Shown here piece by piece: positions 1-40,764 of a stretch of DNA of 40,764 nt. The notes beneath the pieces were generated by a model. It saw only the letters and a program-made list of their open reading frames with translations, was not told where the DNA came from and did no database searches. Source of the DNA: Prochlorococcus sp. AG-463-P14 (GTDB lineage: Bacteria; Cyanobacteriota; Cyanobacteriia; PCC-6307; Cyanobiaceae); NCBI GenBank assembly GCA_003209275.1, contig QCRX01000004.1, forward strand, positions 1 through 40,764, read 5' to 3'. Within the stretch, counting starts at the first letter, position 1. The number at the start of each line of letters is the position of its first letter. The translations under genes and the position numbers were made by a program.

Positions 1-153
1 GGCCAAGCATTGAAGGTAGGTCCTGGAGAAAGCTTTGCCGCGCCGCAAGATACTGTTCATTACTGTGAAAATGTTGGGAATGAAGCAGTACTAGTTTTTG
101 TTGTTTCTGCTGGAGTCGATGGCATGAAGGTAACAGTCCCTTATAAGAAGTAA
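1..153 (+). CDS. C-terminal fragment of a cupin-like protein (5' end outside window)
   Basis: Frame 1 is open from the window edge for 50 codons to a TAA stop. The visible part contains LKVGPGESFAAPQDTVHY followed by a hydrophobic strand (VLVFVVSAGVDG). A glycine and proline turn, then a conserved-looking His, then a beta strand is the second half of a small cupin barrel, as in metal-binding or sugar-binding cupins. Only the last part of the barrel is present, so substrate and metal ligands cannot be judged. No other gene lies between it and the terminator near position 273. Confidence 0.6.
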   Translation, partial: GQALKVGPGESFAAPQDTVHYCENVGNEAVLVFVVSAGVDGMKVTVPYKK

Positions 154-492
154 TTGGACAGTTCTAAAGAATGAAGGATGCCTGAACTTTTAGCTAACAG
201 ACATCAGATAAAGGGTTCAATGGAGTTGATATCTTTTGAATAATCTATCTCGCTATTTATTCTTATAAAGAGAAAAAATGCTTAGTGCCTAACGCTTTTT
301 TTGTTTTTTTTGACTAGAGAATGTTTTGCTTAAATCGCTTAAATTTAATTCTTGAGGAATCTCTCCTGCTTATGACTTGTATAGTCTTTGTTTGTTTATT
401 TGAAATGATCCTACAAGATTATTCATGTCAGTATAACCTTACAAATTAAATTTTATAGGGTTTAATTTTATTTGATTTATGCGAGGCTTCCT
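154..492. other. gene-free stretch with one terminator-like hairpin
   Basis: I see no convincing coding sequence between the cupin-like gene and the DUF1330-like gene. The stretch is AT-rich and contains the hairpin listed at 271-309. The last 150 bases before the next gene would hold its promoter, but no confident -35/-10 pair stands out. Confidence 0.5.
271..309 (+). terminator. rho-independent terminator candidate after the cupin-like gene
   Basis: An A-run and GCTTAG are followed by a three-base loop, then CTAA(c)GC and a T-run. This makes a stem with one bulged C that extends into A-T pairs. The T-rich tail (TTTTTTTG then eight T) fits termination on the + strand, about 120 bases after the cupin-like stop codon. 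Confidence 0.6.
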
Positions 493-852
493 ATGTTTTC
501 ATCACTGAACATGGGTAAGAGAGGCGCTAAAGGCTATTGGATTTCAACTTCAACCATCATTAACTCAGATTTATTCTCCCAGTATGTGCAGATGGTCACA
601 CCTTGGCTCGAATCTGTAGGCGGAACAATTTTTGCGAAAGATAATCAGCCTATAGGTAAGGAAGGAACTGAAGGAGCAAATCTGGCAGTAATTTGTGAGT
701 TCCCTTCTATTGAAATCGCGATTGAGGCGTATGAATCATGCGAGTATCAAGAGCTAAGCAAGATTCGTAAAATTGCTACAAAGAATGCAACCTTTACGAT
801 TATGGAAGGTATGGATGAGGCCACAAAACTAAGAAGAGCAATGGGCAAGTAG
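493..852 (+). CDS. DUF1330-like small protein
   Basis: The product is 119 aa from the chosen ATG and has the shape of the DUF1330 family, ferredoxin-like dimeric alpha-beta barrel proteins of unknown function. The family pattern is visible: AKGYWISTSTIINS near the N-terminus, a GG turn before the second strand, then VICEFPSIEIAIEAYESCEY and a final FTIMEGMD strand. The ATG at 493 is preferred over an upstream TTG (472) because GCGAGG lies six bases in front of it; a third ATG at 511 (MGKRGAKGYW) is also possible. No enzymatic residue can be assigned. Confidence 0.75.
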   Translation: MFSSLNMGKRGAKGYWISTSTIINSDLFSQYVQMVTPWLESVGGTIFAKDNQPIGKEGTEGANLAVICEFPSIEIAIEAYESCEYQELSKIRKIATKNATFTIMEGMDEATKLRRAMGK

Positions 853-1035
853 CTAAACAACTCCTAAGCGCATTGCACTTTTGACTTTTAATACGATCGC
901 ATCATCAATATCGTTATCAGTACTTTTCACATATTCCTCCAACATTTGAATAAGGAATGCTTTCATTTGTTTCTTGAACAGCCTTTTTACCATTAGGAAG
1001 AGTAAGGGCTTTAATAATAGAAAAATTACACTCAT
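853..1035 (-). CDS. small unknown protein, hydrophobic N-terminus
   Basis: A 60 aa product beginning MSVIFLLLKPLLFLMVKRLF. The start has a short hydrophobic stretch and the rest is a charged helix (QMLEEYVKSTDNDIDDAIVLK). The ATG at 1035 lies one base after the TAG stop of the upstream gene, so the two are probably translationally coupled; an in-frame TTG at 1044 would instead overlap that gene. I do not recognise a family. It may be a small membrane-associated partner of the DUF3764-like protein. Confidence 0.5.
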   Translation of the reverse strand: MSVIFLLLKPLLFLMVKRLFKKQMKAFLIQMLEEYVKSTDNDIDDAIVLKVKSAMRLGVV

Positions 1036-1036
1036 G

Positions 1037-1393
1037 CTATTCAAATGTCCAATTACTAGTCTTGGTCGTTTGCATAATGTGACCAGTCGATTCGATCATC
1101 TTTTTGTTGTCAGAGAGAAGCTTTTCAACGGCTCCAGGCTTTGATTGATGAATTACAACAACCTTTTTTGGATCGTTAATGCTTACACCTCTAAATAATG
1201 GCTTAATGTCATTTTCCCTGTGCATTTTGTCAGCTTCTTTGCTGTCAAATCCAGAAGCCCATTGATCAAATGGGATTTTGATTTTGAAGGTGGTTATAGA
1301 AACCGGAGCAGAAACGACGCTCTTTGGTAGCTGATTGCCAACTAAAACTCCAATTGCAGCAGCAGCTATTGCAATAGTTCCATTGGTTTTCAT
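1037..1393 (-). CDS. DUF3764-like protein with N-terminal membrane anchor
   Basis: The product is 118 aa from the ATG at 1393 (129 aa from an in-frame ATG at 1426). MKTNGTIAIAAAAIGVLVGN is a signal anchor or signal peptide. The remaining domain (ITTFKIKIPFDQWASGFDS, KMHRENDIKPLFRGVSINDP, VVVIHQSKPGAVEKLL, HIMQTTKTSNWTF) resembles the picocyanobacterial DUF3764 family, a small alpha-beta domain of unknown function. The family name is from memory and moderately sure. The later start is preferred because it puts the hydrophobic segment at the N-terminus. It is followed at once by the 60 aa gene on the same strand. Confidence 0.65.
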   Translation of the reverse strand: MKTNGTIAIAAAAIGVLVGNQLPKSVVSAPVSITTFKIKIPFDQWASGFDSKEADKMHRENDIKPLFRGVSINDPKKVVVIHQSKPGAVEKLLSDNKKMIESTGHIMQTTKTSNWTFE

Positions 1394-1522
1394 AAGTAGT
1401 TCTACTTGCCAAAGCTTGTTAAGCATATTCAGTTTTTGAATCTTGGCAGAATTATTCCTGATGGTTTATAAGCTTTACGATAAATTATTTGTTTATTTAG
1501 ACTTATTACCGGGATCAATGAG

Positions 1523-1660
1523 TTAGCCAGGTTGGAACTTACTGATACACCAAAGCACTATCGCAAGGACTACAGAGCCCATATATAAATAAGCAAATAT
1601 CATTCTCCAACTAAACTTTGTTTTCTCTGGGGGGACCTTTGAAGGCTCTGGATTGGTCAT
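1523..1660 (-). CDS. 45 aa single-span membrane protein
   Basis: An ATG-started reading frame encodes 45 aa: a polar proline-rich start (MTNPEPSKVPPEKTKFSW), one membrane span (IFAYLYMGSVVLAIVLWCI) and a short tail SKFQPG. The polar-then-hydrophobic layout without internal stops in an AT-rich spacer supports coding. No family is recognised. It is one of many such tiny membrane proteins in the left third of this window. Confidence 0.5.
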   Translation of the reverse strand: MTNPEPSKVPPEKTKFSWRMIFAYLYMGSVVLAIVLWCISKFQPG

Positions 1661-1732
1661 TAGACGCAGGAATCATTAATTTAAGCCTAGACCTTTTTGC
1701 TGTTTTCGTTAGAGGCAGGTTATAAGCATTCC

Positions 1733-1849
1733 ATGCTTGAAAACCTAAGTCTATTTCGAGAGAAACTGCTTTACGAACAAGAAGAAGAAATCTTAGCGAT
1801 TGTCAAAGCCTGTCGTAACAGGAACCTCTCTGTAAACCTTAATCAATAG
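1733..1849 (+). CDS. possible 38 aa peptide
   Basis: An ATG frame of 38 codons begins MLENLSLFREKLLYEQEEEI and ends NLSVNLNQ with adjacent TAG stops. It is acidic and helical, with no membrane segment. An AGG-containing stretch lies about 15 bases upstream, farther than ideal. Coding is only weakly supported, by composition and ATG use. Confidence 0.25.
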   Translation: MLENLSLFREKLLYEQEEEILAIVKACRNRNLSVNLNQ

Positions 1850-1933
1850 TAGTCGAATATTTTTCTTGTTGGATGACGATCTAAATGCTCTTCTAAGACC
1901 TCTGTCATTTTTGTAATCATGTAATTTTATGGA

Positions 1934-2314
1934 GTGAGTATTTTTAGCTCTATGGAACCGACCCCAGAATTTGCCAAGAAGTGTCGTGAGGATGCACTTC
2001 GGAAATATGAAGATGAGCGACAGGCTTTTGGCCTTCAGATGATGACCATGGGTTATTACAAGGTTAAGTCGCTTCTAAGTGAAGATGGCTTGAGAAAGGT
2101 TGGCAAAATTGATGCAAGAAGAGAAAACGATGAATCATTTAATCGAGAGTTCAGTGAAAAGATGTGGAAAAGTACTGAGGAGGCTTGGGGACAGGCCCTT
2201 GGACAGTTGATGATAAAAATTTCGGGAGCTTATGAACTTAAGATGGGCCAAGATATTAGAGTTGAGCTTCCTGAAGATCTCGATGAAGATCCTAAGCTTG
2301 ATTTTTACGCATAA
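1934..2314 (+). CDS. conserved-looking soluble protein of unknown function
   Basis: Product of 126 aa from a GTG start, or 120 aa from the ATG at 1952 (MEPTPEFAKKCREDALRKYE). It is highly charged and mostly helical, with no signal peptide or membrane span, and ends in an acidic tail (ELPEDLDEDPKLDFYA). Neither start has a strong ribosome site, so the N-terminus is uncertain. I do not recognise a family. It converges on the secreted protein gene downstream with no clear terminator between them. Confidence 0.6.
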   Translation: MSIFSSMEPTPEFAKKCREDALRKYEDERQAFGLQMMTMGYYKVKSLLSEDGLRKVGKIDARRENDESFNREFSEKMWKSTEEAWGQALGQLMIKISGAYELKMGQDIRVELPEDLDEDPKLDFYA

Positions 2315-2393
2315 AATTATATTGAATTATTCAAAATTAAAGCTTTATAGATTGCCATTTATTCTCAATATGTCCAATAGAGTATAATATTAG

Positions 2394-2828
2394 TTAGCCA
2401 ACTCCAAAAGGTTTAAATGGCTTAGGTTGGGATGCTTCTCGATCTCTATTGGCAAAAACAATTAAATAATCATATAAGCCCTGTTCAGAAATCCCTAAGT
2501 TATCTCCACAATCATTGAATATATTCCCAGAGAGGGATTTAGCAAGTTCTTCTGGGGGAATAGCCAATACTTCTTTAAGAATAGGTGAAAATATGAGGCC
2601 TCTAACTATTTCTTTTGCAGCAGTCTCACCGGCTTGTTCTGGTTCAAGACCTCTTGAGACTGCAGAACAAAACTTTTCTGAGAAAGTTTCGCTTAAATCG
2701 GAAATTGAAGTAGAGCCATTAGTATCTTTTGCTAATGCAACAGAAGGAAAAAGATTAAATGAAAGAAAGATAATGGAGGAAAGCAAAAGCGGAATAGATT
2801 GCTTGAAGAAGCTGAGAAGAAAATTCAT
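2394..2828 (-). CDS. secreted protein of unknown function
   Basis: From the ATG at 2828 the product is 144 aa (154 aa from an upstream in-frame start at 2858). It opens with MNFLLSFFKQ, a hydrophobic core (LLLSSIIFLSFNLF) and a signal peptidase I-type site after SVALA, before KDTNGS. The mature part has two cysteines (in EKFCSAVSR and FNDCGDN) that could pair, and ends PKPFKPFGVG. The later start is preferred because it leaves a normal-length signal peptide. Export to periplasm or thylakoid lumen is inferred; the function is unknown. Confidence 0.65.
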   Translation of the reverse strand: MNFLLSFFKQSIPLLLSSIIFLSFNLFPSVALAKDTNGSTSISDLSETFSEKFCSAVSRGLEPEQAGETAAKEIVRGLIFSPILKEVLAIPPEELAKSLSGNIFNDCGDNLGISEQGLYDYLIVFANRDREASQPKPFKPFGVG

Positions 2829-2877
2829 GCCTTGATATTGGTTTGACTTGTTAGACAATAAATGAGTATTAACTACT

Positions 2878-2967
2878 TTAGTTGCCTCGACGATTGAAGA
2901 AGTCTTTTTGAAATCGAGAGATCATCCCATCAGCCTTGGCATTAACTTTGATGGTGAGTTGAGACAT
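2878..2967 (-). CDS. 29 aa peptide upstream of the secreted-protein gene
   Basis: A short ATG frame encodes MSQLTIKVNAKADGM followed by a basic, aromatic tail (RFQKDFFNRRGN) and TAA. CAGG sits four bases before the ATG. The peptide is amphipathic and ends about 50 bases before the next gene on the same strand, so it could be a leader or a stand-alone small protein. No family is recognised. Confidence 0.4.
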   Translation of the reverse strand: MSQLTIKVNAKADGMISRFQKDFFNRRGN

Positions 2968-3173
2968 TAAACCTGAATCATCTATTCTATTCGTAGCATT
3001 TTGTTGTCATGCCAACCTAACCCTTTCTGTTTTACTGGGAGATATCCTTCAAACCTTCTATACATCAAGTGAGCAAGGGAGACTTGAAAAAATAGAATTC
3101 GTTCCTTAGTTTTCAAGGGTGATAACGATAACTAATTCCTCTTGAGATTTCAGTTCGCTCCAAATCAGACGAA

Positions 3174-4358
3174 ATGACGCGATTTATCCATTCAGCCGAT
3201 TGGCAAATAGGGAAGCCCTATCTAAATATAAAAGATGAACTAAAGCGATTTAGGCTTCAAGAAGAACGTGTGCATGCCATAAGACGTATTAGAGATGCAG
3301 CAAAGGCTCAGGCTTCGCATTTTGTTTTAGTAGCAGGAGACTTGTTCGATTCGCCGACCCCTTCAACTACCACCGTATTAGAAGTCCTTGAGGCGATTGG
3401 AGAGATGGAGGTACCTGTATTTGTCATCCCTGGGAATCACGACTACGGAGCTCTGGGAACAGTTTGGTATCGAGATGATTTTCAGCGTCATCACAATCAG
3501 TTAGCTCCCAACCTTAAACTTTTACTAAAGAGACAACCATTTGAAATTGATCAAGCGGTCATTCTTCCATGTCCTTTACTACGCAATAAGGACAATGCTG
3601 ATCCCACACTTTGGGTGCAAAATTTTGAATGGAAGAAGTTGTCTGTTACTAAACCTCGGATAGTGCTTGCTCATGGGGGTGTACATGACTTTGTCGGACG
3701 GGATTATCTATTTGATGAAGAGGCTCAGAATGGTTCAAATAACATAATTAATTTAGAGAACCTCCCTGCGAATGAAATCGACTACATCGCTTTGGGCGAT
3801 TGGCATAATCTGAAGCAAGTCAACTCACGAGCTTGGTATTCAGGCACACCAGAGCCGGATCGTTTTGATCAAGGATGTGACAATCACCGTGGACAAGTTT
3901 TACATGTAGAGGTTGATCGAGGCTCTCTCCCAAAAGTTCGGCCTCTACTTACTGGACGTATAAAGTGGCACAATCTAACTTTTAAGTTTACCGATGATAA
4001 GGATCTTGAAACTCTTGAACGTCAGATACAAGCATTAACTGATGGGCGAGTTTCTCGAGATTTGATGAGGATAGAGATTAGTGGAGCACTAAGTCTTGCG
4101 GGACATTGTCGATATGAGCAATTAAAGTCTGATCTAGAAAATACATTATTGAGACTCAGAGTTAAAGGTGAATGTCATAAAGAACCAGAAGCGGAAGAAC
4201 TTGAAAAGTTAACAACACATTTACAAGACCCATTAATTGCTCAAGTAGCTACTCAGCTTCAACAACGCCTACAGAAAGAAAAAAAACAAGATTCTGAGGA
4301 AGCATCCATAACTCGCACAGCACTTTGTGAGTTGTATCGCTTTGCAATGAGCAGTTAA
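3174..4358 (+). CDS. SbcD/Mre11/YhaO-like metallophosphoesterase (DNA repair nuclease)
   Basis: A 394 aa calcineurin-like phosphoesterase with the ordered metal-binding motifs of Mre11/SbcD nucleases: HSADWQIG (residues 6-13), GDLFD (55-59), GNHDY (87-91), AHGGVHD (166-172) and GDWHN (208-212). SGTPEPDRF (223-231) is the strand that caps the active site in this family. The family cuts DNA ends and hairpins in a complex with an SMC-like ATPase. The ATPase gene follows after five bases, which supports a nuclease-ATPase operon. The N-terminus is closer to YhaO-type proteins than to E. coli SbcD; this is inference from the partner's architecture. The C-terminal 130 residues are charged and probably form the partner-binding helix region. 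Confidence 0.85.
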   Translation: MTRFIHSADWQIGKPYLNIKDELKRFRLQEERVHAIRRIRDAAKAQASHFVLVAGDLFDSPTPSTTTVLEVLEAIGEMEVPVFVIPGNHDYGALGTVWYRDDFQRHHNQLAPNLKLLLKRQPFEIDQAVILPCPLLRNKDNADPTLWVQNFEWKKLSVTKPRIVLAHGGVHDFVGRDYLFDEEAQNGSNNIINLENLPANEIDYIALGDWHNLKQVNSRAWYSGTPEPDRFDQGCDNHRGQVLHVEVDRGSLPKVRPLLTGRIKWHNLTFKFTDDKDLETLERQIQALTDGRVSRDLMRIEISGALSLAGHCRYEQLKSDLENTLLRLRVKGECHKEPEAEELEKLTTHLQDPLIAQVATQLQQRLQKEKKQDSEEASITRTALCELYRFAMSS

Positions 4359-4363
4359 GGGTT

Positions 4364-7105
4364 ATGCGTCTTATTAGTTGTCATCTTCAAAACGTACGAG
4401 TTCATAGTGATTTGTTTGTGGAGTTTTCATCTGGCATCACTTTGATTGGCGGAGCTAATGAATCTGGTAAAAGTACTTTGATAGAGGCTCTTCATCGAGC
4501 TTTATTTCTAAAGGCTTCAGCAACTGGTGGACCAGTCGAAAGTCTCAGATCAAAGTCTTATTTAGGTCATCCAATAGTTCAGTTAACTTTTGAAGCAAGA
4601 GGTGAGGTATATAGCTTACGGAAATGTTTTAGTGGTAGTTCTGGTCAAATCACTCTTAATAGTCAAACTAGTGGAAGTCAACTTTCAGGTCCAATTGCAG
4701 AGGACTTTTTAGCTGGTTTGTTAGGAGTAAAAGAAATACTTGGTAGTCGTCAGGCAAATAATCTTTTGCCAACTCGTTGGGCTCATCTTTGGGTGATGCA
4801 AGGATTTGCAGGAAAAGATCTCTTTAAAACAAGTAAAGCTAATTATGATTGTGATTCTTTGCTTAATCAGTTAGAAAAAGGAGGTGGAGCAGCAATTCAG
4901 CAGTCAACTCATGATCAACGAGTTAGCCAATTAATTGATAATGCCTTAGATGAAAATTTTACGAGTCGTGGCATAAAAAAAAATTCCTCTTTGTGGAAGC
5001 ACAAGGAGGAGCTAGATGCTGCTGAGAGGGATTTAAAGTCAGCTTTTTCAAAACAATTAGAATATGAGAAGGCCAATGAGGAATTAGTTGAAATAAGTAA
5101 AAGAATTGAACAATTACAAAACATTGAACTGCCTAAATATCTTGATCAAAAACGAGTCTTGTCAGAAGGAACCGATGAGATTTTACGTCTTCAGACGAAA
5201 ATAACTCTTCTTGAGACTGAATTAGAACCAATTAAACTAAGATCCCAAGCAATTCAAAAGATTTCATTTGAACTTAATGAGCTTTGTGAGGAAATTAAAT
5301 CTAGGGAGGAAAAACGAGTTGATTTACAAAAAAAACATGTTGAATTTGAATCAAATCGATTGATTCTGTTTAATGACATTAAATTAAAGAGAGACGTACT
5401 TTTAAGCCTTAAGAAAAAGTTGCAAAAAATAGAACAGCAACGTTATTTGTTTCAACTATTAGTAGATCGATCAAGATCAAAAGAAACTATTTCAAGATTA
5501 AATATTGATTTGCAAAAAAATCAAATTTCATCAGAAAAGATAAATGATTTAAAAAAAGAAATAGCTTCTCTTTCAAAAATAGAACGTTCTGATATAGAGG
5601 ATATGCGAGATATTCAGCAACGTATGCGGGATATTCTTATTCAACAGAGAACTATGGCAATAAGCCTAAAAGTATTAAGATCTAATCAAACGATATCTAT
5701 CAATGGTAAAGAATTATGTGAAGGTCAGAAAAAAAGAATCGATGAGGATTTTCAGCTCAAAATTGGGGACGATGTTTTATTAGAGGTTTGTCCAGGAGGT
5801 GGAGATGCTCTTAGTGATTTAAAAAATCAATACTCAGCAATTGAAAAAGAATTTTCTCAAAGGCTTTCTGGTTTTGGATTAACTTCTATAGAAGTTGCCT
5901 CAATGCATTTTGAGAAACGGATAGGTATAGAAAAACAACTCTCTATTTTGGAAGCATCTTCTCCGACTAATATACAAACATTGAAGAACGATTTAAATGA
6001 GTTAAATCTGAAGACACTTGAGCTTAATAATAAACTCTCATCTTTAGAAGTTTGTCGAAGAGAATTTGAAATGGATCAATCTATACCTAATAGTCTTATT
6101 GACCTTATTTCTCTTCAGCAAAAAGTTCAATCAACATATAGCCATACTTCTTTAGCATATAATAATGCAGAATATGAACTTGAAGCAGCTCAGGCCAGTT
6201 ATCAAAACTTAATTGATAGTCAAGCAAATCATAATAGCGATCTTAAAGTCATTGAGAATGTTCTCAGCGATCGCCAAGAAAAAGTTGGCAATCTTAAAAA
6301 ACAATATGGCAATGATGACTCGTTAAAATCTCAGCTGAGTGTGCATAAGAAAGTTCTTATGAATGGTCAAGAGAATTTAATTAAATTAAAAAGTCAATTA
6401 AAATCACTGTCAAGTCTAAAAGCTAATGATGACTTAAGGAATCTTCAAACTAAGATTAAAGTTCTTGAAGAAAATAAAGAGCATTTAATAGCTCAGATGG
6501 GAGCTGCAAAGAGAACTTGTGATGAAATAAGTTCTAATAATCCATATTCTGAGGTTGAGAATGCAGAAGTTAAATTAGAGATAGTTCGAGATGAATATCA
6601 AAATATTTTGAGAATTACAGAAGCACAAAAGCTTTTACAAAAGCTTTTTCTTCAAGCTCAGACAGATCTATCAAGGCGTTATACAAAACCTCTGGCAGAG
6701 GCAATAGAAAGTTACCTTAGTCCTTTGGTTTCTGACCGACCTGTCACAAAATTAAGTTTTGATCAGAGCAGTGGTTTTAACAACCTACAAATGAGAAGAG
6801 GCAAAGAGTTCTATGAATTCGATGAACTCAGTGGAGGAATGAAAGAGCAGCTTTCTGCCGCTTTGCGATTGTCAATGGCTGATGTACTTAAAATAGAGAA
6901 TAATGGATGTTTACCGCTTGTATTTGATGATGCTTTTACCAACTCAGATCCGCAAAGAATATTTCTTATAAAACAAATGCTACTTAATGCAGTGGAAAGA
7001 GGACTTCAGATAATTTTTCTTACTTGTGATCCTGATGCTTACGGATCTTTTGGAGATCTTAAAGTCCTTTTAGATCAAGACCATAAATCAATTAAATCTA
7101 ATTAG
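4364..7105 (+). CDS. SbcC/Rad50/YhaN-like SMC-type ATPase without zinc hook
   Basis: A 913 aa ABC-type ATPase split by a long coiled coil. The N-terminal Walker A is GGANESGKST (29-38). The C-terminal half carries the signature LSGGMKEQ (823-830) and Walker B LPLVFDD (850-856). Residues about 190-430 and 485-770 are charged heptad-rich helices. At the apex, where Rad50/SbcC has a CXXC zinc hook, there is a short beta-rich insert instead (about 432-483: SINGKELCEG, KIGDDVLLEVCPGGGDAL) and no CXXC anywhere in the protein. This matches the YhaN-like branch as I remember it. Translation is probably coupled to the nuclease gene, whose stop codon overlaps the AAGGG ribosome site. Confidence 0.85.
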   Translation: MRLISCHLQNVRVHSDLFVEFSSGITLIGGANESGKSTLIEALHRALFLKASATGGPVESLRSKSYLGHPIVQLTFEARGEVYSLRKCFSGSSGQITLNSQTSGSQLSGPIAEDFLAGLLGVKEILGSRQANNLLPTRWAHLWVMQGFAGKDLFKTSKANYDCDSLLNQLEKGGGAAIQQSTHDQRVSQLIDNALDENFTSRGIKKNSSLWKHKEELDAAERDLKSAFSKQLEYEKANEELVEISKRIEQLQNIELPKYLDQKRVLSEGTDEILRLQTKITLLETELEPIKLRSQAIQKISFELNELCEEIKSREEKRVDLQKKHVEFESNRLILFNDIKLKRDVLLSLKKKLQKIEQQRYLFQLLVDRSRSKETISRLNIDLQKNQISSEKINDLKKEIASLSKIERSDIEDMRDIQQRMRDILIQQRTMAISLKVLRSNQTISINGKELCEGQKKRIDEDFQLKIGDDVLLEVCPGGGDALSDLKNQYSAIEKEFSQRLSGFGLTSIEVASMHFEKRIGIEKQLSILEASSPTNIQTLKNDLNELNLKTLELNNKLSSLEVCRREFEMDQSIPNSLIDLISLQQKVQSTYSHTSLAYNNAEYELEAAQASYQNLIDSQANHNSDLKVIENVLSDRQEKVGNLKKQYGNDDSLKSQLSVHKKVLMNGQENLIKLKSQLKSLSSLKANDDLRNLQTKIKVLEENKEHLIAQMGAAKRTCDEISSNNPYSEVENAEVKLEIVRDEYQNILRITEAQKLLQKLFLQAQTDLSRRYTKPLAEAIESYLSPLVSDRPVTKLSFDQSSGFNNLQMRRGKEFYEFDELSGGMKEQLSAALRLSMADVLKIENNGCLPLVFDDAFTNSDPQRIFLIKQMLLNAVERGLQIIFLTCDPDAYGSFGDLKVLLDQDHKSIKSN

Positions 7106-7207
7106 AATAGATGTTTAGATTAATTATGAATCTTATGCGAGTGATTAGTTAGACACCTGTTAATAAATACGTTATTTAAGTTATCTTCTCAGGTTTATTA
7201 TATTCTA

Positions 7208-7324
7208 TTATCTTCTGAAAATAATTATTGCAAGAATTATTGCCGAAATAATAGCGAATGATGTGAGTGAACCAAAAATTCTAAAGATATATTTTTGAGC
7301 CTCATGTAACCAGTCATTTTCCAT
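7208..7324 (-). CDS. 38 aa single-span membrane protein
   Basis: A short ATG frame encodes MENDWLHEAQKYIFRIFG and then one membrane span (LTSFAIISAIILAIIIF) closing with RR and TAA. The acidic N-terminus and arginine-ended span are typical of small thylakoid or plasma membrane subunits, and the frame is clean in an AT-rich spacer. No family is recognised. Confidence 0.45.
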   Translation of the reverse strand: MENDWLHEAQKYIFRIFGSLTSFAIISAIILAIIIFRR

Positions 7325-7537
7325 ACTTATATTATGCCTTGTTAAATACTCTGTTAAGCCTAACCATTATAAGAATGAAAGTTATCGAAACATTTTAAAT
7401 TCTAATGTAAATCTCCTGATTCAGAGTAGAAGTGCATTGCCGATATCCTGCTGATTAGTTCATATGTGGATAAAGGTTGAAGACTGAAGGATCTACGAGA
7501 TAGTTGCTTATCCTAAAGATAATACTTCCTAAGAACT

Positions 7538-7753
7538 TTATTTCGAATCATGAGTATCTTCTTTGGGGTAAAGTCTTGCTATTTTCTTGGCCTGTTCCTC
7601 AGCTTTAGAAACTGAATATCTCTTTTCCGCTATACGCCGCAAGACTATTCCAGGGATAAACCAAACTGCTCCTAGAACTACCAGCATGAATATGGGGTTG
7701 TACCAGGTCATGCGCAAGATGCTATCTATCATCTTATTTACAAGTTCGTCCAA
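7538..7753 (-). CDS. 71 aa small membrane protein
   Basis: MDELVNKMIDSILRMTWYN leads into one membrane span (PIFMLVVLGAVWFIPGIVL), followed by a basic stretch (RRIAEKRYSVSKAEEQAKK) and a polar tail. The positive charges after the span suggest that the C-terminus faces the cytoplasm. A second in-frame ATG (residue 8) is possible. No family recognised. Confidence 0.6.
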   Translation of the reverse strand: MDELVNKMIDSILRMTWYNPIFMLVVLGAVWFIPGIVLRRIAEKRYSVSKAEEQAKKIARLYPKEDTHDSK

Positions 7754-8004
7754 AGTATAAATCAGGATAATAAGGCACTAGATTTTCTTAAGATCAGTGA
7801 AAGAAGAATAGGCAAATCTGTTTATATTGCATTATTCGCTTGACAGCTTCTACTTAGTAAAACTTAGAGACTTATTAGAAATAATTAAATACTTTTAATC
7901 CTCTAAAGATTGTCTTAGGTCTTTTACTATTTTAGGATTAATGTTTATATGTAATTAACGATGTGTTTTATAGACAACAAGAATTAATAAACTTGCTTTA
8001 AGTC

Positions 8005-8193
8005 TTAGAATCCTTTTGAATTGGATTTTTCTGATATCTTAGATAGCTTTTCCTGATTCCCGTTTAAACGTTTAAAGCCAAAACCAATTCCAACGATAAG
8101 AACTAAAAGGAAAATAACCATTACCCAAATCACTAATGCGGTGGTTGATGACATTCCATTTAGCTTTAACGCCTGAGAGAAATAAGAATCCAT
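8005..8193 (-). CDS. 62 aa membrane protein ending in KGF
   Basis: After a 17-residue polar start there is one long membrane span (TALVIWVMVIFLLVLIVGIGFGF), then a basic lysine- and serine-rich tail ending SNSKGF. The layout and the last three residues match the small protein encoded at 12298-12486. An in-frame ATG at residue 14 is an alternative start. Function unknown. Confidence 0.55.
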   Translation of the reverse strand: MDSYFSQALKLNGMSSTTALVIWVMVIFLLVLIVGIGFGFKRLNGNQEKLSKISEKSNSKGF

Positions 8194-8303
8194 ATTCTAT
8201 AATGTTAATTAGGTTTAGAATTTATTACCATTAGATTCTCACGTAAGATTTGTTTTGAGTGTAATTAGCATATAACTTTAACAATTGCCAACCAATTAGT
8301 TGG

Positions 8304-8393
8304 CTAATCTGACTCGGTTAGTGACCAAACTAGAATCCCAAACCAACTAACAAACATTACAGCCAAGAGAGCGTCTATAAGCCATTGACCCAT
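8304..8393 (-). CDS. 29 aa single-span membrane peptide
   Basis: The frame encodes MGQWLIDALLAVMFVSWFGI and a short tail LVWSLTESD before TAG. An AGAGGG ribosome site lies about nine bases upstream of the ATG, good support for such a short frame. The size resembles one-helix photosystem or NDH subunits, but no known subunit is recognised. Confidence 0.5.
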   Translation of the reverse strand: MGQWLIDALLAVMFVSWFGILVWSLTESD

Positions 8394-8441
8394 ATCAGGT
8401 TTCCCTCTAGCATTTTCTAAACTTACACTTTATCTAAGGCC

Positions 8442-8636
8442 TTACTCTGCATCTGAATAAGATTTAAATATTCTCTTTTCCGCAACTATTATTAAAAGCC
8501 AAGCAACACCAAGAGTAAAACTTAAGTCGTATTGGCCTTTAAGTAAATCAATTACAGACAGAGTACTTGCGAGGATAGCCATTGTGCGGATCACCCATCT
8601 ACCTGGGGTGATCAAGGGCTTTTGTGGGTTCTCCAT
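8442..8636 (-). CDS. 64 aa two-segment membrane protein
   Basis: A proline-containing polar start (MENPQKPLITPGRW) is followed by two hydrophobic segments (VIRTMAILASTLSVIDLL and FTLGVAWLLIIVA) and a short charged tail. The two segments are separated by KGQYDLS, so a helical hairpin in the membrane is likely. No family recognised. Confidence 0.55.
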   Translation of the reverse strand: MENPQKPLITPGRWVIRTMAILASTLSVIDLLKGQYDLSFTLGVAWLLIIVAEKRIFKSYSDAE

Positions 8637-8836
8637 CTTTAAAAACTAAACCACTTCAACAGATTCATGACCAACCATTAATTATAGAATTGAATCATTT
8701 GGTACAAATGTATCTACAAAACCAGAGCTCAAGAGTCTTCGCTCAAGCATTTGATAGATATCTTGTTCGTTCAGGTAATAGTTTTAATGATAGTTTTCTT
8801 AAGTACCAGGATCTTAGAAAAAGTCGGCTTTGCTGA
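8624..8836 (+). CDS. possible 70 aa soluble protein ending inside a terminator
   Basis: A GTG frame with AAGGG five bases upstream encodes a soluble polar protein (IIELNHLVQMYLQNQSSRVF, YLVRSGNSFNDSFLKYQD). Its last codons (RKSRLC) lie in the ascending arm of the terminator at 8818-8842, an arrangement common in compact cyanobacterial genomes. Against it, the first 13 bases overlap the start of the divergent membrane-protein gene. Moderate doubt remains. Confidence 0.4.
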   Translation: MGSPSLKTKPLQQIHDQPLIIELNHLVQMYLQNQSSRVFAQAFDRYLVRSGNSFNDSFLKYQDLRKSRLC

Positions 8837-8842
8837 CTTTTT
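8818..8842. terminator. strong hairpin terminator
   Basis: AAAAAGTC-GGC-TTT-GCT-GACTTTTT is a near-perfect stem with a three-base loop and A/T flanks, so it could end transcripts on both strands. It covers the last codons of the possible 70 aa gene. Confidence 0.75.
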
Positions 8843-9048
8843 GAGCTACATCTAGTTATATCTTTTTGGTATATTTCAGTTTTAATTTGTTAATATTTCA
8901 TTCTAAGTCATTAAACATATGGAGACTATCGATTCATTCTTGGACATTTTGATATAGGATTTTACTTTCACATTGGATTCAGTTGATAAGTAAAACCTTG
9001 CTTTATATCTAATTCCAAAGAAATTGCATCAAGATATAGCTATCTCTT

Positions 9049-9090
9049 AGAAAAGAAAGGCTAATATCTATGAGATCACCTTTCTTTTCT
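9049..9090. terminator. 12-bp inverted repeat, probable terminator of the 60 aa membrane protein gene
   Basis: AGAAAAGAAAGG and CCTTTCTTTTCT are exact inverse complements separated by 18 bases. The repeat lies just past the 3' end of the - strand gene at 9117 and its arm ends in a pyrimidine run, so it probably ends that transcript. The long loop makes it weaker than a classical terminator. Confidence 0.45.
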
Positions 9091-9116
9091 AATATTTACG
9101 TAAGTTTCTATATAGA

Positions 9117-9299
9117 TTAAACGTCTTTAACTGTATAGCCTTCTTTTGTGAAAAAGCTTGTATATCCATCTTTCGCACGTGCCCTTAGGACAATGATATG
9201 AACTGGGATTGCAATTATTGTATGGAAAAAAGTAAGAAGCCAAAAGTCCATAGGAACTCCTGGTTGGCCATAAATTGCAAAAAGAGGTGATGAAAACAT
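9117..9299 (-). CDS. 60 aa small membrane protein
   Basis: A short N-terminal hydrophobic stretch (MFSSPLFAIYG) and one main span (FWLLTFFHTIIAIPVHIIVL) are followed by a basic and aromatic tail (RARAKDGYTSFFTKEGYTV). ATG at residue 17 is an alternative start. No family recognised. Confidence 0.55.
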   Translation of the reverse strand: MFSSPLFAIYGQPGVPMDFWLLTFFHTIIAIPVHIIVLRARAKDGYTSFFTKEGYTVKDV

Positions 9300-9483
9300 C
9301 TTTAGAAGTTGTACTCCTATTATCTTCTATCTTAAACCCTTTATTTTTAAACTTACTATTTAAAAGTTAATGGACGTAGCTTCACGCACTAGAAAAAACT
9401 TAAAGATGTAACTAAAAGCAGGCCTCTTTGTTATTACAGCACTTTTTTAGGTGAAATTACTACATTTAAAGGTATCATTGTTT

Positions 9484-10320
9484 CTAGAGGTGCGCTGTTA
9501 GGGTAACTGCTCGAAACTCAATACCTTCTAGAACCTTCCAGGGCTTATCAGATCGATCTGCAAATATAACTTCCTTAAAGCCTAATTCTTGAAAATCCTC
9601 TAGGAATCTCTCTTCTTGCCAGGCCCCACTAATGCATCCGCTCCAAAGATCTGAATCTTTTTGAAGCCTAAGTGGAACTTCTTTGTTACTTACGATGTCG
9701 CTTATTGCCACTCTCCCCATAGGACTTAAAACACGGCGAATGTTTTTAAGCAAACGAATGCGGGCGGAGGGGTTTACCAGGTTTAGAACGCAATTGCTGA
9801 GAACTATATTCACGCTTGAGCTTCTAACAATTTGTACGTTGTTCGTGTCTTTCTCATCGAGAGACTCGATAGAACCTTTGATGAAGTTAACGTTGCTATA
9901 ACCTATCTTTTTGGCAACTATTTGTGCGGCATTCTTTGCTAGGGAAAGCATCTCTTCACTCCTATCAATTCCAATAACAGAACCAGATCTGCCTACTATT
10001 TGAGAGCAAATAAATGCATTTTTTCCTCCTCCGCTACCAAGATCAAGTACGTGGTCTCCTCGCTTAACCCATCTTGTGGGGTCACCGCATCCATAATCTC
10101 TTTCTATAACGTCATTTGGAATAACTTCTAAAAATCTTGGATTAAAACCTACTGGTGTGCATAAGCATGCTTCCTTGGCTTTGGCAGCAGCGCCATACCT
10201 AGCTTCTACAGCCTGATTCTGGTTCAGTGGCTTTGAATCCTGATTATTTAGATCCTCGTTACAGCAAGTATTCGCCAAGGACGGAAACCACTCTTTGTAC
10301 CATTTTCTTAGTCTACCCAT
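9484..10320 (-). CDS. ArsM-like SAM-dependent methyltransferase (arsenite methyltransferase candidate)
   Basis: A 278 aa class I methyltransferase with the SAM-binding motif VLDLGSGGGK (91-100) and the acidic strand end GIDRSEEML (117-125). The cysteines that bind As(III) in ArsM have plausible counterparts with near-family spacing: C78 in DYGCGDP, C177 in SNCVLNLV and C229 in SGCISGA. There is also a CC pair at 19-20. SNCVLNL and the YGCG context are typical of ArsM as I know it. The expected reaction is stepwise methylation of arsenite with SAM; selenium or another thiophilic metalloid is an alternative. It stands alone with no arsR or arsB next to it. A perfect hairpin lies in its leader (10353-10387). 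Confidence 0.65.
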   Translation of the reverse strand: MGRLRKWYKEWFPSLANTCCNEDLNNQDSKPLNQNQAVEARYGAAAKAKEACLCTPVGFNPRFLEVIPNDVIERDYGCGDPTRWVKRGDHVLDLGSGGGKNAFICSQIVGRSGSVIGIDRSEEMLSLAKNAAQIVAKKIGYSNVNFIKGSIESLDEKDTNNVQIVRSSSVNIVLSNCVLNLVNPSARIRLLKNIRRVLSPMGRVAISDIVSNKEVPLRLQKDSDLWSGCISGAWQEERFLEDFQELGFKEVIFADRSDKPWKVLEGIEFRAVTLTAHL

Positions 10321-10352
10321 CTTCTACCCCCTAATGACTCATGGGATTGCTA

Positions 10353-10387
10353 TGCCAAGAAGCCTTTGATCAATAGGCTTCTTGGCA
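10353..10387. promoter_or_regulatory. perfect 13-bp inverted repeat in the methyltransferase leader
   Basis: TGCCAAGAAGCCT and AGGCTTCTTGGCA are exact inverse complements with a nine-base loop (ttgatcaat). The element begins 33 bases upstream of the methyltransferase start and has no T-run on either side, so it is not an ordinary terminator. It could be an mRNA leader structure or a double-stranded operator. Confidence 0.6.
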
Positions 10388-10611
10388 CACCTTCTAGAGG
10401 CGGTTGCATGTAGGCATATTTATAAATTTATAGATTTTAATTATTTGTTAGCCCTTGCTTTCTTAGGCGTTCTTTGTTCTTATTAGCTTAATTTATTAGT
10501 TTTTCAGATGTCGATCTTTCTATGCTGTGATTATTAGCAGCTTTACTGTTGCTTTTTAATAACTTTTTAAGAGATTTCACCATCAAGGTCTAATCGACCT
10601 AAAAGTTAGAT

Positions 10612-11148
10612 ATGCCTGAAGAAAACTTTCCCGACTTTTCTAGAGAACTTAAGCATCTCGTCAGATGGCTTCGAGATGCTCTTATCTCTTTGCGTGAATT
10701 GTGTGTACTGGCTATTGCGCTTGTAATTGTTCTCAGTGAGAAGTTATTGGCGATCCTTAGGGAATGGAAGCAGTCAAGGGTAGACAGACCTTTGCCACAG
10801 CCTCAAAACGCCTTTAAGAGAACTAATCCTCTTGAGAGAGATCAAGACAAACCGATGCCTGATAATTCAGATAAAGAATTGAAGCGGATAAAAAAAATAG
10901 TAATTTCTGATAAATCAGATCTTGAGTCTGAATCACCACGTAAGAGCTTTTCTGTAGGTAGTTTTGCTTATCAAATTTTTGCTGGAATTAGTACCTTGGC
11001 CTTAGTGATAGGGGTTGGAAAGCTTGGCCCAATATCCCAGTGGGCGAACACCCAAAATGAATGTATCGAGAGGTCAGAGAGTATTGATGGTACTAAGAAT
11101 GATGATCTTCCCGTTAAGGTGATGATTTGTAATGGTGGACACGAATAA
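10612..11148 (+). CDS. two-span protein with CNGG tail domain (paralogue A)
   Basis: A 178 aa product with two parts. Residues 1-65 hold an amphipathic and hydrophobic helix (ELCVLAIALVIVLSEKLLAI), followed by a long polar linker. The last 60 residues form a second unit: a membrane span (GISTLALVIGVGKLGPI), the motif QWANTQNECIER, a variable polar stretch and VKVMICNGG near the end. This second unit is repeated in the gene at 11729-11941. The two conserved cysteines could form a disulfide outside the membrane. No known family recognised. Confidence 0.6.
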   Translation: MPEENFPDFSRELKHLVRWLRDALISLRELCVLAIALVIVLSEKLLAILREWKQSRVDRPLPQPQNAFKRTNPLERDQDKPMPDNSDKELKRIKKIVISDKSDLESESPRKSFSVGSFAYQIFAGISTLALVIGVGKLGPISQWANTQNECIERSESIDGTKNDDLPVKVMICNGGHE

Positions 11149-11728
11149 AAGTACTAAGGGCTTGAAGCCAGAGCTATAGGAATTCTTTTAAAGCGTCTTA
11201 GGTCCTACGTAGTTCTTATCTGTTTATCAGAATTAACCAAGCTTTCAGATTATTTCTATCCTTGACATCATTTATAGGCTTTTTTCTTCAAAATCTGCGA
11301 ATGTGGCCTTGTTGTTTAATCTCGAGGAAAAATTAAAAAATCTCTAGACGCTATATGTATGGCTAGCTACGCATATCACGCTAGAAAGCACTATTTGTAG
11401 AGGGGTTGTTTTTATTAGCTTTTTCTCCTAGAAATCGTATTCCCCATCACCCAGCCCTGTGCAATTTGCACGGGCTTTTTTTTTACAAGAATTTAATTTG
11501 TTCTATTAGTATTTTGAAAGCCTGGCTTTAGTTACCAATTGGAGCTTTTCATAGGAAGCAGTGTCGATAGGTGCCTTTTTTTTTATGGGGCTATCAGTAA
11601 GCACTTCGGTCTCTGATTCAGATAGTTACGGCCCTTCTCGATCAAGTCCAAACTTTTGAGCCGATTCTTCATGGATTGATCTATTTTTGATTTGTCTGGA
11701 TAAATTACTAATCAGGTATCTATTTTTT
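11149..11728. other. gene-free 580-base spacer with an orphan terminator
   Basis: No protein gene of normal length is visible between the two paralogues. A 13-codon ATG frame (MASYAYHARKHYL, 11359-11400) precedes the strong terminator at 11453-11484, but it has no ribosome site. The terminator implies a transcript ending here, either a long 3' extension of the upstream gene or a separate small RNA beginning somewhere after about 11200. Confidence 0.5.
11453..11484 (+). terminator. strong rho-independent terminator without an obvious gene
   Basis: AGCCC-T-GTGC and GCAC-GGGCT pair around a short AATTT loop with one bulged base, followed by nine T. The GC-rich stem and long T-run are textbook. 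It lies 300 bases after the nearest + strand stop codon. Confidence 0.8.
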
Positions 11729-11941
11729 ATGCAACCTAGGGAAATTATTAGGTCTCACGCCTATCCAGTCTTTGCCGCTATCAGCACATTTAGTCTTTTG
11801 CTCATCGGTTTGTCGATGGTTCCTATTGCGCAGTGGGCCAAGACTCAAAACGAATGCATAGAGAGGACTTTTCGCATTAATGGATCAAATAATGCTGGAA
11901 TTCCCTCAAAAGTATGGAGTTGCAATGGTGGTGGGGATTGA
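11729..11941 (+). CDS. small membrane protein with CNGG tail domain (paralogue B)
   Basis: From the ATG at 11729 the product is 70 aa (84 aa from an upstream TTG at 11687). A short basic start (MQPREIIRSHAYPV) leads into a membrane span (AAISTFSLLLIGLSMVPI), then QWAKTQNECIER and SKVWSCNGGGD. It is clearly paralogous to the last 60 residues of the gene at 10612-11148, sharing WA-TQNECIER and CNGG with the same spacing, although the DNA has diverged widely. The tail with its two cysteines probably lies outside the membrane. Function unknown. Confidence 0.6.
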   Translation: MQPREIIRSHAYPVFAAISTFSLLLIGLSMVPIAQWAKTQNECIERTFRINGSNNAGIPSKVWSCNGGGD

Positions 11942-12112
11942 CGTCAATTTACTTATTGTGAGAATCGATTGGTATGACTTCGAGCTCTTCTCTTAAAGAG
12001 CTACAGCTAATGACTCTTGCTTTTTATCTGAGCTCTATTGGTTAGAAGAGCCTTTAACGAGAACAAAAGTTACTTTCGCAAATCTTTTGCGCGACCTAGG
12101 AGAGTTTTAGCT

Positions 12113-12259
12113 ATGTTCCTTCTTCTTTGTTCAAATTCCGTGTTACCTCCATTTAGTCTTTATTCAGGTGCTTATGTCGGGCTGTTATTGATTTCTATTG
12201 GAGTGTTTAATGAAATGTTCTCACAGAACCGTTCAAGCATTTTTAATTCTCGCAGTTAG
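12113..12259 (+). CDS. 48 aa small membrane protein
   Basis: The ATG at 12113 follows a GGAGAG ribosome site by about eight bases and opens MFLLLCSNSVLPPFSLYSG, then a second hydrophobic stretch (AYVGLLLISIGVF) and a polar tail. A longer in-frame version from a TTG at 12038 would add a basic 25-residue N-terminus; the ribosome site favours the shorter one. No family recognised. Confidence 0.45.
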   Translation: MFLLLCSNSVLPPFSLYSGAYVGLLLISIGVFNEMFSQNRSSIFNSRS

Positions 12260-12297
12260 CTTAGTTAACTATTTTCTACGATTATATTAAAACTCGT

Positions 12298-12486
12298 TTA
12301 AAAACCTTTTTGGTCCTTCTCTTTTTTAGAAGAAACTGGTTCTGACTTCTTTTTATTTAACTTAACCAAGAGAAGTTTTATACCATTTCCTAGAGAACGT
12401 AAAATTAACACGGCAAATGCAACCCATCCTGCTGCTATTGCAACAGTCAGCAACGTTGTTCCTAAACCATCAGAAGCATTTACCAT
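12298..12486 (-). CDS. 62 aa membrane protein ending in KGF
   Basis: MVNASDGLGTTLLTVAIAAG opens a single span that continues WVAFAVLILRSL, followed by a basic lysine-rich tail ending KDQKGF. Length, topology and C-terminus match the protein at 8005-8193, although the spans differ in sequence. The ATG at 12486 is chosen over a TTG two codons upstream. Function unknown. Confidence 0.55.
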   Translation of the reverse strand: MVNASDGLGTTLLTVAIAAGWVAFAVLILRSLGNGIKLLLVKLNKKKSEPVSSKKEKDQKGF

Positions 12487-12492
12487 TTGCAA

Positions 12493-12799
12493 AACCTATA
12501 TTAGACATTATGATATTAATAATCAATTTTAACAAAAGCTCACATCACATCTATATCGGACTCTTCGCTTCTAAAGATCAAGATTGATTGTTAATTTAGC
12601 TTCTTTCTAAGACTTGTCTATTTTTTACATAACTATTCTTGCTCTGCATCTTTAATGCATAGACATTATTTTCTCATTCAATGAATACATAATTTTTTCA
12701 ATCCCTCACAAATCCTTCTGATAAATCAACAACCATCAACATTTTATTCCCTTTTTGCTCATAATAATATATGATATCTGAGTAACAATTCACTTGTAC
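12493..12799. other. gene-free AT-rich spacer
   Basis: A divergent intergenic region between two small membrane-protein genes. I see only very short frames, the best being 14 codons on the - strand, and no hairpin of note. It should contain promoters for both flanking genes, but none can be fixed with confidence. Confidence 0.4.
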
Positions 12800-12934
12800 A
12801 TGCACCTATCTAATATATTGATATGGGCCTCTATCCCTTTCGTGTTAATTACGGCATATTTTGGAACTCGAAATGGATATTATGACAGCGAAAAATATGA
12901 TGGTGATGGCTGTGCTCACGATGTTCAAAGGTAG
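12800..12934 (+). CDS. 44 aa single-span membrane protein
   Basis: The frame begins MHLSNILIWASIPFVLITAY, a membrane span, and continues FGTRNGYYDSEKYDGDG, then CAHDVQR and TAG. The aromatic and acidic tail (NGYYDSEKYDGDGCAH) has the look of a conserved small thylakoid-membrane subunit and is unlikely to arise by chance in AT-rich spacer DNA. No named subunit is recognised. Confidence 0.55.
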   Translation: MHLSNILIWASIPFVLITAYFGTRNGYYDSEKYDGDGCAHDVQR

Positions 12935-13014
12935 GTTAAATAGTTATTAACCATTAATAATTCCTATAGAGATTACTTTTAGGTCTAAACTTACTTTAGA
13001 AATCTATCGAGTAT

Positions 13015-13224
13015 ATGAGCCCTCTGATTTATAATATAGTTTTTACCACAACCTTTTGGAGACCTCCTCACAACCTTTTATTATTTACTCTTATTGCTGG
13101 TGCCATTCTCACCGCAAACTTAACTCTTTTAGTATTAACCTTTTACGAGGATCATTATTGGAGTGATAAGAAGTATCGTGAAGAGTTAAGATTAAATTCT
13201 CAAGTAAAGAAAAAGAAAGCTTGA
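13015..13224 (+). CDS. 69 aa small membrane protein
   Basis: A hydrophobic start (MSPLIYNIVFTTTFW) and a main span (LLLFTLIAGAILTANLTLLVL) are followed by an acidic and aromatic linker (TFYEDHYWSDKKYREEL) and a polylysine end. The lysine-rich end suggests a cytoplasmic C-terminus. It lies 80 bases after the 44 aa gene on the same strand and may be co-transcribed. No family recognised. Confidence 0.55.
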   Translation: MSPLIYNIVFTTTFWRPPHNLLLFTLIAGAILTANLTLLVLTFYEDHYWSDKKYREELRLNSQVKKKKA

Positions 13225-13351
13225 TTTAAAACATGCCATCTAAGATGAAGGACTATCTTCCGTGAAGCTCGATCTTTGTTGAATTGAGGATATTGATTTT
13301 TTCTTGGCTGGTATTTATTGATGAGGCTTCTGATCACAAAAACACATCGAA

Positions 13352-13744
13352 TTAACCTCCATCAACCTGACAACCGATCATTGCTCCTCCAACGGCTCCT
13401 GCTGGGATTGCCCACCATCTGTCTTTACCCCTTGAACTACTTGTAGCAAGTCCTGCCCCTAGTAGACCACCTATGAGACTTCCTTCAGAGCAGTCATTAT
13501 TGTCAACTTGAGAATGAGGCCCTCCCTTATAGGCATTTGCTGAGTTGCCAGTGCAAGGCACTTCAACAATTTCATTCCAGCTTTTTACGTACCCAGGTGA
13601 ATCTTGATTGCCAGGAACATATTCTTCTCTGTACTCATTACGTGTACAAGTTTGCGACTTGGAGTATCCAGGTTGATACTCTCCTGCGTTTACGCTCGAA
13701 AAACTGGTGAGAGTCGCGAAAAGAGTTGCTAGAACAAGCTTCAT
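13352..13744 (-). CDS. secreted glycine-zipper protein of unknown function
   Basis: A 130 aa product with a signal peptide (MKLVLATLFATLTSFSSVNA, cut before GEYQPG). The middle has four cysteines and a YREEYVPG segment. The C-terminal 45 residues have a glycine-zipper pattern (GSLIGGLLGAGLATSS, AIPAGAVGGAMIGCQ) as in outer-membrane or envelope-associated Gly-zipper domains. There is no lipobox cysteine at the cleavage site. An envelope location is inferred; function unknown. Confidence 0.65.
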   Translation of the reverse strand: MKLVLATLFATLTSFSSVNAGEYQPGYSKSQTCTRNEYREEYVPGNQDSPGYVKSWNEIVEVPCTGNSANAYKGGPHSQVDNNDCSEGSLIGGLLGAGLATSSSRGKDRWWAIPAGAVGGAMIGCQVDGG

Positions 13745-13864
13745 TTTGGATAAGTGAAAATCAGATGTTTAAAGGGGGTTTCAAATGATTCCAGTTAGTT
13801 ACGGGTCATTTTTCCATTTTGCTCATCTTCATACCTATAGGGAACTCATATTTAAGGAAAATTT

Positions 13865-14821
13865 TCATTTCTTATTTGAATTCCCATCCTTTTCCTTTTG
13901 TTTTGCACTAATACTTACTAAAGTCGCTCCAAAGATAAAGAAAGAGCCTATTATTGCCGACTTGCTTAAAGTCTCACTAAATATAGCAAATCCCAAAATA
14001 GAGGCAAAAAGAACTTGTGAGTAATTGAATGATGTCGCTTTAGCTGCGGGAAGAATTGTAAGACCTTTTGTCAAATAAATTTGACCGAATTGTGTTAGTA
14101 GCCCTATGCCTATTAACCAAAGCCAATCAACTCCTAGAGGGATGACCTTGCTAGACCATATTAATGGCAATGAGACAGGAATTGATATTAGAGGAAAGTA
14201 GTAAATGATTACTAGTTGGTGCTCGCTCTTTGATAGCTTCCTTACACAAACATACGCTAAAGCAGTAAGTAAAGCTCCCGTTAATGCAATGCAAACTGCA
14301 TTTAATGGCAACTGACTAACTTCTCGGCTAATCCATAAAGGGTTAGCGACCATTGTTATTCCAATCCAGCCTAAAAGAACAGCTGTCCAGATTTGATATC
14401 CAGTTCCCTCGCCTAGGAACAACCAAGCTGCTAAGGCGGTAAATGTAGGATATGTGTATTGAAGAACTGTTGCGGAGGCTAGAGGTAAGGAATTAAGCGC
14501 TTCAATAATGCAAAATAAAGCTGATGTGCCAAGTAAACCTCTTATGAAGAGCAATCCTTTGTTGATACCCCATGGTGATATCCCTTTTGTCTTTAGCATT
14601 AACCTTGTTATCAAAATGCTGATAATTGACCTTGAAAGAACAATTTCTGCTACTGGTAGACGACCTTCGAGTTTTTTGATACACACTGTCATCAGGCTGA
14701 AAGCTAAAGCACTCGCTAATAAAGCTTGATAGCCTCTTCTCTCCTTTAAATTCCATTTAAGTATTGAGCGCCAAAGAATCACAATGGGTCGATTTTTAGC
14801 AACCCTGTCTAGTATTAACAA
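13865..14821 (-). CDS. EamA/RhaT-type (DMT superfamily) permease
   Basis: A 318 aa polytopic protein with about ten membrane spans in two similar halves, the layout of EamA drug/metabolite transporters. Family-like segments include GTSALFCIIEALNSLPLASA with TYPTFTALAAWLFLGE at the end of the first half, and FNYSQVLFASILGFAIFSE in the second. Such carriers export or import small metabolites such as amino acids; the substrate cannot be told from sequence. The N-terminal 30 residues are basic and polar, so the true start may be slightly downstream. It is transcribed away from dnaG. Confidence 0.85.
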   Translation of the reverse strand: MLILDRVAKNRPIVILWRSILKWNLKERRGYQALLASALAFSLMTVCIKKLEGRLPVAEIVLSRSIISILITRLMLKTKGISPWGINKGLLFIRGLLGTSALFCIIEALNSLPLASATVLQYTYPTFTALAAWLFLGEGTGYQIWTAVLLGWIGITMVANPLWISREVSQLPLNAVCIALTGALLTALAYVCVRKLSKSEHQLVIIYYFPLISIPVSLPLIWSSKVIPLGVDWLWLIGIGLLTQFGQIYLTKGLTILPAAKATSFNYSQVLFASILGFAIFSETLSKSAIIGSFFIFGATLVSISAKQKEKDGNSNKK

Positions 14822-14901
14822 GAAGTTAAAAAGCTTAGTTTTTTCATTACTGCTAGCAAAATTTAACTAGTTCGATTTCTTTAAGATCATCAAACAATTA
14901 T

Positions 14902-16956
14902 ATGGCATTACCTCGTCTCCACCCTCATACTATTGAAGCTGTAAAAGATCGTGCAGACATCGTAGATGTGGTTGGTGAGCACGTAGTGCTTAAAAAAAAG
15001 GGCAAGGAGTATGTCGGGATATGTCCCTTTCATGATGATAGTAAACCTTCTATGACTGTTTCTCCAGCTAAACAGTTTTATTACTGTTTTTCTTGTGGTG
15101 CTGGCGGAAATTCCATTAAGTTCCTGATGGAATTTCAGCGGCTAAGTTTTGCAGAAGTAGTACTTGATTTAGCGAGAAAATATCAACTTCCTATTGAGAC
15201 ATTAGATGGTCCTCAACAAGAACGTCTGCAGAAACAGATTTCTCGTAGAGAGAATATCTATCAAGTCCTTTCATTTGCTAAAGAATGGTTTAAAGAAAGG
15301 TTACTTTCTTCAGAAGGTTACTCTGCATATCAATATATAACAAAGAAACGTGGCTTTAGTAAGACTAGTATTGAGCAATTTGAGTTAGGTTATGCGCCTA
15401 ATAATTGGGACGACTTATCTCAAAATTTAAAAAAGATATATAGCCTTAATTCTGATTTAATGCAGGCCGCTGGATTAGTTGTTCCACGCAAGGGAGGTGA
15501 TGGTTTTTATGATCGTTTTCGTAATCGTTTAATGGTACCAATCTATGATCGTCAAGGAAGAGTAATTGGTTTTGGAGGGAGAAGCCTTGATGGTACTGAG
15601 CCAAAATATTTAAATTCTCCAGAAACAGAAGTTTTCGAAAAAGGTAAGCATTTATTTGCACTTGATAAAGCATCTTCGGCGATTAGAAAAGCTGATGTTG
15701 CAATTGTAGTAGAGGGTTATTTTGATGTTATCTCTTTGCATTCTGTAGGAATTACTAATTCTGTTGCCTCTTTAGGAACAGCCCTTAGTAGTCAGCAAAT
15801 TACCCAATTATGCAGAATTACAGACAGCAAAAAAATAGTTCTTAACTTTGATACTGATCGAGCTGGTATTAGTGCTGCCAATCGAGCGATTGGAGAAGTT
15901 GAGCAGCTTGCTATGCAGGGCCAACTTGAATTGCGTGTACTTCATCTTCCCTCTGGGAAGGATCCTGATGAGTTTTTAAAAGAACAGGGTGCTGGTGATT
16001 ACAAATCTTTAGTTGATCAATCTCCACTTTGGCTTGATTGGCAGATTGAACAAGTTTTTGGTGATCTTGATTTAACCAAAGCGGATCATTTTCAGAAAGC
16101 AGTAAGTGGATTGGTGCAATTGCTTGGCAAGTTGCCTCAATCAGCTCTTCGCTCTCATTACCTTCAGCAAGTTGCAGAACGTCTTAGTGGTGGACATGCA
16201 CGCTTGGCTTTACAGCTTGAGGAGGATCTTCGTCAGCAAGTTAAAGGTCAGCGTTGGCATGGACGTTCGAATCGTCATGAGCAACCAGGAGAGGCGAGTC
16301 AGCGTGAACGAAGTGAGGCAGAGATTCTTTGCTTGTATCTTCATTGTTCTGACTATCGAGCAGCTATTCGAAGAGAGTTACGCAATAGAGAGCTTGAAGA
16401 CTTTGCCCTGCAACACCATCGTTTGATTTGGGCTGCTATTAGTGATTTAGAAGAAGCAACTCTCGGTGTTGGCCGTCTCGAAGAAATTAGTAGAGGTAAA
16501 GATAATGGTGATGATCTTGAGAATATTCAGCTTCCTAGGCTTCTTTCTGATCATTTTATGGCTGAAAATAGTGAACTTTTTTCTCGCCTAACCCCATTGC
16601 TTGAACCTGGTGAAGTTCAGATTGCTGCAATGGCAAAACCCATGCTTCAGCTAAGAGGCACGACGGCTGTACTTGAGAGACAGAAATCGATTAAGCGTTG
16701 TAGGCACTTGCTAGAGGCCTGGGGCGGCCAACGCCTTCAGACTCTTGAAAGATGTATTTCTTCTTTGATTGAAGAAGAGAAGAAGCAACCTGATGAATCT
16801 TTTGATATGGAAACTCGTATTGACGCTATGTTTAATGAGCTCAATAGTGATGCATTACGTTTTCAGGAGTTGTATTACAGTGAGCGCAAACATATTATTC
16901 ATTTAGATCAACAACGTTGTTCAGGTTTTGATGGGCAAGATGCAGTTTCTGTGTGA
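14902..16956 (+). CDS. dnaG: DNA primase
   Basis: A 684 aa primase that makes RNA primers for the replication fork. The N-terminal CHC2 zinc finger is intact (C41, H44, C62, C65 in CPFHDD and CFSCGAGG). The RNA-polymerase core motif is RFRNRLMVPI (205-214). The TOPRIM metal residues are in VVEGYFDV (E271) and NFDTDRAG (D317, D319). The C-terminal 200 residues are helical and diverged, as expected for the helicase-binding region. Length is slightly above the E. coli enzyme, usual for cyanobacteria. Start ATG gives MALPRLHPHTIEAVK, the normal family N-terminus. Confidence 0.97.
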   Translation: MALPRLHPHTIEAVKDRADIVDVVGEHVVLKKKGKEYVGICPFHDDSKPSMTVSPAKQFYYCFSCGAGGNSIKFLMEFQRLSFAEVVLDLARKYQLPIETLDGPQQERLQKQISRRENIYQVLSFAKEWFKERLLSSEGYSAYQYITKKRGFSKTSIEQFELGYAPNNWDDLSQNLKKIYSLNSDLMQAAGLVVPRKGGDGFYDRFRNRLMVPIYDRQGRVIGFGGRSLDGTEPKYLNSPETEVFEKGKHLFALDKASSAIRKADVAIVVEGYFDVISLHSVGITNSVASLGTALSSQQITQLCRITDSKKIVLNFDTDRAGISAANRAIGEVEQLAMQGQLELRVLHLPSGKDPDEFLKEQGAGDYKSLVDQSPLWLDWQIEQVFGDLDLTKADHFQKAVSGLVQLLGKLPQSALRSHYLQQVAERLSGGHARLALQLEEDLRQQVKGQRWHGRSNRHEQPGEASQRERSEAEILCLYLHCSDYRAAIRRELRNRELEDFALQHHRLIWAAISDLEEATLGVGRLEEISRGKDNGDDLENIQLPRLLSDHFMAENSELFSRLTPLLEPGEVQIAAMAKPMLQLRGTTAVLERQKSIKRCRHLLEAWGGQRLQTLERCISSLIEEEKKQPDESFDMETRIDAMFNELNSDALRFQELYYSERKHIIHLDQQRCSGFDGQDAVSV

Positions 16957-17072
16957 TTTATTACTTATAAAATGATCCTTATGTACCGTTCAAGTTTAAT
17001 TAAGTCTAGATCTTTTAGTTATCTTTATTTTTTATTCCACAATTCTTTGACTAAATCTACTTTTGACTATTT

Positions 17073-17372
17073 ATGAATTACTCTTCTTCATTTAATCTTT
17101 CAAACTGCAAAGTTGTTAACTATTTATGGCCTCAGTTCGTCGAACGTATTGGTATCGATAAGGCTAAAAGAGCTGTTGAACAAGCATTTGATTTGCAGCG
17201 AATGAATGGTAATTGCGAAACATTTCCTGTGTTGCTTTTTGAAACATGTGGTCTTGCATTAGTCAGTAATGAATTGGTTAGCCTTCAGACCGGATTGCCT
17301 TGCAATAGAAATGGTATTGTTTTAATATTAAGTATTAGGGATAATTTGATTCAGCTTCTTTGTGAGGTTTGA
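17073..17372 (+). CDS. 99 aa conserved-looking protein of unknown function
   Basis: A soluble small protein (FVERIGIDKAKRAVEQAFDL, TFPVLLFETCGLALVSNEL) with three cysteines and alternating helix and strand segments; no signal or membrane span. It follows dnaG on the same strand by about 115 bases and converges with the metalloprotease candidate (six bases between stops). I do not recognise the family. Confidence 0.55.
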   Translation: MNYSSSFNLSNCKVVNYLWPQFVERIGIDKAKRAVEQAFDLQRMNGNCETFPVLLFETCGLALVSNELVSLQTGLPCNRNGIVLILSIRDNLIQLLCEV

Positions 17373-17377
17373 TTGTT

Positions 17378-17857
17378 TTAACTTATTTTATTGGTGCAAA
17401 ACTTTTCTAGTGCATACTTTACAAGTTTAGGTCTGTCTTCTAGTAGGTAGGCTTCGTATTCTTTCTCTCTATTGCCTGAGACGCTTGTAGAACCTTTTAA
17501 AGCATCCTTTTTGAATGGGTGAATTTTGACTTTTCCTGGCTTTAATATATTTAATAACTTCCCATTATTGCAGCTTTGCGCTACGTGCACTGCTTCATGC
17601 CTTAAGGCTCTAGATATGTATATTTTTGTCGGATCATAGCCATCATCGTTCCCGGCCCTAGGGATTGAATATCCACTAACATCCATGGCATTTTTAGTGC
17701 ATATCACAACGGTCCTTTGCTCTTTTTTCAGGAACCCAAAAAACCTTTTCCCCAGTAGGCAAAGAGGCGTATTTTCTTCTACCGAAAATTGCGCTTTATA
17801 GATTAGATCTAGTATTTCTTTGTCATTAGAGCTTAGAAAAGCCAGAAATTCCAACAT
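17378..17857 (-). CDS. small HEXXH metalloprotease candidate
   Basis: A 159 aa protein with the zinc-protease motif HEAVH at residues 87-91 inside a helix (ISRALRHEAVHVAQSC), and a downstream acidic helix (EKEYEAYLLED, 131-141) whose Glu could be the third zinc ligand, as in minimal gluzincins. There is no signal peptide, so it is probably cytoplasmic. It starts 45 bases after the relic umuC stop on the same strand, so it could be read through from the umuDC promoter. Function beyond zinc-peptidase fold is inference. Confidence 0.55.
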   Translation of the reverse strand: MLEFLAFLSSNDKEILDLIYKAQFSVEENTPLCLLGKRFFGFLKKEQRTVVICTKNAMDVSGYSIPRAGNDDGYDPTKIYISRALRHEAVHVAQSCNNGKLLNILKPGKVKIHPFKKDALKGSTSVSGNREKEYEAYLLEDRPKLVKYALEKFCTNKIS

Positions 17858-17902
17858 TTTTTTGATTTGATTGTATTAGAAAGGTCTTTGTTCCTTTTAA
17901 GT

Positions 17903-19136
17903 TTAGGCTCTTACAATTGGTATCTCTGTGATACGAGTCGTTGAAGCATGACTTAGTTGTTTTTGGTTCATTCTCCATTGTGCGTTGAAAGCATATATTG
18001 CCCAGCTCACAGTGTTGTTACCATAGCGATAGTTGAGATTGTCGATAGTGTTCATCAATTTCTCTTGCTTGAGTTGATCTTCTTTGCTGGTAGGCATCAT
18101 TAAATGTTGCTGAAAATGATTTGAGTCTTGTAGTTTTTGCATTAGGACCCCTGCTTTCGTAAAAGCGCAGTTGGATTTGAATATGCGCCTTGCTAGGAAT
18201 GTTTAGCTGAGCAGTGGCTGATTCGCTGTAAAAAGATGGCATGAAAGAACTTGTTTTTGTAAATATGGTTATGGCACCTGCGAGTTGTTTTTGTCGTCTT
18301 AGCTTTTCGCTAGCGCGTATAACGTATGTAGCTATTGCCTGACAGAATTCTTCTAATTGTGTAATTGGTTGACTAAAACTTCTGCTCACGCAAGTTTCCT
18401 GTTTTGGCCGTTCATTTATAGCTATTGGTAGGCATGTTTCTCCTTTTAGTTCATGCTGTAGACGTAAACCTGTTACGCCATGCCGAGCACGTAGGTCATA
18501 GCTAGACATATCTCGCAGGTGTCGTGCTGAAGTAATCCCTTTTGCTCGACACCAGCGGGATAGTTTATGGCCTATTCCCCAAACGTCCTCTATGGATATT
18601 TTTTCAAGCCATATATCTGGGTCTTTGGTAGTTGTTAGGTCGAATATACCTGCATTTGTTGGTATCGTTTTAGCCAGATGGTTTGAGAGCTTAGCTTGAC
18701 TTTTGTTAGTGCCTAGACCAATTGCGATTGGTAGACCTAGGCTTTGATATATTTCTGCTCTTAATTGGCGTGCCCAGGGATATAAGTCGTAATTGGATGG
18801 ACGGGTTAGACATGCAAAGGCTTCATCAATTGAGTAGATCTCTAGTTGTTCACAATGTGCTTTTAGTAGGCTCATAAGACGTTTACTCATGTCTCCATAG
18901 AGTGCGTAATTAGAACTTCGGACTACTACTCCTAGCCTTTCTAAATCGTGCTTGGCTTTGAAATATGGCGATCCCATTTTGACACCTAGCTCTCGTGCTT
19001 TAGCGTTGCGGGCTATTATGCAGCCGTCATTATTTGAGAGCACTACTAGAGGAAGTCCATGTAAAGAAGAGTCGATACTTTCTTCGCAGGCGGCGTAGAA
19101 ATTATTGCCGTCAATTAGAGCTATAGCTTTGACCAT
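17903..19136 (-). pseudogene. umuC: umuC (DNA polymerase V catalytic subunit), frameshifted by a small internal deletion
   Basis: A Y-family translesion polymerase. The first 315 codons from the ATG at 19136 (MVKAIALIDGNNFYAACEES) are intact, with catalytic segments DGNNFYAACE and YSIDEAFACL. After LNIPS (about 18192) the frame leaves the family: it runs 57 meaningless codons to a stop at 18018. The proper C-terminus continues in another frame from 18196 (LARRIFKSNCAFTKAGVLMQ) to 17903, including the DUF4113-like end RITEIPIVRA. Compared with E. coli UmuC, about 12 residues are missing at the join, so this is an out-of-frame deletion rather than a single slipped base. The start overlaps the end of umuD by 16 bases. 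The truncated product would keep the polymerase core but lose the C-terminal domain. Assembly error is the alternative. Confidence 0.8.
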
Positions 19137-19585
19137 GTTGAAGGAGAAGGATGCTTGAGGTTGTGAATTGAATAAATAGCTACACCCCATATTTGTATGT
19201 TTTCGTAGCAGCTCAGGTCTATGGGGGGATGACTGGGGTGATCTGCTTCTAGGCAAATAATTCCACGATGGCGCTCAAGTCGTTTTACTGTGAAATTGCC
19301 ATCCAAAATCGCTACAACGATGCTTCCGGGGCGAGCGTCTAGGCTTCTGTCTACTAGTAAGAGATCTCCGTCTTTCACGCCGGAACCAATCATCGAATGT
19401 CCACTGACACGAAGGAAAAAGGTACTGGCAGGGTGCTTAATTAATTCTTCATTGAGATCGATTCCGGTGTCGATATAGTCGTCTGCAGGGGATGGAAATC
19501 CTGCAGATACGCATTCACTCGCTAGTGGCAGTATTAAGCGAGATTGGCTTTCTCGCAAAGGGAGAGGTCGCTGACTTGGCTCCAA
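19121..19585 (-). CDS. umuD: UmuD, LexA-like self-cleaving subunit of DNA polymerase V
   Basis: Up to 154 aa, S24 peptidase family. RecA-stimulated self-cleavage would occur in SAGFPSPADDY between A28 and G29, using Ser64 (SGHSM) and Lys101 (FTVKRL); all three landmarks are present, so the protein looks functional. The only long-enough start is a TTG at 19585 without a normal ribosome site; a shorter start within the first 20 codons is possible. It is the first gene of the umuDC operon and lies directly downstream of a LexA-like palindrome inside a hairpin, consistent with SOS induction. Confidence 0.88.
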   Translation of the reverse strand: MEPSQRPLPLRESQSRLILPLASECVSAGFPSPADDYIDTGIDLNEELIKHPASTFFLRVSGHSMIGSGVKDGDLLLVDRSLDARPGSIVVAILDGNFTVKRLERHRGIICLEADHPSHPPIDLSCYENIQIWGVAIYSIHNLKHPSPSTWSKL

Positions 19586-19636
19586 AAGAGACTGACCCGT
19601 AGTGGTATATCCGTACTACTATAGGTCAGTCTCTTT
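19585..19636 (-). terminator. 13-bp perfect hairpin between rlmH and umuD, enclosing an SOS-box-like palindrome
   Basis: On the - strand, AAAGAGACTGACC and its exact inverse complement GGTCAGTCTCTTT flank a 26-base loop, and the second arm runs into TTTT. It starts within the rlmH stop codon and ends at the umuD TTG, so it probably terminates rlmH transcripts. The loop contains the operator listed separately. Confidence 0.65.
19600..19621 (-). promoter_or_regulatory. LexA-box-like operator of umuDC
   Basis: On the - strand TAGTAGTAC-GGAT-ATACCACTA is an inverted repeat with 7 of 9 half-site matches. The core AGTACGGATATACC differs at one position from the cyanobacterial LexA consensus RGTACNNNDGTWCB as I remember it. 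It is centred about 25 bases upstream of the umuD start, where repression would block transcription. Confidence 0.6.
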
Positions 19637-20072
19637 ATTCGCGGTGGTAGGCCCCGCCATGCAAGATTGTGCTAGCTCGGTAAAGTTGTTCTACGAGTAG
19701 TAGACGCGCAATTTCGTGAGGGAATGTTAAAGGAGAGAGGCTGAAGCTTAAGTCTGCTGAGGCCTTTATTTCTGAAGAGAGGCCATCTGCTCCGCCGATG
19801 ACAAAGGCGAGCCGTTGCGATCCAAGTTCTTGTAGTCGATGCGCAAATTGAACTGATGGAAGGGATTCTCCTTCTTCTGTAAGTATTACTAGAGCTTCGT
19901 CGCTTTTTTTTGCAGAACGGATTGCTTCTGCTTCTCGTTGAAGATTTCCATCACGTAGTTCAATGATGGTTAGACCAGGTAGTCGCTTAAGATATAAGTC
20001 TAATCCGTTTTGAATCCATTTTTTGCGTATTTTCCCAATGGAGATGATGCGGTAGCGAGATGGATTTAACAC
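19635..20072 (-). CDS. rlmH: 23S rRNA (pseudouridine1915-N3)-methyltransferase
   Basis: A 145 aa SPOUT-class methyltransferase that methylates pseudouridine 1915 in helix 69 of 23S rRNA. The N-terminus [20 protein letters not shown] and LYLKRLP are family-typical. The knot segment [12 protein letters not shown] and the C-terminal [20 protein letters not shown] complete the SAM-binding trefoil knot and end of RlmH; the length is close to the usual 155. It is the last gene of a - strand run with the two small genes upstream and ends in the hairpin shared with umuD. Confidence 0.95.
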
Positions 20073-20089
20073 GTGTGGCTTAAATTTAT

Positions 20090-20521
20090 TTAAATGTTGT
20101 CCTCTTCTTCAAGCAGTAGTCGTTGAAAAGAAGAGTATAGAAGCTCTTCTTTGCTTCCTTGTTTGAATCGAGGTTTGGGAAGAAGATCTTTCTTAGATTG
20201 ATTTAGGTTTGTTTTAGAATGCTGATTGGTAGTTAATTGGCTTTGACTGGGTTCCTGGAGATAGTCGTTATTCGTTTGAGGTAATTGTGTCTTCTCAGCT
20301 TCTTTAAGCCGATTTATTAAATGATGAGGGACTGAGCCGTCTGGACTGGCATTCATTATCTCTCGAAATAGTGCTTGGGGGTTCTCTTCAGTTTCTATAG
20401 CGTGGAGTTTTTGTTTGTTTTGAAATTTAGATTGTGGAGGGATATTAGGGGTAGGTAGTTTTTTCGGTAGTTGGCGTCCTAATTCACGGAGTCGTTCAAT
20501 ATCTTTAGGATTAAAGGTCAT
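20090..20521 (-). CDS. 143 aa cyanobacterial protein of unknown function
   Basis: A hydrophilic protein with an N-terminal helix ([20 protein letters not shown]), a middle segment ([20 protein letters not shown]) and a long glutamine-, serine- and lysine-rich linker before a helical end ([15 protein letters not shown]). Low-complexity composition suggests partial disorder. Its ATG overlaps the stop of the upstream gene by four bases, and rlmH follows after 17 bases, so the three form an operon. No function known to me. Confidence 0.65.
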
Positions 20522-20781
20522 CGGATCAGTAAGTTATATCGTTTAGGAGAGTGAGGCCTAAGATTTCTTGAGGGATCTCGTTCAACTTCTTCCCTTAGGG
20601 CCTGGCGAAGTTGTTCAAAGGGTAAGTCGTCAAAACTGTCATCATCAGCTAACGCAGAAGGCAGATTTAGATTATCTGTAGTGGAACTTTGCTGTTGAGA
20701 ATCTAAAGAGGCCCAGGATGGCTGCAGAGGAGTGATGAGGAGAATGACGGCAGCGGCCAAGGCCATTAGGCGGGCACGCAT
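20518..20781 (-). CDS. 87 aa secreted or lumenal small protein
   Basis: A signal peptide (MRARLMALAAAVILLITPLQ, cleavage after PSWA) precedes a short acidic mature part (DDDSFDDLPFEQLRQALREE) and a basic end. Export to periplasm or thylakoid lumen is inferred. It is the first gene of the operon with the 143 aa gene and rlmH (ATGA overlap). Function unknown. Confidence 0.6.
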   Translation of the reverse strand: MRARLMALAAAVILLITPLQPSWASLDSQQQSSTTDNLNLPSALADDDSFDDLPFEQLRQALREEVERDPSRNLRPHSPKRYNLLIR

Positions 20782-21128
20782 TAGGGGAGATAGTGAGTTG
20801 TTAAACCATAGGTCTCTTTGTTGGGCTATGAGTGCTGAAATCTCATAGTTGATGTATTGGTTAAGCCTGAGTTGATTTTGATTGAGGTGGAGGAGAGTCG
20901 GGATTCATTTGTTGACACCATCTAGCAAGAGTGAAATGAAGCCTGTTATGGAAATGGAGTAGTCCTTAAACTTAAAATTGTGAAAAGAGGAATGATTTGA
21001 TTCGTTAGATGATCTAGTTTTTCATTCTTGATTAAAGAGAAATGGTATTTGAAATTGAGAATAAGAATTATTTTTTTATTTAGATATACAAGGTGGTTTT
21101 GAGAGTCAGGCTCAGGCAAAGTTAGAAA
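20782..21128. other. divergent intergenic region upstream of rsmA
   Basis: About 350 bases between divergent genes. A 31-codon serine- and threonine-rich frame on the - strand (starting near 20924) has no convincing ribosome site and is not called. The A/T-rich last 90 bases probably carry the rsmA promoter; no RNA gene or strong hairpin is seen. Confidence 0.4.
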
Positions 21129-21971
21129 ATGAGTTTCTCAAGTCATCGCAGGCGTAAGCGTTTTGGACAGCACTGGCTTAAGGACGATGTTGTGCTTGAG
21201 AGGATTCTTATTGCGGCCGATATAAGTAGTGAAGATCGAATTTTGGAAGTGGGTCCTGGAAAAGGAGTACTCACTGAAAAGCTTTTGGCTTCAAAAGCGG
21301 CTTTTGTTCATGCCATTGAATTAGATCGAGATTTGGTTAAAGGCTTGAAACAGCGTTTTTGCCATCAACCACGGTTTAGTCTTCAAGAAGGAGATGTGTT
21401 GAAGGTACCGTTAATCCCTCTGGATGGTATTCCTGCTAATAAGGTTGTGGCGAATATTCCATATAACATAACTGGGCCACTATTAGAGCGTTTGGTGGGA
21501 CGGTTGAATTGCCCTGCAGAAACTATCTATCAAAGGTTGGTAATTCTTTTACAAAAAGAGGTGGCAGAAAGAATTCTTGCCAAACCCGGTCAAAGTAGTT
21601 TTAGCGCTCTTAGTGTCAGACTTCAATTGATGGCCAATTGTAGGAGCGTGTGTTTGGTTCCCCCAAGATGCTTTCAACCACCACCAAAGGTGCAGTCACA
21701 GGTGGTAGTTATTGAGCCACTAAAGCTTAAAGATCGTTTAGATGTTGGATTGGCTAACCGAGTAGAACTTTTACTTGGCACAGCTTTTTTGGCTAGACGC
21801 AAGATGTTGAGAAATACTTTAAGAGGATTATCTTTTTTTAATGAGCTAGAGACATTGGCTAATGATGCAGGTATTGATCTTAAGAAGCGTCCTCAGGATT
21901 TGACTTCTCAAGATTGGTTAATTCTTGCAAGAGGTTTGAAAGGTTTAGATGAGATGGGTCAATCTGCATGA
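21129..21971 (+). CDS. rsmA: 16S rRNA (adenine1518/1519-N6)-dimethyltransferase
   Basis: A 280 aa KsgA/RsmA enzyme that dimethylates two adenines at the 3' end of 16S rRNA using SAM. Motifs are in order: RFGQHWLKD (11-19), [10 protein letters not shown] (40-49), IELDRDLV (63-70) and the catalytic NIPYNI (109-114). The C-terminal helical domain ends [17 protein letters not shown], as in family members. It overlaps ispE by an ATGA junction, a common cyanobacterial pairing. Confidence 0.96.
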
Positions 21972-22927
21972 TTATGGTTGATAAATCTGAAGCCTTAATA
22001 GATTCTTTGAAAGTAACTGCTCCTGCAAAAATTAATCTCCATTTAGAAGTCTTAGGACTCCGAACAGATGGATTTCATGAGCTAGCTATGGTAATGCAAA
22101 CCATAGATCTTTTTGATTATTTAGAGATAAAGAGCACAAAAGATGGCTCGTTGAGTCTTAGTACTGATAATGAAGGACTGAGTACAGCATCAGATAATTT
22201 GATAGTTAAAGCAGCTAATTTGTTGCGTAATCGTTCAGGGTTAAAAAACTTAGGTGCTTCTATCCACTTAGAAAAACGTATACCTATAGGTGCTGGTTTG
22301 GCGGGAGGTTCTAGCGATGGGGCTGCCACCTTGGTAGGGCTAAATAATCTATGGAGTTTAGGATTCTCAAAAAAGGAACTTGTGGGGTTTGCTGCTGAAT
22401 TGGGGTCAGATATGCCATTTTGTGTTGAAGGAGGGATTCAATTATGTTTTGGGCGAGGTGAATGCCTTGAGCCTTTAGATGGGAATGATTCTTCTTTAGC
22501 AGTGCTTGTAGTGAAAGATCCCATGATTAGTATTTCTACGCCTTGGGCTTATGGTCTTTCTAAGAAATTAAATGGAAGTAAATATCTAGAGACGGAGAGT
22601 GAATTTGAAGAACGACGTAAAGAGCTTAGAGAAGAGACTTGGTTAAGGCCTTTAAGTATTCAAAATCCACCACCTTTACGCAATGATCTTCAAAATATTG
22701 TGGCTTCAGTTACTCCAGCAGTGGACGAGGCATTAAAGATTTTGTCGAAAATGCCAAAAGCTCTTTCATTCGCAATGAGTGGATCAGGGCCTAGCTGCTT
22801 TGCTCTTTTCCCTGACCTTGCCTCTGCCAGGGAATCTTTAGAAGACAATCGGATCATTTTGCAATCCGCTGGTCTAGAAAGTTGGTGTTGTAATTTGCGA
22901 TCACAAGGAGTGACCTTGGAACCATGA
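21968..22927 (+). CDS. ispE: 4-diphosphocytidyl-2-C-methyl-D-erythritol kinase
   Basis: A 319 aa GHMP kinase of the MEP isoprenoid pathway: phosphorylates the 2-hydroxyl of CDP-methylerythritol with ATP. Visible are PAKINLHL (19-26), the ATP loop [15 protein letters not shown] (106-120) and the C-terminal [12 protein letters not shown]. Either the ATG overlapping the rsmA stop or the next ATG at 21974 may start it. It ends in an ATGA overlap with the DUF3082 gene, so the three genes are translationally coupled. It feeds carotenoid and chlorophyll phytol synthesis. Confidence 0.96.
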
Positions 22928-23280
22928 GTGAATTAAACAAAAATTTATTTGAAGATGATAAGTCCAAGCCTTTAGTCTCCTCAGTCTTAGAAAAAGATCA
23001 ATCAGTTAAGAAAGGACCTCTTAGCTTTCTTTCTGGAGCTTTGACTAGCTTGCTTCTGGCATGGGTTTGTCTGAATTTGAGCAATGGAATAGTGACATAT
23101 TTCACTTTGCATTCACCTAATTACAGTTCTCCTATTGCGCAAAGCGTTGCATCAGGGTTCAAAACATTGGTGATAGGCATGTCTTTTTTGGCTACATTCA
23201 CTTTTTCGTTTATAGGTTTGGGCCTAACTCTTGTGTTTATTCGAAGTCTTTTGGGTGGCAAGTCTGAAGATCCAGCCTAA
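22924..23280 (+). CDS. DUF3082 membrane protein
   Basis: A 118 aa product with a charged 35-residue N-terminus and two membrane spans ([20 protein letters not shown] and [20 protein letters not shown]), plus an internal segment ([20 protein letters not shown]). This is the layout of the cyanobacterial DUF3082 family, always small and of unknown function. It is the third gene of the rsmA-ispE operon by four-base overlap. Confidence 0.8.
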
Positions 23281-23324
23281 TGTTTTGATAAAGCTATATT
23301 GATTTTTATTGAGGTGTGCAAGAG

Positions 23325-23420
23325 ATGACTGTTCATGATCTTGGGCTGCTGATCTTATTGCTTAGTCCAGCAATGTTGCTTTCAGTATTGCTTTTATCTA
23401 CTTTTGCGGCAGGGGGATAA
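23325..23420 (+). CDS. 31 aa single-span membrane peptide
   Basis: The frame encodes MTVHDLGLLILLLSPAML followed by SVLLLSTFAAGG and TAA: a single hydrophobic helix with few charges. GAGG lies about ten bases before the ATG. The size and composition resemble small photosynthetic or NDH-1 subunits, but none is recognised. It sits between the DUF3082 gene and pdhB on the same strand. Confidence 0.55.
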   Translation: MTVHDLGLLILLLSPAMLLSVLLLSTFAAGG

Positions 23421-23482
23421 TTGTGCACAGTCTGAGATAGCTTGGCTTATTAAGCCGGCATGACCGGGTTTGCATCAAGGCT

Positions 23483-24466
23483 GTGACAGGGACTCTTCTA
23501 TTTAACGCGCTTCGCGAAGCCATCGATGAAGAGATGGCAAGGGATCAGTTTGTTTGTGTCATGGGAGAGGATGTCGGCCAATATGGTGGCTCTTACAAAG
23601 TAACTAAGGATCTCTTCGATAAATATGGAGAATTGAGAGTTCTTGATACCCCTATTGCCGAAAATAGTTTTACAGGAATGGCCGTTGGTGCAGCAATGAC
23701 AGGTTTGCGCCCGATTGTTGAAGGAATGAATATGGGTTTTCTCCTTTTGGCTTTTAATCAGATTTCAAACAATATGGGCATGTTGAGATATACAAGCGGA
23801 GGCAATTTTACGATTCCTACTGTGGTACGAGGTCCAGGAGGTGTTGGTAGGCAACTGGGCGCAGAACATAGTCAGCGACTTGAAGCTTATTTTCACGCTG
23901 TTCCAGGAATAAAGATCGTTGCCTGCAGCACTCCTACAAATGCCAAGGGTCTTATGAAGGCAGCAATACGGGATAATAATCCAGTTCTTTTCTTTGAGCA
24001 TGTACTTCTTTATAACTTAAGTGAAGAATTACCAGTTGGAGATTACTTATGTGCTCTAGATCAAGCTGATCTCGTTCGAGAAGGAAAAGATGTCACAATT
24101 CTCACTTATTCGCGAATGCGTCATCATTGTCTTAAAGCTTTAGAGCAATTAGATAAGGATGGAATTGATGCTGAGTTGATCGATTTAATTAGTCTAAAGC
24201 CATTCGATATGGATACGATTGCAAAATCTATTAGAAAGACTCATCGTGTGATTATCGTTGAGGAGTGCATGAAAACCGGTGGAATCGGAGCAGAATTGAT
24301 GGCTTTGATTACAGAAAAATGTTTTGATGACCTCGATGCTCCTCCTGTCCGACTCTCGAGTCAGGACATACCCACTCCATATAACGGGACTCTCGAAAAC
24401 CTAACTATTATTCAACCTCATCAAATTGTGGAAACAGCTAAACAAATAGTTAATAAGGGGATTTGA
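23483..24466 (+). CDS. pdhB: pyruvate dehydrogenase E1 component, beta subunit
   Basis: A 327 aa transketolase-like subunit that with PdhA decarboxylates pyruvate on thiamine diphosphate to feed acetyl-CoA. Visible are [17 protein letters not shown], the dimer and cofactor region [34 protein letters not shown] and a C-terminal [11 protein letters not shown]. Translation appears to start at a GTG ([17 protein letters not shown]), matching the family N-terminus; no ATG is near. The E1 alpha gene is not adjacent. secD follows after three bases. Confidence 0.95.
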
Positions 24467-24469
24467 TCA

Positions 24470-25954
24470 ATGGCTCGACAGCAGGGTTGGTTTGCCCTCA
24501 TCCTTGCTTTGGCAATTGCTGCAGGGTCAGTATGTTCAAGTTATCCATTTCAGTTGGGGCTTGATCTTCGAGGTGGAAGTCAGTTAACTCTTGAGGTTCA
24601 ACCAACAGAAGAGATTAAAGAAATCAAGTCTATTCATGTTGAGGCTGTTAAGGCTGTTTTGGATCGAAGAGTCAACGGTTTAGGTGTTGCTGAATCAACA
24701 TTGCAGACAATTGGTACTGACCAGCTTCTTTTACAACTCCCCGGAGAACAGGATCCTTCCCGAGCAGCAAAAGTGTTAGGGGAGACGGCCCTGTTGGAAT
24801 TCCGAGCTCAGAAACCAGGTACAAAAGATGAAGTGGTTGACTTGCAAAGATTGAGAAGACAGATAGAAGCCATTCTTAAACTCAAGGAATCTAAAGACCA
24901 AGATGGATTAGATCTTAAAAATATTGAGCTGGATCAAAATCAACTAGAATCTGCACGCAAACTTCTAGGGATTAGTCAAAAAACATCTGATGATAAAGAT
25001 CAATTAAAACAATTACTTGAGAAAGTTAATGAAGAGATTGTGTTGCGTTTTGAGCCTTCATATTTGACTGGAAAGGATCTTGTGTCAGCTGGAAGACAAC
25101 AGGAACAAAACCTTTCGAGCTGGGAAGTTACATTGTCGTTTAATCAACAGGGAGCTGGTAAATTTGCTCAGCTAACTCAATCAATTGCTGGTACAGATAG
25201 ATTATTAGGAATAGTTCTTGACGGGCGTTCTATAAGCGAGGCAAGAGTTGGTGAACAGTTTAAAACTGCTGGTATAGCTGGAGGTGCTGCAACTATTAGC
25301 GGTAATTTTACTGCTGAAGGAGCTCGAGACTTGGAAGTTCAATTACGCGGAGGATCATTGCCTTTACCTGTAAAGACACTTGAGGTTCGAACAGTTGGCC
25401 CAAGTTTGGGGGCAGATAATATCCGCCGAAGTCTTTTTGCAGCTTTGTCGGGACTTTTGTTGGTCGCAATATTCATGTTAGTTATCTATCGCTTAGCAGG
25501 ATTTGTTGCTGTTATTGCCTTGAGTCTTTATGCATTATTTAATCTCTCAGTATATACACTTTTACCGGTTACTTTGACTCTCCCTGGGATTGCTGGTTTC
25601 ATTCTCAGCATTGGCATGGCTGTAGATGCAAATGTCTTAATATTTGAGAGAATAAAAGATGAATTGCGTAGAGGAAATACTTTGATTAGATCTATTGAAA
25701 CAGGTTTTTCTGAGGCTTTTTCCTCAATACTTGACGGACATCTGACCACTTTAATTAGTTGTGCTGCTCTTTTCTTCCTTGGAACCGGTCTAGTAAAAGG
25801 TTTTGCTGCAACACTTGGGATAGGAGTTCTTCTAAGTTTGTTTACAGCACTTAGCTGTACAAAGGTTTTGTTGCGATTCCTAATGGGATATCAATCTCTT
25901 AGAAGGATTACGAACTTTATACCAGAAAAACAGTTACCTTCACCTTTGGTTTGA
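24470..25954 (+). CDS. secD: protein translocase subunit SecD
   Basis: A 494 aa membrane protein that with SecF uses proton motive force to aid export by SecYEG. The N-terminal span is followed by LGLDLRGGSQLTLEV, a large periplasmic or lumenal domain containing GAATISGNFTAEGARDLEVQ, and then five spans beginning near VGPSLGADNIRRS, with the conserved AVDANVLIFERIKDELRRG. The insert around residues 110-180 is charged and variable, as in other cyanobacteria. It is linked to secF by a three-base gap. Confidence 0.96.
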   Translation: MARQQGWFALILALAIAAGSVCSSYPFQLGLDLRGGSQLTLEVQPTEEIKEIKSIHVEAVKAVLDRRVNGLGVAESTLQTIGTDQLLLQLPGEQDPSRAAKVLGETALLEFRAQKPGTKDEVVDLQRLRRQIEAILKLKESKDQDGLDLKNIELDQNQLESARKLLGISQKTSDDKDQLKQLLEKVNEEIVLRFEPSYLTGKDLVSAGRQQEQNLSSWEVTLSFNQQGAGKFAQLTQSIAGTDRLLGIVLDGRSISEARVGEQFKTAGIAGGAATISGNFTAEGARDLEVQLRGGSLPLPVKTLEVRTVGPSLGADNIRRSLFAALSGLLLVAIFMLVIYRLAGFVAVIALSLYALFNLSVYTLLPVTLTLPGIAGFILSIGMAVDANVLIFERIKDELRRGNTLIRSIETGFSEAFSSILDGHLTTLISCAALFFLGTGLVKGFAATLGIGVLLSLFTALSCTKVLLRFLMGYQSLRRITNFIPEKQLPSPLV

Positions 25955-25957
25955 TCT

Positions 25958-26986
25958 ATGTCAATTTCATCAAATACCAATCTAAAGATCAATCTTTGTC
26001 TGCAAAGACGTAGGGTTTGGTTGGTTTCTGGTGCAGCTGTTTTATTAGGCATTATTGGATTAACTTTAAGTTGGATAAATCCTTCCATCAAGGCACCTCT
26101 TAGACCAGGCCTTGATTTCACGGGAGGTACACAAATACAACTTGAAAGAAGCTGCAATCAAACTTGTGAAGAACTTAAGACATTGCCTATTTCAGAGTTA
26201 TTGGGTGACCTTGTTTTACCACAAGAAAATAATACTCCCGCACCCAAACTCACAAGAGCAAGAGTTCAATTCTTGGATGGATCCAAATCTATAGTTTTAC
26301 GTCTTCCATTTCTTACTGCTGCTCAAGGTCAAGCCGTAATAGAGGCTATAGACCCTCTTGTCGGCCCATTTAAGAATGGCTCACAATCTGTTGACACTAT
26401 TGGTCCAAGTCTTGGGGCTGATTTACTAAAAAGTAGTTTGATTTCTCTTTTGTTCGCTTTTACGGGAATAGCTATTTATATAACTCTTCGTTATGATAGA
26501 CGCTATGCTTTTTTGGCTCTAATTGCATTAGCTCATGACATAATCATTGTTTGTGGAATCTTTGCATGGTTGGGTATCTTCCTTTCAATCGAAGTAGATA
26601 GTCTTTTCGCAGTTTCTTTATTAACTATTGCTGGCTATTCAGTTAACGATACTGTCGTTGTGTTTGATCGTATTAGAGAACGTATAAGAGAAGATTCTTC
26701 CCTAACTTTGAGTAAACAAATTGATAGAGCGGTTTCTTCAACATTGAATAGAACTATTTATACAAGTGGAACTACACTTCTGCCTCTTGTCGCTTTGATT
26801 TGTTACGGGGGTTTTACTCTTTATTGGTTTGCTATTTCTTTGGCTTTGGGAGTTATTATTGGTAGTTGGTCTAGTATCGCTTTAGCTCCTTCCTTGCTTA
26901 GCCTTTGGGAAAAAACTGATACTGTAACTTTAAACACTGTTGAAGATTTAGAAGATCTGAATAATGAAGTTTCAGCTGATAAATAA
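25958..26986 (+). CDS. secF: protein translocase subunit SecF
   Basis: A 342 aa partner of SecD with one N-terminal span, a short lumenal domain (GLDFTGGTQIQLERSCNQ) and five C-terminal spans. DTIGPSLGADL and GYSVNDTVVVFDRIRERIRE are SecF signatures. In the lumenal domain two cysteines (SCNQTCEE) lie close together and could form a disulfide. The order pdhB-secD-secF with near-zero gaps indicates one operon. Confidence 0.96.
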   Translation: MSISSNTNLKINLCLQRRRVWLVSGAAVLLGIIGLTLSWINPSIKAPLRPGLDFTGGTQIQLERSCNQTCEELKTLPISELLGDLVLPQENNTPAPKLTRARVQFLDGSKSIVLRLPFLTAAQGQAVIEAIDPLVGPFKNGSQSVDTIGPSLGADLLKSSLISLLFAFTGIAIYITLRYDRRYAFLALIALAHDIIIVCGIFAWLGIFLSIEVDSLFAVSLLTIAGYSVNDTVVVFDRIRERIREDSSLTLSKQIDRAVSSTLNRTIYTSGTTLLPLVALICYGGFTLYWFAISLALGVIIGSWSSIALAPSLLSLWEKTDTVTLNTVEDLEDLNNEVSADK

Positions 26987-26992
26987 AATTTA

Positions 26993-27205
26993 ATGATCAT
27001 AAATTATATAAGAAAAAAATGGTTCCCATTGCTTTTAATTAGTCTTTCTATTTGGGACCTTAAAAATGAAGTTCGCTTATTGTTAGAGACTTTTACTTAT
27101 ACATCTATGATATTTGCAATACGTCATCATCTTCTAGCTGTGATTATATTAATTTCAAGCCCCTCAATGCTTCGCACAAATGGTTCAACAAGAAAAACAA
27201 AGTGA
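26993..27205 (+). CDS. 70 aa conserved-looking cyanobacterial membrane protein
   Basis: The core segments DLKNEVRLLLETFTYTSMIF and AIRHHLLAVIILISSPSM have the ordered, residue-rich look of a conserved domain, with two hydrophobic helices joined by a basic RHH turn. It begins six bases after secF and is probably the last gene of that operon. The layout recalls phosphate-starvation PsiE-like membrane proteins, but this is only a resemblance. Confidence 0.65.
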   Translation: MIINYIRKKWFPLLLISLSIWDLKNEVRLLLETFTYTSMIFAIRHHLLAVIILISSPSMLRTNGSTRKTK

Positions 27206-27227
27206 GATTCGTCATTAAAGCCATTCT

Positions 27228-28229
27228 TCATATCCATTGATCCATTATTTTTCTAACTAAGATATTTTGGATCCCCACTTGTAAAACTACTGCTAATGGG
27301 AGAGCCAAGATTACTCCTGGTAAACCTAATAAAGCTCCAAGACTGAGTTGTGCCATTAAGGCAACAGTTGGGAGTAGATTTACAGTTCGACTTAACAATA
27401 GTGGTGTTAAAAGGAATGCCTCAAAATTTTGTAAAACTAACCTGAGCACCAATACTTGAAGCATAAGTGTTGGTGATATTAATAATGAAATAGCTAAGGG
27501 AAGTATTGTTGCTGCAGTCGGACCAATCGTTGGAAGGAACGTTAGGACTCCACATACTAAAGCGCTCAAAAGAGCTAGTGGAACTTTAAGTAAGGAAAGC
27601 CCTGTCCATGTAAGGAAAAAAATACTGCTTGCAGAAATAGTCATACCAGTAAGCCACCCCCCTAGAGCAATCCTGCATTGATTTAGCAATTCATTGATTT
27701 CACTCCTTAGTGGTCTAGGTGTAACTGCAAGCACCATTCTTCGATGAGCTCCAGGATCTAAGGCAAGTAAGATTGCAAGAAGAATAATAAGTAGTAGTTG
27801 AATGAAACTATTAGCAGCTCCTCCAGCAAATCCCAGTAATTTAGACCCAAGAGGTTGAATTTTATCCCAACTAAATTTCTCAGGAATCGATTGTTCTAGG
27901 CCAATTAGACTAGGTTGATTACCTATTATTGCTTTTAACTTAGCCACTAAACTAGGGGCAAGTGAGCCTAACTCTTTGACTTGAGTAAGTAATTCAGGGA
28001 CTAAAAGTAGAAATATGACTATTCCAGTAAGAAGTAGAACAATCAGAACCAATGTTAACGCAAGAGGGCGAGGGATTGATGTTTGACTTTGCAGATTTTG
28101 TATCAGAACATCAAGCGCTACTGAAAGAACTACAGCTCCAAAAAGTACAAGTAGAACCCATCTCAATTGCCAGGTTAAAATTATTAATAAAATTAGTGTT
28201 AGTGATGCAAGTAATGTTTTAGAGTTCAT
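27228..28229 (-). CDS. AI-2E/PerM-family transporter (second of a tandem pair)
   Basis: A 333 aa polytopic protein of the PerM/AI-2E exporter family, about seven or eight spans with a central polar loop (PELLTQVKELGSLAPSLVAK). The family C-terminal signature is visible (FLPTIGPTAATILPLAISLL, NLLPTVALMAQLSLGALLG, LALPLAVVLQVGIQNILV). The ATG at 28229 is chosen because it overlaps the upstream stop as ATGA; a start eight codons earlier is possible. Substrate unknown; members may export signals or act as Na+/H+ antiporters. Confidence 0.88.
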   Translation of the reverse strand: MNSKTLLASLTLILLIILTWQLRWVLLVLFGAVVLSVALDVLIQNLQSQTSIPRPLALTLVLIVLLLTGIVIFLLLVPELLTQVKELGSLAPSLVAKLKAIIGNQPSLIGLEQSIPEKFSWDKIQPLGSKLLGFAGGAANSFIQLLLIILLAILLALDPGAHRRMVLAVTPRPLRSEINELLNQCRIALGGWLTGMTISASSIFFLTWTGLSLLKVPLALLSALVCGVLTFLPTIGPTAATILPLAISLLISPTLMLQVLVLRLVLQNFEAFLLTPLLLSRTVNLLPTVALMAQLSLGALLGLPGVILALPLAVVLQVGIQNILVRKIMDQWI

Positions 28230-29305
28230 CTCATTAATTTTTCTTTTTTCCAAGGATCTAATAAATCATGTATAACCACTTCTCTTATAAGAACTTGAAT
28301 GACCACAGCTAGAGGGAGAGCAAGAAGAAGTCCAATTGGACCAAAGATTATCGTGAAAACAAATTGGGCTGTAAGAGTTAACCCTGGCAGTAGTTTTACT
28401 TGCCTATGCATTACTGATGGTGTTATTAAATAACTTTCTAAATTTTGAATAAATATATACATCCCTATAACTGCAATCGATTTCCAGGGAGCGTCTAGTA
28501 ATGCAACAGAAAAAGGAAATATTGTGCTAATAGCTGGACCAACATTAGGAATAATATTTAGTAAACCAGCTAGAAGTGCATTTGCTACTACAAGCTTTAC
28601 GCCTAAAAGTGATAGACCTATTCCTGCTAGTAATGCTACACAAATAGAACTAATTAATACTCCAACCATCCATTCTCCTAGTGCATCTCCGCATTGGCTC
28701 ATAATGGATCTTGCCCTTCTCCTATAGAATGAAGGTATTAATAGGATTGCAACTTCTCTATATGAAGCTGGCTGAATAGAAATCATTAAGCTTACAGCTA
28801 AGACAAATATAAGTTGTAAGATTCCTATACCTAGATTACTTGCAAAGCCCAATATTTTTTTAATTCCATCTCCTACACCGTTGGCAAGTGTTGATCCGTC
28901 GGGTAATGGATTGAAGCCATTAGAGAAAAGTCTTTCATCCCAGATCCCTTTAGGGTTGTCACCATAAACTTTGTCAGAAAAGCTATCAATGCTTCCAATT
29001 GCTAATTCCCAGAGCTCTCTTGCGGCTGTGGGTAATTGAGCAATTAACTGTTGAAATTCTTCAGTAAAAGGTGGAACTACTATTACTAAAGCTAAGCTAA
29101 ATATTGTTAAAATTCCTAGTAAGCAAATTCCTAGAGCAAGGCTTCTTGGCATAGCTTGCCTAGCACGTATTTTTTGTACAAGTGTGCAAATTGCTGTCGC
29201 TAATACAATTGCTGCGAATAGTTGAATTAATACTTCTCTGATACTCCATAAAAGAACTCCCCCTGAAAGAAGAGCAGATAAAGCTAGCCAGTTAGAAAAT
29301 TTCAA
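28226..29305 (-). CDS. AI-2E/PerM-family transporter (first of a tandem pair)
   Basis: A 359 aa paralogue of the downstream gene with the same layout: N-terminal spans, a loop (VPPFTEEFQQLIAQLPTAAR) and the signature NIIPNVGPAISTIFPFSVAL near the end, then LLLALPLAVVIQVLIREVV. The two proteins are clearly diverged in sequence, so this is an old duplication. Translational coupling by ATGA suggests equal amounts and perhaps a heteromeric complex. Substrate unknown. Confidence 0.88.
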   Translation of the reverse strand: MKFSNWLALSALLSGGVLLWSIREVLIQLFAAIVLATAICTLVQKIRARQAMPRSLALGICLLGILTIFSLALVIVVPPFTEEFQQLIAQLPTAARELWELAIGSIDSFSDKVYGDNPKGIWDERLFSNGFNPLPDGSTLANGVGDGIKKILGFASNLGIGILQLIFVLAVSLMISIQPASYREVAILLIPSFYRRRARSIMSQCGDALGEWMVGVLISSICVALLAGIGLSLLGVKLVVANALLAGLLNIIPNVGPAISTIFPFSVALLDAPWKSIAVIGMYIFIQNLESYLITPSVMHRQVKLLPGLTLTAQFVFTIIFGPIGLLLALPLAVVIQVLIREVVIHDLLDPWKKEKLMR

Positions 29306-29325
29306 CGCTTTTGGTCCATCTCTGT

Positions 29326-29691
29326 TTAGTTCTTACCTGAAGCTTCGGTATATCCAAGACCATGGCTATTCGCATATCTGTTCGCAAAACGCATGAACCG
29401 GTCAAAATCTGCTTCTGATTTCCATGTATAGGTGGCTTCCAACGCGCTTGGATTCCCATTTACAAAACGTGCATTTACATCTCTAGTAACAAGAACACCT
29501 TCTTCATCAACTAGTCGCATGCCGGTGATATCCGTCATGGTTTCTTTTGTTAATGCTTCAGGTTGCTCAAATGTGAAGAAGGCTTGTCCAGTTCGACCAT
29601 CACGACTTCTCGTCAAACGTATTTCTGGTACAACTTTTTCATCTATACCTTGGAAGAATTCAATCGCCGCACCTGAGGTTGAATTGGCCAT
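29326..29691 (-). CDS. psb28: photosystem II assembly factor Psb28
   Basis: A 121 aa soluble protein that binds assembling photosystem II at CP47 and influences chlorophyll-protein synthesis. Family segments are clear: [58 protein letters not shown] and [20 protein letters not shown]. Length is normal for Psb28-1. It is the strongest single marker here of an oxygenic phototroph. It lies between the AI-2E pair and mnmH on the same strand. Confidence 0.96.
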
Positions 29692-29744
29692 TGATCCTTT
29701 CGACTAAAGTTGGATATTAGGCCGATCTTGTGATCATTGTGGAC

Positions 29745-30824
29745 CTAATGGACAAGGCCTTTATCAACAAGCATTTGTGCTGCTTGATCCGGGCTTAGTC
29801 CTGAGAGGTCTATATGTCCTTTGTTTTTGACTTTAGAAAGTTGATGTTCATAACAACGATCGTAATAATCAAGAATTGCATTGCATGCGTTTCTCCACTC
29901 TTTCTGTGAGATAGCTTCTAAGGCTTTGGCTGTTCTTTGTGGACCTAATCTTCGAGTAATTCTTAGAGTCGCCTCTTTAAGATCTTGACCATCCTGATCG
30001 CCATATACCTCAACAAGACGAGAAATCCTTTCTTCCTTAGAACGAATTGTTTCGATTAAAGGTGCTTCTTTCATTTGCTTGAAAAATGCTTGAGGGACCC
30101 TGCAGCGACCAAGATTTGAACTTTCATCTTCTAACCAAATTGCATCTACTGAATTGTTATTAAACTTTTCAAGTTCTTCTGCAATTAAGTTTTCATATTG
30201 CTCATTACTAGGTTGAATAGGTAGGCCAAGAGAACCGAAACTACTCCCTCTGTGATTGGCCAGACCTTCTAAATCAATTATTGAGACCCCTTTCTTGGCT
30301 AGGGATAAGAGGAGTTCTGTTTTGCCACTACCAGTTTTTCCTCCTATTAGGTGTACTGACCAGCGTTTTTCAAATTGTTTTAGAGCCCACTTCCTATAAC
30401 TTTTGTAGCCTCCAAAGAGTAGTGCTGGCTTTAAGTCGAGGATATTGGCTAGCCAGGCGACACTTGATGAGCGCATCCCGCCTCTCCAGCAGTAGAGACG
30501 AATAAACGCATTCTCGTGGTTCTTTGCTGCATATTCTTTTTTTATATTAATTAGAGACCTTTGCAAGTCAGTCAATTTGGGCGTTATTAATTTGAGTCCA
30601 AGGAGAATAGATTTATATCTTCCTTGGTGCTTATAAAGGGTTCCAATTTCTTCTCTTTCCTTATCGCTGAATAAGGGAACGTTTATTGATCCTGGCCAAT
30701 GGCCTTGTTTGTACTCCTTGGGACTGCGAAGATCTAACAAAGGCCCCTTTAAGTTTCGGAATTTTTCAATCGGATAATTGGGTTGGATTCCCATTCCTGA
30801 CATAGTGGGCAAAGGACGGGTCAT
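29745..30824 (-). CDS. mnmH: tRNA 2-selenouridine synthase
   Basis: A 359 aa two-domain protein. The rhodanese domain (DLRSPKEYKQGHWPGSINVP, residues 31-50) has the catalytic Cys112 in YCWRGGMRSSS. A P-loop domain follows (GGKTGSGKTE, 161-170). MnmH replaces sulfur at position 2 of wobble uridine in certain tRNAs by selenium from selenophosphate, via a geranylated intermediate. The ATG at 30824 (MTRPLPTMSGMG) is preferred because an upstream start at 30878 would overlap the divergent GUN4 gene. selD is not in the window. Confidence 0.93.
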   Translation of the reverse strand: MTRPLPTMSGMGIQPNYPIEKFRNLKGPLLDLRSPKEYKQGHWPGSINVPLFSDKEREEIGTLYKHQGRYKSILLGLKLITPKLTDLQRSLINIKKEYAAKNHENAFIRLYCWRGGMRSSSVAWLANILDLKPALLFGGYKSYRKWALKQFEKRWSVHLIGGKTGSGKTELLLSLAKKGVSIIDLEGLANHRGSSFGSLGLPIQPSNEQYENLIAEELEKFNNNSVDAIWLEDESSNLGRCRVPQAFFKQMKEAPLIETIRSKEERISRLVEVYGDQDGQDLKEATLRITRRLGPQRTAKALEAISQKEWRNACNAILDYYDRCYEHQLSKVKNKGHIDLSGLSPDQAAQMLVDKGLVH

Positions 30825-30843
30825 CTGAGACCGTTTTATATCA

Positions 30844-31560
30844 ATGCATTCAGATAGCAACGATTCGAAAAATTCCAATATTGGAGAGCTGCTTCAGCAA
30901 TTTTCTAGTGCGAGTGAACGAAAAAAGCGAGGGCTTCTTAAGTCTTTGGAATCTAGAGTTTTGGAGATAGTTGAAATGGGTCATGATGCTTTGGCCATTT
31001 TTGACCCTGACGGTGATGAATGGGCTGCAGGCTCGGTTCTTCAGCTTCTCCAGAAGCATTATCCTGAATCGCTTAATAATATTCTTTCAAGTGGTTCAAG
31101 TGGATGGTTTAACGCTCCATCAACAGCGGGTATTGAATATGGACCATTGCAGCAAGCTTTACTAGAACAATCTTTTGAAAGTGCGGATCGTTTCACTAGT
31201 TCTGCATTGAGGCAACTGGCTGGATCTGGAGCAGAAAATAGAGGATATGTTTATTTTAGTGAGGTCGAATCAATCGCTGCAATTGATTTGGTGACTATAG
31301 ATAGGTTATGGATTGCCTATTCGCAAGGAAAATTTGGGTTTACCAAGCAAGCAAGCTTACTTAAATCCTTAGATGGAAGGTATGACCGCCTTTGGACAAA
31401 AATCGGTTGGAAGAACGAGGGTGTTTGGACTAGATACCCTTCATCCTTTAATTGGTCTTTAAATGCTCCAGAAGGTCATATGCCTTTGGTTAATCAGCTT
31501 CGCGGGGTTCGTCTTATGGATGCCATTTTGAATCATCCATCATTAATTGCGCGTATTTAA
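30844..31560 (+). CDS. gun4: GUN4-domain tetrapyrrole-binding protein
   Basis: A 238 aa protein with an N-terminal helical bundle (residues 1-85) and a C-terminal GUN4 domain, the porphyrin-binding activator of magnesium chelatase in chlorophyll synthesis. Diagnostic residues are LLEQSFESADRFTSSALRQL, FSEVESIAAIDLVTIDRLW and YSQGKFGFTKQ. The end has the typical NWSLNAPEGHMP. The two-domain layout and length match Synechocystis Gun4. Start is only 20 bases from the divergent mnmH start, so promoters overlap. Confidence 0.93.
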   Translation: MHSDSNDSKNSNIGELLQQFSSASERKKRGLLKSLESRVLEIVEMGHDALAIFDPDGDEWAAGSVLQLLQKHYPESLNNILSSGSSGWFNAPSTAGIEYGPLQQALLEQSFESADRFTSSALRQLAGSGAENRGYVYFSEVESIAAIDLVTIDRLWIAYSQGKFGFTKQASLLKSLDGRYDRLWTKIGWKNEGVWTRYPSSFNWSLNAPEGHMPLVNQLRGVRLMDAILNHPSLIARI

Positions 31561-31630
31561 ATTAACTCACCCAATAATTTGTTAGTTGTTCCCTAAAGCC
31601 GTTATGTTCAAATAGGTTGGTTCTGTTCCG

Positions 31631-32098
31631 ATGCTCTCCAGCTCATCTAAAGCTGTAAGGCATCTTTTTGAGGGGATTCTTTTGTTGAGAGCACAAAGGT
31701 TGCTCTGGTCGGATTTCACTATCCCTTCAACCCTTAGGCTTTCCCCTTTCCTAAAGGTTCTGTTAGAGCCAATCCAATCAAGGAATACTTTTGAAAGAGT
31801 TGAATTAGGTCTTCATGAGGCTTTAATAAATGCTGTGAAACATGGCAATTTAAATGACTCAGGAAAAGTTTTAAGAGTACGTCGAATAATTACTCCAAAT
31901 TGGCTTATTTGGCAGATTCAGGATGAGGGAGATGGTGTTCCTTTTGAGTCTAGGAATTACTCTTTACCTCAAGAGTTAGATGCATATAGTGGTAGAGGCT
32001 TGTTTTTGATATATCAATGTTTTGATGACGTTAGATGGAGTCGAAGGGGAAATCGCTTGCAATTGGCTTGTAAACGTAAGTTTGATATTAATGATTAG
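31631..32098 (+). CDS. RsbW-type ATP-binding (HATPase_c) anti-sigma-like kinase
   Basis: A 155 aa protein made of a single GHKL ATPase fold. N box LHEALINAVKHGN, G1 box DEGDGVPF and G2 box SGRGLFLIYQC are intact. There is no sensor, membrane or histidine-acceptor domain, so it resembles anti-sigma factor or anti-anti-sigma serine kinases (RsbW/SpoIIAB type) rather than a histidine kinase. No partner STAS protein or sigma factor is adjacent. It follows the GUN4 gene by 70 bases and overlaps the next gene tail-to-tail by 11 bases. Confidence 0.8.
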   Translation: MLSSSSKAVRHLFEGILLLRAQRLLWSDFTIPSTLRLSPFLKVLLEPIQSRNTFERVELGLHEALINAVKHGNLNDSGKVLRVRRIITPNWLIWQIQDEGDGVPFESRNYSLPQELDAYSGRGLFLIYQCFDDVRWSRRGNRLQLACKRKFDIND

Positions 32099-32342
32099 GA
32101 CAACCAGGATCATTGACTTCATGATTAAGCCATCTAGTCGCTTGAAGGATTTGAGCTTCTATATCAGAAATCTTTCCGTTCGCTAATAGTTGAACTAATG
32201 ATCCAGCCAATAACTCCGCTGCCCTTCTATTGTGGTTGCTTTTAAGTTTATGCCAATTCTGATCATTTAAGCTTAATTCAGAATGTAGTTTAATAGCCAA
32301 CTCCTTTGCCTCAGTAGACCAACTCTCTTTGACCTTACTCAT
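32088..32342 (-). CDS. 84 aa cyanobacterial protein (DUF6439-like)
   Basis: A small helical soluble protein with NRRAAELLAGSLVQLLANG and LQATRWLNHEVNDPGCPNH, a conserved-looking end ending in Cys and His. I recall a cyanobacterial family of this kind (DUF6439) but the name is uncertain. Its stop overlaps the convergent ATPase gene by 11 bases. Confidence 0.65.
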   Translation of the reverse strand: MSKVKESWSTEAKELAIKLHSELSLNDQNWHKLKSNHNRRAAELLAGSLVQLLANGKISDIEAQILQATRWLNHEVNDPGCPNH

Positions 32343-32522
32343 TAGTTGATAATCCTAAGCAAATAGTATTCTACTACGAATTCAAAATAGGTAACCAAAA
32401 GGAATTTAATAGTCACGTCAATATATTAATTGTGTGATTTATGATGTTAACCTTTATCTTCTATCTATTTATTCCTTTCGAACTATAGCCGGGAATATTT
32501 TTTTCTAAAGTGTGCCAAACTT

Positions 32523-32804
32523 TTATTTAATGACAATTAAAGATCTTTTATCGAGATGAGTTGATCTAGCGAAATCAACCTCTTGGGAGCTTTGACCTTC
32601 TTTCCAGGAGTTTCGGAGTGCTCTTCTTCGTCTATTTTCTGCATAAATTAGTCGATCAGCTGCAGATTTTGGACTTTCCCCTGGTAGGAGAGAAGTCCTT
32701 AAATATATTCCGAAACCATATGCCTCGACGTTGACATTACCATCCATGATTACTAGCTGAAAGTTCCAGCCGTTTAACCATTTTAGTTGGAAGGGATTGC
32801 TCAT
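32523..32804 (-). CDS. 93 aa conserved-looking cyanobacterial protein
   Basis: A soluble basic protein: beta-strand start (FQLKWLNGWNFQLVIMDGNV, EAYGFGIYLRT), then a charged helix (SAADRLIYAENRRRRALRNS). No signal or span. No family function is known to me. It has its own spacer on both sides. Confidence 0.6.
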   Translation of the reverse strand: MSNPFQLKWLNGWNFQLVIMDGNVNVEAYGFGIYLRTSLLPGESPKSAADRLIYAENRRRRALRNSWKEGQSSQEVDFARSTHLDKRSLIVIK

Positions 32805-32900
32805 TTTTCCCTTCTGATTTGACCTATAGGTTCTCTAAAAGATTATTCCTCCAGTGAAATATTCATGACCTCTTGTCAGGGAATCGGAATCCTACTAGCT

Positions 32901-33968
32901 TTAATTGGCAAACGGCTTCATTGCATTCCATATCCTTGTCATAAAATGAGATTGAGCTTTGATGCATTCAAACTGGCTATTTTTAAGCCTTAATTCTATA
33001 TCGTCATTTATATAATCTTTATAATATGGTTCATGGAAAAACTTGTAGAAATTCTCTAATAGAGTTGAAAAACTAGGGGAATCGGCTAATTGTATAGAAT
33101 CTGCCAATATAAAAGAACCACCTGGCTCTAGTACTCTCCAGCATTCTTCAATAACATTTTGCCTTGCCTTTGGTGGTAACTCGTGAAATAAAAAAATACA
33201 TGTTATCGCTTGCATACTCTCATCTGCAAATGGCATTTTTTCAGCATTCCCCCTAACAAGTTGTGCTAATTCGTTATTTCTACTATTTATAAGACGCGAA
33301 GCTTGTCGAAGATAAGAAGTAGACAGATCCATTCCTATTAGTTCAACTTCAGGAAGGGCTGAGCGGATCTGCAGAAGAGTTCTTCCTGTTCCTGTTGCGA
33401 TATCAAGAACTCTAAGACTAGCTGGATTGCGGGAATGAAAGCGCCTTAGACCTAATTTTAGAGGGGCAAGAACTCTTCTTCTCATTGCGTCAGCAGTCCC
33501 GTTGAAGAGAATTTCTACTTGTAAGTCATAAAGCCCTGCTGAGTGATCACTCAAATACCCATCTGTTTGATGGTGAAAATTTTGTAGGTAGTAGTCGGGA
33601 TATATTTCAGGGTCTATATTTTTTGGTATTTCACGAGTATTTCTTCTTTTCCGTCGTTCCCAGGTGGAGGGAAGGTCTCGCCAAATCAAGGGATATTTAC
33701 TTGCCCAATCAAGCCAGGGGGTATCAAAAAGTTGAGTTGTTGGGTATATGCCTTGCTCCGCTTCTTCCCAATCCACTTTTTCCAGTAATGACATTGAATG
33801 TCGAAGCTCTTTCAATAATTCTTTTGAAACAGGTGTTGTTACTGGAATTCCCCCTGGAGAGAATAATTCCATAACTTTTGTACTGAGCTCCTTATGGACA
33901 AGTCCTGCAAGGCCCTTTCCACCTTGCAGGGTTTGGTAAGCAATCTTGACTAGGTTTGGCGAAGTCAT
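32901..33968 (-). CDS. class I SAM-dependent methyltransferase
   Basis: A 355 aa protein whose C-terminal two thirds is a methyltransferase fold: motif I VLDIATGTGRTL, acidic end of strand 2 IGMDLSTSYLRQ, motif II/III ITCIFLFHELPP and post-motif EECWRVLEPGGSFILADSIQ. The N-terminal 165 residues are a family-specific region (HHQTDGYLSDHSAGLYDLQV precedes the fold). Related proteins occur across cyanobacteria and plastid-bearing plants as I recall; substrate is unknown. It differs from the ArsM-like protein and has no cysteine triad. Confidence 0.8.
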   Translation of the reverse strand: MTSPNLVKIAYQTLQGGKGLAGLVHKELSTKVMELFSPGGIPVTTPVSKELLKELRHSMSLLEKVDWEEAEQGIYPTTQLFDTPWLDWASKYPLIWRDLPSTWERRKRRNTREIPKNIDPEIYPDYYLQNFHHQTDGYLSDHSAGLYDLQVEILFNGTADAMRRRVLAPLKLGLRRFHSRNPASLRVLDIATGTGRTLLQIRSALPEVELIGMDLSTSYLRQASRLINSRNNELAQLVRGNAEKMPFADESMQAITCIFLFHELPPKARQNVIEECWRVLEPGGSFILADSIQLADSPSFSTLLENFYKFFHEPYYKDYINDDIELRLKNSQFECIKAQSHFMTRIWNAMKPFAN

Positions 33969-34036
33969 AAAGAAGATGTTGGCATATTTGATTTGTTTCT
34001 GCTGGTTCGATCATGAGAATCCAATTTCTCTTTGAA

Positions 34037-34339
34037 TCATTTGCAATATTTTTTTGGAATTTCTGCTAATAAGGCTTGCATTTCAGTCCAATCGTAGTTT
34101 GGCTCTAGTTGGATCAGTCCCCTTCTATATTTTTTTAGTATTGTTAGTGCATTCTTTGATTCTTGGCAGGCTAGATCCATATTCTTATCACGAAAACCCT
34201 GCTCTATCTTTTCCATGTGACTGTCAAAAATAGTGCGATAGTTCAATGAAAAAGAAGAGACGTTGTAAATGTCATCTTTGCTTCCTAATTGGTTAAAGTT
34301 TAATGTAATAAGAGAAATAATAGTTATGTACAAATGCAT
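34037..34339 (-). CDS. 100 aa probable secreted protein
   Basis: A short hydrophobic N-terminus (MHLYITIISLITLNFN) that may be a signal peptide is followed by a helical mature part (FDSHMEKIEQGFRDKNMDLA, ALTILKKYRRGLIQLEPNYD). Two cysteines (ACQESK and the penultimate residue) could pair. Unknown function. Confidence 0.5.
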   Translation of the reverse strand: MHLYITIISLITLNFNQLGSKDDIYNVSSFSLNYRTIFDSHMEKIEQGFRDKNMDLACQESKNALTILKKYRRGLIQLEPNYDWTEMQALLAEIPKKYCK

Positions 34340-34409
34340 GTATTTGACTTATCTATAGAAAGATAGAAGTTGTAAGTAAGTTTTGGTATTTTATATAAAT
34401 GAGTTATAT

Positions 34410-34461
34410 AACCCTTGTTTGATTCTGCTATAAAATTTTAAAGCAAAATCAAATAAGGGTT
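34410..34461 (-). terminator. long hairpin after glnA
   Basis: Two 20-base arms (AACCCTTGTTTGATTCTGCT and the inverse complement of AACCCTTATTTGATTTTGCT) match at 18 of 20, the others being G-U type, around a 12-base A/T loop. It lies 33 bases past the glnA stop. The following T-run is weak on the - strand, so it may stabilise the 3' end as well as terminate. Confidence 0.65.
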
Positions 34462-34493
34462 ATTTCTCTTACTCATTTCCTTTTATTGAAGGC

Positions 34494-35915
34494 TTAAGCA
34501 TCGTAGTACATTGTGAATTCATGCGGATGAGGTCTTTGACGTAATTGTTGAACTTCATCGTATTTAATCTCAATCCAATTATTGATAAAGTCGTCACTAA
34601 ATACATCCCCTTCTGTTAGATATTGCTTGTCTGCTGCAAGCGCTTCAAGGGCTCCATTAAGAGACGCTGGAACAGTATCAATACTCGCTAGTTTTTCATC
34701 AGGCAATTCAAATAAATCTACATCAACTCCTTCGCCTGGATCTATCCGATTCTTAATGCCATCTATGCCGGCCATCATCATTGCTGAGAAAGCCAAGTAA
34801 GGATTAGCCATTGCGTCACCTGACCTGAATTCCAATCTTTTAGCTTTTGGGCTTGGTCCTGTAAGTGGAATACGAACTGCGGCAGATCTATTACCTTGAG
34901 AATAGACTAGATTCACAGGTGCTTCAAATCCAGGAACAAGTCTCTTGTAGCTATTTGTTGTTGGGTTAGTGAAGGCTAAAAATGAAGGTGCATGTTTAAG
35001 TATTCCACCTATATACCATCTTGCAGATTGAGAAAGATTTGCATAAGTTCCTTCCCCAAAGAATAAAGGTTTTCCTCCTTTCCATAGACTTTGGTGTACG
35101 TGCATGCCAGTTCCATTGTCATTGAAAACAGGTTTAGGCATAAATGTAGCTGTTTTCCCATATTTTTTAGCGACATTTCTAACTACATATTTGTAGGTCA
35201 TCACGTTGTCTGCAGCTTCAATTAGCTGAGCAAACTTCATCCCTAATTCATGTTGCCCTGCACCTGCGACTTCATGATGATGCTTTTCAATTGGTATACC
35301 TAACTGACTCATTAGAAGAAGCATTTCTGATCGAATATCCTGAGCACTATCATTAGGTGCTACAGGGAAATACCCTTCTTTTAGTTGAATTTTGTATGCC
35401 AGATTTCCTCCTTCTTCAACTCTTCCAGAGTTCCAAGGAGCTTCAATGGTATCGACGCTATAGAAACAACCTCCTTCAGAGGAGCTATAGCGGACATCGT
35501 CAAAAAGAAAGAATTCGGGTTCTGGACCAAAAAATGCGGTATCAGCAAGTCCAGTACTTGAAAGGTATGCCAGAGCCTTTTGAGCCAAAGCTCTTGGACA
35601 GCGTGAATATGGCTCACCACTACGAGGTTCTTGAATCGAGCAAATTAAACTAAGTGTTTTATGACGGTAAAAGGGGTCTATCCAGGCTGTATTGGCGTCT
35701 GGCACCATCGACATGTCGGATTCATTGATCGCTTTCCAACCCCTTATCGAAGAGCCGTCAAAAGCAAGTCCAGTTTTAAACGCTTCCTCATCAACCATTT
35801 CAGATGTCACGGTTAAGTGTTGCCACTTTCCGTGCAGGTCTGTGAATTTGAGATCAATAAGTTCGATGCTTTCTTCCTTGATCAGACGTAGGACGTCCTG
35901 GGGAGATTTACCCAT
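34494..35915 (-). CDS. glnA: glutamine synthetase type I
   Basis: A 473 aa GSI subunit that makes glutamine from glutamate, ammonium and ATP, the entry point of nitrogen. Family motifs are all present: [52 protein letters not shown] and [15 protein letters not shown]. At the position of the Tyr that is adenylylated in E. coli (near NLYDLP) this protein has DLFELPDEK, a Phe, consistent with cyanobacterial GS not being controlled by adenylylation. The upstream region has a canonical NtcA-activated promoter. Start ATG ([15 protein letters not shown]) is family-typical. Confidence 0.97.
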
Positions 35916-35952
35916 GGCAAGTTGATGCGACCTAAGCAGCTAAAACTTATTG

Positions 35953-35994
35953 AAACTAGTCAGCACCTGGTTCTTGTTTTGTATCAACGAGTAC
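35953..35994 (-). promoter_or_regulatory. NtcA-activated promoter of glnA
   Basis: On the - strand GTA-N8-TAC (GTACTCGTTGATAC, 35994-35981) is an exact NtcA palindrome. Exactly 22 bases further lies TAGTTT (35958-35953), matching the -10 form TAN3T. This is the class II layout GTA-N8-TAC-N22-TAN3T typical of nitrogen-regulated cyanobacterial genes. It lies about 40 bases upstream of the glnA start. Confidence 0.88.
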
Positions 35995-36125
35995 CATTTT
36001 AAGACAGAATCATTATCAGCACTGACTTTTGTAGAATTTTTTTTGTTGGACTAAGTATTTTTGTTAACACGAAACTAGCTGATATCTCTTCAAGTCCTGT
36101 TAGCACCTATTGCAATCCTATAGAA

Positions 36126-36197
36126 ATGTTCGCTACAGACTACGTCGCCTGTTTAGGCTCAGACGCAAATGAACTAGATCAGGGCCTTGGCGATTAG
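36126..36197 (+). CDS. possible 23 aa leader peptide
   Basis: A short ATG frame (MFATDYVACLGSDANELDQG, LGD, stop) overlaps the TTG start of the aminotransferase by 11 bases. Such a layout could couple translation, but no good ribosome site is seen and it may be chance. Confidence 0.25.
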   Translation: MFATDYVACLGSDANELDQGLGD

Positions 36198-37371
36198 GCA
36201 AAAGTATCCCTCTGTTGATCAAACTCACCAAGCAGCTTTCCGGCCGATCTCTGTGCCGGAAAGACTTTTACTTGGTCCAGGCCCATCCAATTCACATCCT
36301 TCCGTCCTGGAAGCATTGTCCTTACCACCCATTGGACACCTCGATCCCTTTTATGTATCTCTAATGGGAGAGGTACAAGAATTATTGAGATATGTCTGGC
36401 AGACAGATAATCGCTTGACGCTTCCTATGAGTGGTACAGGTAGTGCTGCTATGGAAGCAACAATTGCGAATTCTGTTGAGCCAGGAGACACAGTTCTAGT
36501 AGCAATTAAAGGATATTTTGGTCATCGTCTTGCAGATATGGCATCTCGATATCAAGCCAAGGTAGAAACAATTAATAGGCCTTGGGGAGAAGTCTTTTCC
36601 TTAGAAGAATTAGAAACAGCAATTGTTAAATATCGACCAACCATTTTGGCAATAGTGCATGCTGAAACTTCTACAGGTGTCTGCCAACCAATGGAAGGAA
36701 TTGGAGATCTTTGTAGAAAATATGATTGTTTATTGCTTTTAGATACTGTTACTTCTTTAGGAGGTGTTCCTCTTTTCCTTGATTCTTGGAAAGTTGATCT
36801 GGCCTATAGCTGTACTCAAAAAGGTTTGAGTTGTCCTCCTGGCTTGGGACCTTTCACAATGAGTTCAAGAGCAGAGAAAAAACTTGCTAATCGCAAAGGT
36901 AAAGTTCCAAATTGGTACCTTGATGTTTCTTTGTTGAATAAATATTGGGGAAGTGATCGGGTGTATCACCATACTGCTCCAGTAAATATGAACTTTGGTA
37001 TTCGTGAGGCCCTTCGTTTATTGGCTGAGGAAGGTTTACAGAATGCTTGGGATCGTCACAGACTAAACGCTGAAAATCTTTGGACTGGACTCGAAAAACT
37101 AGGATTAGAACTCCATGTCTCTGAAGATTTACGCTTGCCTACACTAACCACTGTAAAAATCCCAGAGGGAGTAGATGGAAAGGCTTTTAGTCTCCATTTA
37201 CTTAATAAATATGGTATAGAAATAGGAGGTGGACTTGGTGATTTAGCAGGTAAAGTTTGGAGGATTGGCTTGATGGGATATAACTCAAACTCCGAGAATG
37301 TTGAGAGAGTTTTAAACGTCTTCGAGTCAGAACTACCTAATTTTCGCGAGAGTATTGTCTCCGCTGCATGA
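36187..37371 (+). CDS. alanine/serine-glyoxylate aminotransferase (class V PLP enzyme)
   Basis: A 394 aa class V aminotransferase of the AGT/SGAT type, which turns photorespiratory glyoxylate into glycine using alanine or serine. LLLGPGPSNSHP and HLDPFYVSLMGEVQELLRYV open it. SGTGSAAME (82-90) binds PLP phosphate; D186 pairs with the cofactor nitrogen and K212 (CTQKGLSCPPG) forms the Schiff base. No ATG precedes residue 60, so the TTG at 36187 is the probable start. The older name soluble hydrogenase subunit for this family is a misnomer. Its 3' end overlaps the convergent tadA by 35 bases. Confidence 0.9.
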   Translation: MAIRQKYPSVDQTHQAAFRPISVPERLLLGPGPSNSHPSVLEALSLPPIGHLDPFYVSLMGEVQELLRYVWQTDNRLTLPMSGTGSAAMEATIANSVEPGDTVLVAIKGYFGHRLADMASRYQAKVETINRPWGEVFSLEELETAIVKYRPTILAIVHAETSTGVCQPMEGIGDLCRKYDCLLLLDTVTSLGGVPLFLDSWKVDLAYSCTQKGLSCPPGLGPFTMSSRAEKKLANRKGKVPNWYLDVSLLNKYWGSDRVYHHTAPVNMNFGIREALRLLAEEGLQNAWDRHRLNAENLWTGLEKLGLELHVSEDLRLPTLTTVKIPEGVDGKAFSLHLLNKYGIEIGGGLGDLAGKVWRIGLMGYNSNSENVERVLNVFESELPNFRESIVSAA

Positions 37372-37831
37372 ACCATTCTTGAAGTTGTTTGCTTGCAATA
37401 TCTTTCATCACACCACTTTTTATAACTATGTGGTGATGAGAGCTTTTGTGGTTAGCAAGATCTAACGTCCCCCCAAAGGCTCCTCTCTTTGGATCAGAAG
37501 CTCCATAGATAACTTGTCCCATCCTTGCTTGAATCAAGGCCCCTGCACACATAGGACAAGGCTCTAGGGTCACTATCAGGGTGCAGTCGTTAAATCTCCA
37601 GTCATTTCTTATCCAAGCGGCTTGTCTCAAAGCAATCAATTCCGCATGCCCTAAAGGATCGCGTTGGCTTTCTCTTCTATTGCTTCCATGGCCTATGCAG
37701 TGGCCATTACTGTCGAGAATCAAGGCACTTACAGGTACTTCTCCATCCGCGCCTACCCTTTCAGCTCTTGTAATGAGCCTAGCCATCCATTTCTGGCAAT
37801 CTTCATCCTTTAGATCCAACGGACGCTTCAA
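37337..37831 (-). CDS. tadA: tRNA-specific adenosine deaminase
   Basis: A 164 aa cytidine-deaminase-fold enzyme that converts A34 of tRNA-Arg (ACG) to inosine, an essential decoding step. The zinc site is H62-A-E64 (HAELIALRQAA) and C92/C95 (PCPMCAGAL). VIYGASDPKRGAFGG and the C-terminal end fit TadA rather than a free-base deaminase. The gene's tail overlaps the aminotransferase gene end-to-end, and its start is about 70 bases from the divergent decarboxylase gene. Confidence 0.95.
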   Translation of the reverse strand: MKRPLDLKDEDCQKWMARLITRAERVGADGEVPVSALILDSNGHCIGHGSNRRESQRDPLGHAELIALRQAAWIRNDWRFNDCTLIVTLEPCPMCAGALIQARMGQVIYGASDPKRGAFGGTLDLANHKSSHHHIVIKSGVMKDIASKQLQEWFMQRRQYSREN

Positions 37832-37903
37832 ATGTTTTTTGGGCAGATTTCTTTAAGAACAATGCCATCAAGAGTGACAATGAGATATTCATTGCTTTAG
37901 TTC

Positions 37904-39319
37904 TTGGCTCGTAATTCCCAAATAAGTCAATCTTCTTCATTAGAGCCATTTGCGTCACCGGATTATCTAGATCCTCAATTGCAAAAAGTGCTTGAAGATG
38001 CTTGCTCCCTTCTTTGCCAATGGTTTGCGAAGGCGGGACAGACTGGTCCTTTGCCATTAGTTACAGGACTCCCAGAGATATCTCCACGTATGGAGGGTCT
38101 TTCGGGGGAAGCTTTGATGGCTGATATCCAGCTGCTGATGGATGGTTCATATCAGCCTTCTCACCCAGGGGCACTTGCCCACTTAGATCCGCCTCCTTTA
38201 ACTGCCTCGATTGTCGGCGACCTAATAAGTGCAGGATTAAACAACAATCTGTTGGCTGAAGAGTTGTCTCCAAGTCTTTCACGACTAGAGAGAAAGCTTT
38301 GTAAATGGTTTGCAGAACAATTAGGGATGCCTTTAGGCTCTGGTGGAGTTGCTGCAAGTGGAGGAACACTTAGTAACTTGATGGCTTTGGTTGTGGCTCG
38401 ACAGTTGTCTGGCCTTGAGTGTGATCCAAGTGCGGTTATTTTTGCTAGTGCTGATGCCCATGTTTCTTTAGCTAAGGCAATACGCGTGATGGGGTTGCCA
38501 TGTGATGCATTACAACGAGTTTGTACAAATACTCAAGGTCAGATTTCTCTAGAAGACTTGGAGGAGCAATTAAAACGGCTTAGATCTAAGGGTAGGAAAT
38601 GCTTTGCAGTTGTCGCGACAGCAGGCACTACCGTTAGAGGAGCAGTTGATCCTTTAGTTGAGCTCGCAAATTTAGCTTCTCGTGAGGGCCTCTGGCTTCA
38701 CATTGATGCAGCAATTGGAGGTGTTTTTGCGCTTTCAAAAACAACGTCTACTTTGATACGGGGAATTTCAGCCGCAGATTCAGTTAGTGTTAACCCACAG
38801 AAGTTATTGGGAATTACAAAAACTTCTTCTTTGCTTCTGATGGCAAGGAAATCAGATCTTAAAGCGGTATTTTCTACCGGACTTCCATATATTGAACCGG
38901 CCTGGGAGGAAGCGCATGGAGGAGAAATGGGCATTCAGGGAACAAGGTCTGCTGAAGTACTAAAACTATGGCTTGGTTTAAGGCAGCTGGGTAAGGATGG
39001 AATTAAGCAACTACTGGATCAATCTATTCTTCGGCGCAATTACCTTGAGCAGAAAATTGAGCCATCAAAGTTCAACTTATTAAGCGGTCCTCTACATTTG
39101 ATTGCAATGACGCCAAAAGGCTTAGACGATAATGCAGCTGCAGCATGGTCCGTATTAACTCGCAAATTTCTGTTGGAAAAGAAATTGATGCTTTCTAGAC
39201 CTATACACGAAGGACGTTATTACCTCAAAGCGGTAACTGGTAACCCTCATACAAGTCTCGAGCTATTAGAGCGATTGGCAATACTTTTGAACAATTCTGT
39301 TGAAATAACAAATCAATGA
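37904..39319 (+). CDS. group II PLP-dependent amino-acid decarboxylase
   Basis: A 471 aa fold-type I decarboxylase of the DDC/GadB/DABA decarboxylase superfamily. YQPSHPGALAHLDPPPL, GVAASGGTLSNLMALVVARQ, H186 (ADAHVSLAKA, stacks on PLP), D268 in HIDAAIGG and K300 in NPQKLLGITKTSSL are the expected cofactor residues. Substrate could be aspartate, glutamate, diaminobutyrate or an aromatic amino acid; sequence alone does not decide. A beta-alanine or polyamine role is possible in cyanobacteria. Translation seems to start from a TTG. It overlaps the next small gene by ATGA. Confidence 0.85.
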   Translation: MARNSQISQSSSLEPFASPDYLDPQLQKVLEDACSLLCQWFAKAGQTGPLPLVTGLPEISPRMEGLSGEALMADIQLLMDGSYQPSHPGALAHLDPPPLTASIVGDLISAGLNNNLLAEELSPSLSRLERKLCKWFAEQLGMPLGSGGVAASGGTLSNLMALVVARQLSGLECDPSAVIFASADAHVSLAKAIRVMGLPCDALQRVCTNTQGQISLEDLEEQLKRLRSKGRKCFAVVATAGTTVRGAVDPLVELANLASREGLWLHIDAAIGGVFALSKTTSTLIRGISAADSVSVNPQKLLGITKTSSLLLMARKSDLKAVFSTGLPYIEPAWEEAHGGEMGIQGTRSAEVLKLWLGLRQLGKDGIKQLLDQSILRRNYLEQKIEPSKFNLLSGPLHLIAMTPKGLDDNAAAAWSVLTRKFLLEKKLMLSRPIHEGRYYLKAVTGNPHTSLELLERLAILLNNSVEITNQ

Positions 39320-39510
39320 ATGAAATGCCTTCACGTAGCCGTTTAGTGGCAATCATCACTGGATTCTTCTCTATCTTAATCGGAATTGTCTACTTATTGT
39401 TGATAACTATTCTTGATGCTCGTGGTCCAATGGTCCCTCCTCCCCCTGAGGCCCTGGGCGGGGTGGTAGTTGCTGTTGATTCTTTTGAAGAGGCTCAACA
39501 ACCTTCCTAA
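39316..39510 (+). CDS. 64 aa small membrane protein with proline-rich tail
   Basis: One span (LVAIITGFFSILIGIVYLLL) after a basic start and then a tail ARGPMVPPPPEALGGV followed by an acidic end. The polyproline segment looks conserved. The ATGA overlap couples it to the decarboxylase gene. Its last 104 bases also encode, on the other strand, the end of the GTPase gene. Function unknown. Confidence 0.65.
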   Translation: MNEMPSRSRLVAIITGFFSILIGIVYLLLITILDARGPMVPPPPEALGGVVVAVDSFEEAQQPS

Positions 39511-40764
39511 AAGCAATTTTAAGGAATTGATTAAGTGACGAGTTACGGCGATTTAAGTCGTAATGATGCTGGACAACCTCTTGTATACCTCCATCACCCC
39601 AATCTTGGTCTTGCTGAAAGTAAGTAACAAAGCTTGCCCCTGCTACTCGAGTTAGCCATGCAGCAGCAACACCTTGAACCGCTCTACTTAATAAGAGACT
39701 AGGGAGACTTGTGCTTAGCGCAGTATCAATTATGGATACACCACCTTTAACTATTCCTAGTCCTGCCAGTGTCCTTCCAACTGATATGGCTAATTCCTGG
39801 GCTCTATCTTTAGTTAATTGAATTCCATATATACGTGCTATCTCTAATACCATTTGTGCATTAACTGCAGCTGCTCCTAGGAAATCAATACCAGGTAAGG
39901 GTGTCGCAATGACTACTCCACTGCTAATCCAACTGTAACGATCAATACGTAATCGAGCTTCTTTTTCTCGTTGTTTATCTAGTAGATCTCGTCCTGTATC
40001 GCCAAGATTTCGGCATTGTAAGAGAATATTGTCAGCAAGAAGTTCTTCTCCATCTTCATAAAGTACTTTTGCAAGATGTCTAAGAAGATTGTCGATTTCT
40101 GCAGCTGGTTGGATTGGATAGCTACCTGGACGAGGAATTGATTGTGGTGCTGCAGATGTTGAAAGGACATCTGCAGGCTCAATTAGACCTTTGCAATGTC
40201 CTCTAAGCAACGCCAGAAGTTTGCGTTCCTCTTGCTCTCCACGAAGGTCACATTTGTTAAGGATAATGAATAATCTTTTTCCTAAATTAGCAAGACTATT
40301 AATGACTTCTAACTCTGTAGAGCACAAATCACTGTCTACAACTACGAGCATAAGGTCAGCACGAATGGCAATTTGTTTAGCTTCTTTTTCTCTACTTCTT
40401 CCGCTTTTTCCGGCCTCAAAAATACCTGGCGTGTCAACTAATTGTAGTCCTCGGTTAAGACCCTTTAACCTAAGTCGATAACTTTTACTGCTAGTTGTTG
40501 AACCCATTCCAGGTCCAACCTTCCCAACGATTTTTTTAAGTAAGGCTCTAATAAGTGATGTCTTTCCACTAGAACCAGTACCGAAAACTACCACTACTAA
40601 ATCACCTCGATTAAGTTCCCTTTCAACTCTTTTCCGCTCTTCAATAAGACTTTTTCTGGCTATATTGTTATGTAGACGCTCCAAAAGTCTATCAATACTT
40701 TCTAAACTTTGTTTAGCAGCTTGATTTTTGGTACTTGGAGCTGTTCTGGCTTTATTCTTTCCTG
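39407..40764 (-). CDS. DUF697-type membrane-associated GTPase (5' end beyond window)
   Basis: A G-protein domain followed by a membrane-interacting domain. Numbered from a TTG at 40684: P-loop GTGSSGKTS (35-43), DTPGIF (G3) and NKCD (G4). The second half has hydrophobic helices VIATPLPGIDFLGAAAVNAQ and VGRTLAGLGIVKGGVSIIDT, as in DUF697/YcjF-like proteins. The frame stays open to the window edge with coding-like content (APSTKNQAAKQSLESIDRLL), so the true start probably lies outside and the TTG is unlikely to be it. The last 35 residues (NQQQLPPRPGPQGEEGPL and on) are antisense to the small proline-rich gene and may be a late extension. Role unknown; related proteins act in plastid and envelope maintenance. 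Confidence 0.85.
   Translation of the reverse strand, partial: GKNKARTAPSTKNQAAKQSLESIDRLLERLHNNIARKSLIEERKRVERELNRGDLVVVVFGTGSSGKTSLIRALLKKIVGKVGPGMGSTTSSKSYRLRLKGLNRGLQLVDTPGIFEAGKSGRSREKEAKQIAIRADLMLVVVDSDLCSTELEVINSLANLGKRLFIILNKCDLRGEQEERKLLALLRGHCKGLIEPADVLSTSAAPQSIPRPGSYPIQPAAEIDNLLRHLAKVLYEDGEELLADNILLQCRNLGDTGRDLLDKQREKEARLRIDRYSWISSGVVIATPLPGIDFLGAAAVNAQMVLEIARIYGIQLTKDRAQELAISVGRTLAGLGIVKGGVSIIDTALSTSLPSLLLSRAVQGVAAAWLTRVAGASFVTYFQQDQDWGDGGIQEVVQHHYDLNRRNSSLNQFLKIAFRKVVEPLQKNQQQLPPRPGPQGEEGPLDHEHQE

Follow-up and report, generated by a model that had tools for sequence, protein, structure and literature searches.

A lineage-restricted family of small membrane proteins in Prochlorococcus and its close relatives, with an invariant cysteine pair and a probable coiled-coil stalk

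Our analyses assign two neighbouring genes of Prochlorococcus sp. AG-463-P14, here called the long form and the short form, to a family of bitopic coiled-coil membrane proteins which, as far as sequence comparison goes, combines a constant order of modules, two invariant cysteines, a stalk lengthened in heptad steps, old paralogy and taxonomic limits among the genomes sampled. Beyond these features we infer an outward orientation, a disulfide, the number of chains and a role of the cap as a binding surface. In the reading that we prefer, to which we give a probability of about 0.5, the proteins are bitopic and oligomerised through a coiled-coil stalk, are oriented outwards and carry a disulfide-closed cap outside the cytoplasm. 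What is new is the family, not the principle.

Both genes lie in a stretch of 40,764 nucleotides from contig QCRX01000004.1, analysed at its full length and referred to as the window (Table 1). The last 60 residues of the long form align with the short form without a gap, 31 of the 60 being identical, and the motifs WA.TQNECIER and KV..CNGG stand at equal spacing in both, which bears out the proposal of the earlier note that the two tails are paralogous and share a membrane span. The long form was recovered as a match of the short form at E=3.3e-17 in a whole-genome search, and the 70-aa query also found a third, weaker relative on another contig of the same genome (E=0.0045). A 20-row profile raised the total to four members in this 64% complete genome, namely the two window genes, C12:13102-13311 and C20:13138-13302. 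The short form would comprise 84 aa if translated from an alternative TTG start at 11687. Four terminator-like sites were observed in the region against 1.4 expected, of which only the one between the two genes has a long T-run, and since this hairpin and T-run separate them, the genes may constitute separate transcription units. Upstream of the two genes the search found no promoter-like site, and the region as a whole has two such sites against 5.1 expected by chance.

Table 1. Positions of the two genes, their parts and the intervening hairpin in the window, and of small RNA sites in related loci
Feature	Position	Strand	Description or basis
Long-form gene	10612..11148	+	ORF of 178 aa; membrane-stalk-Cys module preceded by an N-terminal hydrophobic helix and a charged linker
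First hydrophobic helix, long form (residues about 23-49)	10678..10758	+	Kyte-Doolittle 2.56 at residues 31-49; AlphaFold helix 8-57
Membrane helix of the shared module, long form (residues 123-141)	10978..11034	+	Ungapped alignment with the 70-aa protein
Cys151-Cys173 cysteine-bounded loop, long form, then NGGHE	11062..11130	+	Alignments A1, A2 and A4, in which neither Cys varies
Terminator-like hairpin (8 pairs) and T-run between long- and short-form genes	11456..11483	+	Terminator-like site search
Short-form gene	11729..11941	+	ORF of 70 aa from ATG at 11729
Membrane helix, short form (residues 15-33)	11771..11827	+	Kyte-Doolittle 2.05; AlphaFold helix 3-29
Pro-led stalk helix, short form (residues 32-45)	11822..11863	+	AlphaFold helix 31-48; spacer lengths; heptad profile of stalked relatives
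Cys43 to C-terminus, short form: 21-residue loop, Cys65, NGGGD end	11855..11938	+	Loop of 21 residues in 69 of 132 members; N-x-C and C-x-G conserved
Small RNA sites by FNxCVE members	L153 5722-5986, L156 6388-6452, L158 5644-5708		Rfam

At the DNA level the two tails are identical in 108 of 180 bases and use the same codon for 13 of the 31 identical residues, and simple Nei-Gojobori counts give a pN of 0.29 against a saturated pS of 0.79, in agreement with the earlier view that the DNA has diverged while the residues were long kept. The short form is 61-74% identical to five relatives, with a pN of 0.14-0.24 and saturated synonymous sites, and the long form differs from two relatives by a pN of about 0.43; pS ranges from 0.75 to 0.87 throughout these comparisons. 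Because pN is low against saturated pS, the window ORFs are coding genes under protein-level selection, of the purifying kind, and an origin as chance ORFs is ruled out.

The window pair most likely represents an old split and not a fresh duplicate, as judged from a tree of 102 rows and 69 columns obtained by a quick method, in which columns are few, 54 of the 99 inner branches are left open and long branches meet. The long forms group with one further row at an SH-aLRT support of 98, the short and long forms come together at 95, and each form has its closer relatives in other genomes, which disfavours recent tandem duplication. Other subfamilies are the CEG-ended (99), WNRC/CNGA (82), FNxCVE (86) and CNGR (88) groups, some subfamilies being common to several genera. 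A long and a short form lie within 4 kb of each other in at least four genomes among the matches listed (G000, G028, G036 and G057), and the side-by-side arrangement occurs in few of the genomes inspected.

Members share a plan consisting of a short N-terminus, one membrane helix, a proline, N-x-C, a spacer, and C-x-G near the C-terminus. In an alignment of 20 members with a mean column identity of 30% (A1), two cysteines and a glycine are invariant, and a leucine, an isoleucine, the proline and the asparagine are nearly so. Using the 20-row profile at E<=1e-4, we gathered 133 distinct members from the relatives' loci, which retain both cysteines in 100%, the asparagine of N-x-C in 94%, the proline in 92% and an Asn or Glu after the second cysteine in 97%; these percentages are partly circular, since a collection based on a profile favours members that keep these residues. 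C-x-G occurs in 130 of the 133, the other three reading CNHS, CNRS and CSKG, and no further Cys or His column exceeds 40%. The membrane helix has a best Kyte-Doolittle mean of 2.07, above 1.6 in 94% of members and 0.18 at the lowest. The loop between the cysteines, measured in 132 members, most often has 21 residues (69 members), followed by 30 (24 members) and 16-17 (19 members), the rest falling between 13 and 29, and the chain ends 3-5 residues past the second cysteine in 108. The window proteins have 21-residue loops followed by CNGG, within the 13-30 residue loop and following x-G by which we recognise the family, and in alignments A1 and A2 their membrane helix ends near the conserved proline, which is followed by N-x-C.

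The stretch from the membrane helix to the first cysteine is very probably a coiled-coil stalk, judging from its steps of seven in length and from the clear heptad pattern of 34 long-stalked relatives. Measured from a leucine of the membrane helix to the first cysteine in 132 members, the spacer has 19 (90 members), 26 (3), 33 (32), 40 (2), 22 (3) or 18 (2) residues, so that 127 of the 132 fall on 19+7n, many rows being near-copies of one another. Read on the tree, these lengths imply about six separate changes, four of which are whole heptads: +14 followed by an extension to +21 within a single branch of short forms, +7 in a pair of long forms, where the addition resembles a tandem copy (RLEPIAERLEPIAR), and +7 in the paralogue L128. 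The two remaining changes, +3 and -1, occurred in different branches and are not heptads. In the short form, the site at which relatives have one, two or three additional heptads lies immediately ahead of the Pro-led stalk helix.

In the 34 members with a spacer of 33 or 40 residues, positions -24, -20, -17, -13 and -10 before the cysteine are hydrophobic in 97-100%, and the remaining positions between -25 and -9, a range picked after viewing the profile, in 0-18%; outside it, hydrophobic residues also occupy -27 and -26, where the membrane helix ends, and -8 to -6, near a Trp. The core of this a/d pattern is occupied by Val, Ile and Leu. Coiled-coil design work has found that isoleucine at both kinds of core position leans towards three chains. 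The two marks of a coiled coil are thus found in the stalked relatives (a/d pattern) and in the spacer lengths (heptad-sized changes). Since the 34 are without exception relatives of the short form and mostly belong to a single clade, the heptad pattern is well established for that clade and extended from it to the rest; in the window proteins, whose stalk is the shortest, it can be assessed over the last heptads only. In the AlphaFold model of the 70-aa form (23 rows; overall pLDDT 78.5, pTM 0.48) the helix breaks just before the conserved proline that opens the last stalk segment, so that stalk and membrane helix may be kinked and not form a single rod. The pLDDT of this model is 94-97 over residues 11-30 and 56-58 over residues 51-70 of the cap.

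VKOR, an enzyme that forms disulfides, was found above cut-off in all 10 near-complete genomes searched (10 of 11 when the window genome is included), and the recovered part of the window's genome (64%) yielded no match; given this enzyme, disulfide chemistry is plausible for the cysteine pair of the family. Lysine and arginine are more numerous on the N-terminal side of the membrane helix in 47 of the 133 members, less so in 31 and equal in 55, as counted in stop-to-stop frames that may include a few residues upstream of the true start, and the positive-inside signal is accordingly weak. The disulfide-closed module outside the cytoplasm proposed previously is therefore compatible with the two invariant cysteines and with VKOR, and receives little from the orienting charge bias.

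The long form adds to this module some 120 residues, for which a long helix followed by a charged and variable linker is predicted. Its fusion to an extra hydrophobic and linker region, already seen in the window sequence by the earlier note, recurs in other genomes: the first hydrophobic stretch reaches Kyte-Doolittle values of 1.64-2.78 in 13 of 14 other long forms and 1.12 in one, and the linker contains repeated Glu/Arg-rich units in the long forms of some genomes (L101, L162). Matches over the full or nearly the full length of the long form occur in 11 of 200 genomes including its own, two of them weak (25-27% identity). The AlphaFold model is poor (pLDDT 67, 6 rows), with a helix at residues 8-57 that reaches pLDDT 83-90 over residues 11-50. 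If this first helix spans the membrane, one end of the protein must lie on an unexpected side, and if both hydrophobic stretches cross the membrane with the linker inside, the N-terminus would be outside; alternatively, the first stretch merely dips into the membrane.

Homologues with the conserved cysteines, whose absence would have counted against the earlier note, extend well beyond this strain and vary in copy number among picocyanobacteria. The 70-aa query, run at a lax limit (E<=0.1) over 400 genomes of the window's taxonomic family, matched 236. The 20-row profile at E<=0.01, run over 223 genomes of the window's order, each at least 95% complete except the window's own, matched 159 genomes spread over 22 of 32 genera and gave no match in the other 64. 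When 194 genomes from across the phylum were searched, 12 matched at E<=0.001, all of them from the window's own family, to which at least one of the 182 misses also belongs (among the 20 misses listed). All 32 closely related loci, retrieved by a search that reaches close relatives only, are titled Prochlorococcus. Within the genomes sampled, the family has therefore been found so far only in Prochlorococcus and close relatives. Profile matches per genome reach 10 in G052 and 8 in G053; by genus, they number 7 and 9 in g40, 3-8 in g56, 7-8 in g30, 4-6 in g11 and 1-6 in g10, as well as 1-5 in g18, g5 and g35 among the matches listed, 1-2 in g46, and one each in 2 of the 18 genomes listed for g6. 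These counts are upper limits for intact genes, since some weak matches have internal stops or cover the N-terminal part only. The genome of Prochlorococcus is among the smallest of free-living phototrophs. Since these streamlined genomes keep and multiply a family, with up to 10 profile matches in some, that the curated libraries searched leave unnamed and that the phylum sample places in this lineage only, its function should be peculiar to these cells. The earlier note, whose interpretation is partly supported, had overlooked the probable coiled-coil stalk, the additional paralogues, and that the proteins are confined to a single cyanobacterial family.

The neighbourhood search suggested by the same note yielded no general neighbour or conserved operon in the loci read. 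A Methyltransf_31 protein is encoded upstream of the long form on the opposite strand, and the order methyltransferase (-), long form (+), short form (+) recurs with a relative of this protein in G036, there with two extra ORFs between the long and short forms. Around the pair, about 6 kb of the window (7538-13337) contain at least eight short ORFs (46-73 aa) with a hydrophobic stretch (Kyte-Doolittle 1.62-3.16), none of which has a Pfam match at E<=0.01. This stretch is bounded on one side by a metallophosphatase and SbcC-like pair, and on the other by an EamA gene and a gene read as DNA primase. The former (3174-7105) resembles an SbcD-SbcC pair, in which a metallophosphatase gene precedes a gene for an SMC/SbcC-like ATPase whose Pfam matches are weak and below cut-off. 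A gene on the reverse strand at 13352-13744 combines a signal-like start with a glycine zipper 2TM domain (PF05433, E=3.1e-8).

Several further observations concern the surroundings of family members in other genomes. Small RNAs adjoin FNxCVE members, Yfr17 just upstream in one genome and Yfr2/Cyano-1 in two others, upstream in one of them and downstream in the other (Table 1), and none was found beside the FNxCVE member in two further loci (L160 and L165); this proximity may reflect chance or a regulatory link. Short proteins with an N-terminal membrane module (R..VNAHLP.VL...ST.SL..IA) and no cysteine tail are encoded near 4598 in L102, near 5253 in L160 and at G039:C1:77597-77791, and a query from one of them matched in 8 of the 16 genomes searched; the membrane helix may represent an independent module. 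In one clade the short form adjoins a conserved small membrane protein (52 aa in L104, 8947-9105), which in two other genomes lies no more than about 2 kb away from it (L098 9976-10146, L005 4203-4397) and which was not seen near the window's copy. Near a family member in L154, the reverse strand (5278-5457) encodes what may be a double-glycine leader peptide (ELTLDQLSAISGG) of the type found in secreted peptides.

Membership in a known family was rejected, as nothing convincing was found in Pfam, NCBIfam, PHROGs, PADLOC or the PDB. Neither the window proteins nor the 20 profile members match Pfam or NCBIfam above the curated cut-offs, the two window proteins have no PHROGs profile match (best E=0.062 and 0.11), a fold search with the short-form model returned a single, meaningless match (E=9.3), and Rfam gave no match at gathering score on the window. 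The ORF at 5787-6041 of L158, which we take to be Pro0591 of strain SS120 from its position and the adjoining yfr2, seems to be a member: it has the same plan of membrane helix, N-x-C and C-N-G, and belongs to a subfamily other than that of the two window proteins. In the accessible table of PMC1242208, Pro0591 appears only as a neighbour of the RNA gene yfr2, and the yfr2 listed there overlaps the Rfam Cyano-1 site next to this ORF in G010. PMM0699 of MED4 may be a further member from its place after Yfr17 in the available part of PMC2518516. The accessible parts of these two papers describe no protein family for Pro0591 or PMM0699, and no publication describing the family was found among titles and abstract openings, a search to which subscription papers mostly do not belong. 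A link to the phage-response genes PMM0684-PMM0686, raised by a similar genome position, was discarded, PMM0684 being given as a DUF1651 gene in the accessible part of PMC5490813.

In the mechanism that we propose, the N-terminus would be cytoplasmic, and a single helix would span the membrane and continue outside as a coiled-coil stalk made of two or three chains. The two invariant cysteines would form a disulfide that closes a small C-terminal cap (N-x-C ... C-N-G-G) atop the stalk, whose length, set mostly in whole heptads, would keep the helical register and fix the height of the cap above the membrane. The cap would most likely make contact with a partner in the periplasm (or thylakoid lumen), and we suggest tentatively that it serves as the binding surface of an envelope partner rather than as part of a thylakoid complex. 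The extra hydrophobic helix and the charged linker of the long form, the latter presumably cytoplasmic, could couple the stalk to something inside. A bolder extension, which we regard as rather unlikely, is a lineage-specific kit of interchangeable, probably trimeric, disulfide-capped stalks tuned in heptads, in which paralogues may mix within an oligomer and the long form would link the cap to the cytoplasm; if true, it would amount to a new envelope (or thylakoid) structure of the Earth's most abundant photosynthetic cells.

Among the alternatives, the proteins could be small subunits or assembly factors of a photosynthetic complex, the helix packing on a photosystem, NDH or antenna with the cap in the lumen, and the paralogues serving different light conditions or complexes. 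We consider this unlikely on balance. A single helix is the typical size of small subunits of photosynthetic complexes, which the family fits, and its membrane helix conserves small and hydroxylated residues across the 133 members, as would be expected for packing. Matches are also numerous in genera presumed to be low-light Prochlorococcus (10 in g53, 8 in g54, 7 in g58, 7 and 9 in g40, 6 in g32 and g27) and few in the presumably high-light g18 (only 1-5 among the matches listed); however, copy number differs between close genomes, and g10, with larger genomes, also has up to 6. Moreover, the loci read contain no steady neighbourhood of photosynthesis genes, and a coiled-coil stalk that changes by heptads is atypical of such subunits.

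An envelope protein for contact with phages, grazers or other cells, diversifying its paralogues under that pressure, as when a periplasmic protein anchored in the membrane excludes a second phage, appears quite unlikely to us. Multiple copies and a window stretch full of small membrane-protein ORFs would suit it, as would the best PADLOC match, a candidate model touched by 2 of the 20 profile members; but at E=0.0071 this match is weak and may reflect the composition of the membrane helix. The window proteins are under purifying selection, and some subfamilies are shared by several genera. Two family members have no relatives in 50,697 phage records and none of 12 pattern matches in IMG/VR was confirmed as a member, which also led us to reject the family as a phage gene.

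A redox or stress relay, whose outer cysteines would switch between disulfide and thiol while the stalk transmits the change to the cytoplasmic part of the long form, could draw on the invariant cysteine pair, the heptad-conserving stalk and the charged linker between the two hydrophobic helices; it is nevertheless improbable, since Pfam and NCBIfam reveal no output domain in the long form and most members read have merely a short part ahead of the membrane helix.

The profile matches in the PDB are weak and consist of the designed coiled coils 8qag (E=0.0057) and 8qkd (E=0.009), which resemble the family in its helical part only, the match stopping short of the cysteine cap, and the likeness is one of composition, not of descent. 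Type IV pilins follow a general plan of N-terminal hydrophobic helix and C-terminal cysteine loop that the family matches, but a pilin-like or pseudopilin-like identity is very improbable, as the processing motif G-F-[ST]-x-x-E is present in none of the 133 members (the looser G-x4-E in 10, at scattered places), no Pfam pilin profile matches any of the 20, and the module can end a longer protein, following about 120 residues in the long form. Lpp-like trimeric coiled-coil proteins of the envelope form a short helical stalk with aliphatic residues at core positions, as the family appears to do; they are anchored by lipid, whereas the members described here are anchored by a membrane helix and end in a cysteine-bounded cap.
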